Source of the DNA: an uncultured cyanobacterium
GTDB taxonomy: Bacteria; Cyanobacteriota; Cyanobacteriia; Cyanobacteriales; Geitlerinemataceae
Reading direction: 5' to 3'
NCBI GenBank assembly: GCA_937899645.1
Contig: CALCCD010000005.1
Location: 1 to 64,000 of the forward strand
Length of the DNA: 64,000 nt
Every line of letters begins with the position of its first letter. Positions within the stretch are counted from its first letter, which is position 1. A program made the position numbers and the translations under genes. Below are positions 1-64,000 of this stretch, one piece after another. The notes under the pieces are model-generated. The model was given only the letters and a program-made list of their open reading frames with translations. It searched no databases and was not told where the DNA came from.

Positions 1-527
1 TCGGAGTCGGAGCCGTTTGGCTTCTCTCCCTCAAGCGCTTAAACAATATATCCACTCCTCACAACGCTGTCAACTCTTTTCCGGAAAGAAATTTTGCTGC
101 ACCTGCTAGAGAGTTTGAAGGCGTCTCTGCATAAAGGATTCAGAGATTTCAAAGGGTCTGTGCTGAAAGCGATCGCAATCGAGCTGGAGTGTTGAGCGAG
201 CTTCGGCTGTCACACGCCTTAAGGCTGAGCCTTGGTTCCGACGGTGGAAGGCTCGATCTTGAATGTAGGGAGACTACTGAGCTTTCTGAGCTTAGAGATT
301 TTCTTCTGATGTTGTCTCTCACGGCTATTGGGTAAGCAGGCGGCACGTTTTAAGTGGTTCTACTCGGCGACAATGAAGCGGGTTGTCGTTTGGCTTATAG
401 AAGCTCGCTGGCCGGTAGTGGTGCGATCGGGATGGTGCCCCCGATCTGAAGTTGCCGAATGGCGGCAGCCTCGGCGACTGGAGACCATTGCGCTACACAT
501 TATCTACTAGCTGTAAGTTTGCGGCAA
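1..527. other. Non-coding left flank
   Basis: I see no convincing gene here. Short open frames exist on both strands, but none has a plausible ribosome binding site or a protein-like composition. A HIP1 octamer lies at 169-176. The stretch ends just past the stop of the SRPBCC gene on the minus strand, so part of it is probably the 3' untranslated region of that gene. I found no clear hairpin terminator. Confidence 0.5.
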
Positions 528-998
528 TTACGAGCCACTAGGAGAAACCACGTTCTCCACTGGGTAGCGATCGAGAATGTAGTCGCGGAAGCGATCCATA
601 TCAGCTTGTAGCGTACTCTCGACGAGGCGACCGAGGAAGAGGTTATCCATGAGCTTGCCAAGCCAGCCAGGTATGTCGTAGGCAACAGTGAGCTTGACGA
701 TGCTGCCGTTGCGACGATCGTAGAACCGAACGGCACCTCGATTGGCGAGACCGTCTACGGATTCCCACTGGATGATTTGGTTGGTGATTTTGCGGACGAT
801 CCGAGCCTGCCAGCTGAACTGGAAAGCCTGGGAGTTGAGGTGCCACTGCGAGAGGGTTGGATCTTCATCGCGTAGCTCGACGGATGCAATCCACTCCATC
901 CAGTTTGGCATCTGTTCGAGGTCAGACCAGAGTGACCATACGGTCTCGATCGAGTGTGGCACTTCGACTTGGACGCTGTGCTCTAGCCAGTTACTCAT
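528..998 (-). CDS. SRPBCC family protein (cyclase/dehydrase-like)
   Basis: A 156-residue protein of the START/SRPBCC fold, which binds hydrophobic ligands in a deep pocket. The N-terminal pattern with HSVQVEVPHSIETVWSLW followed by an MPNWM segment, the central QIIQWESVDG strand and the long C-terminal helix ending near DRFRDYI are typical of cyanobacterial polyketide cyclase/dehydrase-like proteins. The frame is open up to 1133, but the ATG at 998 gives the family's normal N-terminus; a longer form would run into the end of zds. It lies 40 bp downstream of zds on the same strand, so the two are probably co-transcribed. A role in carotenoid handling is inferred from this neighbour only. The ligand is unknown. 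Confidence 0.88.
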   Translation of the reverse strand: MSNWLEHSVQVEVPHSIETVWSLWSDLEQMPNWMEWIASVELRDEDPTLSQWHLNSQAFQFSWQARIVRKITNQIIQWESVDGLANRGAVRFYDRRNGSIVKLTVAYDIPGWLGKLMDNLFLGRLVESTLQADMDRFRDYILDRYPVENVVSPSGS

Positions 999-1038
999 GA
1001 GGAATGCGCGATTGGGGGACGGATGGAACGGAATGCCT

Positions 1039-2499
1039 CTAGGCGGCAACGGGGGTCTTGAGCTGCGCGAAGTATGCAGAAACAGCGTCGGCGGCTTGGT
1101 TACCGGAGATTGTGGCTCCTTCCATACTGTCAATATAGTCCTGCTGAGTGTAGCTACCTGCGAGGAAGAAGTTGTCGATGGGGGTTTTTTGGGCGGGTCG
1201 GTAGACGTCCATGCCTGGAGCTTCGCGGTATAGAGACTGCGCGAGCTTGACGACGCTGTACCAGGTCATATTCAGCTCGCGAGCAGAGGGGAAGAGTGCA
1301 CGCACTTGTTCCAGGACGTGATGGGCGATCGCTTCGTTGCCTTGCTTGATAAACGGATCGCCAGGGGTGAGCACGAGCTGTAGCAGGGAACCTTCGCCCT
1401 CGCGATAGTAATCGCCGGGGCTGGTCAGGGCGAGGTCGGCGAAGCAGGAGAAGTCTGCATCGGGTGTGTAGAGCAAGTTGTCGAGGCCGACGGCTTTTTC
1501 GAGCTGCTGACGCTGTTCGGCATCGTGCATCTCGGTGACCCAGCCGTCAAAGCGGAGCTGAACGGTCGCGACAGGGACTGCTTCAAGCTTATAGATATTG
1601 TCGAATTCCGACCACTTGCGCCAGCCGTCGGGAAGAATTTTCTTGATGCCGGGAACGTCGCAGGCGAAGACGTAGGCGTTGGCTTCGATGATCTCTTCGC
1701 TGTCGCCGGAAGCAACGACGATGCCATCAACTTGGGTCTTGCCGTCGATCTCGCTGTATTTGACCTCACGAACGCGACGGCGAGTGTGGTACTTACCACC
1801 ACGATCGCCGAAGTACTTCAGAATTGGCTTATGGAGGTACTCGTCGGGAGAACCTTCGAGCATGCGGAGGACAGAGGCTTCAGTTTTCGCGGCGAAGAAC
1901 TGGAAGATTGTCAGCATGCAGCGGGCCGAAATATTCTCAGTGTCGATAAAGCCGAGGGCGTAGGCGATCGGATTCCACATGCGATCGAGGCTACTTTGGT
2001 TACCGCCGTGGGAGCGGAACCAGTCGGCAAAGCTGATGCGATCGAGATCGCGAATGGTTTTCATCGCGCCGTCGAAGTCCACGAGGCCACGAACGATCGG
2101 GCTCGTGCCCAGGGCGAGGGAGTTACGCAGCTTATCGTTCGGGGAAAGCTGGCTGGTGGTAAAAAATGCTTTGAGGCCGTTGAAGGGTGCGCCGGTTAGG
2201 AAGCGAAAGTCGAGCTCGCCGATGCGTCCGCCGTCGTTAACGAAGGTGTGAGTGTGCTCTTTGAGCCGAAGATTGTTGCCCGCACCGACCTTCTCCATTA
2301 GCGCAAACAGGTTGTAGTAACACCCGAAGAAAACATGGAGACCCATCTCGAGGTGATTACCGTCGGCGTCAACCCAACTCCCGACTTTACCGCCCATAAA
2401 CGGACGAGACTCGAAGATCTCGACTTGGTGACCGGCTTCAGCGAGCTTCACGGCTGTTGCCATACCGGCTAGTCCGCCACCTGCGATCGCGACTCGCAT
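1039..2499 (-). CDS. zds: 9,9'-di-cis-zeta-carotene desaturase
   Basis: This flavoprotein converts zeta-carotene to lycopene via neurosporene in carotenoid synthesis and is associated with thylakoid membranes. The 486-residue protein starts with a dinucleotide-binding fold (GGGLAG at residues 7-12, acidic IFES at the end of strand 2). It ends with the desaturase FAD motif around residues 450-475 ([19 protein letters not shown]). Length and motifs match plant-type zeta-carotene desaturase (CrtQ/Zds) rather than the bacterial CrtI type; the related phytoene desaturase is the main alternative, but the N-terminal text fits Zds better. The SRPBCC gene follows 40 bp downstream. About 200 bp and a terminator separate it from chlP upstream, so zds probably has its own promoter in 2500-2610. 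Confidence 0.95.
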
Positions 2500-2610
2500 A
2501 ATTCCTCGGTTTCCTTTCTCAAACTTGTTACACAGTGTAATCTTAGATGATTTTGCTAGAGCTGCCGATGCCGCTCGATCTTTCAGCGTGGCTGGGAGAG
2601 GCGCAGGGGC

Positions 2611-2640
2611 AAAAAAATAGCCCTGCCGTGGTGGCAGAGC
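2611..2640 (-). terminator. Rho-independent terminator of chlP
   Basis: Read on the minus strand, an 8-bp stem with one G-U pair (GCTCTGCC / GGCAGGGC) closes a five-base loop and is followed by TATTTTTTT. It lies about 60 bp past the chlP stop codon and before zds, so it should end the chlP transcript. Confidence 0.8.
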
Positions 2641-2701
2641 TAATGGAGAAGCCGCACTTTAGATGCGTGCGACAGCTATGGGTTCTAGGAAGTCGTGAAG
2701 T

Positions 2702-3922
2702 TTAGGGGGCGAGAGCACTACCGCGAATGAGGCTGCCGATTGTCTTCGCCGTGATTTTCATCTGCGTCAGCGGATTAGCCGGGACGACAGTTTTGTACAG
2801 GTAGCTGTCGAAGGTGAGGCGTTGGACGTCCTTATCGGCGCACATTTCGACAAACGCTTCGCGAGTCGCGTCGGTGCGGTAGAAGACGCGTTGTAGAAGG
2901 TCGAGAACCAGGTAGGTGAGGCCGTACTTCTTGTCCCAGCGCTTCAGGTAAAGCTTGAGATCGTCTTCGGTCGGCAGCTTTTGGCCGCCATTGGTTGTCT
3001 CTACCAGTGTCTCGGCGCACATGCGGGCCGATTTCGCCGCGAAGTAGATGCCTTCACCGGAGGACTTGGTCACCGTACCGGCGGCATCGCCGACAAGTGC
3101 GACGCGACCGCGAACGCGAAACGGACGCGGATGTTCGGGAATCGGGTGCGCTTCGACTTTGATGATTTCGCCGCCCTCAAGACGGTGTGCGGCGCGGGCG
3201 CGGATGCCAGCCTGCAGCTTTTTGATTTTGGCCTGGTTGACCCGCATGGTGCCAGTACCGACCGCGACGTGGTCGTATTTCGGGAAGACCCAAGCGTAGA
3301 AGTCGGGCGAGACATCGTCGCCGACATACATCTCGGCCAGTTCTTGGTAGTGAGCCATGCCCGCTTCGGGAAGGCGGATGCGCTCCTGGAAAGCGATCGC
3401 ATAGTTGTAGTCGCCTGCTTCGATGGCCTTGGCGACGCGCGAGTTTGCACCGTCGGCACCGATAACAACGTCAACTTGCAGTTGCTTTTGCTCGCCGACG
3501 CCCGTGCCTCTGGAGTGGTCGGCGTAGTGCAGCGTGTAGGGGCCGTTTTCACTCGTCGGCAGCTCCAGCTTGTGCATCGTGCCGTTGATCAGTTTCGCAC
3601 CAAGGCGAACGGCGCGATCGCGCATAAAGCCATCCATGACTTCGCGGCGGCACATGCCGATGTACTCGTCGTCGTTGATGAGGTTGATATCGACCTCGAC
3701 GTTCGACGGCGAGATCATCTTCATCTTGCGCACGCGGCGATCGATGATCTCCGGCGGCAGCTCGAACTCATCGACCATGCAGATCGGAATCGCGCCGCCA
3801 CAAGGCTTAACGTTGTCGAGCTTGCGCTCGAACAGGTAGGTTTCAATACCGGCTTTTGCTAAAACTTCAGCGGCGGAAGAACCTGCGGGCCCGCCACCAA
3901 CCACTGCAACCCGAATTCCCAA
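2702..3922 (-). CDS. chlP: Geranylgeranyl reductase (chlorophyll side chain)
   Basis: The enzyme reduces the geranylgeranyl group of chlorophyll or of geranylgeranyl diphosphate to phytyl, using NADPH; it acts late in chlorophyll and tocopherol synthesis. The 406-residue product has an N-terminal FAD fold (VAVVGGGPAGSSAAE), then LFERKLDNVKPCGGAIP, the hallmark of ChlP, and ends close to the usual family length. The frame stays open upstream to 4045, but the extra 41 residues do not resemble the family. A TTG at 3922 is preceded by AGGAG at 3930-3934 with a 7-nt spacer and gives the normal N-terminus (LGIRVAVVGG), so I chose it. A strong terminator lies downstream at 2611-2640. Confidence 0.95.
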   Translation of the reverse strand: MGIRVAVVGGGPAGSSAAEVLAKAGIETYLFERKLDNVKPCGGAIPICMVDEFELPPEIIDRRVRKMKMISPSNVEVDINLINDDEYIGMCRREVMDGFMRDRAVRLGAKLINGTMHKLELPTSENGPYTLHYADHSRGTGVGEQKQLQVDVVIGADGANSRVAKAIEAGDYNYAIAFQERIRLPEAGMAHYQELAEMYVGDDVSPDFYAWVFPKYDHVAVGTGTMRVNQAKIKKLQAGIRARAAHRLEGGEIIKVEAHPIPEHPRPFRVRGRVALVGDAAGTVTKSSGEGIYFAAKSARMCAETLVETTNGGQKLPTEDDLKLYLKRWDKKYGLTYLVLDLLQRVFYRTDATREAFVEMCADKDVQRLTFDSYLYKTVVPANPLTQMKITAKTIGSLIRGSALAP

Positions 3923-3928
3923 AGGCCT

Positions 3929-3934
3929 TCTCCT
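3929..3934 (-). promoter_or_regulatory. Ribosome binding site that fixes the TTG start of chlP
   Basis: The minus strand reads AGGAGA here, 7 nt ahead of TTG at 3922-3920. No other start codon in the frame has such a site, and the family alignment agrees with this start. Confidence 0.75.
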
Positions 3935-4228
3935 AAAACATAAGTCGCATACTAATCTCGGCAAATCGTAACACGCACGCCGATCCGTGAAACCCAGCGC
4001 TCGCCGGAGTTGTGACGCATCGAAACTGTCCGTAATAAATCGCAAAACAATTGTGAGGCGTTGGCGTCGAACTAGGGCCGAAAACGCAAGCCCAGCGGAA
4101 AACGGAGCTTTTTACTACATCAAGAAATATTACGTGCTGATTGCGTATGGTTTGATGTCGGAGGTTTGGCTTTCGTGGTTTTGCAGCAAGCCGCCGATCG
4201 GGCTTTTCTCGGGAGAACGGACACAAAG
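3935..4228. other. chlP upstream region
   Basis: About 300 bp between the chlP start and the terminator of the PEP-CTERM gene. Both flanking genes read leftward, so this should hold the chlP promoter. I see AT-richer patches but no hexamer pair I would defend, and no coding sequence. Confidence 0.4.
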
Positions 4229-4252
4229 AAAGGAGCGCGGCTGCGCTCCTTT
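4229..4252 (-). terminator. Terminator of the PEP-CTERM gene
   Basis: A perfect 10-bp stem (AAAGGAGCGC / GCGCTCCTTT) with a GGCT/AGCC tetraloop. On the minus strand it is followed by CTTTGTG. It lies about 75 bp beyond the stop codon of the PEP-CTERM gene. Confidence 0.8.
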
Positions 4253-4327
4253 AGGAGAAATATTTGCTTGCAGATCCGCCTGTTGCAGAACGTTGGTTCT
4301 ACAGGGTTCTGTCGAAGCCCGCCTGAG

Positions 4328-5161
4328 TTACTTGCGCTTGCGGGTTGCAACGACGGAACCGACAGCCAGCAGGCCGAGGACGGTCGCAGGCTCGGGAACC
4401 GACTCGGTTTCGCCACCCGGAAGCGAGACGTTAAAGGTGTAGAGGCCGTCGTGCGAACCGACTTCGTCGTCATCAACTACGCCCGAGGCGCTGTCGGCAT
4501 CGCCGAAGGCGTACTCGTAGTTCCAAGTTTCGCCGCCGTTGATGCTGTATTTGATGACTTCGCTCATCTTGATGCCGCCGACACCTTCCAGGTGACCGGC
4601 CAGCGAGAAGGTCACGTCATCGCCGTCTTTGCTAACCGAGAACAGGTTGGGATCGCTGAAGCGGGCTTTGAGCTGTTCGTCATATCCGCTGAAGCTTGCA
4701 AAGAGCATTGCAGCGAAGGGGTTAGTTGCCATGGGAATCTCAGACTGGATGGCAGCTGCGAATCCGCTGCTGGCGTCACTCCACGCGCCGATGAACCAAT
4801 CTTGGTAAATCGCGTCCCAGTCACCGGAGGTCAGGCTGCTGAAGATAATGCTGGTGCCGTCGTCGAAGTCAACTTCGAGAGTCGTGGCGGGGCCGCCTGC
4901 ATAGTTACCAGCACCAGAGTCGCCAAGCTGACCGTCGAGTTCGATGTTGTTGGTATTGCTCAGCGAGTCGATGAGGTCTTGCTCGGTGAAGCCGCTCGTG
5001 GTCGGAGTGCCATCGGTGGAGCTGGCGCTGTAGTCGTAGAGGATCGCATCGCCGGTGAGGGTTGCGCCTGTAATTGAGGCTGCTTGGGCCGATCCGGCAA
5101 AGAGGGATGCGAAGCCGAGTGCAGAGGCGGTGAAGAGGAAGGTCTTGGTGAAGTTTGCCAT
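4328..5161 (-). CDS. PEP-CTERM sorting domain protein
   Basis: A 277-residue exported protein. Residues 1-27 form a signal peptide ending in AQA. The middle is acidic and rich in Thr, Ser, Gly and Asp, with no Cys. The C-terminus from residue 255 is a PEP-CTERM signal: VPEP, a hydrophobic helix, then the basic tail ATRKRK. Such tails are recognised by exosortase, which moves the protein to the cell surface or matrix. The frame is open up to 5287, but the ATG at 5161 starts the signal peptide directly and has GGAG about 11 nt upstream. The ITGATLTGDAILYDY start of the mature part recalls a cyanobacterial PEP-CTERM subfamily, but I cannot assign a function. No exosortase gene is visible in this window. 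Confidence 0.88.
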   Translation of the reverse strand: MANFTKTFLFTASALGFASLFAGSAQAASITGATLTGDAILYDYSASSTDGTPTTSGFTEQDLIDSLSNTNNIELDGQLGDSGAGNYAGGPATTLEVDFDDGTSIIFSSLTSGDWDAIYQDWFIGAWSDASSGFAAAIQSEIPMATNPFAAMLFASFSGYDEQLKARFSDPNLFSVSKDGDDVTFSLAGHLEGVGGIKMSEVIKYSINGGETWNYEYAFGDADSASGVVDDDEVGSHDGLYTFNVSLPGGETESVPEPATVLGLLAVGSVVATRKRK

Positions 5162-5556
5162 TGTTGTTGAGTCTCCAGGAATGCTTATTCGTGTGGTTGC
5201 GCGGGGATTGTTAGCGTGTCCGGGTTGCCGGAGTCTGCTCTCTTGGCTCGACGCTCGCCGAGTGGAGCGTATAGAGAACGAACTCAACGAGCGGATACCG
5301 CTTTATGGATGTTCTCCGGGGACGACACAGCCTGACTGCCGAATCTGCGACCATTATAGACAAAAGAAAGCGGCAAATAAATAAAGTTCTTGTAGGGCTA
5401 TGTCTGGTTTGTATAAAGCTTAAATAAAGCAAGTCGAAGTCGATGTGAGTGTTGTTACCAGGGACTCGTAGGGCATACTGAGCATAGGTTCTGGGTAATG
5501 CGATCGGATGATACCGTTGGATGCGATTTCGATCGCAAAAGTCCGAGATCGCGATC
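5162..5556. other. Upstream region of the PEP-CTERM gene
   Basis: About 400 bp without a supported gene. It includes an AT-rich section at about 5370-5435, unlike the GC-rich surroundings, which is the likely promoter zone of the minus-strand PEP-CTERM gene. I cannot define boxes with confidence. Confidence 0.4.
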
Positions 5557-5597
5557 GTAAAAGCCCCGAATTCTAAGCAAGAATTCGGGGCTTTTAC
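5557..5597 (-). terminator. Terminator of acs
   Basis: A perfect 17-bp inverted repeat (GTAAAAGCCCCGAATTC and its complement) around a 7-nt loop, about 90 bp downstream of the acs stop codon. The outer arms give A- and T-runs on either strand, so it could work in both directions. Its position past acs suggests that it ends the acs transcript. Confidence 0.85.
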
Positions 5598-5689
5598 GGG
5601 GTTTGTTCGTGCGATCGCTTGCGTGATTTTAGAGCTGACACTCTTTTATACGTAAAGTTACGGGAGCGAACTCGCGAACGTTTGCGTGT

Positions 5690-7660
5690 CTACGCGCCGC
5701 CACGCAGTTTGTCGAGGACGCTGCGATCTTGCAAGGTCGAGGTGTCGCCTGCAATTTCTTGGCCGGAGGCGAGGTTACGCAGCAGGCGGCGCATGATTTT
5801 GCCCGATCGCGTTTTTGGCAAATCGTCGGCGAAGCGGAACTCGTCGGGACGGGCGATCGCGCCGATCTCTTTGGTGACGTGGCCTTTCAGCTCTTTCGCC
5901 AAGTCGTCTCCCCCTTCAAAGCCACCGTCGAGAATCACGAAGGCCACGACTGCCTCGCCTTTGAGATCGTCGGGTTTGCCCACAACCGCAGCTTCAGCAA
6001 CGGCGGGGTGCGAGACCAGCGCCGATTCGATTTCCATGGTGCCGAGGCGGTGACCGGAGACGTTGATCACGTCATCGACGCGACCCATCACCCAGAAGTA
6101 GCCGTCTTTGTCTTTGCGCGCGCCGTCACCTGCGAAGTACATGTAGTTGCCGTCTTTCGGCTGGATGTGCTCCCAGTAGGTGCGGCGGAAGCGATCGAAA
6201 TTGCCGTAGACCGTACGCATCATGCTCGGCCAGGGGTACTTGACGACTAGGTAGCCACCTTCATCAGCTGCGGCTGGGTTGCCGTCAAGATCGACGATTT
6301 CGGCGAGGATTCCGGGAAAGGGCTTGGTTGCCGAGCCCGGTTTGGTCGGCGTCGCGCCAGGAAGCGGCGTCAGCATAAAGCCGCCGGTTTCGGTTTGCCA
6401 CCAGGTGTCGATAATCGGGCAGCGCTCCTTTCCGATGACGGTGTGATACCACATCCAGGCTTCGGGGTTGATCGGTTCGCCGACGGTTCCCAGCAAGCGC
6501 AGCGATGAGAGGTCGCGGGCATTTGGTAGGTCGTCGCCCATTTTGATAAAGGCACGGATTGCGGTCGGGGCGGTGTAAAAAATCGTGACGCCGTATTTTT
6601 CAACCACGTCCCAGAAGCAGCCGGGATTCGAGGGGCGCGGTACGCCTTCGTACATCAGCGAGGTCGCGCCGTTGGAGAGAGGGCCGTAGACGATGTAGCT
6701 GTGGCCGGTGATCCAGCCCACGTCGGCGGTACACCAATACACGTCGGTTTCCTTAAGGTCGAACGTCCATTTGGTCGTGACGTGGGTGTAGAGGTTGTAG
6801 CCGCCGGTGGTGTGTACGACGCCTTTGGGTTTGCCCGTCGAGCCGCTGGTGTAGAGGACGAAGAGCATGTCTTCGCTGTCCATCGGTTCGGGCGGGCAGT
6901 CGGCGGAGGCGGCGTCAACGAGGTCGTGCCACCAAACGTCGCGGCCTTCGGCCATGTTGATGTCTTGGCCGGTTCGCTTCAGAACCAGGACGTTGGTGAC
7001 GCTGGGGGCGGCGTTGTCGGCGAGGGCTGCATCGACTGCCGATTTCAGGGGAATGGTTTTGTCTTTGCGGTAGCCACCGTCGGCGGTAATGACGAGCTTG
7101 GCTTCACCGTCGTTGAGGCGATCGCGCAGAGCTTCGGCGCTGAAGCCTCCAAAGACGACGCTGTGAACTGCACCGATGCGCGCGCAGGCCAGCATCGCGA
7201 TCGCCGCTTCCGGAACCATCGGCATATAAACTCCGACGCGATCGCCTTTTTTGACGCCCATCGCCTTAATCGCGTTCGCGGCTTTGCAGACTTCGCGATG
7301 GAGCTGAGCGTAGGTGTAGGTGCGCGAGTCGCCGGGCTCGCCTTCCCAGATAATGGCGGCTTTGTTTTTGCGGGCGGTGGTGAGGTGGCGATCGAGGCAG
7401 TTGTAGGTGATGTTAATTTTGCCGCCGTCGAACCACTTCGCGACCGGGGGCTGCCAGTCGAGGACGGTGTGCCATTTCTCGAACCAGTGCAGTTCTGATT
7501 CGGCCAGCTCTGCCCAGAATTTGGCGGGGTCGGCGGCGGCGCGATCGTACAGCTCCTGGTACTTGTCCATGCTGCCGATCGTGGCATCGCTGGCGAAAGC
7601 CTCGGGCGGCGCGAAGGTGCGATTTTCGTTCAGGACGGATTCGATCGTCGGTTGGGTCAT
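5690..7660 (-). CDS. acs: Acetyl-CoA synthetase (AMP-forming)
   Basis: It activates acetate to acetyl-CoA through an acetyl-adenylate, with ATP converted to AMP and pyrophosphate. The 656-residue protein has the full Acs layout: an N-terminal ACAS segment ([17 protein letters not shown]), the adenylate-forming P-loop [11 protein letters not shown] around residue 270, the acetate-pocket region WWQTETGG, and the C-terminal [11 protein letters not shown], whose Lys is the catalytic and acetylation-regulated residue in known enzymes. The frame is open to 7729; the ATG at 7660 ([10 protein letters not shown]) matches the usual length, and the upstream 23 residues look non-coding. It stands alone, with a strong terminator downstream at 5557-5597. 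In cyanobacteria it allows acetate use and recycling. Confidence 0.96.
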
Positions 7661-7878
7661 GGCTTGATTATCTGGTTGTTGTCGGTGTTTTTTGTGGACG
7701 GGAATTGTTGTAAGCGCAGGCGATCGCAACGATTCTCCGCGCGATCGCGGCCCAGTCTAACTATTTCACCGCAACTGGGGATTGCGGGCCGTGAAGTTAC
7801 GATCGTTTGCAATCTCCGCGCAATCTCCGAGCAACTCTCGCGACCCCTCCGAACGAAGTCCAGTGCTCCAACTCGTCA

Positions 7879-8844
7879 CTATTCCACACCTCGAATGCGG
7901 TCTCGCTCCTCGCGGACGCGGTTGGCCGAGGCTTCGTCGCCCTCTGTTAGGTAGCCCGCGATCGCCGCATCCCAATATCCGATCGCGCGATCGCGCTCGC
8001 CCAGCAGCAGCATCGCAGCTCCGAGACGCTCGGCGACGGGGGCACTCGGCGCGATCGCGTAAGCTGCTTCGTACAGCGCCGCTGCTTCGGGCACGAGTTC
8101 GAGTTCGTTCCAGTGCAGTTTTGCCGAACGCAGCATCAGGTCAGCGCGCGCTGAATCAGTCAGCGTCGGATCTTCGAGTGCGTCGCGGTAGGTTTCGATG
8201 GCGAGCTGATAGAGACCGAACTCCTGCTGAATCTCGGCCAGGGTGACGGGATCGATCGCCCCCTCAGCATCGGCACGGGCGTCGAGTTCGGCAGCGTACT
8301 CTGCGGCGCGCTCGTCGGACAGCACCTCGAAGGCGACGCCGTCATTGGGTTCGGCCTGCCAGGATGCCGCGCCGTTGTTTGCCGCGACTTCCAGGCGGTA
8401 AAACGTGTCGGGACTCAGGTCGGGCAAGGTTTCGGGGTAGACGAGGCGATCGACCGTTGCCGGGGCGAGCGCCGAAAACAGGACTTCGCCGGTTATGCCG
8501 TCAATCATCTCGATGATGTAGGACTCGGCTTCGGGAATGCTGGCCCAGGCAAAGGTCGGACGGCGATCGAGCAGGTTCGTCAGTCGCGGGGCAATGATGT
8601 AGGGAATCGGGTCGGCGTTCCATTTCAGCTCCGAGCCGCGTTCGGGACAAACGATCGCGCCGCTTTCGTCGCAATCGCGAAGTTCTTGCGTCCGGACAGC
8701 AGTCCCCACGAGTAGCATACCGATCGGCATTAAAGCCGCGATCGCACCGACAGCGAAGCTCGCTCGGATCGTCGTTGCGGGGGAAAGTCGGACACTCATG
8801 GTCATTTTCAAATGGTCATTTTTAAAGGGATGCGGCGATCTCAT
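7879..8844 (-). CDS. Membrane-anchored TPR-type protein of the CHAT cassette
   Basis: A 321-residue protein that I do not recognise as a named family. Residues 25-48 are hydrophobic (signal peptide or anchor). Residues 85-160 resemble a beta-sandwich or fibronectin-like module (RPTFAWASIPEAESYIIEM). The C-terminal half is helical with TPR-like repeats (ELVPEAAALYEAAYAIAP and AERLGAAMLLLGERDRAIGYW). Its ATG at 8844 overlaps the TGA of the CHAT gene in the arrangement ATGA, which points to translational coupling; starts at 8805 or 8799 are also possible. DUF928 proteins often take this position in related cyanobacterial cassettes. This one shares the layout, but I do not see a clear DUF928 signature. 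Confidence 0.8.
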   Translation of the reverse strand: MRSPHPFKNDHLKMTMSVRLSPATTIRASFAVGAIAALMPIGMLLVGTAVRTQELRDCDESGAIVCPERGSELKWNADPIPYIIAPRLTNLLDRRPTFAWASIPEAESYIIEMIDGITGEVLFSALAPATVDRLVYPETLPDLSPDTFYRLEVAANNGAASWQAEPNDGVAFEVLSDERAAEYAAELDARADAEGAIDPVTLAEIQQEFGLYQLAIETYRDALEDPTLTDSARADLMLRSAKLHWNELELVPEAAALYEAAYAIAPSAPVAERLGAAMLLLGERDRAIGYWDAAIAGYLTEGDEASANRVREERDRIRGVE

Positions 8845-10703
8845 TCTGCCAGGTAAGCTTCGGCTTCAGCCTCACAGTCGCGCTGGTCGGCAAGGCGCGA
8901 GTCGGCCTGCTCGCGCACTCGCTCCCAAGCTTCGCGAGGATCTTCTTGGCGGGCCGCTTGCACCCTAGCGCGGACGCACCAGGCTTTGGCGCTCGAATCG
9001 GGAAACACTTCAATGACCTGCGCGGCGTATCGCTCTGCTTTTTGGAGCCGTCCAGTTTGAAGCGCTAACCACGCACCCTGAGCGTTCAGCGAAGCCCGAA
9101 TTTCGGTGTGATTCGGAGAGTCGGGACTGAGCCTCTCTAAACCTTCCGTAATGGCAAAGTCCGCGCGCGCGAAGTCATCTCGTTCGAGCAAGAGTCGCGC
9201 CCACTCGGGATAGGCCATCGCAAACCCACGCATCGCGGACTTGCGCATCATTTCAATCGCGCGGTCGGGCTTGCGAAGCTTGCGATCGTAAACCTGGGCC
9301 AGATTGTAGCGGGATACGGCGTCCCAAGGGGCTAGAAAAGACTGCACCTCAAAGGCGCGCGCTCCGAGGGCATAGTTGCCGACTCGATAAGCAGATCGAC
9401 CGAGTTGCGATGCAAGCGGAATGCTGCCAGCCCAAAGCAGCGCGAGTGTTCCAGCGGCCGCAGCAAGCTTGAGCGAACGCCGCGTTTTCGGGCCGGCCGG
9501 AGAAGCTGGAGGCGCTGTAAGTTTTGGAGGATCTGGCTCGATCGCAGATGGCGCGTCCTGCGGCGCGTCCTGCGGCACGAGCTGCTCCCAGGTCAGCACG
9601 TCCGCCTCGGGGTGTTGGTATAGCACCGGCAGCCAAGTCGCACAGGGATGGTCGCTCTCGAGGTGAGCGAGGCGCTGGCGGGCGTGGCGCACGGCTGCGG
9701 CTAAGGGCAGCTTGTCGCGGGCGAAAGCCTGCAAAAAGTAGCGCAGAAACTCCTGGGCGACGCGATCGGGGACGGCTTCGCGCATGATCGCCATCTGGGG
9801 GATGCGCGCCGTATTCAGTCCGCGTGCGATACCCAGCCCGTCGCAGGAGTTGAAAATTGCCAGGCGCAACCCGCGATCGGCGGCCTTTTGCAGCGAGTAC
9901 CACAGCTCGTCGATGGTGACGCTCTCGGTGGCGTTGATAAAGATATGGCCGGAGTCGGCTTCGGTGCGGCTGTGACCGGCAAAAAACAAGATATCCCAGT
10001 GGCCTGAGTGCAGGGCGTCTTCGAGTTCGGCGCGGGTCGGGGCGATCGCGAACTCCAGCTCGAGGGCACTGCCGACATCGAGTGCGGCGCTTTCGAGCAG
10101 GCCGCGATCGACGCTCGTATCGATGCCGTCGCCATTGCCGAAAACGGCCAGAATACGGGCGGTCGATCGACCGCGATCGCGCGGTTGCGGACACTTCGAG
10201 AGATGAGGAAAGCTCAGCGCCGGTTCGAGGGCGGGATAGTCGTTTAGCAGCGACCATTTTTGCCAGGGTAGGCGTTCGACTTGGCGATCGGTGGCGACGA
10301 TCGACAGGCGAGCGCGATCGTGGGGACTTAGGTAAGTGCGTATCTGGGTGACGACCTGCTGCATCTCGTCGCTCTCGAGCCACTGGTGAAACTGCTCTAG
10401 AAGTACGTCTCCAGACTCGTGGCACGCTTGCAGTTGCGTGGCGTAGTTTTTCTCGTAGAAAACTTCGACGAGGCGAACTCGCGCTCGCTGCTCTTGGCTT
10501 TTGGCGAGCTGGCGGTAGGCTTGCCAGTGCTCGTGGGTCTGCGCTGTCAACTCGAGAAGCGGCGGCAGACCGATCGAAATTCGCCGCTCGGTTCGGCCAT
10601 CGCGCGCGATGGTCAGCGTGACGTGCGCCCCCTGGGTAAGGCAACCGGTGAAGTCCAGGCAGACGCGCAAGTCGGCGCGCGGTTCGGGGAGATTCAGAAC
10701 CAT
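8841..10703 (-). CDS. CHAT domain peptidase with membrane anchor and TPR tail
   Basis: A 620-residue multidomain protein. Residues 1-150 are an N-terminal helical/strand region. A CHAT domain (caspase-like clan CD peptidase) spans roughly 180-375, with the catalytic His244 in FFAGHSR and Cys287 in FNSCDG, so the dyad is intact. A Pro/Ala-rich linker follows, then a transmembrane helix at about 411-430, then TPR-like helices to the end. The orientation places CHAT in the cytoplasm and the helical tail outside, or the reverse; the sequence does not decide. It lies between the DUF1822 gene (89 bp upstream) and the TPR gene (4-bp overlap downstream). The substrate is unknown; characterised CHAT enzymes cleave specific partner proteins. 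Confidence 0.9.
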   Translation of the reverse strand: MVLNLPEPRADLRVCLDFTGCLTQGAHVTLTIARDGRTERRISIGLPPLLELTAQTHEHWQAYRQLAKSQEQRARVRLVEVFYEKNYATQLQACHESGDVLLEQFHQWLESDEMQQVVTQIRTYLSPHDRARLSIVATDRQVERLPWQKWSLLNDYPALEPALSFPHLSKCPQPRDRGRSTARILAVFGNGDGIDTSVDRGLLESAALDVGSALELEFAIAPTRAELEDALHSGHWDILFFAGHSRTEADSGHIFINATESVTIDELWYSLQKAADRGLRLAIFNSCDGLGIARGLNTARIPQMAIMREAVPDRVAQEFLRYFLQAFARDKLPLAAAVRHARQRLAHLESDHPCATWLPVLYQHPEADVLTWEQLVPQDAPQDAPSAIEPDPPKLTAPPASPAGPKTRRSLKLAAAAGTLALLWAGSIPLASQLGRSAYRVGNYALGARAFEVQSFLAPWDAVSRYNLAQVYDRKLRKPDRAIEMMRKSAMRGFAMAYPEWARLLLERDDFARADFAITEGLERLSPDSPNHTEIRASLNAQGAWLALQTGRLQKAERYAAQVIEVFPDSSAKAWCVRARVQAARQEDPREAWERVREQADSRLADQRDCEAEAEAYLAE

Positions 10704-10792
10704 ACGAGTGGTCTTGAGTAGATACAGCCGCGTTAATTCTTTCGTGTCGGTTCCTGGATCTTCAGAGCCTCAGTTTCGCTGGCCCGATCGTT

Positions 10793-11866
10793 TCAGCCGA
10801 CGAAATGCTCGGTGTGTTCGGTTTCTTTGAGGGCGATGCGGACGCTGAAGCGCTCGCCGCGATCGACTGTCATTCGGAACCCAAACGAGTCGTTGCCGTT
10901 GGGCTTGGCGTGATTGATGGTGTCCCCCGCGCCGTCGATTAGGGACAGCGTCAAAGCATTCGGTAGCGCGGTCTCGTCGGCAGCGGGGACGACGTGACAA
11001 GACACTTCACGCATTTCCGGGTTTACCGCGCGCGTCTTGACGAAAAAGCCGAGGTGTAGGGGAACGGTGAGCCCCTCGTCGTGGGTCTGCCGGTCGATCG
11101 CGGGAAACTCGAGCAGCTTGGCGCGGGTAAAGGCGCGGGTGCTGTAGCCGGACGTTTCGTCCTGGAGCGCGCTACCTCCCCGAAAGGCGAGTTCGGGCGT
11201 TTGCAAACCGAGCTGAGCCTTAATGTCTTCGAGGGTAGACCAGCCCGCCTGCACCAGATCGGAGAACCAGTCGTCGAGTCGGCTGAAGCCAGAGGCGGCG
11301 CTTGTTTCTTTGCTGGCGTCTTCCTGGGGGCGCTCGAGCAGGGCATCGAGAAACGGGTCGAGATCCGACCAAGCCCCGAGGGGAACCGATTCGCGATCGA
11401 CGGCACTTAAAAAGCCGGAGATCGTGGCGCGTCCGAGGTCTTCTGAAATCTCCACGGCGAGAAACCCCGCACGATCGCGCCAGACCGATCGCGGTACGGC
11501 TACCGCAGCATCGCCGGAGCAGTAGGGCCGACATTCCAGCACTCGTCCGTCCTGGAGGGGCAAGTCGGCCACTTCGTCGCGACCGGGAAGCGAAAAATCT
11601 CGGGTTCCCCAGAGCTGACTGCGATCGAGGTCGGGAACGAGGCCGATGTACTTGCAGTACTGCGCGATTGCCAGAGTCGCCAACGCGTTGAAGCGGATGC
11701 GCTCGCTGCGTTCGTCCGGTTCGCGATCGAGGAGTAAGGTTTCGACGCGCTGGCGATCGACGAACGATATCGGCAGCTCGAACGCAAGCGGCTCTCGTTC
11801 GAGTGGGTCTTCGCGAAGCTCAGACCTGTCAGCGGTCGATCTCTGGGGGTCGGAGGTCATAGACAA
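10793..11866 (-). CDS. DUF1822 family protein
   Basis: A 357-residue soluble protein of the cyanobacterial family DUF1822. Signature segments are RFNALATLAIAQYCKYIGL, the strand LQDGRVLECRP, and WRDRAGFLAVEIS. The C-terminal half includes LVQAGWSTLEDIKAQLGLQ and a beta-rich end. The function is unknown. Genes of this family are commonly found next to a sigma-70-like gene and a CHAT gene, as here, which supports the call. The start at 11866 (MSMTSD) or two codons later is uncertain. It lies 130 bp downstream of the sigma-like gene and 89 bp upstream of the CHAT gene, all on the same strand. Confidence 0.88.
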   Translation of the reverse strand: MSMTSDPQRSTADRSELREDPLEREPLAFELPISFVDRQRVETLLLDREPDERSERIRFNALATLAIAQYCKYIGLVPDLDRSQLWGTRDFSLPGRDEVADLPLQDGRVLECRPYCSGDAAVAVPRSVWRDRAGFLAVEISEDLGRATISGFLSAVDRESVPLGAWSDLDPFLDALLERPQEDASKETSAASGFSRLDDWFSDLVQAGWSTLEDIKAQLGLQTPELAFRGGSALQDETSGYSTRAFTRAKLLEFPAIDRQTHDEGLTVPLHLGFFVKTRAVNPEMREVSCHVVPAADETALPNALTLSLIDGAGDTINHAKPNGNDSFGFRMTVDRGERFSVRIALKETEHTEHFVG

Positions 11867-11996
11867 AGAAGGGGCTAGACAACTGAGCGGATGCGGAATG
11901 CGTGTTGTGGTGCTCGATCCATGAAGTTAGATACGCGGTCGCATCCTACTATTCCAATCGAGCGGCGACGAGACTTTTTACGCAATGCCCGCCAAC

Positions 11997-12686
11997 TTAC
12001 ACAGACTGGAAGTAGTCGCGAATATAGTCCCTGAGTTTGAGAGTATTGCGATCGAGAAAAGACTTCGCCGTTGTGATTTTTGTATCGTAACGCTCTGCGA
12101 TTTCGCGCCAGCGATAATTGTCGCGCCGCATCAGGAAAATCGCCTGCCAGGTCGCTTCGGGCTTCCCCGGCAGGTGAATCGAGCGAAACTTACCGTCGGG
12201 GTCTTCTTCGACGAACTGTACGAGATCGTCCCAGAGGCCGCCACTGTCGTTGCACTCCTGTGCGATTGCCTCCTGGCCGTACGTTGTCTCGATCGATTGG
12301 CCCTCGAAGTTCTTGGGCGCGCCGTGCATGTCGAAAAACTTCGCCACTGCTGTATTGAAACGAAACCGCAGCGTCCGATTCGCCAGGTGCAGCAGCGAGC
12401 CTTTTTTTGGGTCGTAGTCGTCGATTTTGCTCGCGAGGTATTCCGCCGTCATCGACCAGGCAGCGCCATAGATATCGTCATAAAAACCCACGTATCCCCT
12501 ACTTTGCGGGCGGGCGAGTTCGCCCGAGTTTTGCAGCGCCATCAGTAGCCGCGAGATGTATTGTGCCCGTCGAGGACTCGGGTTGGGCTCGCGCTGGGCG
12601 CGACGGGCGAGATCGTGCAGCTTGCGGTTAAGCGGACTGGTTCCGGTTGGTAGCTCGTCGTCAAACTCGGATGGGTTGCTCGGCAT
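11997..12686 (-). CDS. Sigma-70 family-like RNA polymerase sigma factor
   Basis: A 229-residue protein with a region-2-like helix set at about residues 65-120 (IYGAAWSMTAEYLASKIDDYDPKKGSLLHL) and a region-4-like helix-turn-helix at the C-terminus (YRWREIAERYDTKITTAKSFL). This is the short, divergent cyanobacterial sigma-like type that precedes DUF1822 and CHAT genes. It is the first gene of the minus-strand cassette and could direct transcription of the cassette or of other CHAT-related genes; this is inference. Region 2 lacks an obvious full -10 recognition helix, so it could act as an accessory factor rather than a true sigma factor. Confidence 0.78.
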   Translation of the reverse strand: MPSNPSEFDDELPTGTSPLNRKLHDLARRAQREPNPSPRRAQYISRLLMALQNSGELARPQSRGYVGFYDDIYGAAWSMTAEYLASKIDDYDPKKGSLLHLANRTLRFRFNTAVAKFFDMHGAPKNFEGQSIETTYGQEAIAQECNDSGGLWDDLVQFVEEDPDGKFRSIHLPGKPEATWQAIFLMRRDNYRWREIAERYDTKITTAKSFLDRNTLKLRDYIRDYFQSV

Positions 12687-12933
12687 CTGTTTTCTCGTTG
12701 GCCTCGATCGAAGCAGGAAAGCGCGGCGATCGCGGGCATCTAAGCTCTCCTGAGTTTTAACAGACTATCTCAGTCGGGACGCGCGAAAACATCGACACGA
12801 GCGGGGAACACACCATCCACGCTCACTCTAGAGGCATGTAATCCAATGCAAAAGTCGCGCCAAATATATTCGGGATCGCCAGCGCGCAACTCATTAGAGA
12901 AGTCGAGATCGCCAGATTGGAATGGCCTCGAAC

Positions 12934-15900
12934 TCAGGCCGATACACCTTCAACGTCTGCGTCCACCGTGTCGTACAACTCTCTGAGTCGATCGAGCACG
13001 CCATCCTCAGGCTCCCAGAACCCGCGTCCTTCCGCCTCCAACATCCGCCCGACAATATTGCGAAACGCCTCCGGATTCGCCTGGCGCAACCGTTCCGCCA
13101 TCTCGGCGTCCAGCGCGTAGGTTTCCGCCGCTTGGTCGTACACCCACCCCTCCTGAAAATCCGCCGTCCCCGCCCAGCCGATCGCCGCCGTCATCCGCTG
13201 CGAGATCTCATACGCACCGCCAGATCCCTGCTCGGCCATCGCCTCCGCCCATTTGGGATTGAGCAGCTTCGTGCGGTACTCCAAACGCAGCACGTCATCG
13301 AGCTGACGCGGCGTCGTGTCTTTGGAGAAGCTTTCGATGACGCTGGTTTTCACCTTACGTCCAGCTTTCATCGACGCCGCTTTTTGCAGGCCACCGGTGT
13401 TGGCATAATACTCCTGGATATCCGTTAAGCCGTACTCCACCGAGTCGATTTCCTGGACGACGCGATCGGTCGTTTTCAGGAGCGTGTCGAGAACTTCCGG
13501 GCGGGCTTGGCCTTTGTCGCCGCGCCCGTAGCTGAAGCTGTTACGGTTGCGCCACTGGTCGCCCAGCTCTTCGCCCGACTCCCAGTTGCTATCGACGACG
13601 CGATCGTTGACTAGCGACCCGAAGTCGCCGGAGGGGTTGGAGAAGAGGCGGGCAGTGGTGTTCTCGATGCCCCGTGCTTGCAATTCCTGGGCGTGCTTGC
13701 GGATAAAGTTCTGCTCGATCGGCTCGTCGGCAGCGGCAGCACGCACGAACAGATCGTCGAGCAGCTCGATGACGTTGACGAAACTGTCGCGAAAAATCCC
13801 GGACATGTTACCTAGCACATCGATGCGCGGATGGCCGACGGTCTCGATCGGCACCAGCCCGTAGCGCACCACGCGCCCGGTTCCTTCCTTAATCGGTTCC
13901 GCGCCCACCAGCTCGAGCAAAATCCCGATCGACTCGCCCTTCGTCTTAATCGCATCCAGCCCCCAGAGCATCACCGCCATCGTCTCGGGATATTCGCCGT
14001 TCTCCGCCAGCGATTGGGCGATTAGCTTCTTGCCGATTTCGCGACCGCGTACACAAGCGGCAGGTGACGGCATGCGATAGGGATCGAGAGCATGGATGTT
14101 GCGCCCGGTGGGCAGAACGCCGAGGCCGTCGCGCAACAGATCGCCACCGGGGGCAGGCGGGATGTATTCGCCGTTGAGGCCGCGCAGGAGGTTGGTCATT
14201 TCTTCGGTGGAGCGGCGCAGCAGGTCGCGGATTTGCTGGGCTTCGTTCAGGGTGGCGAGCTGGGTTTCGTTGCCATCGGCGCGGTAGGTCAGCCGATCGA
14301 GTTCGTCGGTTTTGTCGTGGGCGATCGCCGCGATCGCTTCCGGCGTTAAACGCTCCTCGGTTTGCTTGTCTCCAAAATACGCCTCAAGATAAGACGCCAA
14401 CTGCTCTGGTGTCGGCTCTGCCCCCAGGGTATGCAGCCCCGACGAAAATAAGCGCTGCTCGACGATTTGCAGATATTCGTAAACCTCGACGAAGTAGCGA
14501 CTGAGCGCCTCGCGCCCGAACAGGCTAGCGTTCTCGAAGGTAAACTCGATGCCCATCTCCTGCGCGGTGGTGAAGGGGCAGTCGTTTTCCAAGCCCGCAT
14601 CGACGATTTTTTGAACGATCGCCCCGCGCAGCGCCTCATTTTTAATCGGGTCTTCGCGATATTCGCCAATCAGCTCCCGTAGCGCCGCCATCTCCTTATA
14701 GAGTCCCGCGCGACCGTAGGGCGGCACGTTGTGCGAAACGATAACGCCGTAGCCGCGTCGCTTGGCGAGCATCGACTCGGAGGGGTTGTTGGCGGCGTAA
14801 ATATAAAGGTTGGGCAGGTCGCCGAGCAGCACGTCCGACCAGGAGTAGCCGGTGTTACCCAGGGGTGAGCCGGGGAGCCACTCCACCGTGCCGTGCATCC
14901 CGAAGTGGACGATCGCGTCGGGCTGATAGTCGTTTTGTAGCCACTTGTAGAAGGCGGCGTACTGCGGGTGCGGCGTCAGGTCTTTCTCGAACATCAGGCG
15001 CATCGGGTCGCCCGCGATGCCGAGCGGCGGCTGTACGCCAAACCAGACGTTGCCGAGCTGCACGCCGCCCACCTGAAACTCCGAATCGAGAGTTTTGATG
15101 TTCGTGCGGGTCAGGTCGTTCCACTGCTTTTCCATGCGGCGCGTCAGCAGGTAGCCCAGCCAGCGCTCCAGGGTTTTGACGTCGATCGACTCGGGCTTCA
15201 GCGCCGCATCGGACACGCCGGGAACCCACTCGTCGGCTTCCTTGACGGCACGGGTTAATGCTTCGCCGTCTGCGGGGATTTCTCCCACGTCGTAGCCTTC
15301 TGTCTTCAGCGCTTCTAAGAACTTGACGAGCGATCTCCCGACATTGAGCAGCGCCGCCGTGCCCGTCGCGCCATATCCCGGCGGGAAGCCGTAGAGAATC
15401 ACGGCGAGCTTGCGATCGGGCTTGGGTTTCTGGCGTAGGTCGATCCAGTTTTTGATGCGCCCGGTCAGGCGCTTGACGCGATCGGGGATCAAATAAATAT
15501 CCTCGCCGACGAGTCCGCCCAACGGCACGGGGTCGATCGCCCCGTCCAGCTCCGGTAGCGAATACAGCACCACGCTTTGCAGCCCGCCGATACCCTTGCG
15601 CGTCCAGGAGTGAATATCCTGAATCAGCAGCGGCGCGGCCACGAAATAGGGCACGTTTTTCGCCGAGAGAATCTGTTTGGCGACGGCCACTTGGCGACCG
15701 GCCTCCATCGAACCGGCGGGGCCACCGACTAGCGGAAAGCCGATCGTCGAGACGATCGCATCAACGCTGACGGCATCTTTCGAGAGCGATTTAATCTCGT
15801 TTTGGCCGCGCGATCGCAGCTCCGTTTCGTAGGTGCTGGTCATCCAGTCGCGCACCGCGACGTGACCCTCGACACCGTTGATGAAAATCGGCAGGGGCGT

Positions 15901-16686
15901 GAGGCCCGCGGCTTCAAATTCGCGGATGAGCTGAGGAATATAGGGCTGGTTGGTGACGACGTGTTTGCGATAAAGCAGGATGCCGACAGTAGGATTATTG
16001 TGCTGCGGAAACTGCTGGGCGTACCAGTTTAAGTAGGCATTGGGCTGCTCGAAATAGCCGTCGTATTCCGGGTGGAGCAAGCCCATATTTGGCGTCTCGA
16101 TCGGCGCGGGAATCTCGCCCACCTTGAGGCCGAAATATTTCTCGCCGATCGTCCAAAACATCGACGCCACGTTGTCCGTACCGCCTGCATTCCAGTAGCC
16201 GTAAATAATCAGCCAGTTCCGCAAGTCCTGCACCTTCTTCACCGTCACGAACTTGAGCAGCTTCGGCCCTACTTTCAGAAAGCTGATGTAACCGGCGAGC
16301 TTATCCTCTTCCTTACCGCTGGAAAACTTGCTGAGAATAAACTTGACGGGCTTGGGCATCCCGGCGGGCTTGTCGCCGATTTTGAACTGGCCGATTTGGG
16401 TCAGCGACACCAGCTCTAGCGCCGACTCGAACACCAGGCGCATCGGAATATGCCGAACTCGCTCGCGGAGCCACAGCACCTGGTCGTAGTCGAACACCAG
16501 GCTGGCGAAGAACACGTCGGCATCTTTGAGCGCGGCGGCGACGGTGTTGGGTTGGGTGGTGATGTCGCGATCGGTGAAGGTTTGGATTTCGAGTTCCGGG
16601 CAGCGGACGACAGCGCGATCGGCGGCCTGCCGGTACAACCCGGCATTAAAGGTCTCGAAGCCTGCGATGAGGACGATGCGCGTCAC
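12934..16686 (-). CDS. bchH: Magnesium chelatase subunit H (BchH/ChlH type, probable paralogue)
   Basis: A 1250-residue porphyrin-binding subunit of the CobN/Mg-chelatase family. It inserts Mg2+ into protoporphyrin IX together with the ChlI and ChlD AAA+ subunits. The conserved HFGMHGTVEWLPG near residue 594, VGILLYRKHVVTN, and a C-terminal NPEAFRNIVGRMLEAEGRGFW support the family. The N-terminus (MTRIVLIAGFETFN) differs from the main cyanobacterial ChlH as I remember it, and the protein is about 80 residues shorter, so it is probably the second H-subunit paralogue found in several cyanobacteria. CobN is the alternative, but the C-terminal half is clearly H-subunit-like. It is divergent from the BON gene, with a 204-bp gap. 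No chlI or chlD is in the window. Confidence 0.88.
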   Translation of the reverse strand: MTRIVLIAGFETFNAGLYRQAADRAVVRCPELEIQTFTDRDITTQPNTVAAALKDADVFFASLVFDYDQVLWLRERVRHIPMRLVFESALELVSLTQIGQFKIGDKPAGMPKPVKFILSKFSSGKEEDKLAGYISFLKVGPKLLKFVTVKKVQDLRNWLIIYGYWNAGGTDNVASMFWTIGEKYFGLKVGEIPAPIETPNMGLLHPEYDGYFEQPNAYLNWYAQQFPQHNNPTVGILLYRKHVVTNQPYIPQLIREFEAAGLTPLPIFINGVEGHVAVRDWMTSTYETELRSRGQNEIKSLSKDAVSVDAIVSTIGFPLVGGPAGSMEAGRQVAVAKQILSAKNVPYFVAAPLLIQDIHSWTRKGIGGLQSVVLYSLPELDGAIDPVPLGGLVGEDIYLIPDRVKRLTGRIKNWIDLRQKPKPDRKLAVILYGFPPGYGATGTAALLNVGRSLVKFLEALKTEGYDVGEIPADGEALTRAVKEADEWVPGVSDAALKPESIDVKTLERWLGYLLTRRMEKQWNDLTRTNIKTLDSEFQVGGVQLGNVWFGVQPPLGIAGDPMRLMFEKDLTPHPQYAAFYKWLQNDYQPDAIVHFGMHGTVEWLPGSPLGNTGYSWSDVLLGDLPNLYIYAANNPSESMLAKRRGYGVIVSHNVPPYGRAGLYKEMAALRELIGEYREDPIKNEALRGAIVQKIVDAGLENDCPFTTAQEMGIEFTFENASLFGREALSRYFVEVYEYLQIVEQRLFSSGLHTLGAEPTPEQLASYLEAYFGDKQTEERLTPEAIAAIAHDKTDELDRLTYRADGNETQLATLNEAQQIRDLLRRSTEEMTNLLRGLNGEYIPPAPGGDLLRDGLGVLPTGRNIHALDPYRMPSPAACVRGREIGKKLIAQSLAENGEYPETMAVMLWGLDAIKTKGESIGILLELVGAEPIKEGTGRVVRYGLVPIETVGHPRIDVLGNMSGIFRDSFVNVIELLDDLFVRAAAADEPIEQNFIRKHAQELQARGIENTTARLFSNPSGDFGSLVNDRVVDSNWESGEELGDQWRNRNSFSYGRGDKGQARPEVLDTLLKTTDRVVQEIDSVEYGLTDIQEYYANTGGLQKAASMKAGRKVKTSVIESFSKDTTPRQLDDVLRLEYRTKLLNPKWAEAMAEQGSGGAYEISQRMTAAIGWAGTADFQEGWVYDQAAETYALDAEMAERLRQANPEAFRNIVGRMLEAEGRGFWEPEDGVLDRLRELYDTVDADVEGVSA

Positions 16687-16890
16687 GATGAGATTGCCCG
16701 GAACTGCCTGTTACGTTTCGTTACTCGTATCTTAGCGCTGAGGTTGGGGCGCGACGGCGCGATCGCAATACTGAGAAAAACCTGAAGCCACAGGCCACCC
16801 ACAAGCTGGCAACCGACAATCGGAGCAGCGCCGCGCCGGGGAAGTTTCCCGTCGGGCGATCGAAACGATTCAACTACTCAGAGAACAGTC

Positions 16891-17289
16891 ATGGCTTGGC
16901 TAAAGCGCATCTTCGGCAAAGAAGAACAAGATAAGGTCGGACAATTCGAGACGATGCCGATCTTCGAGTCCACCGCGAAGGGCAAAGCGGCGAAACTATC
17001 CGCGCCCGCCAAACCGGCAACGGACGAGAAAGGCGAGGAAATCCCGCCCGAGCGCGTCGGCCTCGATGGCAAATATGACGAAAGCGGCCTCGCCAAGCGC
17101 GTCGCGGCAGCGTTCGATATGGATGCGGCAACGGCGGATCTTGACTCCGTTTGGGTCGCGCAGCTCACGGGCGTGGTCGTGCTGAAGGGTTCGGTTCCCA
17201 GCCAGGGCGATCTCGACAAGCTCGTGGAGATTGCTAACGAAGTCTACGGCTCGACGAGCGTGCAGACGGATGAAGTGACGATCGGTTAA
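16891..17289 (+). CDS. BON-domain-like small protein
   Basis: A 132-residue protein starting MAWLKRIFGKEEQDK. Residues 20-60 are a low-complexity, charged and probably disordered linker. The C-terminal half carries a BON-like fold: the helix SGLAKRVAAAFDMDA, then a strand in GVVVLKGSVPSQGDLDKL, and the final strand STSVQTDEV. BON domains bind phospholipids or other envelope ligands and are often found in stress proteins. There is no signal peptide, so it is probably cytoplasmic or membrane-peripheral. It is transcribed divergently from the bchH-type gene and ends at a strong terminator. The function is unknown. Confidence 0.8.
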   Translation: MAWLKRIFGKEEQDKVGQFETMPIFESTAKGKAAKLSAPAKPATDEKGEEIPPERVGLDGKYDESGLAKRVAAAFDMDAATADLDSVWVAQLTGVVVLKGSVPSQGDLDKLVEIANEVYGSTSVQTDEVTIG

Positions 17290-17310
17290 ATCGCGATCGC
17301 GATCCGACAG

Positions 17311-17348
17311 AACCCCGCCACAATCCCGATTGAGACTGTGGCGGGGTT
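17311..17348 (+). terminator. Bidirectional terminator between the BON gene and chlB
   Basis: A perfect 12-bp stem (AACCCCGCCACA / TGTGGCGGGGTT) with a 14-nt loop, followed on the plus strand by TATTTT. The BON gene (plus) and chlB (minus) converge here, and the A/T ends on both arms suit termination in both directions. Confidence 0.85.
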
Positions 17349-17414
17349 TATTTTGGCGCGGAGACGCGATCTCGGAGAACTCACGTACGATAGGCGATCG
17401 CGCCTCGGACTCGC

Positions 17415-18941
17415 CTACGCGCCCACCGCCTCCTTCGCCGCGTACAGTGTCTCCGCCGTGATTTTCGTGATGCCCTGCTCGCGCGCGAACTTCTCCGTAT
17501 TGCGCTTCACCTTGCCACGCACGAACCCCGGCACGTTTTGTAGCTCCTTCAGCCCGTCTTTCGACCAGCTCAGATCCGTCTCGGTGGAGATCGTCGCTGT
17601 GATGGCCTCCTTGGTGTCGTGTCCGCCGAAAATCTCCAGCAGGTGGTCTTCCATGCCCAGCGTGAACGAGTTGTAAACCAGGTCGGCGATCTGGTTCGTG
17701 CCTTCGTAGCCAACGAACGGGCGGTAGCCGACGGGGAAATTTTGGATGTGGATTGGCGATGCAATCACGCCGCAGGGAATATCCAGTCGCTTGCCGACGT
17801 GGCGCTCCATCTGCGTGCCAAAAATTGCGGCGGGTTCGAGCTTGGCAATCTTGTCGGCGATGACCGTATGGTCTTCGCTGATCAGCACCTCGTCGCAATA
17901 TTCCGACACCTGCTCGGTGAACCAGTCGCCGTCGTACTTGCAATAGGTTCCGGCCATCACGACATGGATGCCCATCTCCCGCGCTAGGATTTTCGTCATC
18001 GCGGCGGCGTGGGTGTTGTCGCCGAAGACGATCGCCTTTTTACCCGTTAGGTTTTGGCAGTCGATCGAGCGGGAGAACCAGGCCGCCTGCGAGACGAAGC
18101 GCGTCTGCTCGTCGATGAAATCTTCGTAGTTGACGCCAACGCCGCGACCGTTGAGCAGCTTCTGGATCGCGCGGATGCAGCGCGCCGTCTCGACGACGCC
18201 CATCGGCGTAATCTCGATCGAGGGCATCCCGAATTCGCGCTCGAGATACTGGCCGGTCATCTGTCCCAGCTCGCGATAGGGCAGCAGGTTAAACCAGGCG
18301 CGGGGCAGCTCTTTCAGGGTTTCGACTCGGGCTCCTTCGGGAATGATCGCGTTAATCGTAATGCCCAGCTCGGCCATGAGCTTTTTCAGCTCGGTGCAGT
18401 CGTGATTGTTATGGAACCCAAGGGTGGACATGCCGATGATATTCACCGACGGGTAGGGCGTTTGCTCGGTGTTCAGCGTGCCGCGTTTGCGCGCTTTTTC
18501 GATGTAGTATTCGACGATTTGCGCTAGGGTTCGATCGGCGGCTTGCAGCTCGTTGACGCGGTAGTGATTGACGTCGGCGAGCAGCACGTCGCTTTGGGTC
18601 TCGAGGGTGGCGCGCTTGACGAAATTCTCAAGATCTTCTTGCAGAATGCTCGACGTGCAGGTGGGCGTTAGGACGATAAGATCGGGATGTTCTTCGCTGT
18701 CTTTTCGGGTGATATTTTCAACGACTTTGTCTTGGGAACCGCGTGCGAGAACGTGGCGATCGACGATGCTGGCGGTGACGGGCGTAAAGTCGCGCTCGCG
18801 CGAGAGCATCGATCGCATGACGTTGAAATAGTCGTCGCCCAGCGGCGCGTGCATGATCGCGTGAACGTTTTTAAACGAGCTGGCAACGCGCAGCGTACCA
18901 ATGTGCGCGGGGCCTGCATACATCCAATAGGCGAGTTTCAT
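17415..18941 (-). CDS. chlB: Light-independent protochlorophyllide reductase subunit B
   Basis: ChlB pairs with ChlN to form the NB catalytic component of dark-operative protochlorophyllide reductase, a nitrogenase-like enzyme; ChlL delivers electrons. The 508-residue product starts [16 protein letters not shown], the invariant ChlB N-terminus. It keeps the [13 protein letters not shown] cysteine segment near residue 95 (cluster ligand) and [14 protein letters not shown]. The C-terminal domain ends in a basic helix region ([17 protein letters not shown]). The frame is open 28 codons further upstream, but the ATG at 18941 is the family start. chlL and chlN are not in the window. The enzyme is oxygen-sensitive and allows chlorophyll synthesis in darkness. 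Confidence 0.98.
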
Positions 18942-19321
18942 AGGGGGATTCCGATAAGTCAAACGAGATGGCGAGCCTTTCGCCTGAGACGGATTCGGCC
19001 ATATATCTACCCACAATTTCCCCATCGTCTTGCGGGTTCGATTAAGCCGTATTAGGTGCGCTCCGATTGGCTCGGATGCCGCATGAGCCCATACCGATTT
19101 TCAGACGATATCGCTAGCCTAATGGGGATTTTCTGGCGGGCGATCGCCATGAGATAATTCTTTATCTCAACTCGCGCGAACATTGCGATCTTGCTGTTTT
19201 TTGTAAAGCGAGGTGCGAATTTTTGTTCGGTATCTTAAAACAATAGGAATATGACAACGGACTAAAGATTTTCGATCGCTTCACAGGCGCTATTTCGGGA
19301 TTCACTTCTCCGGGATTCACG
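18942..19321. other. Divergent intergenic region of chlB and sbcD
   Basis: About 380 bp between two divergent genes, so it should hold both promoters. The section 19140-19265 is AT-rich compared with the flanks and contains ATAATTCTTTATCTC and a T-rich tract. I do not see a coding frame worth calling and cannot fix promoter boxes. Confidence 0.4.
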
Positions 19322-20557
19322 ATGACAATCGAAGTACTCCATCTCTCCGACATTCACCTCGGCAGCGGACGCGCCCACGGTAAGCTCGACCCCGAGACCG
19401 GGCTCAACACGCGCCTGCTCGACTTTATCCAGAGCCTGACGCGCTGCATTGACGCTGCGATCGAGCGCAATGTCGATCTCGTACTATTTGGCGGCGACGC
19501 TTTTCCCAACTCGACGCCGCCGCCTTATATAGCCGAGGCGTTTGCCAGCCAGTTCCGTCGCCTCGCCGAAGCGAATATCCCGACGGTACTGCTCGTCGGC
19601 AACCACGACCAGCACGCCCAGGGGCAGGGCGGCGCGAGTTTGTGTCTCTACCGCACGCTCGTCGTCCCCGGCTTTGTCGTCGGCGATCGGCTGACCACCC
19701 ACCGCATCACGACCAAGAGCGGCGACGTCCAGGTGGTGACGCTGCCGTGGCTGACGAAATCGACGTTGCTGACGCGCCCGGAGACCGAAAACCTGTCGAT
19801 CGAAGAGATCGATCGGCTGCTAATCGATAAGCTGCGTACCATCCTCGAGGGCGAAATTCGCCAGCTCGATCCCGAGACGCCCGCGATTCTGCTCGCGCAC
19901 CTGATGGCCGATCGCGCCACCTTTGGAGCCGAGCGCTTCCTTGCGGTTCGCAAGGGTTTCAACGTGCCGCTCTCGCTGATCTCGCGCCCGGAGTTCAGTT
20001 ATGTTGCTCTCGGCCACGTTCACAAGCACCAAAATCTCAATCCGGACAACGACCCGCCCGTGGTCTATCCCGGCAGCATAGATCGCGTTGATTTCAGCGA
20101 AGAGAAAGAAGAAAAGGGCTACGTCTTGGCGCGGGTCGATCGCGGCATTTGCGAGTGGGAATTTCAGCCGCTGCCCGTCCGCCCGTTTCGGACAATTTCT
20201 GTCGATCTGACCCAGGCCGACGACCCGCTCGCCAAGCTGACCGCCGCGCTCGCGAAAGCCGACCTCGATGGTGCGGTCGTGCGCTTGCAGTACCGCATCC
20301 ACGCCCAACGCCTCGACACGATCGACCTAGCGGCGCTGCGCACCGCACTCGCTACGGCGCACAGCTTTACAGTTTCCCCAGAGCCCGTCAGCCAGCTCGC
20401 CCGTCCGCGAATGCCGGAGCTGAGTACCCACCACGATCCGATTGAGGCCCTGGAGACGTACCTGACCGATCGTAGCGAGCTCTCGACAATCCGCGACGAC
20501 CTGCTACAAGCAGCTCGCGACCTCGCCCGCATCGACACTGAGCTACAGCTTTCCTGA
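19322..20557 (+). CDS. sbcD: Exonuclease subunit SbcD (Mre11-type metallophosphoesterase)
   Basis: A 411-residue nuclease of the Mre11/SbcD family, which with SbcC processes DNA ends and hairpins. All five phosphoesterase motifs are visible: DIHLG at 10-14, GGDAF at 57-61, GNHDQH at 93-98, AHL around His193, and GHVHKH at 231-236. The capping domain follows, with a helical tail at about 370-411. The start ATG at 19322 directly begins the first strand of the fold. No sbcC is adjacent; in cyanobacteria the two are often separate. It is divergent from chlB and followed by 620 bp without a gene. Confidence 0.93.
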   Translation: MTIEVLHLSDIHLGSGRAHGKLDPETGLNTRLLDFIQSLTRCIDAAIERNVDLVLFGGDAFPNSTPPPYIAEAFASQFRRLAEANIPTVLLVGNHDQHAQGQGGASLCLYRTLVVPGFVVGDRLTTHRITTKSGDVQVVTLPWLTKSTLLTRPETENLSIEEIDRLLIDKLRTILEGEIRQLDPETPAILLAHLMADRATFGAERFLAVRKGFNVPLSLISRPEFSYVALGHVHKHQNLNPDNDPPVVYPGSIDRVDFSEEKEEKGYVLARVDRGICEWEFQPLPVRPFRTISVDLTQADDPLAKLTAALAKADLDGAVVRLQYRIHAQRLDTIDLAALRTALATAHSFTVSPEPVSQLARPRMPELSTHHDPIEALETYLTDRSELSTIRDDLLQAARDLARIDTELQLS

Positions 20558-21179
20558 GCTTGCCTGGAGCGTGTCGCGGCTTGGTGCGATGACTGTCAAT
20601 GGCCGAGACTTTTGCGAGGGGAGCCCTCAAACACCTGACTCGCTCGGCAAGGTGCTGAACTTCTTGCTGGGTCGGGTCGTAAACTCAGTTGAATTTCGAT
20701 TGACGACGGTCCACGCATTTTCGATTTTTTGAACCTTTGCAAAATTTCGCACGACCTATTCGGTATCCGTATCGTCCGAGAAAGGTGCGATCGTGTCTTT
20801 CAAAATCAACCTGCTTGAATTCTGACGAGCACGAGTCCATCGCCAAGGTTGTGGCTTTGAGGGCAAGCCCGAAAAAAACACATCGTAGAGGGCGCAGCCT
20901 CGCACGCAATGACTTCGGGAACGGGAGTACAGTTCGGAGCATCGACATAAACTGGGATTTGTTCGAGCGCATTCTGCCCATCCGCTCTATTTTGCCGCTC
21001 GAATCAAATTCACATACTAAAAAGCGGCCAGGTTACCAGCCGCTTTTTAGAAGATTTTCGATCCCAGAGCCAGTCACGACTAGAACTCGGACTCAAGTGT
21101 GAAAGTAAGAGGCGGCAAGTCGGCTGCCTCTATTAGCAGGGACTAACACCCGCAGTCGATCGCCCCCCACCTGCAACAT
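20558..21179. other. Non-coding region after sbcD
   Basis: About 620 bp between the ends of the convergent genes sbcD (plus) and the cyAbrB gene (minus). It holds a clear hairpin at 21017-21050. The rest, especially 20690-20830, is AT-richer and has no reading frame I would call. A small RNA cannot be ruled out. Confidence 0.45.
21017..21050 (-). terminator. Terminator of the cyAbrB gene
   Basis: A perfect 12-bp stem (CTAAAAAGCGGC / GCCGCTTTTTAG) with a 10-nt loop. A/T runs at both stem ends make it usable on either strand. It lies about 130 bp beyond the stop of the minus-strand regulator and about 460 bp beyond sbcD, so the regulator is the likelier client. Confidence 0.8.
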
Positions 21180-21569
21180 TCAATCGACATCGCCGATTTC
21201 GCTTGCATCGACTTGCTTGAGCTGAATGTGCTTGTAGCCCAGCTTAATTTCAAACTCATCGCCAGGTTTCAGACCCATTTCCTGAGTGTAGGTCGAGCCG
21301 ATAACGATTTGACCGTTTTTGTGGACGCTGACGCGATAAGTCGGTTCGCGACCACGCCCGTCTTTAACGCCTTCGGGGTCGAGGGGAATACCTTTCGCAG
21401 CCAGTACGGCGTCGTAGAAATCAGTCAGGTTGACGCGCGTTTGGTCGTTCTTCGTGATCGTGTAGTATCCGCATCGTTTCGCTGTTTCGCGTCGAGGCAA
21501 ATGCGACGAATCTTTAACCTTTGCCAGCAACGCTTTGCCCGTTAAGGGTGCCGTAGGCAGTTCGCTCAT
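21180..21569 (-). CDS. cyabrB: cyAbrB transcriptional regulator
   Basis: A 129-residue DNA-binding protein of the cyanobacterial AbrB family. The N-terminal APLTGKALLAKVKDSSHLPR, the central TKNDQTRVNLTDFYDAVLAAKG and the C-terminal swapped-hairpin AbrB domain (VSVHKNGQIVIGSTY, then GLKPGDEFEIKLGYKHIQL) are nearly universal in the family. In cyanobacteria these place the DNA-binding fold at the C-terminus, opposite to Bacillus AbrB. Known members regulate carbon and nitrogen genes, hydrogenase and heterocyst genes; this one most resembles the CalA/cyAbrB1 type as I remember it. It stands alone with its own terminator and a long upstream region. Confidence 0.95.
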   Translation of the reverse strand: MSELPTAPLTGKALLAKVKDSSHLPRRETAKRCGYYTITKNDQTRVNLTDFYDAVLAAKGIPLDPEGVKDGRGREPTYRVSVHKNGQIVIGSTYTQEMGLKPGDEFEIKLGYKHIQLKQVDASEIGDVD

Positions 21570-23178
21570 TGGCTTAACTTAATTCTCCACCTAGTTCTGA
21601 ACTCTATCCTTTAGAGACTTCAGTCTCCACAACTAAGAATATAACTGAAAATGCCTAATTTTACATCTGAAAAAATATCCTTTTCTTACCGTGGAGATAA
21701 AATGCTTCCAAAGTGCGGCGCTGAGATAGAAGTGATGACTTCGATCGGGAAATCGCGGCGAAGAGCCGTACCCTAACCGTCGCCTATCTCTACAATCGCT
21801 CAGACGGTCGTCGTGTCGAAAAATATCGCCCGCTCGCGCCGATCTCGAAGGCTTTCGTTCCGTCCGATATTGGCCGAGCTGATGAAGAATGGAGATAGAA
21901 TGCGGCGCTTTCGTCGGGGATCGAGCTGCATTACTGCCGCAAATCTTAATGGGAATCGATCCAGAGAATGCTTGCTCTGCAAGCGTTACGCGGGATTGTC
22001 TGCAGTGAACGTCTGTCTCGATCTCACCGGTCTGCTATCAAGGCCGTTATAAATCCGAACAGGTGCGATCGCGCGGATGCCTCAGCATCGCCAACTCAAA
22101 TTACAGCCAGATCTGTAGCTTGGTTCTGGTAAGAGAAGCGCTTCCCCGTCGTCGCTGTCGCGTGGTTCTACAGGCTGGCGGGTGAACTTTCGGAATCGAG
22201 CGACCGTACAAACACTCACATTGACTTGCGGGGCCGGGTCTGTTCTTGTTTCGAGGCCCTAGTGGGGTCAACTCTCCGGTTTTGGCGGTTCTTTACGAAT
22301 TTGGATTTTTAGCTTTGACAGTCTGTCACCTCTACTCGCAGTCCGTCAAGGGATATTGATAAGATTTTCCTTACTTTTTAAGGGGATCGATCGCGTCTTC
22401 AAGCTAGGTTCCTCCACGCTGTGTCGATAAAAACGGCAAAGATTGAAATATTGAGCCCGCCGAGCGACGATCGCGGCAACGGACAAAAAAGTTGCTGACA
22501 AGCGCCGTGTAAGTCAAGCGATTTTTAGTTTTGCTTCCAGTCCGTTCGAGGCGGAGACGCAGCAATTTTTTTATAATGTCTATCTCGCAGAGGGGCGATA
22601 GGTCTCGACGCGGAGAATATCGATCGCGTTTGGGTCTAGCGATCGCGCAGATTATCGTTGGCAACGGCGATCCGATGCAGCATCGATCGCGAGCGGATAC
22701 TATCGTAATTTCCCCTAGAAAATCCGGGCGAAAGGGAGACTAGCCTGATACTCAGCGACGCCTAAACACGAGGCAGATCGCGCAATGCAGAGACGATCGC
22801 CGCACCGATCTAATCTTTTTGCTGGCTGTGCTTGCAAGTTTTGGGAAAGTGACGGGATTGCGAGCGGGCTTACGATCGAGTACCACGTCGCCCCGGGAAA
22901 TTGGCGCTGCTGGCGAACGATCGCCTAAAAAAACGTGCGATTGCGGCTGCTCGTACGTGCGCTAATCGAAAGTACGTCGTTCGTGCCGTGCCTTGGTGGA
23001 AGATTATAAGGAAAGAACGCTTTCGCTGGTAGTGTCGCGGCTCTACAGACGCGATCGGCTGGATTCTTTGGGTATGAAGCGCCCGGTGGGATATCGCGGG
23101 CGAGCGGCTTTCGGCGGAATTCAAGCATTCCGAAAACTTTCAACAGCCTGCCGCAGAATTGCAGGAAGGGGAGCAACC
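21570..23178. other. 1.6-kb region without a supported gene
   Basis: This is the longest gene-free stretch of the window. It lies upstream of both the cyAbrB gene (minus) and cobU (plus). Short frames of 60-86 codons exist on both strands, but none has a convincing ribosome binding site plus protein-like composition. The DNA is AT-richer than its flanks at 21600-21700 and 22300-22600. It contains T-runs and several HIP1 or GATCG motifs. It may hold long untranslated leaders, a non-coding RNA or decayed sequence; I cannot choose among these. Confidence 0.45.
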
Positions 23179-23766
23179 ATGCCAATTTCTATTCTCGTGA
23201 CCGGCCCGTCTCGTTCGGGAAAAAGCGAGTTTGCAGAGCGGCTGGCGTCGCGGCTGGCAGCGATCGCCGATCGCCCGGTGGTCTATATCGCCACAGCCCG
23301 ACGCAACCCGGATGACCCTGAGTGGCAGGCGCGCATCGAGCAGCACTGTCTGCGCCGCCCGGAGGCGTGGCGGACGATCGAAGCGCCGCAAGATCTCGTC
23401 GGCGCGATCGAGGCGGCAAATGGCGAAACACGATCGCCTTGCCTGCTGGTCGATGCCTTTGGCACGTGGGTGGCGAATGGGCTCGGCGACGATTGCGACA
23501 CTTGGCAAACGGAGCGAGATCGTCTGGTGGCAGCGATCGCGGGCTACCGGGGGGATGCAATCTGCGTTGCAGAGGAGACGGGTTGGGGCCTCGTTCCGGC
23601 TTATCCGGCGGGCCGCCAGTTTCGCGATCGCCTGGGCGAGCTGACGCGCGCTGCCGGGGCGGTGGCCGACCGGCTCTATCTGGTCGTAGCGGGATACGCG
23701 ATCGACGTCAAGGCGGCGGGATACGCGATCGACGCACCGCTCGACGGTATCGAACTCGCGCGATGA
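23179..23766 (+). CDS. cobU: Adenosylcobinamide kinase / guanylyltransferase
   Basis: A bifunctional enzyme of the late cobalamin pathway: it phosphorylates adenosylcobinamide and then transfers GMP from GTP. The 195-residue protein has the P-loop GPSRSGKSE at residues 8-16, VVYIATA, the guanylyl-acceptor region RIEQHCLRRPEAWRTIEAP, and LLVDAFGTWVAN. The last 30 residues contain a duplicated AGYAID unit. The frame is open from 22993, but the ATG at 23179 has GGGGAG 5 nt upstream and starts the P-loop strand, so it is the start. No other cob gene is adjacent, and no B12 riboswitch is recognisable upstream. Confidence 0.93.
   Translation: MPISILVTGPSRSGKSEFAERLASRLAAIADRPVVYIATARRNPDDPEWQARIEQHCLRRPEAWRTIEAPQDLVGAIEAANGETRSPCLLVDAFGTWVANGLGDDCDTWQTERDRLVAAIAGYRGDAICVAEETGWGLVPAYPAGRQFRDRLGELTRAAGAVADRLYLVVAGYAIDVKAAGYAIDAPLDGIELAR
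23689..23742 (+). repeat. 27-bp tandem duplication in cobU
   Basis: An 18-bp sequence (GCGGGATACGCGATCGAC) occurs at 23689-23706 and again at 23716-23733. The period of 27 bp equals nine codons, so the frame is kept and AGYAID is encoded twice. Each copy contains a HIP1-like GCGATCG core. Confidence 0.85.
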
Positions 23767-24281
23767 TGCGCCGCGATCGTCAAGGACGTTTAGCTCGAGC
23801 CGCCGATCGTCGCCTGCCCCTCGTCGGCGCAGATGTCGCTGGTCGAAGCGGAGCGTGGCGATCTCGAGCGAGCCGCGCCCGATAGGCGACGCGCTGAGCA
23901 GCGCCACGAAAACCAGTGCCACGAAAACCAGTGCCGCGAGGCCGAAAAGAGAGCAGCGCGCGAGCGAAACCACCGTTCGCAGAATCGGCGCAACTCCTGA
24001 GCTTTTATGGAGTCTTTCAATGAGCCTGATGCCGGGGACACACTGTTCGCTTGTGCAAACGTGCGAACGCCGGAGTCCTATCCAAGCCCCTGCCGCAGGC
24101 GAGCGGCATTGCCGGTAGACACCCGATACAGGCCCAGCTCGATCGCATCGCAACCCACCGCTGCGTCGGTCTTGCAGCAAGCCTGCGACAAATATGGCGA
24201 AAAATGTGCTCTATCAACGCTTTGGGTCGAGCAGACGCGGTAATGTCTTTAAGCAAACGTTAAGGCCGAGCCGCTGCGCTG
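23767..24281. other. Gene-free region between cobU and the M16 gene
   Basis: About 515 bp. It contains a 15-bp tandem repeat at 23903-23932. A minus-strand frame runs through but is antisense to cobU and does not look like a protein family. I see no promoter boxes or terminator that I would defend. Confidence 0.4.
23903..23932. repeat. 15-bp tandem repeat, two copies
   Basis: GCCACGAAAACCAGT is repeated twice without a spacer, followed by a partial third copy (GCCGCG). It lies in intergenic DNA upstream of the M16 peptidase gene. No function is evident. Confidence 0.8.
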
Positions 24282-25583
24282 ATGTCCGATCCGTTCCGAA
24301 CCTCCACCGCCGACCCGCAATTGTCCTCGCGTCTCCCGGCCAATATTTACCAGCGTGCGGACGGCCTGACTCTCATTCACCAGGAAATCGAAGCCGTTCC
24401 CGTCGTCGTGACCGATATTTGGGTCGATGCTGGGGCGCGCCACGAATATCCAGAAGACAGTGGCTTGGCCCACTTTCTGGAGCATATGATCTTTAAGGGC
24501 ACCGATCGCCTCTCGCCCGGTGCGTTCGACTGCGCGATCGAGGGGCGCGGAGGCGCGACCAATGCGGCCACCAGCCACGACTACGCCCACTTCTACATCA
24601 CCACCGCCGATCGCGACTTCGAGGCGACGCTGCCCGACCTGTGCGATCTGTTGCTGCGTGCCAAGATTCCCGACGATGAGTTCGAGCTAGAGCGCGAGGT
24701 GGTCTACGAAGAAATTGCCCAGTACCGCGATAATCCCGACGATTGCCTGTTTGCCGCGACGATGGCGTCGTTATATCCAGCCTCAGCCTACGGCAGGCCG
24801 GTGCTGGGCACGCGCGATCGGCTCGAGTCGCTGACCCCGGAGACGATGCGGCAGTTCCACCGCCAGTACTATCAGCCCCACAATATGACCGTGACGATCG
24901 TCGGCAACGTGAGCTTCGATCGCGCTCGCGACGCCCTCGAGCGCCACTGCACGGATTTCCGCCCGCCCGCGAGCTACCGCGACGATCGCCCCGTTTCCGC
25001 GCCCCCGCGCCAGACCCAAATTTGCCGAGACATCCTGGAGCTGCCGAACTTGGAGCTCGCGCGCCTCAATCTGGCGTGGCACGGCCCCGGCGTCGAGAAC
25101 CTGCGCGATGGCTACGTGCTCGATGCGATCGCGATGATTCTTTCCGGCGGCCGCTCCTCGCCGCTGGTGCGCGAGCTGCGCGAACAGCGCCAGTGGGTGC
25201 AGGCGATCGGCAGCTATTTCTCGCTCCAGCAAGACTCCGGGCTGTTTTCGATCTCGGCGTGGCTGGATGCGACCTACCTGCAAAACGTCGAAGAGGCGAT
25301 CGTCGCCCGTCTGGCGGAGCTGCACGACACCGCGATCGCGCCTGCCGTCCTGGAGCGCGCCAAGCGACAGCTCTGTAACGATTTTGTCTTCTCGACGGAG
25401 ACTCCCAGCCAGCTTGCCGGGCTCTACGGCTATTACCACACCCTCGATCGCGCCGATCGCGCTTTCGACTACCCCCGCGAGATTGCCACGATCTCACCTG
25501 AGGAGATTACGACCGTCGCCCGCCGCTATCTGGCCACCGATGCCTACACCGCCACGATCGCGATCTGCGAACCGGCAACATAG
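24282..25583 (+). CDS. M16 family zinc peptidase (catalytic member of a pair)
   Basis: A 433-residue M16B peptidase, related to mitochondrial processing peptidase beta. The inverted zinc motif HFLEH is at residues 64-68, and the third ligand Glu is at about 143-144 in REVVYEEIAQY. The two halves each form an M16 fold: the N-terminal catalytic half, and the C-terminal half with GGRSSPLVRELREQRQWV near 290. There is no signal peptide, so it is probably cytoplasmic. The next gene, 252 bp downstream on the same strand, is a related protein lacking the zinc motif, so the two probably form an alpha/beta-type heterodimer. The substrates are unknown; processing or degradation of peptides is inferred from the family. 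Confidence 0.93.
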   Translation: MSDPFRTSTADPQLSSRLPANIYQRADGLTLIHQEIEAVPVVVTDIWVDAGARHEYPEDSGLAHFLEHMIFKGTDRLSPGAFDCAIEGRGGATNAATSHDYAHFYITTADRDFEATLPDLCDLLLRAKIPDDEFELEREVVYEEIAQYRDNPDDCLFAATMASLYPASAYGRPVLGTRDRLESLTPETMRQFHRQYYQPHNMTVTIVGNVSFDRARDALERHCTDFRPPASYRDDRPVSAPPRQTQICRDILELPNLELARLNLAWHGPGVENLRDGYVLDAIAMILSGGRSSPLVRELREQRQWVQAIGSYFSLQQDSGLFSISAWLDATYLQNVEEAIVARLAELHDTAIAPAVLERAKRQLCNDFVFSTETPSQLAGLYGYYHTLDRADRAFDYPREIATISPEEITTVARRYLATDAYTATIAICEPAT

Positions 25584-25835
25584 CGGCGATCGCTGCGCTA
25601 CCCTGGCCCCTGGAGGCGCGGCCTGCCTGCCATGCTGCCGTACTGCCCGCCTGCCAATTCTCCAGCCAATTTTCTGGCCCGTTCCCCGGCTGTTTCTTCA
25701 GTCGCTCTTCCGGTCGCCTGTCTCTCGGCCGCTCTCGGCCCCTCTCGGCCAATCCCCCCGGCCAGCCCCTTTGGCGACCGCTCCGGCGACACCTCCGCCC
25801 CCCTCTCGCTCCGTCACTACTCTTTCTGCGCGTCC

Positions 25836-27128
25836 ATGCTCCACTCCCAAATCCACCGCAAAACCCTCGCGAACGGAATCGTGGCGATCGCGATCGGTAA
25901 TCCCAGCACCGACATCATGGCCGCGCGCTTTTTCTCCCGGGGGGGCAGCCGCTACGACCCCACACCGGGAACCGGCAACCTGATGGCCTCGGCGATTACC
26001 AAGGGGACGGCAAACCTCTCGTCGATGGAGATCGCCGAGCGCGCCGAGTCCGTCGGGGCCAGCCTGGGAACGGACGTCACGAGCGACTACTTTTTAGCCA
26101 ACCTCAAAACCGTTTCCTCCGACTTCGGCGAGATGCTGGCGCTGACGAGCGAAATCCTGCGCGAGCCGTCGTTCCCCGCCGCAGAGGTCGAACTCGAAAA
26201 GCGGCTGACGCTCCAGTCGATTCGATCGCAGCGCGAGCAGCCCTTTTCCGTGGCCTTCTCGGAGCTGCGATCGGCGATGTACGGCCAGCATCCCTATGCT
26301 CTCTCGACCCTGGGAACCGAAGACGACGTCGCCACCCTCGTGCCCCAAGACCTGCACCGCTACCACCGCGCCTATCTGCGTCCGGACAACCTGATCGTCA
26401 CCCTCGTCGGCTGCATCGAGCCCGATCGCGCGATCGCCCTGCTCGAAGAAACCTTCGGCGACTGGGAAGCCAGCGGCCTGCCCACCGATCTGCCGCCGCT
26501 GCCCGCCCCCAACACCGAGCCGCGTCGGGTCGGCCTCGCCCAGGACACCCAGCAGTCGATCGTCATGCTGGGCTACTCGGCTCCATCGGTACTCGCGCCC
26601 GCCCACCCCGACGAACCGGACGAGTACGCCGCGCTCAAGCTGCTCAACACCTACCTGGGCAACGGCCTCTCCAGCCGCCTGTTCGTCGAGCTGCGCGAGA
26701 AGCGCGGGCTGGCCTACGATGTCTCCGCCTTTTTCCCGACGCGCGTCGATCTTTCCCAGTTCGTGGCCTATATCGGCACGGCCCCGGCCAACACCGAAGT
26801 CGCCCTCGACGGCCTCCAGGCAGAACTCGATCGCCTGGTCGCCCGCCCTCTCGATCCCGAGGAGCTAGAAACCTCCAAGCGCAAGCTGCTCGGCCAATAC
26901 GCCCTCGGCAAACAAACCAACGCCCAAATCGCCCAGATCCTCGGCTGGTACGAAACCATCGGCCTCGGCACGGACTTCGACGAACGCTTTCCCGAGGCGA
27001 TCGAGGCAGTTACGGTAGAAGCCGCCCAGGAGACGGCGCGCAAATATTTCAGCGGTACGCCCTACATCTCCGTCGTCGGCCCGGAAGCGGCGATCGAGCC
27101 CGTGCTGGGCGCAGCCGCAGTCGGCTAG
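25836..27128 (+). CDS. M16 family protein lacking the zinc motif (partner subunit)
   Basis: A 430-residue M16 homologue. The HxxEH site is replaced by LMASAITKGT, so it cannot bind zinc in the usual way. It keeps the C-terminal-half motif NGLSSRLFVELREKRGLAY, which carries the Arg/Tyr pair that helps hold substrate in M16 dimers. It follows the catalytic M16 gene on the same strand, an arrangement known for two-subunit M16B peptidases. The frame is open from 25632, but the upstream part is an improbable Pro/Ser-rich stretch, and the ATG at 25836 (MLHSQIHRKTLANG) gives the family N-terminus. Confidence 0.92.
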   Translation: MLHSQIHRKTLANGIVAIAIGNPSTDIMAARFFSRGGSRYDPTPGTGNLMASAITKGTANLSSMEIAERAESVGASLGTDVTSDYFLANLKTVSSDFGEMLALTSEILREPSFPAAEVELEKRLTLQSIRSQREQPFSVAFSELRSAMYGQHPYALSTLGTEDDVATLVPQDLHRYHRAYLRPDNLIVTLVGCIEPDRAIALLEETFGDWEASGLPTDLPPLPAPNTEPRRVGLAQDTQQSIVMLGYSAPSVLAPAHPDEPDEYAALKLLNTYLGNGLSSRLFVELREKRGLAYDVSAFFPTRVDLSQFVAYIGTAPANTEVALDGLQAELDRLVARPLDPEELETSKRKLLGQYALGKQTNAQIAQILGWYETIGLGTDFDERFPEAIEAVTVEAAQETARKYFSGTPYISVVGPEAAIEPVLGAAAVG

Positions 27129-27238
27129 CGTCACGTCGAGGCTAAATGTAAATCAGAATTGCGTCTTTCAGCGTAAAGATTAGGGGCTTTAGGCAGAATG
27201 GGAAGTCCCCCCCGATCGGTTTACATCAGAACTGACGC

Positions 27239-28375
27239 ATGAAAGAACAATCTCGCCGTCTCGTTTCCTACAGATGGGTCGCCCGACTGTGGTGGGTCGC
27301 CGCGATCGTCACGATTGTTTTGCTCGCCTTCGGCCTGAAGCTGCTCGGCACGGGCCTCAAGGAACTGGTGGGCGATCGCGTGTCCGTCCTGTTCGCCTTC
27401 GCCACCAATCCCGCGCTGGGCTTACTAATCGGCGTCCTCGCCACCGCTCTCGTCCAGTCCTCGAGCGCCGTCACCTCGCTCGTCGTCGGCCTCGTCGCCA
27501 CCGGCATGCCCGTCACCACCGCCATCCCGATCGTCATGGGTGCGAATATCGGCACGACGATCACCAATACGCTGCTCAGCCTCGGGCAGGCGGGCGATCG
27601 CGATCGATTCGAGCGCGCCTTCGCTGCCGCCACCGTCCATGACTTTTTCAATATCTTTTGCGTGGCGCTGTTCCTGCCGCTGGAGATTTCGACCGGCTTC
27701 CTGACGCGGCTGAGTGGCTCGTTCGCCAATCTCATCCGAGACTGGGGCCTTACGTTCGAGAGTCCCGTCGGCCTCAAGACGTTGATTTCGCCGCTGGTGA
27801 AGGCGACGACGGCGCTGACGGCGGGTTTGTCGCCGGTCTTACATGGGGCGGTGTGGCTCGGGCTTGGGTTGGCGATCGTGCTGCTGGCGATCGCGATGCT
27901 GGCGAAGACGCTGACGTTTGCGATCGAGCGGTTTGGCAACGGGCTGTTCGGTGCGATCGGCGATCGGCCGCTGCTGGCGATGGCGACGGGGGCGGGCATC
28001 ACGACGATCGTGCAGTCGTCTTCGACCACCACCAGCTTGATGGTGCCGCTGGCGGCGAGTGGGGCGTGGCGGCTGGAGGCGATCTATCCGTTCACGCTGG
28101 GGGCGAATCTGGGAACGTGCGTGACGGCATTTCTAGCGGCGACGGCGATCGCGGGGAATGCGAGTTTGGTGGCGTTGCAGATCGCGATCGCGCATTTGTT
28201 GCACAATGCGATCGGGGTGGCGGTGGTGTACGGTCTGCCGGTGTTGCGGCGGGTTCCCTTGACGGGGGCGCGGTGGTTGGCGCGATCGGCGCGCAGCCCG
28301 TGGGCGGTGGCGGGGTATGTGTTGGGGGTATTTTTTGGGTTGCCGGGGCTGGCGATCGTGGTGTCGTTGTTATGA
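27239..28375 (+). CDS. Na+/phosphate cotransporter family protein
   Basis: A 378-residue membrane protein of the NptA/PhoU-less Na/Pi cotransporter family (SLC34-like). It shows the inverted repeat typical of the family: QSSSAVTS at 73-80 with GANIGTT at 101-107, and again QSSSTTTS at 259-266 with GANLGT at 288-293. About eight hydrophobic segments are visible. It probably imports phosphate with Na+ across the inner membrane. It starts 110 bp after the M16 pair and converges on the DUF4278 gene, with only a 15-bp gap at the 3' ends. A PhoU-like C-terminal domain is absent. Confidence 0.92.
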   Translation: MKEQSRRLVSYRWVARLWWVAAIVTIVLLAFGLKLLGTGLKELVGDRVSVLFAFATNPALGLLIGVLATALVQSSSAVTSLVVGLVATGMPVTTAIPIVMGANIGTTITNTLLSLGQAGDRDRFERAFAAATVHDFFNIFCVALFLPLEISTGFLTRLSGSFANLIRDWGLTFESPVGLKTLISPLVKATTALTAGLSPVLHGAVWLGLGLAIVLLAIAMLAKTLTFAIERFGNGLFGAIGDRPLLAMATGAGITTIVQSSSTTTSLMVPLAASGAWRLEAIYPFTLGANLGTCVTAFLAATAIAGNASLVALQIAIAHLLHNAIGVAVVYGLPVLRRVPLTGARWLARSARSPWAVAGYVLGVFFGLPGLAIVVSLL

Positions 28376-28390
28376 GGGTTGCCGGTCGAT

Positions 28391-28675
28391 CTATCCAGCA
28401 ATTGAGGCGGCTAGGAACGCGCCCGCGAGCAGCAGCAAGGGGCGCAGCCAGCGCATGACGATCGCGGTGTGGCTGGGGAAGTCGGATTCAGTGTCGATCG
28501 CGACGGTGTTGTAGGGAATGCCGCGATATTTGAGGGCGTGGGGTGTGGGTGTCGCCGGGAGGGGCTGGGAGATTTGAAAGTCGAGGCCGCGATAGCGTCC
28601 GGTGATGTTGCTTTCGGGTGCGTCGATCGTGGCGATCGAGGTTTGGTACGGCGTGCTGCGATAGGTGAGTTTCAT
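28391..28675 (-). CDS. DUF4278 small protein with C-terminal membrane helix
   Basis: A 94-residue protein. Residues 1-60 carry the DUF4278 pattern: MKLTYRSTPY at the N-terminus, then ITGRYRGLDFQI, then a second strand LKYRGIPYNT. A hydrophobic helix near 74-92 (WLRPLLLLAGAFLAASI) probably anchors it in the membrane. The frame is open to 28834, but the ATG at 28675 gives the canonical MKLTYR start. The family is restricted mainly to cyanobacteria and has no known function. Confidence 0.82.
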   Translation of the reverse strand: MKLTYRSTPYQTSIATIDAPESNITGRYRGLDFQISQPLPATPTPHALKYRGIPYNTVAIDTESDFPSHTAIVMRWLRPLLLLAGAFLAASIAG

Positions 28676-28923
28676 GAACAAAGGGGCGCGGATGGGTTGG
28701 GCTTTCTTCTGGTATAGCAAGGTATTCGGGTGGCTGATGCGAGCGGGGCAGATTACTTTCGGGAAGCGGGCCATAGCAATCATCGATTGGGTTGAGACAC
28801 CGAGTACTGGAGACCGCGTTTCGACTCCGCTCAACGCTCATTGAGGTTTTTGGCGAATGTCCTAAGCAAATTGGGTTTGGCTATAAAATTTGAAAAATAG
28901 CAATTTCTCAGATACGCCATTTC

Positions 28924-28929
28924 GGAGGT
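28924..28929 (+). promoter_or_regulatory. Strong ribosome binding site before a GTG start
   Basis: GGAGGT lies 6 nt ahead of the GTG at 28936. This is one of the best Shine-Dalgarno matches in the window and shows that the broken frame behind it was, or is, a translated gene. Confidence 0.75.
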
Positions 28930-28935
28930 GTCATC

Positions 28936-29429
28936 GTGAGTCGTGGTATGGAACGCGATCGACAAGATCGGGCAGAAACTCCCATCGACGAGTTGAGCAG
29001 ATCTCGGCGCGACCTGGCGTATGGCATGGATTGCCTCGTGCCGGGGTTTTATCTCTGGTTTGGGCGACTCTCGATCTGTTTGGGCGGCTGCGAAGCGGAA
29101 GAGGACTATCCGGGGACGGTTCACGGGGGTGCGGGAATGGCGTTGGTGTTGCCGCACTATCGAATTTGGACGACGTATCGGGGGGATTACGATCCTCGAT
29201 AAGCATGCTTTAGATGGAATCGATCGAATCAAAGCGAAGACGTTACCGGCGGCGGAGTTCGATGGACTGCTGTTGGCTGCGGGGGATCGTCAGATTGGGA
29301 GCGCTCCGGCGAAAGGGAGGCGAGTCAAAGTTTGGTGGACGCACGATCTATATTCGGCAGATCGAGGCGATCTACAGTCCCGATGGGTTAGTGGCGATTA
29401 CGGCGTACCACCTGGAAAGCGAAGGCTAG
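28936..29429 (+). pseudogene. Unknown gene broken by two +1 frameshifts
   Basis: Three overlapping frames join into one protein if two single bases are removed. The first frame starts at GTG 28936 behind a strong ribosome binding site and stops at 29200-29202. The second continues the sense with ILDKHALDGIDRIKAKTL and LLLAAGDRQIGS. The third gives GGRTIYIRQIEAIYSPDG and ends at TAG 29427-29429. The likely extra bases are one G in the six-G run at 29180-29185 and one T in TTT at 29331-29333; removing both gives a continuous 163-residue protein containing KVGGRTIYIRQ. I do not recognise the family. It may be a true pseudogene or an assembly error in homopolymers. The Roc-COR gene starts 33 bp downstream. 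Confidence 0.65.
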
Positions 29430-29462
29430 AATTGGGGGCGATGGTTTACATAGGGTGAGGCG

Positions 29463-31388
29463 ATGGCGGGCTGGTTGCGGCGGCTGGCGGATCGGACACG
29501 GCGAATCGGATATCGGACGCCGCCGGAGGTGCTAGCAAAGATTCGCGAAGCGGAAAGGACGAAGGCGACAGAACTCGACCTGAGTTTTTCAAGCTTAAAA
29601 GAAATTCCCGAAGAACTCTCTCGCCTGACGAATCTCACAGAGCTGAATTTGTCGCAAAATCAGCTAACGGAAATCCCGGAGCATCTCTCTCGCCTGACGA
29701 ATCTCACATTGCTGTATTTGTCGGGAAATCCGATCGTCACGCCCCCGATCGAAGTCTGCGAACAGGGCCTCGACGCCATCCGCGGCTACTACCGCCAACG
29801 CAACGAAGAAGGAACCGCCAAACTCTACGAAGCCAAACTCCCGATCGTCGGTGAAGCCGGAGCGGGCAAAACCACCCTCGCCCAAAAGATCCAACACCCC
29901 GACTACAAACTCAGCAAACTCCCCAGCACCGAAGGCATCGATATCCTGCGCTGGCAGTTTACCCACCCCGACGGCTCCCCATTCCGCGTCAACATCTGGG
30001 ACTTTGGCGGCCAAGAGGTTTACCACGCCACCCACCAATTTTTCCTAACAAAGCGCTCCTGTTACGCCCTCGTCGCTGACAACCGCAAAGAAGACGACAA
30101 CCTCTTCTACTGGCTCAGTATCCTCGAACTCCTCGCTGACGATAGCCCCGTCCTGATTGTCAAAAACGAGAAAGGCGATCGCGCTCGCGACCTGAACGAA
30201 AACAAACTGCGCGGCGAATTCCCGCAGCTAAAAGACAGCCTCGCCACCAACTTCGCCACCGATCGCGGCTTTGCAACCCTGCTGGAGCAAATTCGCCACC
30301 AGCTCAGCACCCTGCCCCACATCGGCGACGAACTCCCGAAAACCTGGGTGCGCGTCCGCGAAGCCCTAGAGGGCGATCCGCGCAACACGATTACTCTCGA
30401 CACCTACCTCGAACTTTGCGAGGAAAACGGCTTTAAGCAGCGTAAAGACTCGCTCCAGCTTGGACAGTATCTCCACGACCTCGGCGTCTTCCTCCACTTC
30501 CAAGACGACGACCTGCTCTGCAAAACCATCATCCTCAAACCCACCTGGGGAACCGACGCCGTCTACAAAGTCCTCGATAACGACACCGTCGTTCAGAATC
30601 AAGGCTGCTTCAGTCGCCAAGACCTCGACGCCATCTGGTCGGACGAGCAGTACACCGGCCTGCGCGGCGAACTGCTGCAACTGATGATGAAATTTCAGCT
30701 CTGCTACGAGCTGCCCTACCGGAAGTCTTCTAATCGTCAGAGGCACTACATCGCCCCCCAACTCCTCAGCCCGAATCAGCCAAAATATCACTGGGAAGAC
30801 AGCGATAACCTCATCCTGCGCTATACCTACGAGTTCATGCCCAAAGGCATCCTCACCCGCTTCATCGTCGCGCTCCACGAGTTCATCGTCAGAGAACCCG
30901 ATAACCCGCAAGTTGTCTGGCGGACCGGCGTTCTGCTCGAACGCAACAACACCCGCGCCGAAGTGAGCGAGTTTTACGAAAAGCGCGAAATCAAGATCCG
31001 TTTGCAAGGAGAAAACAAGCGCGGATTGCGGGAAATTATCGCCCACGAACTCCAGAAAATTCACGACAGCTTCCACCGCCTGAAAGTCAAACAGCTCATC
31101 CCTTTCAACTGCAACACCTGCAAGCCGAGCCAGACGCCGCATATGTACGACCTCAAGCGCCTCGAACGCCGTCTTGCGAAAGGGCAACTGACGGTTGAGT
31201 GCGACGAGAGCTACGACGATGTTGACGTGCGCGGCTTAATCGACGATTCCTTCGGCGATCGACCAGTCAAAGAGTACCGCGACCCGAAAACGGGCAAAGT
31301 CGTGCAGATTTTCATGGGAGATGACACATACCAAAGCCATTCCGGCAGCGGTGATAACGTTGGCCGCGATAAACGCACCAACACCTAA
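29463..31388 (+). CDS. LRR-Roc-COR GTPase (ROCO protein)
   Basis: A 641-residue ROCO protein. Two to three leucine-rich repeats span about residues 36-95 (LTNLTELNLSQNQLTEIPE). The Roc GTPase domain follows, with the P-loop GEAGAGKTT at 130-138, the switch-II motif DFGGQE at 180-185 and the NKxD-like region near VKNEKGD. The COR domain covers about 290-560. The C-terminal end carries a Cys pair (NCNTCKP) and a tail rich in Gly, Ser and Asp (GSGDNVGRDK), which resembles short motifs at the ends of other bacterial conflict or signalling proteins. ROCO proteins are dimeric GTPase switches; the partner here is unknown. It may once have followed the frameshifted gene in an operon. Confidence 0.93.
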   Translation: MAGWLRRLADRTRRIGYRTPPEVLAKIREAERTKATELDLSFSSLKEIPEELSRLTNLTELNLSQNQLTEIPEHLSRLTNLTLLYLSGNPIVTPPIEVCEQGLDAIRGYYRQRNEEGTAKLYEAKLPIVGEAGAGKTTLAQKIQHPDYKLSKLPSTEGIDILRWQFTHPDGSPFRVNIWDFGGQEVYHATHQFFLTKRSCYALVADNRKEDDNLFYWLSILELLADDSPVLIVKNEKGDRARDLNENKLRGEFPQLKDSLATNFATDRGFATLLEQIRHQLSTLPHIGDELPKTWVRVREALEGDPRNTITLDTYLELCEENGFKQRKDSLQLGQYLHDLGVFLHFQDDDLLCKTIILKPTWGTDAVYKVLDNDTVVQNQGCFSRQDLDAIWSDEQYTGLRGELLQLMMKFQLCYELPYRKSSNRQRHYIAPQLLSPNQPKYHWEDSDNLILRYTYEFMPKGILTRFIVALHEFIVREPDNPQVVWRTGVLLERNNTRAEVSEFYEKREIKIRLQGENKRGLREIIAHELQKIHDSFHRLKVKQLIPFNCNTCKPSQTPHMYDLKRLERRLAKGQLTVECDESYDDVDVRGLIDDSFGDRPVKEYRDPKTGKVVQIFMGDDTYQSHSGSGDNVGRDKRTNT

Positions 31389-31426
31389 AACTCCAGCAAA
31401 CTCATGTAAATTTCATCCGAGCTGAG

Positions 31427-32029
31427 ATGCTACAGACCGCAGAACGATTCGCCACACTCACCATTCCGATCGCTCTCAAACTCCACGTCACCCCCGAGCA
31501 GTTCGTCGCGATCGCCGCCCACAACCGAGACATCCGCCTCGAACGCGCCGCCACAGGAGAACTCACCGTGAACCCACCCACCGGCGGCGAAACCGGCCAC
31601 CGCAACTCTAAACTCGGGCTCGTCCTCGGTATCTGGTGGAGCAACGCAGGCGAACCCGGACTGACCTTCGACTCCTCCACGGGCTTCACGCTGCCCAATG
31701 GCGCGGTCTTTTCGCCCGACGCCTCCTGGGTGAGTGCCGAACGCTGGGAATCCCTCACGCAACAGCAGCGCGACACCTTCCCGCCCATCTGTCCGGACTT
31801 CGCGATCGAGCTGCGATCCAAGTCCGACACGCTCAAGCCCCTGCAAACCAAGATGCGCGAATATATCATTAACGGCACGCGGCTGGGCTGGCTGCTCGAC
31901 CCGCAGAATAAAACCGTCGAGATCTACCGCGCCAACGGCGAAGTTGAAATCCTCTCAAATCCAGCGGAAGCCTCGGGAGAAGACGTACTGCCGGGATTCA
32001 CGCTGAAGCTCTCGCGGATTTGGGGATAG
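31427..32029 (+). CDS. Uma2 family protein (DUF820, PD-(D/E)XK-like)
   Basis: A 200-residue member of the Uma2/DUF820 family, which adopts a restriction-endonuclease-like fold. Family features are the N-terminal VTPEQFVAIAAHNRDIRLER, the strand with SPDASWVSAERW, FAIELRSKSDTLKPLQTKM with the putative active-site Glu, and LGWLLDPQNKTVEIYR. The family is hugely expanded in cyanobacteria, and nuclease activity is only predicted. It is 38 bp after the Roc-COR gene on the same strand, and converges with a second Uma2 gene just 9 bp beyond its end. Confidence 0.9.
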   Translation: MLQTAERFATLTIPIALKLHVTPEQFVAIAAHNRDIRLERAATGELTVNPPTGGETGHRNSKLGLVLGIWWSNAGEPGLTFDSSTGFTLPNGAVFSPDASWVSAERWESLTQQQRDTFPPICPDFAIELRSKSDTLKPLQTKMREYIINGTRLGWLLDPQNKTVEIYRANGEVEILSNPAEASGEDVLPGFTLKLSRIWG

Positions 32030-32038
32030 GCCGCAACA

Positions 32039-32617
32039 TCAAATCGCCAGCGACGTATCCTCATAAACCTCGCCCAGCGCCAGCGCCAAATCCACACAAC
32101 CCAACTGCACCGACGCCTCCGAATTCTCGCCATACACCTGCCGCGTCCACGCCCCCGACCCGCGCCGAAACACCTCAACTTCCATCCGCTCCGCACTCAC
32201 CAACACGTACTCCTCCAAACTCCCCAACGTCCGGTAGTCCGCGAACTTCTCCATCCGATCGAACGCCGCCGTCGATGGCGACAACACCTCGATAATCAGC
32301 TTCGGATGCTCGATATAGTGCTGCTTCGACTGACCGTCACTATCGCGATCGTCGCAAGTCACCGCTATATCTGAGTAATAAAACGAGTTCGCCGCCGCGA
32401 CCCGCACTTTCATATTTTCCGAAAACGCGCGACACCCCGAACCGCGCAAGTGCATCCATAGGTTGCCGAACAGGTTGCCCGTGATGATGCTGTGAGCGCG
32501 CGTTCCGCCCGACATGGCGAACACTTCCCCGCCGCGATACTCGTGCCGCACCGGACTCGCTAGCTCGCTCGCGAGGTATTCATCCGGGTGAATGTAAATG
32601 GGGTCGTTAGCCAGCAT
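32039..32617 (-). CDS. Uma2 family protein
   Basis: A 192-residue Uma2/DUF820 protein. It shows HPDEYLASELASPVRHEYRG, FYYSDIAVTC (the Asp of the nuclease-like core), LIIEVLSPSTAAFDRMEKFA and YVLVSAERMEVEVFRRGS. It is of the subtype beginning MLANDPIY and is closely similar in layout to the Uma2 gene at 53808-54371 in this window. It lies 64 bp downstream of maf on the same strand. The biological role is unknown. Confidence 0.9.
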   Translation of the reverse strand: MLANDPIYIHPDEYLASELASPVRHEYRGGEVFAMSGGTRAHSIITGNLFGNLWMHLRGSGCRAFSENMKVRVAAANSFYYSDIAVTCDDRDSDGQSKQHYIEHPKLIIEVLSPSTAAFDRMEKFADYRTLGSLEEYVLVSAERMEVEVFRRGSGAWTRQVYGENSEASVQLGCVDLALALGEVYEDTSLAI

Positions 32618-32681
32618 GGCAGTCTCGATCGTGCTGCCTCCAGTGTAGCGACAGTAGCAGTGCGCTCCGATTTCGCCCGGC

Positions 32682-33338
32682 TCAGTTCGTCCAAAGCTGC
32701 TGCGGCGCGTAGCCCAGCTCCACCAGCATCCGGTGTAGCAGCGGCAGACTGAGGCCGATTACGTTCGTGTGGCAGCCCTCGATCTTCTCCACGAACAGCG
32801 AGCCGCGTCCGTCGATCGCAAAACAGCCCGCACAGCCCAGCGGCTCGCCCGTCGCGATGTACGCCTCGATCGTCGCGTCGTCGATGTCCGCGAAATGGAC
32901 GCGCGTCATCGCACAGTTCACCAGCGTCATATTGCGAGCCGTGTCGATCAGCACGTGGCCGGTATGCAGCTCGCCCACATTTCCGCGCATCAGCTTCCAG
33001 CGCGCGATCGCGTCCTCCGGCGAGTCCGGCTTACCGTAGATTGTTCCGTCTAGCGACAATATCGAATCGCAGCCCAACACCAGCGTCGTATCGCGCGGTT
33101 CGCTGCTGGTTTCCAGCGCTGACATCTCGACACTTTTCCGGCGGATGCCCTCGGCGATATGCTCGGCCTTGAGCTGCGCTAGAGTTTGTACGAGCGCGAT
33201 CGGGTTCGCGGACTGCACCTGCGACTCGTCCACATTGCTGGGACAGACGATCGGCTCGAAGCCCGCGTCGCGGAGCAGTTTGCGGCGGGCGGGCGAGGCC
33301 GAAGCCAGGATAAGCAGCGGTCGGACGGGCTGGGTCAT
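32682..33338 (-). CDS. maf: Maf-like nucleotide pyrophosphatase
   Basis: A 218-residue Maf/Ham1-related enzyme that hydrolyses nucleoside triphosphates (dTTP, UTP or modified pyrimidines) to monophosphates, for pool cleansing. The N-terminal [17 protein letters not shown] is the substrate-binding signature; [18 protein letters not shown] carries the catalytic Asp, and [20 protein letters not shown] the family C-terminal motif. It is followed by a Uma2 gene and preceded by psbP, all on the minus strand. Two copies of a 13-bp direct repeat lie just ahead of its start. Confidence 0.94.
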
Positions 33339-33350
33339 GGCGAATGGCCT

Positions 33351-33376
33351 ACCGAGTCAAAACACCGAGTCAAAAC
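33351..33376. repeat. 13-bp tandem repeat upstream of maf
   Basis: ACCGAGTCAAAAC occurs twice head to tail, followed by a partial third copy. It sits in the 70-bp gap between maf and psbP and may be slippage-generated. Confidence 0.75.
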
Positions 33377-33408
33377 ACCGAGTGTAGGACGCCGGGCGGA
33401 GATGACGA

Positions 33409-33960
33409 TTAATACACTTTGAACGACTGGGCGACGACGCGGAGCTGGTCGCCGTCTTTTTCCCAGCGGCGCTCGGGCGTCGAGACGTTCAGCGTAAAGA
33501 GCTGCCCGCGCGAGATGGCTGCGCTGGCCAGATTGTGGCGCTCGCCTTGGGGCAGGGTCACGGCGTACTCGAACAGGTAGTAGGTGTGGTCTTTGGAGTC
33601 GGTGCGCGAGGCGACGCCGACTAGCTCGGCTTCGCGACCCGAATCCGGCGGTGCGATCGCGGTTTTGCCCAGGGTGTTGCCGACTTCGCTCGGTGTGCCC
33701 AGCTCGGAGATCGAGGCGACGCCCTCGGCAGCGGGATTGATGACGACGCTGACGTTCTCACTGCTTTCGATTAGGTCGTGGAAGATTACGTCCGGTGCGA
33801 TATTGGTCGCGTCGATTTCCGTCCAGCCATTGGGATAGAGGAATTCGTAGCCATCGTAGTCGTCGGTGTAATTCTTCAGGCCGCTGGTGGGCGAGGCGGA
33901 GCAACTGCTGAGGACAATCGCCAGGGTCGCACACAGGAAAACCGCGATTCGCTTAAACAT
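33409..33960 (-). CDS. psbP: PsbP-like lipoprotein (CyanoP)
   Basis: A 183-residue thylakoid-lumen lipoprotein. The lipobox ends at Cys20 (IVLSSC), so the mature protein is lipid-anchored. The rest matches the PsbP fold: YEFLYPNGWTEID, VFHDLIESSENVSVVINP-type strands, LGTPSEVGNTLGKTAI, and YLFEYAVTLP near the C-terminus. CyanoP helps photosystem II assembly and is not strictly part of the mature complex. It is followed by maf on the same strand, 70 bp downstream. Confidence 0.92.
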   Translation of the reverse strand: MFKRIAVFLCATLAIVLSSCSASPTSGLKNYTDDYDGYEFLYPNGWTEIDATNIAPDVIFHDLIESSENVSVVINPAAEGVASISELGTPSEVGNTLGKTAIAPPDSGREAELVGVASRTDSKDHTYYLFEYAVTLPQGERHNLASAAISRGQLFTLNVSTPERRWEKDGDQLRVVAQSFKVY

Positions 33961-34112
33961 ATCGAGAAAAAGTTACGAGAAAAACCGGGACAGCAGCAGA
34001 ACGAAGGGCGAGATTCGAGACGCGATCGCGGCGCGCGCGTCAATAACCCGGCCAGAAATTAGGGCTCTGCTCTTGGGATCGTACCCGATCGTGTCGATCG
34101 CGCTCGGGTTTC

Positions 34113-34892
34113 TTAGGTGGCGTCGGTCGAGCTGGGGGTGGCGGCGGTGGCATCAGTATCTTCTGCTTCGCTGGCCGGGTGGGCGTCGATCGCGCCTTGG
34201 CAGTCCGTCACGCTGGCCCGCTCGCCCATGGCTTCGACGAGAGCATCGTAGGCGTCGCGGTGGAGATCGAGGGTCGATTTCGCCTGGACGATCGCCCAGC
34301 GCTCGCGCTGCTGACCCGCTAGCGGTGCGAACTTCAGCACCCGCAGCATCGACTGGAGCTGGGCTCTGTCATTTTCGCCACCGATCGCCCGTTCGTAAAA
34401 TAGCTCCTCCGCCGCGATGCCCGCCATCAGCACCATCGCCGCGCGATCGACCCAGCGCCGGGAGATCGTTGCTTCGGGACTGACCGCTGAGGGGACACCG
34501 CCGCGATCGAGGGTGGCCACCTGCTCGCGAAACGACGACTCGAGATCGAAGCGGACGCCGCCGTCTCCGGGTTGACCCTGGCGCAGCGACTCCCAGGCGT
34601 CGAGCGCGTAGCCTTCGATCGGGATCTCGAACAGGTGCGCCATCAGAAAGTGTCCGGCTTCGTGGCGCAGAATCCGCTCCTGGCGATCGGGGCTGCGTCC
34701 GGTGAGGCGATCGCGGATGGCGCGGGTGACTTGGCCGTCGGCGAGGAAGGTGTCGAGCCCGATCGCGCCGAGCAGCGCGAAGGCGAGGCTGGCGGTCAGG
34801 TAGGGCGACAGGTCGAGGACGGGCAGCACCAGGCTGGAGAAGACGAACAGGCCGACGCCGATGGCGATGAGGTTGAGCGAGCGGTTATCCAA
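34113..34892 (-). CDS. M41-like membrane metalloprotease without AAA domain
   Basis: A 259-residue protein related to the protease domain of FtsH. Two hydrophobic helices lie at about residues 5-25 and 29-48, then the zinc motif HEAGH at 77-81 (RHEAGHFLMAHL). A helical domain follows with RAAMVLMAGIAAEELFY and ERWAIVQAKSTL. No AAA ATPase module is present, so it is either an independent protease or a subunit. The frame is open to 35174, but that part overlaps the TPR gene. TTG at 34892 (read as MDNRSLNLIAIG) gives the N-terminus seen in related cyanobacterial Zn-dependent proteases, although its ribosome binding site is weak. It is the last gene of the ComFB/TPR unit. Confidence 0.8.
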   Translation of the reverse strand: MDNRSLNLIAIGVGLFVFSSLVLPVLDLSPYLTASLAFALLGAIGLDTFLADGQVTRAIRDRLTGRSPDRQERILRHEAGHFLMAHLFEIPIEGYALDAWESLRQGQPGDGGVRFDLESSFREQVATLDRGGVPSAVSPEATISRRWVDRAAMVLMAGIAAEELFYERAIGGENDRAQLQSMLRVLKFAPLAGQQRERWAIVQAKSTLDLHRDAYDALVEAMGERASVTDCQGAIDAHPASEAEDTDATAATPSSTDAT

Positions 34893-34944
34893 GAATCTAT
34901 GGGGGTGAGGTCGAGATCGCGGTGAGGTCGAGATCGCGGTGGCC

Positions 34945-36105
34945 CTAACCGACGACTTCGGTTTGGAACCATTCGCGATCGCGCAGGGAGGCGAGCAGCG
35001 CATCGGACTGGGCGACGACGCGCAGCTCCGGGCGACTGACGAGCGCGGCGCGCAGCTCTTCGATCGCCCGATCGTCATAGCCGACGCTTGCGAAACAGCA
35101 TGCCTTACCGTAACGGGCTTCGGGGCAATCTGGCTGCACTTCCAGGGCGCGATCGAAGGCCGCGATCGCCTCATCGAAGCGCTGCAGCCGTACGAATAGA
35201 GCTCCGCGCGCGCAGTGGGGCAGCGGCGCGCTCGGCTCGATTTCGATCGCTTTGTCGTAAGCCGTTAGGGCTTCGGTGTAGCGCTCCTCGCGCTCGAGCT
35301 GCTTGGCGCGATCGAGGTGGTAGTCGAGCAAATCGTCGAGGGTTTTATGGGCGTCGGTCAGAGTTTGACGCGCCGAAAGTGCCATTGAGACCATTTCCTT
35401 GAGGCGCTGCTCGTCTTCGGTACTTGTGGGCGGCTCTGGCGAGGGCGGTTCGTCGGTATGGCCCGTTGGATTCGGCGGATTGGAGCTGACGAAGTCGGAG
35501 ACTGGCTGAGGCGGGGCGCTGGTGGGCGCGCGATCGAAGTCGGGTGCGGAAGGGCGATCGGATTCGGGCGAGTGCGTTGCGGGCAGGTACTCGCGCTGGA
35601 GTTCGGCCTGCGGATTCGTTGGCAAGTTGGCGGTCTGCAAGTTAGCGGTCTGCAAGTTGGCGGCCTGCAATTGCGCGCGCAGTTCGGCCTGTAGTTCAGT
35701 CTGCAATTCGGCCCGCAGCTCCTGCTGTAGTTCGTCGCGCAAGTCGTCGCCAAAGCGCCGCTCGACTTCATCAACTAACTGCGCGATCGCCGAAGAGCGA
35801 AACAGCCACACCAGCAGCACCACCAAAAATGGCGAGGCAATCAGAAATATCAGCAGCGTATTCAGCAGTCGGATCGTTACGCCGAAGTTCCGCGAGACGG
35901 ACTCATCGACCTCTCGCTCGATAATTCTCTCGATCTCGACGCGTTCGATCTCGACACTTTGAAGCGCGGGATCGACAGCGCCCGATGGTGCGACCTCGGC
36001 TGGCGGAGTCGGTGAAAAATCCAGAGCATCTTGGGCGGGCGCGGGCGCAGCGAGGGCGGCGGCCAGACCGGCGGCAGACAGCAGTAACTTAAGCGATGGC
36101 TTCAC
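34945..36105 (-). CDS. Membrane TPR protein with coiled coil
   Basis: A 386-residue protein. It has a signal peptide at residues 1-24 (LLLSAAGLAAALAAPAPAQ), a transmembrane helix at about 80-102, a Gln/Glu/Leu-rich coiled coil at about 105-165 that includes a 5-residue repeat (ANLQT), a Pro-rich linker, and TPR units from about 265 to 345. The last segment (RVVAQSDALLASLRDREWF) is the capping motif seen at the end of many cyanobacterial TPR proteins. The frame is open to 36519, but the upper part overlaps the preceding gene. GTG at 36105 (VKPSLKLLL) starts the signal peptide. It is 85 bp downstream of another TPR gene and 52 bp upstream of the M41-like gene, so probably in an operon. Confidence 0.78.
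   Translation of the reverse strand: MKPSLKLLLSAAGLAAALAAPAPAQDALDFSPTPPAEVAPSGAVDPALQSVEIERVEIERIIEREVDESVSRNFGVTIRLLNTLLIFLIASPFLVVLLVWLFRSSAIAQLVDEVERRFGDDLRDELQQELRAELQTELQAELRAQLQAANLQTANLQTANLPTNPQAELQREYLPATHSPESDRPSAPDFDRAPTSAPPQPVSDFVSSNPPNPTGHTDEPPSPEPPTSTEDEQRLKEMVSMALSARQTLTDAHKTLDDLLDYHLDRAKQLEREERYTEALTAYDKAIEIEPSAPLPHCARGALFVRLQRFDEAIAAFDRALEVQPDCPEARYGKACCFASVGYDDRAIEELRAALVSRPELRVVAQSDALLASLRDREWFQTEVVG
35627..35671. repeat. 15-bp triplicate in the coiled coil
   Basis: Three near-identical 15-bp units (TTGGCGGTCTGCAAG and variants) encode ANLQT repeats on the minus strand within the coiled coil of the membrane TPR protein. Confidence 0.8.
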
Positions 36106-36190
36106 GAGAGAGCCCCCATCGGGCGAGGTTGGCGATCGGGCAAAGGAGCGTTGGCCTGCACCTCGACGAAGGCAATCAGGCGACGCGTCC

Positions 36191-37732
36191 CTAGCTCGAG
36201 GATAGCGAACCTGAAGAGAGGGGTGACTCAACGCCCTCGTCGCTCTCGCCATCGAACTCGCGCCCGACGAGGCTGGCAAAGGTCGGGTCGTCCGCGACAA
36301 ACTCCAGGGCCGGTTCGTCCTCGGCGCGGCTGACGTAGTCCGGATCGGCCTCGATCGCCCGCGCCAGCCAAAACAGCGCCGACTTCGACTCCTTGCTAGC
36401 TGCGTAGCAGCAGGCTTTGGAGAACCATATATCGGGCCGATCTCCCTCGACGAATAGCGCCCGGTCGTAGTCTTCGATCGCCTCGATGTAGCGCCTGCGA
36501 TTGCGACTGAGTTCGGCACGCGCGATCCACAGATCTATAGCGTCGGGGTCAAGCCGCAGCCCGTGGGAAAGGGTCTCGAAAGCTTCATTCTTGCGACCGA
36601 GCTGCTCTTGGGCCAACGCCCGATCGCGCCAAATGTTCAGATCGTCCGGCGCGATGCCGATCGCCTTGTCGAAGCATTGCAGCGCCTGCTCGGGACGGTT
36701 CACGGCCAGCGTCGCCCGCCCGCGCTCGTGCCATGCCTGGGCCGAGTTGGGATCGAGCTTCACGGCCTGGGAGTAGGCCAGCAGCGCCTCCTTATAACGT
36801 CCCAGCTCCATCATCACGTAGCCGCGATTGCTCCAGGCTTCGAGGTGGTCGGCCTTGAGTTCGGTCGCCCGCTCGAAGGAGAACGCCGCTGCGTCGTAGT
36901 CGCCGAGCTTAATGAGGCTGCTGCCCCGGTTGTTCCAGGCTTCGGGGTAGTCCGTCTTCAGATCGAGCGCGCGATCGAAAGAGGCGATCGAAGCTTCGTA
37001 CTGTCCGAGGTTAAACAGCGCGCTGCCTCGGTTGCTCCAAGCTTGGTAATAGTCCGGCTTCAAAGCCACAGCGCGATCGTAAGAATCGACCGCATCTTCA
37101 TAGTTGCCTGACAGAAACAGAGCGTTGGCGCGGCGGCAGTAGTCCTCCGGCGAAATCACGCCCGAGGCTTCGGCGCTGGGAATCGCAGCCCTGCCGTTGG
37201 TTCCAGCCGAAATCGTCGCCAGATGCTCCAGGTCGCCGCCGTCGATTTCCGGTACGGACGGCGCATCGACCGAGGTCTCGAGGCGATCGCGCACGCCATC
37301 GATCGCCGACTGTGCGTCCTCCATCAACCCCTGAAGCTGCGTCACCGCATCGGCCTTGAGCTTCGTCATTTCGTCGATATAAACATTGGCGCGCGCTTCG
37401 AGCTTGTTGAGCAGCAGCCAAATGCCGATCGTCGCTGAGGCAGGCAACAGCGACATCACGATGAGAAACGCAAATAATGTCGTGCGCGAGTAGGGTTGGC
37501 GATCGCCTCCGTCACCATCTGAAGGCTCGCCTTCACCGAACAAAAACGCTTGGGTCGTCACTTCTGGCGCGGAGGCTGCGCGGGCCGCGATCGACGCATC
37601 GACGACGCCCCCCAGACTCGAAGCTGCCAGAGCCGCCGCAAGCGACAGCGCGACTCTCGAGATCCGACGATCGCGCCGAGAGTGCCCGCGAGACCGGCAG
37701 CTCGATACGAGATAGGAATACAAGCTCGACAT
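36191..37732 (-). CDS. Membrane TPR protein
   Basis: A 513-residue protein. A first hydrophobic segment lies at 24-46 and a second, clearly transmembrane, at about 84-108 (LFAFLIVMSLLPASATIGIWL). A short coiled coil follows to about 155, then at least seven tetratricopeptide units from about 195 to 470 (YYQAWSNRGSALFNLGQYE, YPEAWNNRGSSLIKLGDYD and so on). It ends with a capping segment (EFVADDPTFASLVG) and an acidic tail. TPR arrays bind proteins, and this layout suggests a scaffold held at the membrane. It shares its domain order with the other two membrane TPR genes in this window (34945-36105 and 40286-42208). Confidence 0.85.
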   Translation of the reverse strand: MSSLYSYLVSSCRSRGHSRRDRRISRVALSLAAALAASSLGGVVDASIAARAASAPEVTTQAFLFGEGEPSDGDGGDRQPYSRTTLFAFLIVMSLLPASATIGIWLLLNKLEARANVYIDEMTKLKADAVTQLQGLMEDAQSAIDGVRDRLETSVDAPSVPEIDGGDLEHLATISAGTNGRAAIPSAEASGVISPEDYCRRANALFLSGNYEDAVDSYDRAVALKPDYYQAWSNRGSALFNLGQYEASIASFDRALDLKTDYPEAWNNRGSSLIKLGDYDAAAFSFERATELKADHLEAWSNRGYVMMELGRYKEALLAYSQAVKLDPNSAQAWHERGRATLAVNRPEQALQCFDKAIGIAPDDLNIWRDRALAQEQLGRKNEAFETLSHGLRLDPDAIDLWIARAELSRNRRRYIEAIEDYDRALFVEGDRPDIWFSKACCYAASKESKSALFWLARAIEADPDYVSRAEDEPALEFVADDPTFASLVGREFDGESDEGVESPLSSGSLSSS

Positions 37733-37904
37733 TCGACCTCAATCGCTCACCCCACTGCAACTGCGGGGCTGCCCTACGTCCACTGCGCTCCAGCCGCCAA
37801 CCGCGCCTGCATCATAGCCGAACCGGGCCGAGCCAAGCCGAATCGGGCTGATTTGGGCCGACTTGGGTCAATCTGGGAGTCCGCTCTAGCTTCGCAGCCA
37901 AAAG

Positions 37905-38438
37905 CTAGCTGGCGCGTTTCGACGGTTCGTAAGTATATCGATCGCGCGGTACGATTTTTCTACCCGTGCGCTGAATTCCGACCGGTGGAGCCGTGGTCGG
38001 CACAGTCTTCGCCGCTGCCAGGTCGCTCTCGAAGCGCTCCTGCAAAGCATTGTGAACGGCGAGGCTCATATTCTCCCAGGAAATATCATCGCGGCCGAGC
38101 AGACAGCGCAGGTCTGCGAGGGCACGCTCTGCCGGGTTCTCTAACGTTTCTGGGCGCAGTGGCGTATCGAAGGGCTTGCGCTTGCGGTGCGCTTCGTTGA
38201 TGCCCCAATCGACCGCCATCTCAACCAAATCCATCAGTCCCCGGTTTGCCCGTGCGATCTGTCGCGTCCAGCCTTCCTCCGTCGTCGCGTACAAGGCGGG
38301 AAGGCGATTGAGCGCGTAAGCGATGGCATCGAACCGCTCGAAATCCTGCGGGTCGAACTCGTCAGAACCCGCGATGCGGCGATCGATCGCTTCGCTGACG
38401 AGGACTTCCATTGCGTTACGGCACAGTTTGTAATTCAC
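37905..38438 (-). CDS. ComFB family protein
   Basis: A 177-residue protein with the late-competence ComFB domain at residues 1-100: NAMEVLVSEAIDRRI, the characteristic AIAYALNRLPALYATTEEGW, and IARANRGLMDLVEMAVDWGI. In cyanobacteria ComFB domains have recently been linked to cyclic-di-nucleotide binding and competence or motility control. The C-terminal third is basic and probably disordered. It is first in a minus-strand row with two TPR genes and an M41-like gene, 172 bp upstream of the first TPR gene. Confidence 0.85.
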   Translation of the reverse strand: MNYKLCRNAMEVLVSEAIDRRIAGSDEFDPQDFERFDAIAYALNRLPALYATTEEGWTRQIARANRGLMDLVEMAVDWGINEAHRKRKPFDTPLRPETLENPAERALADLRCLLGRDDISWENMSLAVHNALQERFESDLAAAKTVPTTAPPVGIQRTGRKIVPRDRYTYEPSKRAS

Positions 38439-40047
<1,609 letters not shown>

Positions 40048-40073
40048 AGCGGCTGAAAAACTAAAAAACATCG

Positions 40074-40117
40074 TTCCGACGCTCTGCGTCGGAATGCCCT
40101 GACAGACGCTCTGCGTC
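40074..40117. repeat. REP-like palindrome pair after ilvC
   Basis: TTCCGACGC-TCT-GCGTCGGAA at 40074-40094 is a perfect 9-bp stem with a three-base loop. A second, shorter copy (GACGC-TCT-GCGTC) follows at 40105-40117. Similar hairpins are scattered between genes in many cyanobacteria. The pair sits between the convergent ends of ilvC and the TPR gene and may also help termination or mRNA stability. Confidence 0.75.
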
Positions 40118-40285
40118 GGGTACTGACTGACGCCGGACGCCAAAAACTGCGACCGTACGATTAAAGGCGGCATCGCATTCTTCTTTACTTTTTAAAGAGG
40201 AGAGCGATGTTGCCTTTGTTTTCTCGAGCGAGCGGCAAGCGCGGGAACGAGGCTGCGTTCGTCAGATGCTTTGAGATTCCAGTGG

Positions 40286-42208
40286 CTAGCTGGCGTGCTT
40301 GAGCTTTTGCGGAACGGTCTCGCTTTGCTTTTGCTGGATGGCGTAAGCGCGACCGAGGCTGTCCATCGCTTCCTGGTGCTGGTTGAGATCGGAGAGCAGG
40401 CGACCCCGGCTGTACCAGGCGTCGCACTGTTCCGGATCGATGTCGATCGCGCGGCGGTAGGACTTCTCGGCGCGATCGCGGAACCCGAGCAGTTCGCAGA
40501 GGCGACCGCTCGTCACCCACACTTCGTAACGCTGGGGCTGGACTTCAAGCGTGCGATCGATTTGCGCTAGGGCCAACTCGTAGCGACCCAGCTTTTCGAG
40601 CAGCAGGCCCTGCTGATACACCGCTTCGATGCAGGTCGGCTCGAGCTGGATGGCTTTGTTGTAAGAGGCGATCGCCGCGTCGTAGAGATGCTTTCGGGCT
40701 AGGGCTGCGGCGCGGTTGAACCAGAGCTGGTAGCGGTTGGGGTCGAGGCTGGCGGCTTTGTCATAGGCCGTCAGGGCTTCGTCGTCGCGGTCGAGCTGGC
40801 AGAGAATATTAGCGAAGTTAAACCACGCCTCGAACTGCTGCGGGTTGAGGTCGATCGCGGCTTGGTAGCAGTCGAGAGCTTCGGCGTAACGCTTCAGAGT
40901 GGTCAGCAGCGCGCCGCGATTGTGCCAGGTTTCGCTCTCGTCCGGCCGGAGCTGGATGGCGCGCTCGTAGGCGGCCAGCGCGTCGTCGTAGCGATCGAGG
41001 CGACCGAGGGTGTTGGCGCGGTTGAACCAAACTTCGTATTTATCGGGCTGGTGCTCTAGGGCGAGGTCGTAGCTGGCCAGGGCTTCGTCGTGGCGACCGA
41101 GGCGACCGAGAACGCTGCCGCGACCGAAGAGCGCTTCGATTTGGTCCGGCTCGAACTCCAGGATGCGATCGTAGGCGGCCAGGGCTTTGTCGTACTGTTG
41201 CAAGCGAACCAGCAGGCGCGTGCGCTGGAGGGAAATCTTCAGGTCGTTGGGGGCGCTGCGTAGGGCGCGATCGTAGCTGGCCAGGGCTTCGGTAAAGCGC
41301 TGGAGCTGCGCCAGCGCGTAGGCGTGTTGGGCCCAGATTTGGGCGCTGTCGGGCTCGACGCGCAAAATCTCGTCGTAAAAGGCGATCGCGTCCTCGAACT
41401 GGTGCTCGCGCAGGGCTTTCTCGGCGCGCAGCTTGTAGGCTTCGACGGGAGTCGCAAACTGCTGCTCGTGCAGCGGCTCGATCAGCTGCTCGATGCGGGC
41501 AGTGACGGCCTGGAGACGATCGCGCAGCTCCGGCTCGAACACGTCAAAAATGGCTTGGGGCGTTAACTTTCCCAGGCTATCGATCACGCGGTTTTTAACT
41601 TCCGCGACCTCTAGCGCTGAATTTTGGATTTGGTAGAGGCATTCGTTGCGAACGCGCTCGATTTGCTTCATTTCGTCGAGCTGCTGTTCGATATCGTGCG
41701 TTAGGGTCTTGACGCGATCGTCCAGGTTGCCGTGGGCGCTGCCGACGACGCCTTCGAGCCGATCGAGCATGAGCTGGGCGCGTTGACCGGCGGCTTCGAT
41801 TTGACCCTCGAGATCTTCGAGCCTGTAGAGCCGATCGCGGACTTCATCGGTCAGGCGATCGACGATGCGACGGCGCAACAGTGCGAAGATCGCCGCCACG
41901 CTCGCCGGGGTCAGGATCAGATTCGCCAGCAGAATATAAAACCAGGGCTGCGGTGTCAGTTCCGCCGTCAGCCCCGCCGAAGCGTCGGCATGGCGCAGGG
42001 GCAGACCGAGCGCCGGGCGCGTCGCGATCGTTTCCGGGGTGCTGACTGTCGCGGCCTGGTGGCGGGCAGGGGGTTGGGCGTGCCGCGCGACCGAGTGCGC
42101 TCCTGCCTCGGGCAGGTCGGGCAGGTCGTGGACGTCGGGAACGTCAGGAGCAGCGGTCGCCGGAGCGGCCAAAGTTGCAAGTGCGAGAAGAGCTGTCGGG
42201 TGTGCCAT
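40286..42208 (-). CDS. Large membrane TPR protein
   Basis: A 640-residue protein. Residues 1-20 look like a signal peptide (LLALATLAAPATAA). A Pro/Ala-rich section follows, then a transmembrane helix at about 89-111, a coiled coil at about 115-190, and a long array of about ten TPR units from about 270 to 620 (each like YEVWFNRANTLGRLDRYDDA). The ATG at 42208 starts the signal peptide; the open frame continues to 42505 but without support. It has the same order of parts as the two TPR genes at 34.9-37.7 kb, so these are probably paralogues. It is divergent from the small membrane gene at 42525. Confidence 0.87.
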   Translation of the reverse strand: MAHPTALLALATLAAPATAAPDVPDVHDLPDLPEAGAHSVARHAQPPARHQAATVSTPETIATRPALGLPLRHADASAGLTAELTPQPWFYILLANLILTPASVAAIFALLRRRIVDRLTDEVRDRLYRLEDLEGQIEAAGQRAQLMLDRLEGVVGSAHGNLDDRVKTLTHDIEQQLDEMKQIERVRNECLYQIQNSALEVAEVKNRVIDSLGKLTPQAIFDVFEPELRDRLQAVTARIEQLIEPLHEQQFATPVEAYKLRAEKALREHQFEDAIAFYDEILRVEPDSAQIWAQHAYALAQLQRFTEALASYDRALRSAPNDLKISLQRTRLLVRLQQYDKALAAYDRILEFEPDQIEALFGRGSVLGRLGRHDEALASYDLALEHQPDKYEVWFNRANTLGRLDRYDDALAAYERAIQLRPDESETWHNRGALLTTLKRYAEALDCYQAAIDLNPQQFEAWFNFANILCQLDRDDEALTAYDKAASLDPNRYQLWFNRAAALARKHLYDAAIASYNKAIQLEPTCIEAVYQQGLLLEKLGRYELALAQIDRTLEVQPQRYEVWVTSGRLCELLGFRDRAEKSYRRAIDIDPEQCDAWYSRGRLLSDLNQHQEAMDSLGRAYAIQQKQSETVPQKLKHAS

Positions 42209-42524
42209 AGTTCCTACCACCAGGGATCGCAAAGGCCAAGTCGAACCTTCTTGACAAACGACTCGGGTTGCACGTGATAACTTTCCATACGCGATCGCTC
42301 GCCCGAATCCGGAACGGAGCCCGAAGAAGCCGCCGCGATCGCCAGCTTCGGTAAAGCTTCGGCCATTCGTGCGGGAGCCCACCGAAACAAGCGGCGCGGA
42401 ATGGGGCGAGGCCGGAGCGAATTCGCTATTGTTCAGAGCAAGGCGTCGCGCGAAGGTGGCGATCGCATCTCGACGACCGCACGCTCGCGCGCCCCATAAC
42501 CACATTCATTCCCCCACAGCACCT
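42209..42524. other. Divergent intergenic region
   Basis: About 316 bp between the large TPR gene (minus) and the small membrane protein gene (plus). It must hold both promoters. I see no defendable boxes and no additional gene. Confidence 0.4.
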
Positions 42525-43094
42525 ATGGAACGAGCGGATTTGCTGGAACGGGCGCGCCAGGGCGACCCAGGCGCGATCGCGGCGATTCTCAACCAGCAGT
42601 TGAAGTACCAAGCGATCGAGTGCCGCGCCACGGTGGTCGATCGCCTGCTGCATCTGGTGTTCCGGGCGGAAGACACCACGCCCGATCGCAGCGAACTCCT
42701 CGACTTCGTCCGCGCCAAGCTCATGAACCTCGATATCGAGAACCTGGCGCGCGTCCGCCTCTACGGGCTCGACCCCGGCGCGGAGAGCGAGCCGCAAAGC
42801 CTGCCCGAGGCCGCGGTCTGGACGCACGAGTTCGCGCTCGCCGTGGGGAGCTACTCGCAGCTCATCGCAGCGCGGGCGAGCGAGATGAGTGACGCGGGCG
42901 AGGTTGCGGGGAGCGCGAGTTCTGACGGTTCGGGCGCGGTCGCGGGGGGCGTGCGCCGGACGAAGAAGCAGCCGACGCCGCTGTCTCTGGCGATCGTGGC
43001 GATCGCGCTCGGTCTGGTGGTCTTTTCGGGCTATCGGATCGCCTCCCGCAACGCTGAGCCGTCGCCGCCCCAGGCCGCTCCTGCCGCGCCCTAG
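42525..43094 (+). CDS. Small tail-anchored protein of unknown function
   Basis: A 189-residue protein. The N-terminal 45 residues (ERADLLERARQGDPGAIAA and ILNQQLKYQAIEC) resemble a short module found at the N-terminus of several cyanobacterial membrane proteins. The middle is helical and acidic, followed by a Gly/Ser-rich spacer, a transmembrane helix near residues 150-172 (LSLAIVAIALGLVVFSGY) and a Pro/Ala-rich end. There is no catalytic motif. The frame is open from 42369, but the ATG at 42525 opens the recognised module. It reads into the symporter cluster 247 bp downstream; whether it belongs to that unit is unknown. Confidence 0.7.
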   Translation: MERADLLERARQGDPGAIAAILNQQLKYQAIECRATVVDRLLHLVFRAEDTTPDRSELLDFVRAKLMNLDIENLARVRLYGLDPGAESEPQSLPEAAVWTHEFALAVGSYSQLIAARASEMSDAGEVAGSASSDGSGAVAGGVRRTKKQPTPLSLAIVAIALGLVVFSGYRIASRNAEPSPPQAAPAAP

Positions 43095-43341
43095 TTCGCG
43101 CGTCGCCCGCCCTTTACGCCCATCGCTGCAGCCCGCGACACTCGCGACAACGTCCGGCGCGGAAATCTGGCGAAAGAACTCCGGCGATCGCAGCGCCCCG
43201 CCCTGTGAGAAGGTTTGGCGTAGGTCTTTGGCGTGGACTCTTGGCGTAAGCCCTCGGAGTTCGGCGAGATCGACACGCGAGGTCGAGACAAACGGCCGAG
43301 CGCGCCACGCCTTCAGACTGGGGTGAATCCGTCCGCGATCG

Positions 43342-44664
43342 ATGCTGCAACGTCTCAAAGCGCTCAAAACAGTTAACTGGTTCGACGTTTTTAAATCGCC
43401 GCCGATGCTGCTGGTCAGCCTCGGGCTCGGGCTCGCCTTTGGGGCGCTGCTTCCGGGGTCGATCGAGCCGCTCTCGGCGATCGGCAACGCCTACCTGTCG
43501 GCGCTCCAGCTCTGCGCGCTGCCGATTATGACCACGGGCATCATCGCCGGGATCTATCGCCTCGTCAAAAGCCACCACTCTAAAGAATTCGTCGTGCGGC
43601 TGGTGGGGCTGGTGATGGTGGGGTTCGCGATTTGCAACAGCGTCGCGATCGCGATCGGCTGGGTGATGCAGAGCGGTCGCTTCGACGCCAGCACCCTGGA
43701 AGCGCTGGGCACGGAGGTGAATAAATTTGGCATCGACGCCGAGATCTATCGGACGCTGCCGCCGCCGCCGCCGGAGTTGCGGCTCGGGCTCAATACCCTG
43801 GCCGACAGCCTGATTAGCGACAATATCTTTGCCGCCTTGGTCGACAATCAAACTCTGGCCGTGTTGGTGTTCGCGATCGTCCTGGGGGCAGCACTGGGCC
43901 TCGCGCCAACGACGAAGGTGAGCGATCGCCTGGTGTCGAGCTGCGATCTGATTTTCAACGTATTTTGCGGGATCGCCGACTTTGCCGTGGCCTGCTTGCC
44001 CCTCGGGCTGATCGGCCTGTTCGCCGAGCAGTTCGCGGCCACGGGCGGCGGCATCCTGCGGCTGATGCTTGGTTTTGTGCTGATGGCCGACGCCAGCCTG
44101 CTGGTGCTGTATTTCCTCGCGGCGGCGATCGTCTGGTGGCAGGCGCGGCGTCCGGGTCTAAAGCGGATGGTGGCTAGCGCGAAGGACTCGACGATTTTGG
44201 CGCTGAGCACGTCCAGCAGCCTGGCGACGCTGCCCTACGCGCTGCGGATGATGCGGCGGCTGCGGTTTAACGCCGAGGAGGTGAATTCGCTGCTGCCGAT
44301 CGATATCATCACGTTTCGCTACGGCACGTCGTTTTATTTCGCCTTCGCGACGATTTTCGTAATGACGCTCTACCGCGAGCCGTTTGGCATCAACGAGTTC
44401 GTCACGATTTCCCTCGGCTGCGTGCTGGCGTCGCTGGCCTCGATCGGCGCGGCGGGCATCGCGGCGCTGGGCTGCATCGAGATCGTCACCAGCCCGCTGG
44501 GGCTACCGGTCGGGGCGGTGCTGCTGATTTTCGTGGCGATCGACCCGCTGGTGAACCCGTTCCGGGCTTTGGTGAATATCTACGCCGCCACTGCCGTGAC
44601 CGCGCTGGTCGCGGAAAATTCGCGATCGCCTCGAGACCGCCCACCCGACCGTCCCCCTGACTGA
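43342..44664 (+). CDS. DAACS-type symporter, divergent (first of pair)
   Basis: A 440-residue membrane protein of the dicarboxylate/amino acid:cation symporter family (GltP/GltPh fold). Family marks are the hairpin-1 serine motif STSSSLATLPYAL near residue 290 and the TM8 segment IDPLVNPFRALVNIY. The TM7 motif NMDGT of typical members is FRYGT here, and the TM8 positions equal to GltPh Asp394, Thr398 and Asp405 read Asn, Ala and Ala, while the Arg397 and Asn401 equivalents are kept. Thus the usual Na+-site aspartates are missing, and substrate and coupling probably differ. It is followed by a solute-binding protein and a second symporter of the same type on the same strand. Confidence 0.85.
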   Translation: MLQRLKALKTVNWFDVFKSPPMLLVSLGLGLAFGALLPGSIEPLSAIGNAYLSALQLCALPIMTTGIIAGIYRLVKSHHSKEFVVRLVGLVMVGFAICNSVAIAIGWVMQSGRFDASTLEALGTEVNKFGIDAEIYRTLPPPPPELRLGLNTLADSLISDNIFAALVDNQTLAVLVFAIVLGAALGLAPTTKVSDRLVSSCDLIFNVFCGIADFAVACLPLGLIGLFAEQFAATGGGILRLMLGFVLMADASLLVLYFLAAAIVWWQARRPGLKRMVASAKDSTILALSTSSSLATLPYALRMMRRLRFNAEEVNSLLPIDIITFRYGTSFYFAFATIFVMTLYREPFGINEFVTISLGCVLASLASIGAAGIAALGCIEIVTSPLGLPVGAVLLIFVAIDPLVNPFRALVNIYAATAVTALVAENSRSPRDRPPDRPPD

Positions 44665-44798
44665 GCGCGGTCGCACCGGCAACTGAAATCGATTTTCTAC
44701 GGATACGGCCTAGAATTCGATGAAGGCATTGATAGTAAGCCGATCGGCGCGCGTCCGTTCGTGCATCGCCGCTTTCACACCTTTCGCGAGACCGTCCC

Positions 44799-45800
44799 AT
44801 GAGCCGAGCTGCTTTTTCCCGCCGCTGCGATCGCGGAACACGACGATCGCGTGTCGGTTACGCCGACGTTTGCCCGACCCGCCCGGTCGGTTCGATCGGC
44901 CTGACTCGCTTGATTTTGGCCCTGTGCTGCGCTCTGGCGATCGCGCTGAGCGCCGCACCCGCCGCGATCGCCCAGCCCTTCGATCCGCCGTACGACGAAC
45001 TCGTTGAAGAAGAAACCCTCGAAGCCGCGCCCGCAACCGGCATCGATGCGATCGTCGAGCGTGGCGTGCTGCGCGTCGGCATGCCGAAAAACGACAACTT
45101 TCCCTTCTACGGTCTCGACGACAGCGGCGAGATGGAAGGGCTCGATTCAGACTTTGCGATCGGACTGGCGGGCGTGCTGGGCGTCGATCTCGAATACGTT
45201 CGCGACTACGACAATCACAACGCCGTGATCGCCGCCGTCGCCGATGGCGAGGTGGACTGCGGCATCGCCAAATTTTCACGCACGCCCAAGCGCGGCATGA
45301 AGGTCACCTTCTCGCAGCCGTACCTGAAGTTTCGGCAGGCGCTGCTGGTCAACCAGCGGGCGCTCGTCCAGTACGAAGCCAAAGGACTCGACCCCTCGCG
45401 CGTCTTCGACAACGAGCTAGAGGACACGATCGCCGTTTTGGGCGGCACGTCCTATGTGTCGTTTGCCAAGCAGCTTTTCCCAAAGGCCGAGCTGCTCGAG
45501 CTCGACACCTGGGATGAAGTGGTCGCCGCCGTGATCGATCGCGAGGCGCTGGCCGCCTTCCGCGACGAGGTCGAGGTGCGCTCGATCGCCCTGAACGCTC
45601 CGGAGCTGGCCTTCCAGCTAAAAAGCGTCCTGATCGCCGACTCCAACGACGGCAAAGGCGTCGCCGTGGCGCGCGACAACCCGCTGCTCAAAGAAGTCGC
45701 CAACCTCTATATCGATAACTTCGCTCGCCCCGTCGAGGCCGACGCGGTTCTGGAACGGATCGCCGCCGCCCTCGACTCGGAAACGGAAACCGCCGAATAG
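44799..45800 (+). CDS. Periplasmic solute-binding protein, family 3
   Basis: A 333-residue exported binding protein. Residues 36-59 form the hydrophobic core and cleavage region of a signal peptide (LILALCCALAIALSAAPAAIA), after a basic 35-residue extension. The mature part has the family-3 pattern: GVLRVGMPKNDNFPFYGLDD, EGLDSDFAIGLAGVLGVDLEYV, VADGEVDCGIAKFS, and the FSQPYLKFRQALLVN strand after the substrate-binding Arg (RTPKR). This fold binds amino acids or related small acids. It lies 134 bp after one DAACS-type symporter and 123 bp before another, and no ABC permease or ATPase is nearby. The family usually serves ABC importers, so its partner here is probably the symporters. Confidence 0.88.
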   Translation: MSRAAFSRRCDRGTRRSRVGYADVCPTRPVGSIGLTRLILALCCALAIALSAAPAAIAQPFDPPYDELVEEETLEAAPATGIDAIVERGVLRVGMPKNDNFPFYGLDDSGEMEGLDSDFAIGLAGVLGVDLEYVRDYDNHNAVIAAVADGEVDCGIAKFSRTPKRGMKVTFSQPYLKFRQALLVNQRALVQYEAKGLDPSRVFDNELEDTIAVLGGTSYVSFAKQLFPKAELLELDTWDEVVAAVIDREALAAFRDEVEVRSIALNAPELAFQLKSVLIADSNDGKGVAVARDNPLLKEVANLYIDNFARPVEADAVLERIAAALDSETETAE

Positions 45801-45923
45801 GCCCCCGATCGCCGCCAATCTGGCCGACGATCCGCCCCCCGCCTCGCCGACCTGCGCGCCACGAACCGCTGCGATTCGGCCGTTCGCGTCCGCCCACCTT
45901 CGATCGCCTCGCACCGAAGTTTT

Positions 45924-47285
45924 ATGTCTACTCCCGACAAGCCCAACCAGAAGCCCAACCAGAAAAATATCTGGATCGCCCGCCTGAAGTCGCCGCAGTG
46001 CATCTTGCTCGGTGTCGTGCTCGGCGGTCTGATCGGTGCTTTCGTGCCTGTCCTCGTGCCGCCGATGGCCTGGATCGGTAACGCTTACCTCTCGTTCCTG
46101 AAGCTCTGCGCGTTGCCGATTATGCTCTCGGCGATCGTCGCCGGAACTTATAGACTGCTGGGGAATCCAGGCTCGAAACAGATTATCTCCCGCCTGCTGG
46201 TGGCGGTGTTCTCCGGGTTCTTGCTCTGCAACCTGGTGGCGATCGGGGTCGGCTGGATCGCCCAGGGCGGTCAAATCGATCCGAAAACGCTGGCGTCCCT
46301 CGGTGCGGAGGTCAACAAAACCGGCATCGACTTCAAGCTTTACGTATTCGACGCGGCTCCGCCGATCGACGATCTCGAACTCGGCCTGAGCGCCTTGCTC
46401 GACAACCTGGTGAGCGACAACATCTTCTCGTCGCTGTCCAATGGCCGCACCCTGGAGGTGCTGACCTTCTCGATCGTCTTCGGCATCGCTGTCGGCCTCG
46501 TCCCCGACTCGGGCATCCGCACGCAATTTATCGCCGTGCTCGATCTGATTTTCCAGACCTTTAACGGCATCGTGAAATCGTCGCTGGCGCTGCTGCCCTT
46601 TGCGCTGCTCGGCCTGATCGGCGAGCGGGTCGCCTCCACGGGTTTCGGCACCTTGCAGCTCATGCTGAAGTTCGTGATCGTCGCCAACGTCTGTTTTGCC
46701 GCCGCGTATCTGCTCAGCACCGCGATCGTCTGGACGCGCGCCAAGCGCCCGAAGCTCCACCATATGCTGGGCTACATGAAGGAGACGACGATCCTGGCGG
46801 TAACGACCTCGAACAGCTTTGCCTGTCTGCCGTCGGCGCTGACGATGATGAAGCGCCTGGGCTTTAACAAAGAAAAAGTCAACTCGCTGCTGCCAATTAA
46901 CCTGATTACCTTCCGCTACGGCACGTCGGTGTACTTCGTGCTGGCAATGATGTTCGTGCTTAACGTTTACGAAGAGCCGATGAGCGTCAGCGTGTTCTTT
47001 ACGATCCTGCTGGGTTGCGTGTTCGCCTCGCTCTCGTCTCTGGGGCTGGTGGGCATCGCGACGCTGTCGTCGATCGAGGTGGTGGCGCGTCCGCTGGGCG
47101 TCCCGGTCGAGGCGGTGCTGCTGATTTTCGTGGCGATCGACCCGCTGGTAAACCCACTGCGCGCCCTGCTCAACGTCTACGCCTCAATGATGGTGACATC
47201 GCTGGTGACGGACAACCGCAACCGTTCGCCGGAGCCGGTTCCCCAGCTCGCCCCCCTCGAAGCGACTTCTGGCAGCGAAGCCTAG
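45924..47285 (+). CDS. DAACS-type symporter, divergent (second of pair)
   Basis: A 453-residue paralogue of the symporter at 43342-44664, with the same changes to the family motifs. Hairpin 1 reads TTSNSFACLPSAL, TM7 ITFRYGTSVYF, and TM8 IDPLVNPLRALLNVYAS. The GltPh Asp312 and Asp405 positions are Tyr and Ser; Arg397 and Asn401 are kept. It starts 123 bp after the binding protein gene and ends the cluster; REP-like hairpins follow. The two carriers may work separately on related substrates or form a hetero-oligomer; the sequence does not say. Confidence 0.86.
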   Translation: MSTPDKPNQKPNQKNIWIARLKSPQCILLGVVLGGLIGAFVPVLVPPMAWIGNAYLSFLKLCALPIMLSAIVAGTYRLLGNPGSKQIISRLLVAVFSGFLLCNLVAIGVGWIAQGGQIDPKTLASLGAEVNKTGIDFKLYVFDAAPPIDDLELGLSALLDNLVSDNIFSSLSNGRTLEVLTFSIVFGIAVGLVPDSGIRTQFIAVLDLIFQTFNGIVKSSLALLPFALLGLIGERVASTGFGTLQLMLKFVIVANVCFAAAYLLSTAIVWTRAKRPKLHHMLGYMKETTILAVTTSNSFACLPSALTMMKRLGFNKEKVNSLLPINLITFRYGTSVYFVLAMMFVLNVYEEPMSVSVFFTILLGCVFASLSSLGLVGIATLSSIEVVARPLGVPVEAVLLIFVAIDPLVNPLRALLNVYASMMVTSLVTDNRNRSPEPVPQLAPLEATSGSEA

Positions 47286-47322
47286 GATTCAGTCGTCCTC
47301 TCGCACGATTCAAAAATTCGGA

Positions 47323-47389
47323 GCAGCCGGGACGGCTGCGCTACGGGAAATTCGGATTTTTTACCTCGTAGCGCTGGCGTCTCGCCAGC
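47323..47389. repeat. Two REP-like hairpins after the second symporter
   Basis: GCAGCCG-GGA-CGGCTGC at 47323-47339 and GCTGGCG-TCT-CGCCAGC at 47373-47389 are perfect 7-bp stems with three-base loops, 33 bp apart. They resemble the palindromes after ilvC at 40074-40117 in stem and loop design. They may stabilise or end the symporter transcript. Confidence 0.75.
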
Positions 47390-47642
47390 TTCAGTAACGT
47401 TTCAGGGATTCGTGCAAGATGTTTAGCTTGCCCGCGAGACAGCCCCAACAGGAAGAAATTCCGGAGAAACGGCAAGCTCGATCGCAAAGATTCACGACAA
47501 ACTTGGGTTCGACAGACACCGCGCTCGCGCCCGTGTTAGCAACCATTACGATTTCGCCCTTTCGATCGGAACTCGCTGGATCGCGCTGGAGATATTCATG
47601 GCGGGCGATACTAGACGAGCCGGACGCGATCGCGCGTCTTTA

Positions 47643-47702
47643 GACTTTTCCAGGTCGGATTTTTCTAGTTCGGATTTTTCCGGCTCAGACGTTTCCGGGT
47701 GC
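47643..47702. repeat. Four degenerate 15-bp tandem units
   Basis: Units begin at 47643, 47658, 47673 and 47688 and follow the pattern GA(C/T)TTTTCC plus a variable end. In the plus frame they would read DFSRS, DFSSS, DFSGS and DVSGC, reminiscent of pentapeptide repeats, but the surrounding frame is not a convincing gene. Confidence 0.6.
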
Positions 47703-47835
47703 ATTCGCAACAGTAGAGACCGCTTATTTTTCAGGCCGAGCGACGAACCGCCGATCGGGTCGAACGAAACTGATGCCGCGCCTCAAGCGTCATGGATTTC
47801 TGTAGACCTCCAAGCCTTCTTCGCGCGGGCGAGCC

Positions 47836-50800
47836 ATGATGAAATTACGATACGTTCTGGCGGTGGCCCTGCCGCTTGCGGGTTGGAGCAGCAGCGCGAT
47901 CGCGCAGGTCGTCCCCGAGGGCGAAACAACGGTAACGCCGAGCGGCGATCGCCTAGAAATTACCGGCGGGCAAACCTCCACCGACGGCGCAAACCTGTTC
48001 CACGGGTTCCAGGACTTCAACCTCGACGCCAGCCAGATCGCCGATTTCATCACTGCGCCGGACACTCGCAACGTGCTGACGCGGATTTCGGGCGGCTCGC
48101 CCTCGACGATCGACGGCCTGCTGCAAGTTTCCGGCAGCGACGCCAGCCTCTACCTGCTCAACCCGGCGGGCATCGTTTTCGGCGAAAGCGCGCGGCTGAA
48201 CGTGGCCGGTGACTTTTTCGCCTCCACCGCCACGGGACTGAGCTTTACTGGGGGCGACTGGGAGACGATCGCCACCGAAGCGGCGAACCTAACCGGCGAC
48301 CCGGTGGCGTTCCAGTTCGCCATCGACGACGCAGGCGCGATCGTTAACGCCGGAACCCTGGACGTCGAGACGGGTCGGCAGATCGGCGCGATTGGCGGCG
48401 AGGTCGTCAATACCGGCACGATGTCGGCTCCGGGCGGCGCGATCGTGCTGGTCTCCGTAGACGAAGCGGGCTGGGTGTCGCTGAGCCAGCCGGGCAGCGT
48501 GCTGAACCTGAGCTGGAATCCGGCAACGTTCGACGCGCCGCTCGATGCCGCCGCCGCCGACTTGACCGAGCTAATCTCTGGCGGTGCGGCCAGCTCCGCC
48601 AGCCAGCTTCGGGTCAACGCTGACGGCACGGTCAGTCTGACTGGCAGCCTGACGGGTCGCGAAGCCGCGATCGCGCCGCTGGCAGGCACGACGATCGCGT
48701 CGGGGACGCTGGACGCGGCGGGCGAGTTTGGCGGGTTTGGCGGCACGGTCTACGTCCTGGGCGATCGCGTGGCCAGCCTGGGCGCGACGATCGATGCGTC
48801 GGGAAGTTACGGCGGCGGCGCAATCGCGATCGGTGGCGATCGCCAGGGGCTCGGCACGCTACCCAACGCCGAATTTACGTTTATCGACGAGGCTTCGCGA
48901 CTCGTGGCGGACGCGCAGCTCGCGGGCAACGGCGGCGAGATTATCGCCTTCGCCAGCGACACCGCCCGGATCGCCGGAACCCTGTCGGCCACCGGTGGCA
49001 TTATCGGCGGCGACGGCGGCTTTATCGAAACCAGCGGCCTGAGATCGTTCCAGATCGACACGCTCCCCGACGTCAGCGCGATCGCCGGAGCGGGCGGCGA
49101 GTGGCTGATCGACCCGTTCGATATCACGATCGTCGCTGGGGGAGGCAACACCAATATCAACGCCGCCACCCCCTTTGAGGCGACTGCCGACCCGGCAACC
49201 CTGGGCGTCGATCTGATTACGGCAGGGCTGCAAAGTGGCGACGTGACGGTCTCCACCGGCGCGGGCGCGACGAGTAACTCCATAACCCTCGACACCGACC
49301 TGGACTTCGACGGCGCGAACGGCAACCAGCTGACGCTACTTGCCACCGGCAGCGTTATCCTCAACGGCAAAATCACCGACGACACCCCCGCCACGCCCGA
49401 CGCCCTCGACGTGACCATTACCGGCGCAAACGGCGGAATGGGCGAAGTGCAGCTCGGCGAGATCGTAACCGGCGGCGGCGACCTGACCGTCACGACTACC
49501 TCCGCCACAGATGGGATTATCACCACGGACTTTATCGAAACCGGTGGTGGCGCGATTACCTTCAGCGGCACGAGCACCGGAACCGGGAGCGGCGTCATCA
49601 TTGCGACCCCGATCGACTCTGACGGCGGCGCGATCGCGATCGAGGGACGCAGCGGCTTTCTCGGCGTCAACCTCAATGGCGGCTCGCTGAACTCCAACGG
49701 CGGCGCGATAACGCTGCGCGGCACGGGCCTGAACGGCGCGAACCCCGGACTAGACCTTAACGGGACGATTAGCGCGGGCAGCGGCAACGTGTTGCTCGAG
49801 TCCGACACCCTCGATATCGCGCAGTCGCTGTCGGGGACGGGCACGCTGACGATCGAGCCGGAAACCACTGCGCCCTTCTCGCTCAACACCGGCGACGACC
49901 TGGTGGCGGGAACGAGCCTCGCCAACATCGGCGCGGACTTTTCGCTGGTGACGATCGGCTCTGATACCGCTGGGGATATCACGATCGGCACCGCCGGTAT
50001 CGCGAACTTCACCTCGCCTCTGACCCTGATTACGGGCGGCAACCTCAATCTCAATACTCTGACGCTGAACGATAACCCACTGACGGTGAACGCCGGTGGT
50101 GATGTCAACGTCGCCAGCGGTGCGAACTTTGAAGGAGACGTGACGATCGTTACCGACGACATCACGATTTTGGGGCCGTTGACAGTGGACGGCGACCTGG
50201 CGATCGTGCCGCGCGACCCGACGACGACGATCGGCCTCGGCTTCGACGGCAACACGACGCCCGCACCGGGCAACCTAATCCTCGACGATGTGGCGCTGAT
50301 TTCCCACATCACCATGCCGATCGCCCCAGACGGCACGCGCCGCACCCTGTCGATTGGCGATCCGGTCAGCGGCACGGGCAACATTACGATCCAGTCCTTG
50401 GACAATGCCCGCAGCCTCGCCGGTCAGGACTTCTTTCTCTCTGAAAAGGACTACAACCTCCAGGTCTTCGGCGGCGATATCGACCTCCAGTTTCCCGTCA
50501 CCCTCTATGAATTCGACGCAGCCACGCCGGGAACGCCCGTCCAGTCGTTCGGCCTCTTTAGCCAAGGCGCGATCGCCGGGAACACCGTCGCGCTGACCGG
50601 CGGCCAGTGGGTGCTCGATGGCGTCGGCGGGGTCGGCATCGACGCCGTACCCGTCTCCTTTAACGATGCGGACGTGGCGATCGTCAATCAAGGCGGCGAC
50701 GTGTTCGCGGAGTTCGGCGCAAACAGTAGCCTCAGCGCGATCGCATTGGGCGGCACGACCTACGGCGGCATTCAAACCGACGGCAGCATCGAAATCCGGG

Positions 50801-53793
50801 GCACAGATCCGCTCGCGATGGGGGCGATCGCCCTAACCGCCAACACCGGCAAAATCGAGATCGATCCGCCGCTGCAAATCGATGATTCGGTGACGATGAC
50901 CGCTCCGGTCGAAATCGAACTCAACGGCGCGATCTCCGGCGCGGGGTCGCTGACGGCCAGCTCCGCCGGAGATATCGGCCTGCCCGCGATCGGCTTGGCT
51001 GCGGCCCCCTTCGGTGCGACTTCGGCGACCTCCACCGACGGCACGATCGACCTAGACGGCGATATTTACGCCGGAAACGGCCTGACGCTCGCCGCCGACG
51101 ACATCGAGATCGACGACACCGTCCGCCTCGACACCAGCGCCAACAACAGCGACCTCGACCTCAGCGACGCGGCGATCGTCGGGGGCGGCTCGCTAACCTT
51201 CGACGCCGGAACCGGGCGCGTCGCGCTGGCCGATGTCGGCCTGGAAGACGAGCGGTTTGGCAGTTTGACCTTCGAGGCCCTTTCGGAGCTCGACCTCAAC
51301 GGCGCGATTTTCCTCGACAGCGACTTCGACGCCGCCACCCAGACCGCGAACCTGTTTGGCGACGAGGTTTCGATTTTCACCAACGGCGCGATCGACCTGA
51401 GTACGGCCACCGTTTCCGGCACGAGCCACTTCCTGCTCGCAGGCGATACCGTCCGCCTCGGCGAACTGACGGCAGCCACCCTAGGCAGCCTCGAGGTCAC
51501 CGCCCAGAACGACATCGAAGTCGGAAACGCCACGACGACCGGCGATATTACGCTAACCACCAGCGCGGGCGACATCGTCGCAGGCGATCTGACTACTGGC
51601 GCGGGGGGCGATCCGATCGACGGCGCGCCGATCCTGCTGGTCAGCAGCGCCGGGGAAATCACCACCGGCAACCTGACCAGCACCGGCATTAACGGTGGCG
51701 ATATCACCGTCCAGGCCAAGCTGGCGATTACCGCCGGACAGATCGACAGCAGCGGCACTACCGGCAACGGCGGCGATGTGCTGCTCGACCCGATCGGCGA
51801 TATCGAAATCGGATTCGTCAACGCCGAGGGCGGCGCTGAGGGCGATGGCGGCGATATTACCGCCGTGACCACCGGTGGTTTCTTCCGTGCGACGCAGACC
51901 TTTGAGGCGCGAGACGGCAGCACGGCCAGCCTCTCCTCGGCGGGCGGCGACGGCGGCACGATCTCGATTTCCCACGCGGGCGGCGACGGCGAAGCGCCGA
52001 TCGCCCCCTTCGAGATTGGCAGCGCCGCCACCAACGGCACGGCGGGCACGGTCACCACCGGCAACGATCGCCTCGAGGTCGGCGAATCGTTCCCGCGATC
52101 GTTCTCGCGCGGCAATATCACCCTCGGCACCGATGATGGCGTCGATCCAGACCCGGATCCGCCCGGGGAGCCCCCCACCGAAACGCCGGTTGAAACGCCC
52201 GTTGAGACACCAGTGGAAACACCTGTTGAAACTCCCGTTGAGACACCAGTGGAAACGCCGGTTGAAACACCCGTTGAAACGCCCGTCGAGACACCGGTTG
52301 AAACCCCTGCCGAGCCGACACCGACCGAACCGACCTCGTCCACACCCGACAGCGAAACGGCCCGCGCCCTCGAGCAAAGCGATCGCGAGTCCGAATCGGA
52401 GCGCGCCGTCAGCTCGATCGGCAACCTCGAGATCGACACGATCGTCAGCTCGATCGAGCGGAACTTCAGCCAGGAATACCTCCGCTACCTTTCCACCTCC
52501 TCCAACGGTCGCTGGCAGTACCGACCCAGCAGCAGCAGCCTCGCTTACTCCACTGAGGGTGGCGACATCGAAATCTTCGGGCTCGACGCCATCCGCCGCG
52601 AGCTGCGGCAAGGCGATGACGAGACCGGCACGAACACCGCGTTGGTTTACATCACCTTCGGGCGGCGGACGATCGGCGAAGGTGCGGCGCTAGTCTGCCC
52701 GACGCCCGAGAACTTCACCGAAGAGGCCGCGCCCCAAACGCCCGCCTGCGATCGTCGCCCCGACGACCCGGTCGAAATCGTCGTCGTCACCGGAGACGAT
52801 GACCCCATGCGTTGGCAGGTGGATGGAGCCGATCGCGAGACGGTCAAGCGCGCGATCGACGAACTCCTCGTCGCAACGATCAACCCGCGCCTGCGCCGCA
52901 CCGACCGCTACCTCGTCCACTCCCAGGAGCTCTACGATCTGCTGTTCGAGCCGATCGCCCCAACCCTAGAAGCGCGCGGCATCGACAATCTGCTCTTTGT
53001 CCCCGACGCCCACATCCGATCGCTGCCCGTCGCGGCGCTCCATAGCGGCGATCGCTTCTTGATCGAGGACTACAGCATGGCCGTGATGCCCAGCTTCAGC
53101 CTGACGCGACCGCGCTATGCCAACCTCCGCAACCGCCCAGTGCTAGCGATGGGCGCATCGGAGTTCGAGTCGCAGCCCGCCCTCGCCGCCGTGCCGATCG
53201 AGCTGGCGAGCATCACCCGCGACGGCACGGACGGCGACATTTTCCTCAACGCCGATTTCACCCGCGACAACCTCTCCGGCCAGCGCACCGACTACCCGAT
53301 CGTCCACCTGGCGACCCACGCCGACTTCCTCCCCGGCAACCCCGATGACTCGTTTATTCAGCTCTGGGACGAGCGTCTGAGCTTGCCGCAGGTCGAAAAC
53401 CTCGACTGGACTGACCCGCGCGTGCAGCTCCTCGTCCTCAGCGCCTGCCGCACCGCGATTGGCAACGACGAAGCCGAGCTGGGCTTTGCGGGGCTGAGCC
53501 TCCAGGCCGGGGTCGGCTCGGCGCTGGCCAGCCTCTGGTACAGCAGCGACCTGGGCACGCTGGCGCTAATGGACTCGTTCTACAACGCTCTCGACACCGC
53601 CCCGATCCGCGCTGCCGCGCTCCAGCAGGCGCAGCTCGCCCTCCTACGCGGCGAAGTGTTCGCCGAATCCGGCCGGATGACGGGCATTGCCGGAGACATC
53701 GAGCTGAACGAGGCGCTGGACTTCAGCTACCGATCGGAGTTTTCGCACCCGTACTACTGGGCCGCATTTACCGCGATCGGCAATCCCTGGTAG
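47836..53793 (+). CDS. Giant filamentous-haemagglutinin-like protein with CHAT domain
   Basis: A 1985-residue exported protein. A signal peptide (residues 1-23) precedes a two-partner-secretion (TPS/FhaB N-terminal) domain at about 25-270, with ANLFHGFQDFNLD and LYLLNPAGIVFGESARLNV. A long beta-helix of Gly/Asp/Thr-rich repeats runs to about 1430. Next come a low-complexity linker with ten VETP units, a charged helical region, and a CHAT domain at about 1690-1985. His1828 (ATHAD) and Cys1871 (LSACRT) form the likely catalytic dyad. Proteins of this type are thought to be secreted by an FhaC-like outer membrane partner, which is not seen in this window. The peptidase would be surface-exposed or in the periplasm; its target is unknown. 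Confidence 0.93.
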   Translation: MMKLRYVLAVALPLAGWSSSAIAQVVPEGETTVTPSGDRLEITGGQTSTDGANLFHGFQDFNLDASQIADFITAPDTRNVLTRISGGSPSTIDGLLQVSGSDASLYLLNPAGIVFGESARLNVAGDFFASTATGLSFTGGDWETIATEAANLTGDPVAFQFAIDDAGAIVNAGTLDVETGRQIGAIGGEVVNTGTMSAPGGAIVLVSVDEAGWVSLSQPGSVLNLSWNPATFDAPLDAAAADLTELISGGAASSASQLRVNADGTVSLTGSLTGREAAIAPLAGTTIASGTLDAAGEFGGFGGTVYVLGDRVASLGATIDASGSYGGGAIAIGGDRQGLGTLPNAEFTFIDEASRLVADAQLAGNGGEIIAFASDTARIAGTLSATGGIIGGDGGFIETSGLRSFQIDTLPDVSAIAGAGGEWLIDPFDITIVAGGGNTNINAATPFEATADPATLGVDLITAGLQSGDVTVSTGAGATSNSITLDTDLDFDGANGNQLTLLATGSVILNGKITDDTPATPDALDVTITGANGGMGEVQLGEIVTGGGDLTVTTTSATDGIITTDFIETGGGAITFSGTSTGTGSGVIIATPIDSDGGAIAIEGRSGFLGVNLNGGSLNSNGGAITLRGTGLNGANPGLDLNGTISAGSGNVLLESDTLDIAQSLSGTGTLTIEPETTAPFSLNTGDDLVAGTSLANIGADFSLVTIGSDTAGDITIGTAGIANFTSPLTLITGGNLNLNTLTLNDNPLTVNAGGDVNVASGANFEGDVTIVTDDITILGPLTVDGDLAIVPRDPTTTIGLGFDGNTTPAPGNLILDDVALISHITMPIAPDGTRRTLSIGDPVSGTGNITIQSLDNARSLAGQDFFLSEKDYNLQVFGGDIDLQFPVTLYEFDAATPGTPVQSFGLFSQGAIAGNTVALTGGQWVLDGVGGVGIDAVPVSFNDADVAIVNQGGDVFAEFGANSSLSAIALGGTTYGGIQTDGSIEIRGTDPLAMGAIALTANTGKIEIDPPLQIDDSVTMTAPVEIELNGAISGAGSLTASSAGDIGLPAIGLAAAPFGATSATSTDGTIDLDGDIYAGNGLTLAADDIEIDDTVRLDTSANNSDLDLSDAAIVGGGSLTFDAGTGRVALADVGLEDERFGSLTFEALSELDLNGAIFLDSDFDAATQTANLFGDEVSIFTNGAIDLSTATVSGTSHFLLAGDTVRLGELTAATLGSLEVTAQNDIEVGNATTTGDITLTTSAGDIVAGDLTTGAGGDPIDGAPILLVSSAGEITTGNLTSTGINGGDITVQAKLAITAGQIDSSGTTGNGGDVLLDPIGDIEIGFVNAEGGAEGDGGDITAVTTGGFFRATQTFEARDGSTASLSSAGGDGGTISISHAGGDGEAPIAPFEIGSAATNGTAGTVTTGNDRLEVGESFPRSFSRGNITLGTDDGVDPDPDPPGEPPTETPVETPVETPVETPVETPVETPVETPVETPVETPVETPVETPAEPTPTEPTSSTPDSETARALEQSDRESESERAVSSIGNLEIDTIVSSIERNFSQEYLRYLSTSSNGRWQYRPSSSSLAYSTEGGDIEIFGLDAIRRELRQGDDETGTNTALVYITFGRRTIGEGAALVCPTPENFTEEAAPQTPACDRRPDDPVEIVVVTGDDDPMRWQVDGADRETVKRAIDELLVATINPRLRRTDRYLVHSQELYDLLFEPIAPTLEARGIDNLLFVPDAHIRSLPVAALHSGDRFLIEDYSMAVMPSFSLTRPRYANLRNRPVLAMGASEFESQPALAAVPIELASITRDGTDGDIFLNADFTRDNLSGQRTDYPIVHLATHADFLPGNPDDSFIQLWDERLSLPQVENLDWTDPRVQLLVLSACRTAIGNDEAELGFAGLSLQAGVGSALASLWYSSDLGTLALMDSFYNALDTAPIRAAALQQAQLALLRGEVFAESGRMTGIAGDIELNEALDFSYRSEFSHPYYWAAFTAIGNPW
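52189..52308 (+). repeat. Ten-copy 12-bp coding repeat (VETP)
   Basis: Ten tandem 12-bp units, each encoding Val-Glu-Thr-Pro, with wobble differences between copies; a TETP unit just before is an eleventh, diverged copy. They link the beta-helix to the CHAT part of the giant protein and are probably extended and flexible. Confidence 0.95.
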
Positions 53794-53807
53794 CTTGCCC
53801 GCGCTAA

Positions 53808-54371
53808 CTACCCCAGCAAATCTGTCTCCTCATAAATTTCATCTAACCCGATCGCCGCGCTCGCACTCGCCAACACCACCTCCTCTCCCGCCTCAATCTG
53901 CTCCCAAAAATCTCCCGAGCCGCGCCGGAACACCTCCACCAGCGCCCGCTCCGTCGAAATAAATACGATCTCCATCACGCTTGGCATTGCCCGATAGTCC
54001 GCAAATTTTTCCGTGCGATCGAACCGCGCCGTACTCGGTGATAGCACCTCGACAATTAGATGCGGCTGATTGACGAACTGACTCTCTAACTGGCGATCGC
54101 TCTCCGAACAAGTCACCACCACGTCCGGGTAGTAGTACGAATTGCTCGCCTCTACCCGCACCTTCATCCCCTCTGCAAATGTCCGACACCCCGACCCGCG
54201 TAACCGAGACTTCAACGCACTCGCCACATTCAAAATCACTGTACTGTGTCGCTGCGTCCCGCCCGTCATCGCGAACACTTCACCGTCGCGATATTCGTGA
54301 CGAATCGGACTTTCGGCTTCTGCCGCAAGGTAGTCTTCAGGGGAAATGTAGAGCGGATCTGTAGCTAGCAT
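53808..54371 (-). CDS. Uma2 family protein
   Basis: A 187-residue Uma2/DUF820 protein close in sequence to the gene at 32039-32617: SPEDYLAAEAESPIRHEYRDG, YYYPDVVVTCSESD, LIVEVLSPSTARFDRTEKFA, and VEVFRRGSGDFWEQ. The ATG at 54371 (MLATDPLYIS) matches the start of the related gene; the frame is open 15 bp further. It converges on the giant CHAT gene, with only 14 bp between the stop codons. A predicted nuclease-fold protein with unknown role. Confidence 0.9.
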   Translation of the reverse strand: MLATDPLYISPEDYLAAEAESPIRHEYRDGEVFAMTGGTQRHSTVILNVASALKSRLRGSGCRTFAEGMKVRVEASNSYYYPDVVVTCSESDRQLESQFVNQPHLIVEVLSPSTARFDRTEKFADYRAMPSVMEIVFISTERALVEVFRRGSGDFWEQIEAGEEVVLASASAAIGLDEIYEETDLLG

Positions 54372-54477
54372 GTCTCTAACCCACAATTTCGTATCAGCCA
54401 GTTCTATTCATGGTTTCCGATCCTAACCTTACACATTCCAGAAGCCCCACATCTCCCATATATTTGAGCCTCTGACA

Positions 54478-55149
54478 TCACCACGCGACCGCCCGATCGC
54501 CCAGGTGGCCCGTCTTCACGTAAATCAGGCACCCTGACTTGCTGAACGGCGTATGCACGCTCCCCGGCGGGTTCCGCAGCCAGCTTCCCGTCGGATAGTT
54601 GCCCGTTTCGTCGGAGAACGTGCCTTCTAAGACGAAGATTTCCTCGCCGTCCGGGTGGCCGTGGCGCTGAAACTGCGTTCCCGGCTGCCAGCGCACGAGC
54701 GCGACACTTTCCGTGCCGAACTGGTGGAGCGGCAGCACCGACAAGCCCGCCACCAGGCCGGGGATAAACCGCGCCGATCGCGTATCGATCGCCACTCGAG
54801 CGCGATCGGCCGGGTGCATCTGCCGCAGCTTGACCAGGATCGTGCAGCCGTTGTCGCTATGGGGCGCGTGGCGCGAGCCGACCGGGTTGCGGACGTAGCT
54901 GCCCACCGGGAAGTCGCCGGTTTCGTCGGAAAACGTGCCGCCCAATACGAAAAATTCCTCGCCGCCGCCGTGGGTGTGGGCGTTGAAGCGACTGCCGGGA
55001 GCGTAGCGGACGATCGAGGTTGCCCGCGCGACTTCCTCGCCGTCGCGCTCGAGCATCCGGCGATCGACCCCCGACAGGGGCGACGCGATCCAGGGCAACT
55101 CTTCGCTGGCAACAATGGCGCGTTGGGATAGGTCGGCGTGGATTTGCAT
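54478..55149 (-). CDS. Double cupin (ChrR-like) protein
   Basis: A 223-residue bicupin. The first cupin has FNAHTHGGGEEFFVLGGTF, and the second QFQRHGHPDGEEIFVLEGTF; each contains the His/His/Glu ligands of a metal site, and each ends in a PVGSRHAPHS- or PPGSVHTPFS-type strand. The halves are clearly duplicated. ChrR-like cupins bind zinc and act as anti-sigma factors for stress sigma factors, but here the N-terminal sigma-binding part is missing, so an enzyme or sensor role is equally possible. It is divergent from the THxN PEP-CTERM gene. Confidence 0.85.
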   Translation of the reverse strand: MQIHADLSQRAIVASEELPWIASPLSGVDRRMLERDGEEVARATSIVRYAPGSRFNAHTHGGGEEFFVLGGTFSDETGDFPVGSYVRNPVGSRHAPHSDNGCTILVKLRQMHPADRARVAIDTRSARFIPGLVAGLSVLPLHQFGTESVALVRWQPGTQFQRHGHPDGEEIFVLEGTFSDETGNYPTGSWLRNPPGSVHTPFSKSGCLIYVKTGHLGDRAVAW

Positions 55150-55474
55150 GGCGGTTCGGGGACGTGAGAGAAGTCGCGGCGTGAAGAGAGATTACGAGGC
55201 TAGCGCGCGATCGCCGATCGGAAACGACCTCGATCGGATCGAAGGGCGGTACGGGCTTTACAATTTTCGCACGCTTCCCTCGGCCTCTTTTTTGGCCTCT
55301 CGCCTCTCGATGGGCGATCGCATTCCGCTGTCCTGGGCGCAGCTGTCTCGACCCGTTCGGCGCTCCGGACGCCACACGGCCAGTACAGAAACTGCAACAT
55401 ACCTCCGGACGAACGGGCGCAAACCGATAAGAATTAATCGACAGCTCACATCGACAGACTCACCGCTCCCAGAT

Positions 55475-56212
55475 ATGACTTCCTCACTTGCTTTTTGCGC
55501 GATCGGCATCCTCAGCGCCGCCGGTGCCAGCCTGCTGGTTGCCGCGCCCGCTCGCGCGGCCTCCTTTACGGTCGAAAATATCACCGGCACGTGGACGAAC
55601 GTTCAGGGCACGGTTTCTTTTAGCGGCACGGGCACGAACCAGGTGCGCTGGGGCAACTCCGCCACCACTGGCGAATCCACCAGCGGCTTTAACTTCGATA
55701 GCGTGACGATCGCCGCGCCCCTGACGAGCGGCACGAACTTCGTCCTCGGCGAGCTGACCCACCTAAATTTTCCGATTTTCAACCCGTCGTCCGGCGCGGA
55801 CTTCGAGCTGGCGATGGACGTTAACGGCACGGCGATCGCCTTTGACTACAGCTTTGCGATCGAGGAAACCACCAACGGCGGAACCTGCCCGAGCTTCCAA
55901 ATTAGCGGCACGCCCTGCGACGATCGCATCACCTTCTCGACTGACGCCGCACAGGCGCTATTTTCAGACGGCGGCATCGACTATACCCTAGAGCTGCTGG
56001 GCTTTAGCGCCACTGCCGACGGCCTCTCGCCCGTGTCGTCGTTCATCACCCAGGAGAACCAGGCGTCTTCGGCCTTTCTCGTCGCCCGCTTCGCCGCCAG
56101 CGAGCCCATCGACGCTGGCGACGATCCGGCCTCGACGCCCGAGCCCGCTTCGGTGCTGGCGCTGCTGGCCTTGAGTGCTGCCGCCACAAAGCGCCGCCGT
56201 CGCACGATTTAA
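55475..56212 (+). CDS. THxN family PEP-CTERM protein
   Basis: A 245-residue exported protein. The signal peptide ends near residue 28 (APARA). THLN at 95-98 (GELTHLNFPI) is the hallmark that names the THxN group of PEP-CTERM proteins. It has one Cys pair (TCPSF and TPCDD, about 20 residues apart). The C-terminal PEP-CTERM signal begins at about 221 (TPEPASVLALLAL) and ends in KRRRRTI. The frame is open from 55115, but the ATG at 55475 begins the signal peptide. It is probably placed on the cell surface by exosortase, not present here. Confidence 0.88.
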   Translation: MTSSLAFCAIGILSAAGASLLVAAPARAASFTVENITGTWTNVQGTVSFSGTGTNQVRWGNSATTGESTSGFNFDSVTIAAPLTSGTNFVLGELTHLNFPIFNPSSGADFELAMDVNGTAIAFDYSFAIEETTNGGTCPSFQISGTPCDDRITFSTDAAQALFSDGGIDYTLELLGFSATADGLSPVSSFITQENQASSAFLVARFAASEPIDAGDDPASTPEPASVLALLALSAAATKRRRRTI

Positions 56213-56332
56213 GGGCCGTCGTCGTTCGGAGCCTCTGCGGGGCAGGTTCGATCTGACAAAAAGCCTAAGGGTTGCGACCCGAGCTGGGTAAGCGCTGTAA
56301 GTTTATGACAGTCCCCCTCCGCCACACCGGCT

Positions 56333-56818
56333 ATGAGCGAACCTACGATTTACCAACACACCCAAACCGGGACGTTTATCGTCGCGGCGCTCGGAATTGT
56401 AGTTCTGGTCACGATCGCGGCTGTGGTTGTCGCGATCGCGAGGGGCGGTACTTTGCCGCCTCTCGCGATCGCGATCGTTGCGGCCAACTTCGTCATTTTG
56501 TCGATCGTCGTGGCCGTTTTTTCGATCTTGACCGTCCGCGTGGACGCGCAGGCCGTCGCATGCCAATTCCGCTTCGGGCTGCTGCGCCGCCAGTTCGAGA
56601 TCGCCGCGATCGACGGGGCGGAGTCAGTGCGCAACCCTTGGTACTACGGCTGGGGCATCCGCCTGACGCCGCAGGGCTGGATGTACAACGTTTCCGGTTT
56701 CGATGTGGTGCAGCTACGGCTGGCGTCGGGCAAGCGGTTTCGTATCGGGACGGACGAGCCGGAGCAGTTGAAGGCCGCGATCGAGACGGCGATTGCCCAG
56801 CAGACGCGCGAGATGTAG
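56333..56818 (+). CDS. Membrane protein with PH-like domain
   Basis: A 161-residue protein. Two transmembrane helices lie at about residues 15-38 and 44-68, followed by a bacterial PH-like domain from about 70: ACQFRFGLLRRQFEIAAIDG, WYYGWGIRLTPQGWMYNVSG, and VVQLRLASGKRFRIGTDEPE. The NPWYYGWGI segment is common in small cyanobacterial and other bacterial PH-domain proteins. Its function is unknown. It stands alone between the PEP-CTERM gene and carB. Confidence 0.75.
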   Translation: MSEPTIYQHTQTGTFIVAALGIVVLVTIAAVVVAIARGGTLPPLAIAIVAANFVILSIVVAVFSILTVRVDAQAVACQFRFGLLRRQFEIAAIDGAESVRNPWYYGWGIRLTPQGWMYNVSGFDVVQLRLASGKRFRIGTDEPEQLKAAIETAIAQQTREM

Positions 56819-57096
56819 CACGGCGCGGCATACGGGCAAGGGGCAAATCGATATCGGATTTACTCGCTTTTACTCGCTCTGTTTTACTCGCTCTGTCAGC
56901 GCTACAGGACATTGCGAGGTATTTTCCGCGACTCCCATCGCGATCGCGATCGCGCCTCGCTCGCAACCCCGTAAAATAGGCGGGACTTTGTGGGGATGAG
57001 TCGCCACGACCGCCGCATGCGCCAGGAGCAGGCCGTTACAGCTGCCCGCCTGCGATCGTTGCCTCTCTCCGGTGTTTACCCTCGGACGCGAAAACT

Positions 57097-60000
57097 ATGC
57101 CCCGTCGCACAGACCTGAAAAAAATCCTCCTCCTCGGCTCCGGCCCGATCGTGATCGGCCAAGCCTGCGAGTTCGACTATTCCGGGACGCAGGCGTGCAA
57201 AGCGCTGCGGGAAGAGGGTTACGAGGTCGTTTTGGTGAACTCCAATCCGGCGACGATTATGACCGACCCGGAAATGGCCGATCGCACCTATATCGAGCCA
57301 CTGACGCCGGAGATGGTCGCGAAGGTCATCGAAAAAGAGCGACCCCAGGCCGTGCTGCCGACGATGGGCGGACAGACGGCGCTAAATCTGGCGGTGTCGC
57401 TGTGCAAGGACGGCACGCTGGAGAAGTACGGCGTGGAGCTAATTGGCGCGAAGCTCGACGCGATCGAGAAAGCCGAAGACCGCGACCTATTTCGCAAAGC
57501 GATGGGGAAAATCGGCGTCGATATGTGCCCGTCGGGCATCGCGACGAAGATGGCCGAAGCGCGCGAAATCGCTCAGGAGATCGGCTCCTATCCGCTGATT
57601 CTGCGGCCTTCGTTTACGATGGGCGGCTCCGGCGGCGGCATCGCCTATAACCAAGAAGAATTTGAAGAGATCGCCCAGGCCGGTCTCGATGCGTCGCCCG
57701 TCAGCCAGATCCAAATCGAGAAGTCGCTGATCGGCTGGAAGGAGTACGAGCTGGAAGTGATGCGCGACCTAGCTGACAACGTCGTGATCGTCTGCTCGAT
57801 CGAGAATATCGATCCGATGGGCGTCCACACCGGCGACTCGATTACGGTGGCTCCGGCGCAAACCCTGACAGACAAGGAATATCAGCGTTTGCGCGATGCC
57901 TCGATCGCGATCATCCGCGAGATCGGCGTCGAAACCGGTGGCTCGAACATTCAGTTCGCCGTCAATCCGGTCAACGGCGACGCGATCGTTATCGAGATGA
58001 ACCCGCGCGTGTCGCGCAGCTCGGCGCTGGCCTCGAAAGCCACGGGCTTCCCGATCGCCAAGTTCGCGGCCAAGCTCTCCGTCGGCTACACCCTGGACGA
58101 AATCTCCAACGATATTACGAAGAAAACCCCAGCCAGCTTCGAGCCGACGATCGACTACGTCGTTACGAAAGTGCCGCGCTTCGCCTTCGAGAAATTCCCC
58201 GGAACCGACCCGGTGCTGACGACGCAGATGAAATCGGTCGGCGAGGCGATGGCGATCGGCCGCACGTTCGCCGAGTCGTTCCAGAAGGCGCTGCGCTCGA
58301 TCGAGACGGGCTATGCGGGCTGGGGCTGCGATCGGCAAACGAAAATTCCCAACCTGGCGACCCTGCGCGCTGCGATGCGGACGCCAAACCCCGATCGCAT
58401 CTTTGCCGTCCGCCAAGCCATGCAGGCGGGCATGACCGTCGAAGAAATCTACGAGCTGACGGGCATCGATCCTTGGTTCCTCGATAAATTTCAGGAGCTG
58501 CTCGAAACCGGTAAATTCCTCAAACGCACCCAGCTCGGCGATATCGACGCCGCCACGATGCGCGCCGTCAAACAGCAGGGCTTCAGCGACGCGCAAATCG
58601 CCTACGCCACCAAAACCACCGAGGATATCGTCCGCACCCGCCGCAAGCAGCTCGGCGTCATCCCGGCCTACAAAATGGTCGATACCTGCGCTGCCGAATT
58701 TGCCTCGGAGACGCCCTACTACTACTCCAGCTACGACGACGAAAACGAAATCCTGCCGTCCGACAAGCCGAAGGTGATGATCCTCGGCGGTGGCCCCAAC
58801 CGCATCGGCCAGGGCATCGAGTTTGACTACTGCTGCTGCCACGCTTCGTTCGCGCTGCGCGACGCGGGCTACGAGACGATTATGGTCAACTCCAACCCCG
58901 AGACGGTCTCGACGGACTACGACACCAGCGATCGCCTCTACTTCGAGCCGCTGACCCAGGAAGACGTGCTTAACATCATCGAAGCGGAAAACCCGATCGG
59001 CGTGATCGTCCAATTCGGCGGACAGACGCCGCTGAAGCTGGCCGTCCCGATCCAGAACTACCTGGCGCAAAACCCCGACGTGGAAACGAAGATCTGGGGA
59101 ACGTCACCCGACTCGATCGACGCTTCGGAAGATCGCGAGCGCTTCGAGCAAATCCTGCGCGAACTCGATATCGTCCAGCCCGCCAACGGCATCGCCCGCA
59201 GCTACAACGAAGCGCTAAAAATCGCCCAGCGCATCGGCTACCCCGTCGTAGTCCGCCCCTCCTACGTTCTCGGCGGTCGCGCGATGGAGATCGTCTACTC
59301 CGACGCCGAGCTGGAACACTACATGACCTATGCGGTCGAACTCGATCCCGATCGTCCGATCCTAATCGACCAGTTCCTCGAAAACGCCGTCGAGGTGGAC
59401 GTGGACTCGCTGACCGACAAGGACGGCAACGTCACGATCGGCGGCATTATGGAGCACATCGAACAGGCGGGCATCCACTCCGGCGACTCGGCCTGCTCGC
59501 TGCCGACCCAGACGCTCTCGGACACCGCGCTAAAAACTATCCGCGACTGGACGATCGCCCTGGCAAAACGCCTCAGTGTCGTTGGCTTGATGAACGTGCA
59601 GTACGCCACTCAAGGCGACAACGTCTTTATCATCGAAGCCAACCCGCGCGCCTCGCGTACCGTGCCGTTCGTGGCGAAGTCGATCGGGCGTCCACTGGCG
59701 AAACTGGCGTCGCTGGTGATGTCCGGCAAAACCCTGGCGGAAGTCGGCCTCACCGAGGAAGTCGTCCCCGATCACGTCTCGGTGAAAGAAGCCGTCCTGC
59801 CGTTTAACAAGTTCCCCAACACCGATACGCTGCTCGGTCCCGAGATGCGATCGACTGGCGAGGTGATGGGTCTCGATAGCGGCTTCGGCCAATCGTTCGC
59901 CAAGGCCGGGCTGGGCGCGGGCGACACGCTGCCGCTGAAGGGCAAAGCGTTCGTTTCGGTCATCGATCGCGACAAAGAGGCCGTCGTGCCGATCGTTAAG

Positions 60001-60339
60001 GAACTGCAAGCGCTGGGCTTTGCGATCGTCGCCACGGCGGGAACCTACAAAGCACTGAAAGCCGGAGGCATTGAGGAGAACCTCGAGTCGGTGTTGAAAA
60101 TCTCCGAAGGGCGTCCCCACGTCCTCGATATCGTCAAAAACCAGCAAATCCAACTCATCGTCAACACGCCTTCTGGCGAAGACGCTCAAGCCGAGGGTCA
60201 GTCGATCCGCCGGGCGGCGCTGGGCTACAAAATCCCGATCGTCACGACGCTGGCGGGTGCGCGGGCAACGGTCGCGGCGATCCGGGTGCAGCAGGAGAAG
60301 CCGCTGGAGGTCAAGGCGCTTCAGGACTACTTCGCGTAG
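57097..60339 (+). CDS. carB: Carbamoyl-phosphate synthase large chain
   Basis: It makes carbamoyl phosphate from bicarbonate, ammonia (delivered by CarA from glutamine) and two ATP, for arginine and pyrimidine synthesis. The 1080-residue protein has two homologous ATP-grasp halves: [17 protein letters not shown] near residue 14 and [17 protein letters not shown] near 563. The oligomerisation domain lies between them, and an MGS-like allosteric domain from about 945 on ([20 protein letters not shown]). Length and order are normal. carA is not adjacent, which is common in cyanobacteria. A secreted-protein gene follows 85 bp downstream. Confidence 0.98.
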
Positions 60340-60390
60340 AGCGCCGCCGCTCGCCCCCTCGAACAACCCCATGAGATCGTCGTCGCGATC

Positions 60391-60411
60391 GGGAGAATAA
60401 CCATGCTTTAA
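60391..60411 (+). promoter_or_regulatory. Start-stop element: ribosome binding site, ATG, CTT, TAA
   Basis: GGGAG at 60391-60395 is placed 7 nt before ATG at 60403, but the third codon is TAA. The same frame then continues into the signal peptide of the secreted protein. It is either a nonsense mutation, a sequencing error, or a minimal leader peptide. Confidence 0.6.
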
Positions 60412-60423
60412 TCGCTTCAACGT

Positions 60424-60939
60424 CTGCACTGGCGCAAACGCCTCGGGCTGGCGATCGCGGGGCTGGCGGCAGCGCTGGGCTGCGCGATCGCGGCGAGTCC
60501 GGCGCAGGCAGAGCGCACGTTCTGGGGGCAGTGCCGCATGGGGCAGTGCGTAGAACTGCGCTACGACGGTCAGGCGGAGCTAGATCGGTCTCGCGGCGAG
60601 TACTACTACGAGACGGCATACAGCTTGCGCGTCGTCTCGATGGGCGATACGTCCACGGCTCCGTTCCAGCGGCATACCGCTCGCGTGCTGTGTTCGGCGA
60701 CGCGCCCGACGGTGGCGACGCCGCTAGACGAGGGCGGCTACGTCGTATGGTCGCTCAATCCGGGGGGGACACCTGCGAGCTTCCTCGAAGAGACCTACAA
60801 GATCTACTGGGTGACGTGTCATGACATCGCCGGGCCGGATTTCTTTAGCGAAGAGATGTCGGCCTTCGCACGCGAGCGGGGGTATCCGCTCGATTTGGAG
60901 GAGGTTCGCGACGAGCGCGAGACGCTGGACTTTTTCTAG
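60424..60939 (+). CDS. Secreted protein of unknown function, start disrupted
   Basis: The frame encodes a signal peptide (RKRLGLAIAGLAAALGCA, cleavage near ASPAQA) and a mature part of about 140 residues with three cysteines and no family that I recognise (TFWGQCRMGQC and EETYKIYWVTCHDIAGPDF). The best start, ATG 60403 with a GGGAG site, is followed by a stop at codon 3. The next possible starts are a CTG at 60424, which I used, or an ATG at 60538 that would lose the signal peptide. Either the gene is damaged, or it starts at a rare codon, or the TAA is a base-call error. Confidence 0.55.
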   Translation: MHWRKRLGLAIAGLAAALGCAIAASPAQAERTFWGQCRMGQCVELRYDGQAELDRSRGEYYYETAYSLRVVSMGDTSTAPFQRHTARVLCSATRPTVATPLDEGGYVVWSLNPGGTPASFLEETYKIYWVTCHDIAGPDFFSEEMSAFARERGYPLDLEEVRDERETLDFF

Positions 60940-60973
60940 TGGTTCTAGTGGACTGAGCGGGAAGGTGAGCTCT

Positions 60974-61768
60974 CTATGCGATCGCCTCAACCTCCGCCAG
61001 CGACAACCCCAGCGCCTTCGCAATTTGCTCGCGACTGAGCCCCATCTCCAACAAGCGCGACACCGCCTCCCGCTGCGATCGCTCCGCCTTTTCCGCCCGC
61101 TCCGTTCCCGTCAGCAACAGATTCCCGTCGCTGTCCCACCAGCGGAGCCAAAGCTGGTCTTGGTTTTGGTAAAGCCCCTGCCACACACCCAGCTCGACGC
61201 CCAGCGGCGCGATCGCAAAGTGGCCACGATCGTCCGGAGCCATCGCGACATACGCCCCATCCTGCCAGCGATACACATCCAACGTCCCCGTACCCGCGAC
61301 AAAAATGCCGTAGTAGGGAATCCGCATCACCTGCTCGTACACCCAAAATTTTCCCGGTCGGCTGCCCTCCGTGCCGTTCGCGACAGCGAGCGGCGTAGCG
61401 TCTCGCTCTTCGGAGCCGTCGCCGCTCGCCAGCTCGATCGCCACCAGTGGCGGGATGTGCTCCTGCCAGAGAACGTACGATCGGCGGTAGCGACCGTTGA
61501 GTAGCGGCGGTACATTGGGCACGTAGAACCAATCCGGCGCTTCGCAGCCGCGCTCCGGCGGATCGGTGATGCGCCAGTAGATTCCGCTGTCCTGGCCGAT
61601 CGTATACTGCCCGTCGGGATGCCGTTTCTGGAGAACTGCACCGATCGAGTCGGTCAAAATAATGCTTTGCGGGTGTTCCTGAAAATTTTTCACAAACGTA
61701 CCGTCCTTCTCGGGTAAGTCGGTGTGGTCGGGTAGTTTGGTGGGAAACTCTACGGCAGGTTGCAGCAT
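60974..61768 (-). CDS. Uma2 family protein with C-terminal coiled/HTH-like tail
   Basis: A 264-residue Uma2 protein of the larger type. The nuclease-like core has IGAVLQKRHPDGQYTIGQDS, DWFYVPNVPP, and PLVAIELASGDGSEERDA, plus the second strand WVYEQVMRIPYYGIF. The C-terminal 45 residues form a helix (TERAEKAERSQREAVSRLL) and a short LSREQIAKALGLSLAEVEAI that looks like a helix-turn-helix seen in related members. The ATG at 61768 gives the N-terminus of related proteins; the open frame continues to 61885. Confidence 0.88.
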   Translation of the reverse strand: MLQPAVEFPTKLPDHTDLPEKDGTFVKNFQEHPQSIILTDSIGAVLQKRHPDGQYTIGQDSGIYWRITDPPERGCEAPDWFYVPNVPPLLNGRYRRSYVLWQEHIPPLVAIELASGDGSEERDATPLAVANGTEGSRPGKFWVYEQVMRIPYYGIFVAGTGTLDVYRWQDGAYVAMAPDDRGHFAIAPLGVELGVWQGLYQNQDQLWLRWWDSDGNLLLTGTERAEKAERSQREAVSRLLEMGLSREQIAKALGLSLAEVEAIA

Positions 61769-61942
61769 CTGTATCCTTGGTTCCGCTGCTGCAAATATAA
61801 CAAGTGCAGTTTGTTCGGTCTCTTGGACGACGCCGCAGTTCACTCCGATATTGCGCGTTGCCGGGGTAGGCGCGATCGAGAGCAAGTCTTTTAGACTAAA
61901 TATTCCAACCCGCGCTATGTTCTCGATCCCCGACGCTTTCCC

Positions 61943-63160
61943 ATGACTACCGCCCTCCTGAGCTGGACTGAACTCGAGCAGCTAACCGACTTCGAGATCG
62001 ACACCGTCAACGGCCCGGCCAACTCGCGATCGCGCCTGCGCCTGTTCGGCCAGCCGGAATCGAGCGTTCGCGTCACGCTCTACCGCGACAACCACGCCTG
62101 GTGTCCGTACTGCCAAAAAATCTGGCTCTGGCTCGAGGAGCAGCGCATCCCCTACCGCATCGAAAAGGTGACGATGTTTTGCTACGGCGAGAAAGAGCGC
62201 TGGTACAAGCGCATCGTGCCGTCGGGGATGCTGCCTGCTGTGGAGCTGGACGGCAAGCTGATTACGGAAAGCGATGAGATTTTGATCGCCCTCGAGCGTG
62301 CCTTCAGTCCGCTGCGCGTCAGCCTGACCGAATCGAAGGCGATGCCGTTGCGGCAGCTCGAGCGGATGCTGTTTCGGGCGTGGTGTTCGTGGCTGTGCTA
62401 CCCGAGCCGATCGCAGCAGCAAGATCGCCGCGATCGCGCCCAGTTCGTCGAGGTCGTCGAAGCCGTCGAAGCTGCCCTCGCCCGGACACCGAGCCCGTAC
62501 TTTTTGGATGACTTCAGCGCGATCGACGTGATTTTTACGCCCTACGTCGAACGGATGAACGCCAGCCTGTACTACTACAAAGGCTACTCGCTGCGGGAAG
62601 AAAACCCGCGCTTCTCGGCCTGGTTCGACGCGATGGAAACCCGCGAAACCTATCGCGGCACGCAGAGCGATTTTCACACCCACGTCCACGATCTGCCCCC
62701 GCAGATGGGCGGTTGTTACAGCAACAAAACATCCGAGGCGTTGGCGAATCAGGCGCGCGTTGATGGTGGCGACTGGTTCGGCCTGCCGGATGTGAAGTAT
62801 CCCGAGCCGGAGACGGCGCGCGCCGAGGCGTTGCAGCGCGTTTGCAAGCACCGCGAGAACATTATTCGCATCAATCCGATCGCCAACGAGAGCATGTCGC
62901 TGGCGCTGCGCTGCGCGCTGACTCATATGATGACGGGCGAAATGCCGACGCCGCCCGCCGGAGCCGATGTCGGCTTGCGCTACCTACGCGATCGCGTCAA
63001 CGTCCCGCGCGATATGTCGATCTATGCCGCCAAGCATCTGCGCGCGTCGCTCGAAGCCGTGGCGGCAATGGCAGGCGATCGCTCGGCGGGCGAGATTCCC
63101 GTGCGTCACCGCCGCGACCAAGACCCGAAAAACTTCGCGATGGCGGCGTCGGCTCGCTAG
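61943..63160 (+). CDS. Glutathione S-transferase family protein
   Basis: A 405-residue protein of the cyanobacterial GST-like group. A thioredoxin-fold N-terminal domain contains the redox-like CPYC motif at about residues 54-57 ([17 protein letters not shown]), then [20 protein letters not shown] for glutathione contact. A helical GST C-domain follows to about 260, and an extra 140-residue tail ends near [19 protein letters not shown]. Its substrate is unknown. It starts 175 bp from the Uma2 gene (divergent) and is followed, 18 bp later, by a methyltransferase gene, so the two are probably co-transcribed. Confidence 0.88.
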
Positions 63161-63178
63161 TTTTCTGTTCGTTGACTT

Positions 63179-63883
63179 ATGGCACTTCAACTCGATCGCG
63201 TCGTTCCCTGGGGGCGATCGCTGGCCGACTATCGCGAGATGTTTGCCCTCCGCGATGCCGATTTGCAAGCCAATATCATCGACTGCGCGTCGGGGCCGTC
63301 GAGCTTTAATGCCGAGCTGACGGCCATGACGGCCATGACAGGCAACTGCGGGCGCGTCACGTCTTGCGATCCGGTGTACGAGTTCGACGCGGGACAGATT
63401 CGCGGGCGCATCGACGCGACGCTGCCGGTTATCGTCGAGACGCTAGAGAAGACGCGCGAGAAGTTCGTTTGGGGCGCGATCGCGACGCCGCAGGATCTGG
63501 CCGAAGTCCGACTGGCAGCGATGGAGAAATTTTTGGCGGACTTTCCCGAGGGTCTGAAAGCGCAGCGCTACCGCACCGATGCTCTGCCGGAGCTATCGTT
63601 CGCCGATCGCCAGTTCGACCTCGCCCTGTCTGCCCACTTGCTGTTTACCTACTCCGCGCAGTTCGACACCGAGTTCCACATTGCCGCCACGCTGGAAATG
63701 CTGCGCGTCGCGCGCGAGGTGCGGATCTTCCCGCTGCTGACGAACTTCACGAACGAAATTTCGCCCCACCTTCAGCCGGTTCTCGATGCCCTGACCGAGC
63801 GCGGTTTCGCCCCGACAATCGAGCGCGTCCCCTACGAATTCCAGATCGGCGGCAACGAAATGCTGCGTGTCATCGCCGCCTGA
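63179..63883 (+). CDS. SAM-dependent methyltransferase-like protein
   Basis: A 234-residue class I methyltransferase-like protein. IIDCASGPSSFNAELTAM near residue 33 corresponds to motif I (SAM loop), RVTSCDPVYEF to the acidic post-I motif, and ADRQFDLALSAHLLFTY to motif IV. The family lies downstream of GST or other oxidative genes in some cyanobacteria; the acceptor is unknown. It has a short repeat (TAMTAMTG) next to motif I from a duplicated ACGGCCATG. It is 18 bp after the GST gene and is the last gene of the window. Confidence 0.8.
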   Translation: MALQLDRVVPWGRSLADYREMFALRDADLQANIIDCASGPSSFNAELTAMTAMTGNCGRVTSCDPVYEFDAGQIRGRIDATLPVIVETLEKTREKFVWGAIATPQDLAEVRLAAMEKFLADFPEGLKAQRYRTDALPELSFADRQFDLALSAHLLFTYSAQFDTEFHIAATLEMLRVAREVRIFPLLTNFTNEISPHLQPVLDALTERGFAPTIERVPYEFQIGGNEMLRVIAA

Positions 63884-64000
63884 CAGAAGCCGCGATCGCC
63901 CTGTGCGATCGTCGCCACACCAGCCGAGAAGCAAGCATCGATTCCGATATACTCAGTCGCAGTTTGCCCGACCTCACGCGCGGCTAGCTATCCGAGCGCC

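Follow-up and report, generated by a model that had tools for sequence, protein, structure and literature searches.

Family-3 solute-binding proteins conserved beside SLC1-fold carriers suggest a receptor-fed secondary transporter in Cyanobacteria

Family-3 solute-binding proteins (SBPs) usually serve ABC importers, and the permeases that normally partner them belong to the TIGR01726 family. SBP-fed secondary transport occurs in the TRAP and TTT transporters, which possess a small membrane subunit and of which TRAP uses an elevator mechanism. Their membrane and SBP families differ from those of the pair described here. According to passages of the 2025 paper on TAXI-GltS from Bordetella pertussis (PMC12344293), only TRAP and TT transporters were previously known to work with soluble SBPs. 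In that system, as here, the SBP gene adjoins a secondary carrier gene and there is no TRAP or ABC membrane partner. Translational coupling of its SBP and carrier genes, its acidic amino acid substrate and its predicted elevator carrier are further likenesses to the importer proposed here. TAXI-GltS combines a TAXI-type SBP with an ESS/GltS carrier, whereas here a family-3 SBP accompanies a carrier of the SDF/DAACS family; fusions are reported for TAXI-GltS, whereas none was found among the loci examined here. The well-known SDF proteins GltPh, GltTk, GltP, DctA and the EAATs share with our carriers the SDF domain, the HP1 serine motif, R397 and D390, but our carriers lack D312 and D405, have a longer 3-4 loop and have an SBP partner. 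In titles and abstract beginnings of open-licence PMC papers, we found neither an SBP-DAACS pair nor any description of a receptor-fed SLC1/DAACS transporter. By term counts, the available text of the review PMC8276074 mentions neither DctA nor DAACS.

The window, the whole 64,000-nucleotide stretch of DNA analysed here, contains two such carriers around an SBP (Table 1). The sequence-only reading had described this layout of two SDF/DAACS paralogues and a family-3 SBP on one strand, and its coordinates, strand and gaps (134 bp from carrier 1 to the SBP, 123 bp from the SBP to carrier 2) are correct. Both carriers belong to the DAACS/SDF family (SLC1 fold), with SDF domains above the Pfam cut-off of 27.9 bits and Arg397 in each. 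They reach at best 88 and 60 bits with the DctA and GltP models (cut-offs 513 and 638), in contrast to 573 bits (carrier 1) and 580 bits (carrier 2) with a profile of the paired carriers. The SBP is a family-3 protein by its SBP_bac_3 domain (cut-off 26.4 bits) and its ligand Arg and Asp. A TRAP or TAXI-GltS system, with a DctP- or TAXI-type SBP and DctQM or GltS, was considered and rejected, as the models matched in the window are of SBP_bac_3 and SDF type. A hydrophobic segment at the SBP N-terminus, seen by eye, is a putative export signal, and the relatives of the SBP in the PDB are mostly amino-acid-binding proteins. The two carriers are 51% identical. The closest relative found for carrier 1 is the carrier of locus L003 (62%), which is also followed by an SBP, 64-65% identical to that of the window. 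In the tree, carrier 2 diverges earlier than the split between carrier 1 and the L003 carrier (support 100/99). A scan of positions 43100-47700 for promoters and terminators gave nothing exceeding shuffled sequences.

Table 1. Features of the carrier-SBP-carrier trio in the window (residues in GltPh numbering where stated).
Feature	Position	Strand	Details
Carrier 1, SDF/DAACS subfamily paired with SBPs, 440 aa	43342-44664	+	Pfam SDF 164 bits
Carrier 1 lengthened 3-4 loop, LGxxVNxxxxDxE-type motif, candidate docking element	43678-43821	+	48 residues
Carrier 1 FRY replacing GltPh NMD 310-312	44314-44322	+	alignment
Carrier 1 TM8 stretch, GltPh 390-405 (D390, N394, R397, A398, N401, A405)	44542-44589	+	
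Family-3 SBP, 333 aa	44799-45800	+	Pfam SBP_bac_3 61 bits
SBP Arg165, putative alpha-carboxylate ligand	45291-45293	+	invariant in 59/59 paired SBPs
SBP Arg255-Asp256-x-x-Glu259 signature, Asp256 putative alpha-amino ligand	45561-45575	+	
Carrier 2, paralogue of carrier 1, 453 aa	45924-47285	+	Pfam SDF 160 bits
Carrier 2 lengthened 3-4 loop, candidate docking element	46272-46418	+	49 residues
Carrier 2 FRY replacing GltPh NMD 310-312	46911-46919	+	alignment
Carrier 2 TM8 stretch, GltPh 390-405 (D390, N394, R397, A398, N401, S405)	47139-47186	+	

The pairing of carrier and SBP is more than a quirk of one genome or a product of chance. An 11-row profile (A4) marks off the carrier subfamily. With at most four candidates scored per genome, 61 matches of at least 249 bits were found in 55 of 388 cyanobacterial genomes, and the next score among the matches listed was 181 bits. 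This profile resolved the divergent paired carriers from other SDF proteins, which a two-row profile (A1), on which these carriers score 72-93 bits, could not. At 54 of 60 related loci an SBP of a single type adjoins the carrier on the same strand, compared with none of 39 control loci, which are SDF matches of at most 181 bits selected by choice (Fisher p 1.5e-21, a loose value because the loci are related, and with controls that are hand-chosen rather than random). The SBPs at the 54 loci score at least 222 bits with a paired-SBP profile. The gap from SBP to carrier is at most 111 bp in 50 of 53 pairs, and five gaps are -4 bp. The six remaining loci comprise two at contig ends (genomes G624 and G504) and four in one genus (g62). 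In G624 an SBP fragment (64 bits) lies beside the carrier at the contig end; in G504 a paired-type SBP (293 bits, the match crossing one TAG) lies 121 bp from the end of another contig. A paired-type SBP (287-290 bits) is found at another place in three of the four g62 genomes. In a tree of 57 of the 116 carriers, thinned by hand and with long branches flagged by the tree tool, one branch with 100/100 support divides paired from control carriers.

Outside Cyanobacteria, where plasmid records were searched (tblastn, the best 30 of 240 and the best 30 of 393 records), four of the seven records examined carry the same pair and three do not (L172-L174, 177-194 bits to the profile). The four are alpha- and betaproteobacterial plasmids, from Gemmobacter, two Paraburkholderia and one Cupriavidus, all with the gene order SBP-carrier-racemase-carrier. 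The carrier-SBP-carrier trio itself also occurs beyond the window's genome, in G390 (L113) and probably at L003, where the contig end cuts it and leaves a 19-codon carrier start resembling that of carrier 2. The conserved unit is the pair, not the trio on which the sequence-only reading had focused.

We consider it probable that these genes encode a receptor-dependent secondary importer, in which the SBP docks on an SLC1-fold carrier and passes it an acidic amino acid, with a coupling that is not GltPh-like. The periplasmic SBP would capture an alpha-amino acid and, once loaded, would dock on the elevator carrier. It would then hand the substrate to the transport domain of the carrier, where Arg397 may take the acidic side chain. 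A single receptor would supply both paralogues in the window. A candidate docking element is the 3-4 loop, which is lengthened in all paired carriers aligned (48-49 residues in the window versus a median length of 30 among 45 controls) and which, by GltPh topology, presumably faces the periplasm. Its Gly127 (carrier 2 numbering) is present in 71/71 and its Asp136 in 68/71 paired carriers. Single-protein structure models had mean pLDDT values of 40.5 and 40.7, from alignments of only 3 and 2 rows.

The SBP might instead act as a sensor or gate, binding the ligand and regulating either the carrier, which would work alone, or a neighbouring dCache-HAMP receptor. A dCache-HAMP-type gene, the domains of which were checked in four proteins, is present at 29 of 64 loci; at 20 of them it lies on the carrier's strand and at most 172 bp downstream. 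The SBP of locus L122 bears a peptidoglycan-binding domain, as though anchored. However, the clustered neighbours at the other 35 loci include no such gene, while SBP and carrier form the constant pair, and we regard a sensor or gate as unlikely.

It is also quite unlikely that an ABC importer of amino acids uses the SBP in trans, with independent carriers clustered beside it for moving the same amino acid. Family-3 SBPs are usually ABC-linked, and TIGR01726 permeases are present somewhere in 50 of the 55 carrier-bearing genomes, so in those genomes the SBP could serve such an importer. The window's genome, however, has no TIGR01726 match at E <= 0.001 (11 of 14 control genomes have one), and neither G582 nor any of the four g62 genomes has one. 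A paired-type SBP is nevertheless present in all of these genomes except G453, which is 83% complete. In addition, the SBP that adjoins TIGR01726 permeases in G624 (contig C160) reaches only 57 bits with the paired-SBP profile, versus at least 222 bits for the paired SBPs. Polar amino acid ABC importers (PAAT; Anabaena N-II/Bgt) have the same SBP_bac_3 receptor type and ligand residues, but no such permease lies at our loci among the matches listed, the nearest TIGR01726 permease among those matches being ~13 kb from a carrier (G342). For permeases, the earlier remark that ABC genes are missing nearby extends to the whole 158.8-kb contig (C5), which contains none of the genome's 21 BPD_transp_1 matches. 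The SBP gene is linked to a secondary carrier gene (54 of 60 loci) and not to ABC parts, as is expected of an SBP-dependent secondary transporter. The receptor-fed secondary carrier proposed in the sequence-only reading is favoured by the conserved pair, the closeness of the genes, their presence on four plasmids and the lack of TIGR01726 in the window's own genome.

The substrate of the proposed importer is most likely an acidic alpha-amino acid (Asp, Glu or a sulfonate counterpart, for example cysteate, and perhaps in the D form), judging from receptor residues and gene neighbours. Arg165, which aligns with a conserved Arg of solved relatives and which we take to be the family-3 ligand for the alpha-carboxylate, is matched in constancy by Asp256, presumably the ligand for the alpha-amino group, and by Glu259 (each 59/59), with Arg255 in 55/59. 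A gene for an Asp/Glu-type amino-acid racemase is present at 36 of 59 fetched cyanobacterial loci, at all four plasmid loci and at none of the 39 controls; it is on the SBP's strand at 38 of the 40 loci that have it and is absent from the other 24 of the 64. All seven racemases that were classed pass TIGR00035 (amino acid racemase). The two proteobacterial ones also pass CuyB (cysteate racemase), and the cyanobacterial ones fall under its cut-off (158-186 versus 190). This clue to the substrate comes from relatives, because no racemase was found near the trio in the window and its genome has a single PF01177 gene. With Arg165 and Asp256 kept in every paired receptor and an amino-acid racemase at 40 of 64 loci, the "non-amino anion" of the sequence-only reading is not borne out.

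GltPh numbering and residue roles were taken from passages of PMC12668577. In both window carriers D312 is replaced by Tyr, D405 by Ala (carrier 1) or Ser (carrier 2), D394 by Asn and T398 by Ala, and R397 and N401 are retained. These changes had been read correctly from the window alone. Loss of the Na+-site acids D312 and D405 proved general, as neither is kept in any of the 71 aligned paired carriers (one of which, the second at L168, ranks under some controls with 115 bits and has unsure columns), whereas D394N (15/71) and T398A (13/71) are not general; R397 is kept in 66/71. The Na+-coupled DAACS signature as given in PMC12668577 ([ST]92-93, N310, [MS]311, [DE]312, [DE]405) is missing from the window carriers, in which 310-312 is FRY, 405 is A/S and 92-93 reads C-N from alignments. 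Also missing is the signature of H+-coupled GltP/GltTBc-type carriers in the same source (hydrophobic 92, L311, N405, putative E279), since 311 is R, 405 is A/S and 279 is L/F. Arg311 was considered as a Na+ substitute and mark of the paired carriers, and was rejected because Arg is found there in 35 of 45 controls.

Because both Na+-site acids are missing from all these carriers, the altered cation coupling suggested earlier is a reasonable reading, and transport is probably not Na+-coupled as in GltPh. Energy would come from another driving ion or from substrate exchange. The loss of these acids, without which carriers may not concentrate their substrate, and the H+ signature missing from the window carriers would also suit carriers that are uncoupled exchangers or exporters with an SBP that recaptures leaked amino acid, but SBPs normally take part in import and the SBP-dependent secondary systems known to us import, which makes this quite improbable. 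Relevant to export, if it belongs to the paired subfamily, is the Anabaena DAACS gene all0342: according to passages of PMC4500139, its inactivation raised amino-acid uptake and the authors considered export.

In a broader and more tentative picture, to which we give somewhat less than an even chance, the pairs would form another class of SBP-dependent secondary transporter, built on the SLC1 fold. Docking through the 3-4 loop would replace Na+ binding as the step to the high-affinity state, a carrier lacking the Na+-site acids would import acidic amino acids (D- or sulfo-) that are in short supply, and the racemase would feed them into metabolism. Passages of PMC12344293 propose that some trait of the elevator mechanism permits an SBP partner and that further classes would allow this to be tested. 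The pairing offers such a test with a large family of amino-acid SBPs and with SLC1 carriers, which rank among the elevators studied best and have a fold known from many structures. Natural SLC1 carriers without the Na+-site acids are also relevant to the loss of Na+ coupling, a subject of PMC12668577 in the parts cited here. The pairing also suggests that carriers may be the partners of some family-3 SBP genes that lack an ABC permease. In keeping with the receptor-dependent importer, in one subgroup (L117-L120) the carrier motif (NPP, with R397 lost) and the receptor residues (Tyr255, Leu158) change together. This R397-less subgroup retains its SBP, and therefore substrates must vary among the pairs.

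The window carries two SDF carriers around a family-3 solute-binding protein (SBP) on one strand, separated by gaps of 134 and 123 bp. Coordinates and Pfam matches bear out this arrangement, which had been proposed from the sequence alone. The two carriers share 51% identity and score far below the cut-offs of the NCBIfam DctA, GltP and SstT models; no further SDF match was found in the genome.

Cluster genes and other features, with descriptions marked (eye) made by eye
Feature	Location	Strand	Description
Carrier 1	window 43342-44664	+	440 aa; Pfam SDF 164 bits
SBP	window 44799-45800	+	333 aa; Pfam SBP_bac_3 61 bits
Carrier 2	window 45924-47285	+	453 aa; Pfam SDF 160 bits
Upstream of carrier 1	window 42369-43094, with TPR gene		L003 seems to keep this gene order, with a TPR-type gene and a small gene that look alike (eye)
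Large ORF	window 47836-53793		1985 aa; filamentous-haemagglutinin-like N-terminus, ETPV repeat run, CHAT-protease-like C-terminus (eye)
Other SBP_bac_3 match 1	window's genome		SBP fused to channel-like segment
Other SBP_bac_3 match 2	window's genome		SBP; 3.7-kb locus shows no transport gene
Other SBP_bac_3 match 3	window's genome		weak, under cut-off
Fusion protein	own-genome contig C48, L163:1489-3579	-	696 aa; family-3 SBP split by pore-like segment with TVGYG filter
L122 paired SBP	L122:5296-6528	-	N-terminal peptidoglycan-binding domain (PG_binding_1)

The carrier-SBP gene pair is conserved, and in sequence tests of genome context and residues it resembles a secondary transporter that depends on an SBP. 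Applied to 386 genomes of the phylum, a two-row carrier profile scored 268-329 bits in five genomes besides the window's and no more than 93 bits in the rest. An SBP relative adjoins the carrier in three of those five, in three more at 72-93 bits, and in L003, a locus on the named MAG contig RDYZ01000168.1. With up to four candidates scored per genome, an 11-row profile gave 61 matches at 249-586 bits in 55 of 388 Cyanobacteriia genomes, including the window's; the next match listed was at 181 bits. All 58 non-own loci of this group, G255 (a genome from the two-row profile) and L003 made up 60 paired-type loci; the controls were 39 loci whose SDF carriers score lower. In 54/60 loci (55/61 carriers), but in 0/39 controls, the carrier has an SBP neighbour on its own strand, of the same type throughout. 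The SBP precedes the carrier in 53 carriers; with gene starts set at the longest frame, 50 gaps are at most 111 bp, five are -4 bp, and the three widest are 290, 329 and 865 bp. Two of the six loci without an adjoining SBP are contig ends: G624 has an SBP piece at the contig end, and G504 a paired-type SBP at the end of another contig. The other four belong to four genomes of one genus (g62), three of which encode a paired-type SBP elsewhere. In the tree, a single 100/100 branch separates paired from control carriers, with long-branch warnings.

The trio itself is not restricted to the window's genome. The carrier-SBP-carrier order recurs in G390 (locus L113) and probably in L003, where the contig ends after the first 56 bases of a frame encoding 19 residues that can be aligned with the carrier 2 start (score 30, a value reached by 1/1000 shuffles). 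The L003 carrier groups with carrier 1 (100/99), carrier 2 adjoining both, again with long-branch warnings. When the paired carrier of L005 was run by tblastn against plasmids, four records scored 209-222 bits: one of Gemmobacter aquarius, two of Paraburkholderia and one of Cupriavidus. The remaining 26 of the best 30 of 393 records had 111 bits or less. In all four proteobacterial loci the genes share a strand and follow the order SBP, carrier, racemase, second carrier; the second carrier scores 210-216 bits in three loci but just 115 bits in L168. Three further plasmid SDF loci inspected had no SBP. Double carriers therefore occur in the window, G390 and Proteobacteria.

An ABC importer could also be served by such an SBP, for which TIGR01726 is the usual permease partner family. 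This family has no match in the window's genome and matches 11/14 control genomes. The genome's 21 BPD_transp_1 matches are all on contigs other than that of the window; the sequence-only reading that no ABC permease is nearby was right. TIGR01726 permeases are encoded somewhere in 50 of the 55 carrier-bearing genomes, the closest among the matches listed being ~13 kb from the carrier (G342); G582 and the four genomes of g62 lack them. Besides the trio SBP, three SBP_bac_3 matches occur in the window's genome. The L163 protein, named by eye, resembles a fusion with a potassium channel of the glutamate-receptor type (GluR0-like) and has a second, possibly betaine/choline-type, binding-protein-like part at its N-terminus.

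Ion coupling was considered on 71 aligned paired carriers (two from the window, 61 from the 60 loci and eight from plasmids) and 45 controls, with GltPh numbering and residue roles from excerpts of PMC12668577. The altered Na+-site residues reported earlier hold in part across the subfamily. Acidic residues are absent at 312 and 405 in 71/71 (D312 in 40/45 and D405 in 9/45 controls), but the Asn at 394 occurs in only 15/71 (Asp in 46/71; 45/45 controls) and the Ala at 398 in only 13/71 (Thr in 51/71). N401 is present in 9/71 versus 45/45 controls. Judged by alignment, residues of either known coupling mode (Na+ or H+) are absent from the window carriers: acidic 312 and 405 are gone, and the H+-coupling signature is not found either. 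Arg311 carries no weight as a mark of paired carriers, being common to both sets. The carriers of the subgroup L117-L120 have NPP at positions 310-312 and Ile or Leu in place of Arg397, and among the paired SBPs exactly those of these four loci have Tyr255 and Leu158, which suggests a joint change of carrier and receptor.

The TM3-TM4 stretch, which would face the periplasm if the topology is that of GltPh, is 42-55 residues long in paired carriers (median 48; control median 30, with at least 44 residues in 7/45). It contains Gly127 in 71/71 and Asp136 in 68/71 (carrier 2 numbering). This lengthened loop is a candidate receptor landing site.

Arg165 and Asp256 are invariant in the paired SBPs (59/59), which have an RDxxE signature. 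They align with an Arg and an Asp in relatives of known structure, most of which are amino-acid receptors; there these positions presumably hold the alpha-carboxylate and alpha-amino group of the ligand. A racemase is present in 36/59 fetched cyanobacterial loci, 4/4 plasmid loci and 0/39 controls; it lies on the SBP's strand in 38/40 loci and is convergent in L065 and L122. There is none at L003 or near the window's trio, and the window's genome has one PF01177 gene. All seven racemases classed pass TIGR00035 (amino acid racemase). Two proteobacterial ones (213, 195) pass the cut-off of 190 for CuyB, a cysteate racemase interconverting L- and D-cysteate according to excerpts of PMC11382572; the five cyanobacterial ones fall below it (158-186). 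An acidic amino acid appears the likeliest substrate, because R397 is kept in 66/71 carriers, together with the SBP residues and racemase linkage.

No SBP-DAACS pair was found in titles and abstract openings of open-licence PMC papers, and the parts seen of a paper on an Anabaena DAACS mutant (all0342; PMC4500139) draw no link to an SBP. The nearest described system found is TAXI-GltS of Bordetella pertussis; according to that paper's Discussion, the known transporters of this sort had been limited to TRAP and TT, and additional classes would test its elevator proposal (PMC12344293).

The domain of the L122 SBP suggests a wall-anchored receptor, and the L065 SBP resembles it by sequence. A dCache-HAMP-type protein of ~500 aa is encoded in 29/64 loci, adjoining the carrier in L075, L082, L097 and L100, for example. 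The three scanned (L075, L076, L082) have no output domain; the L122 relative has a C-terminal adenylate/guanylate cyclase domain.
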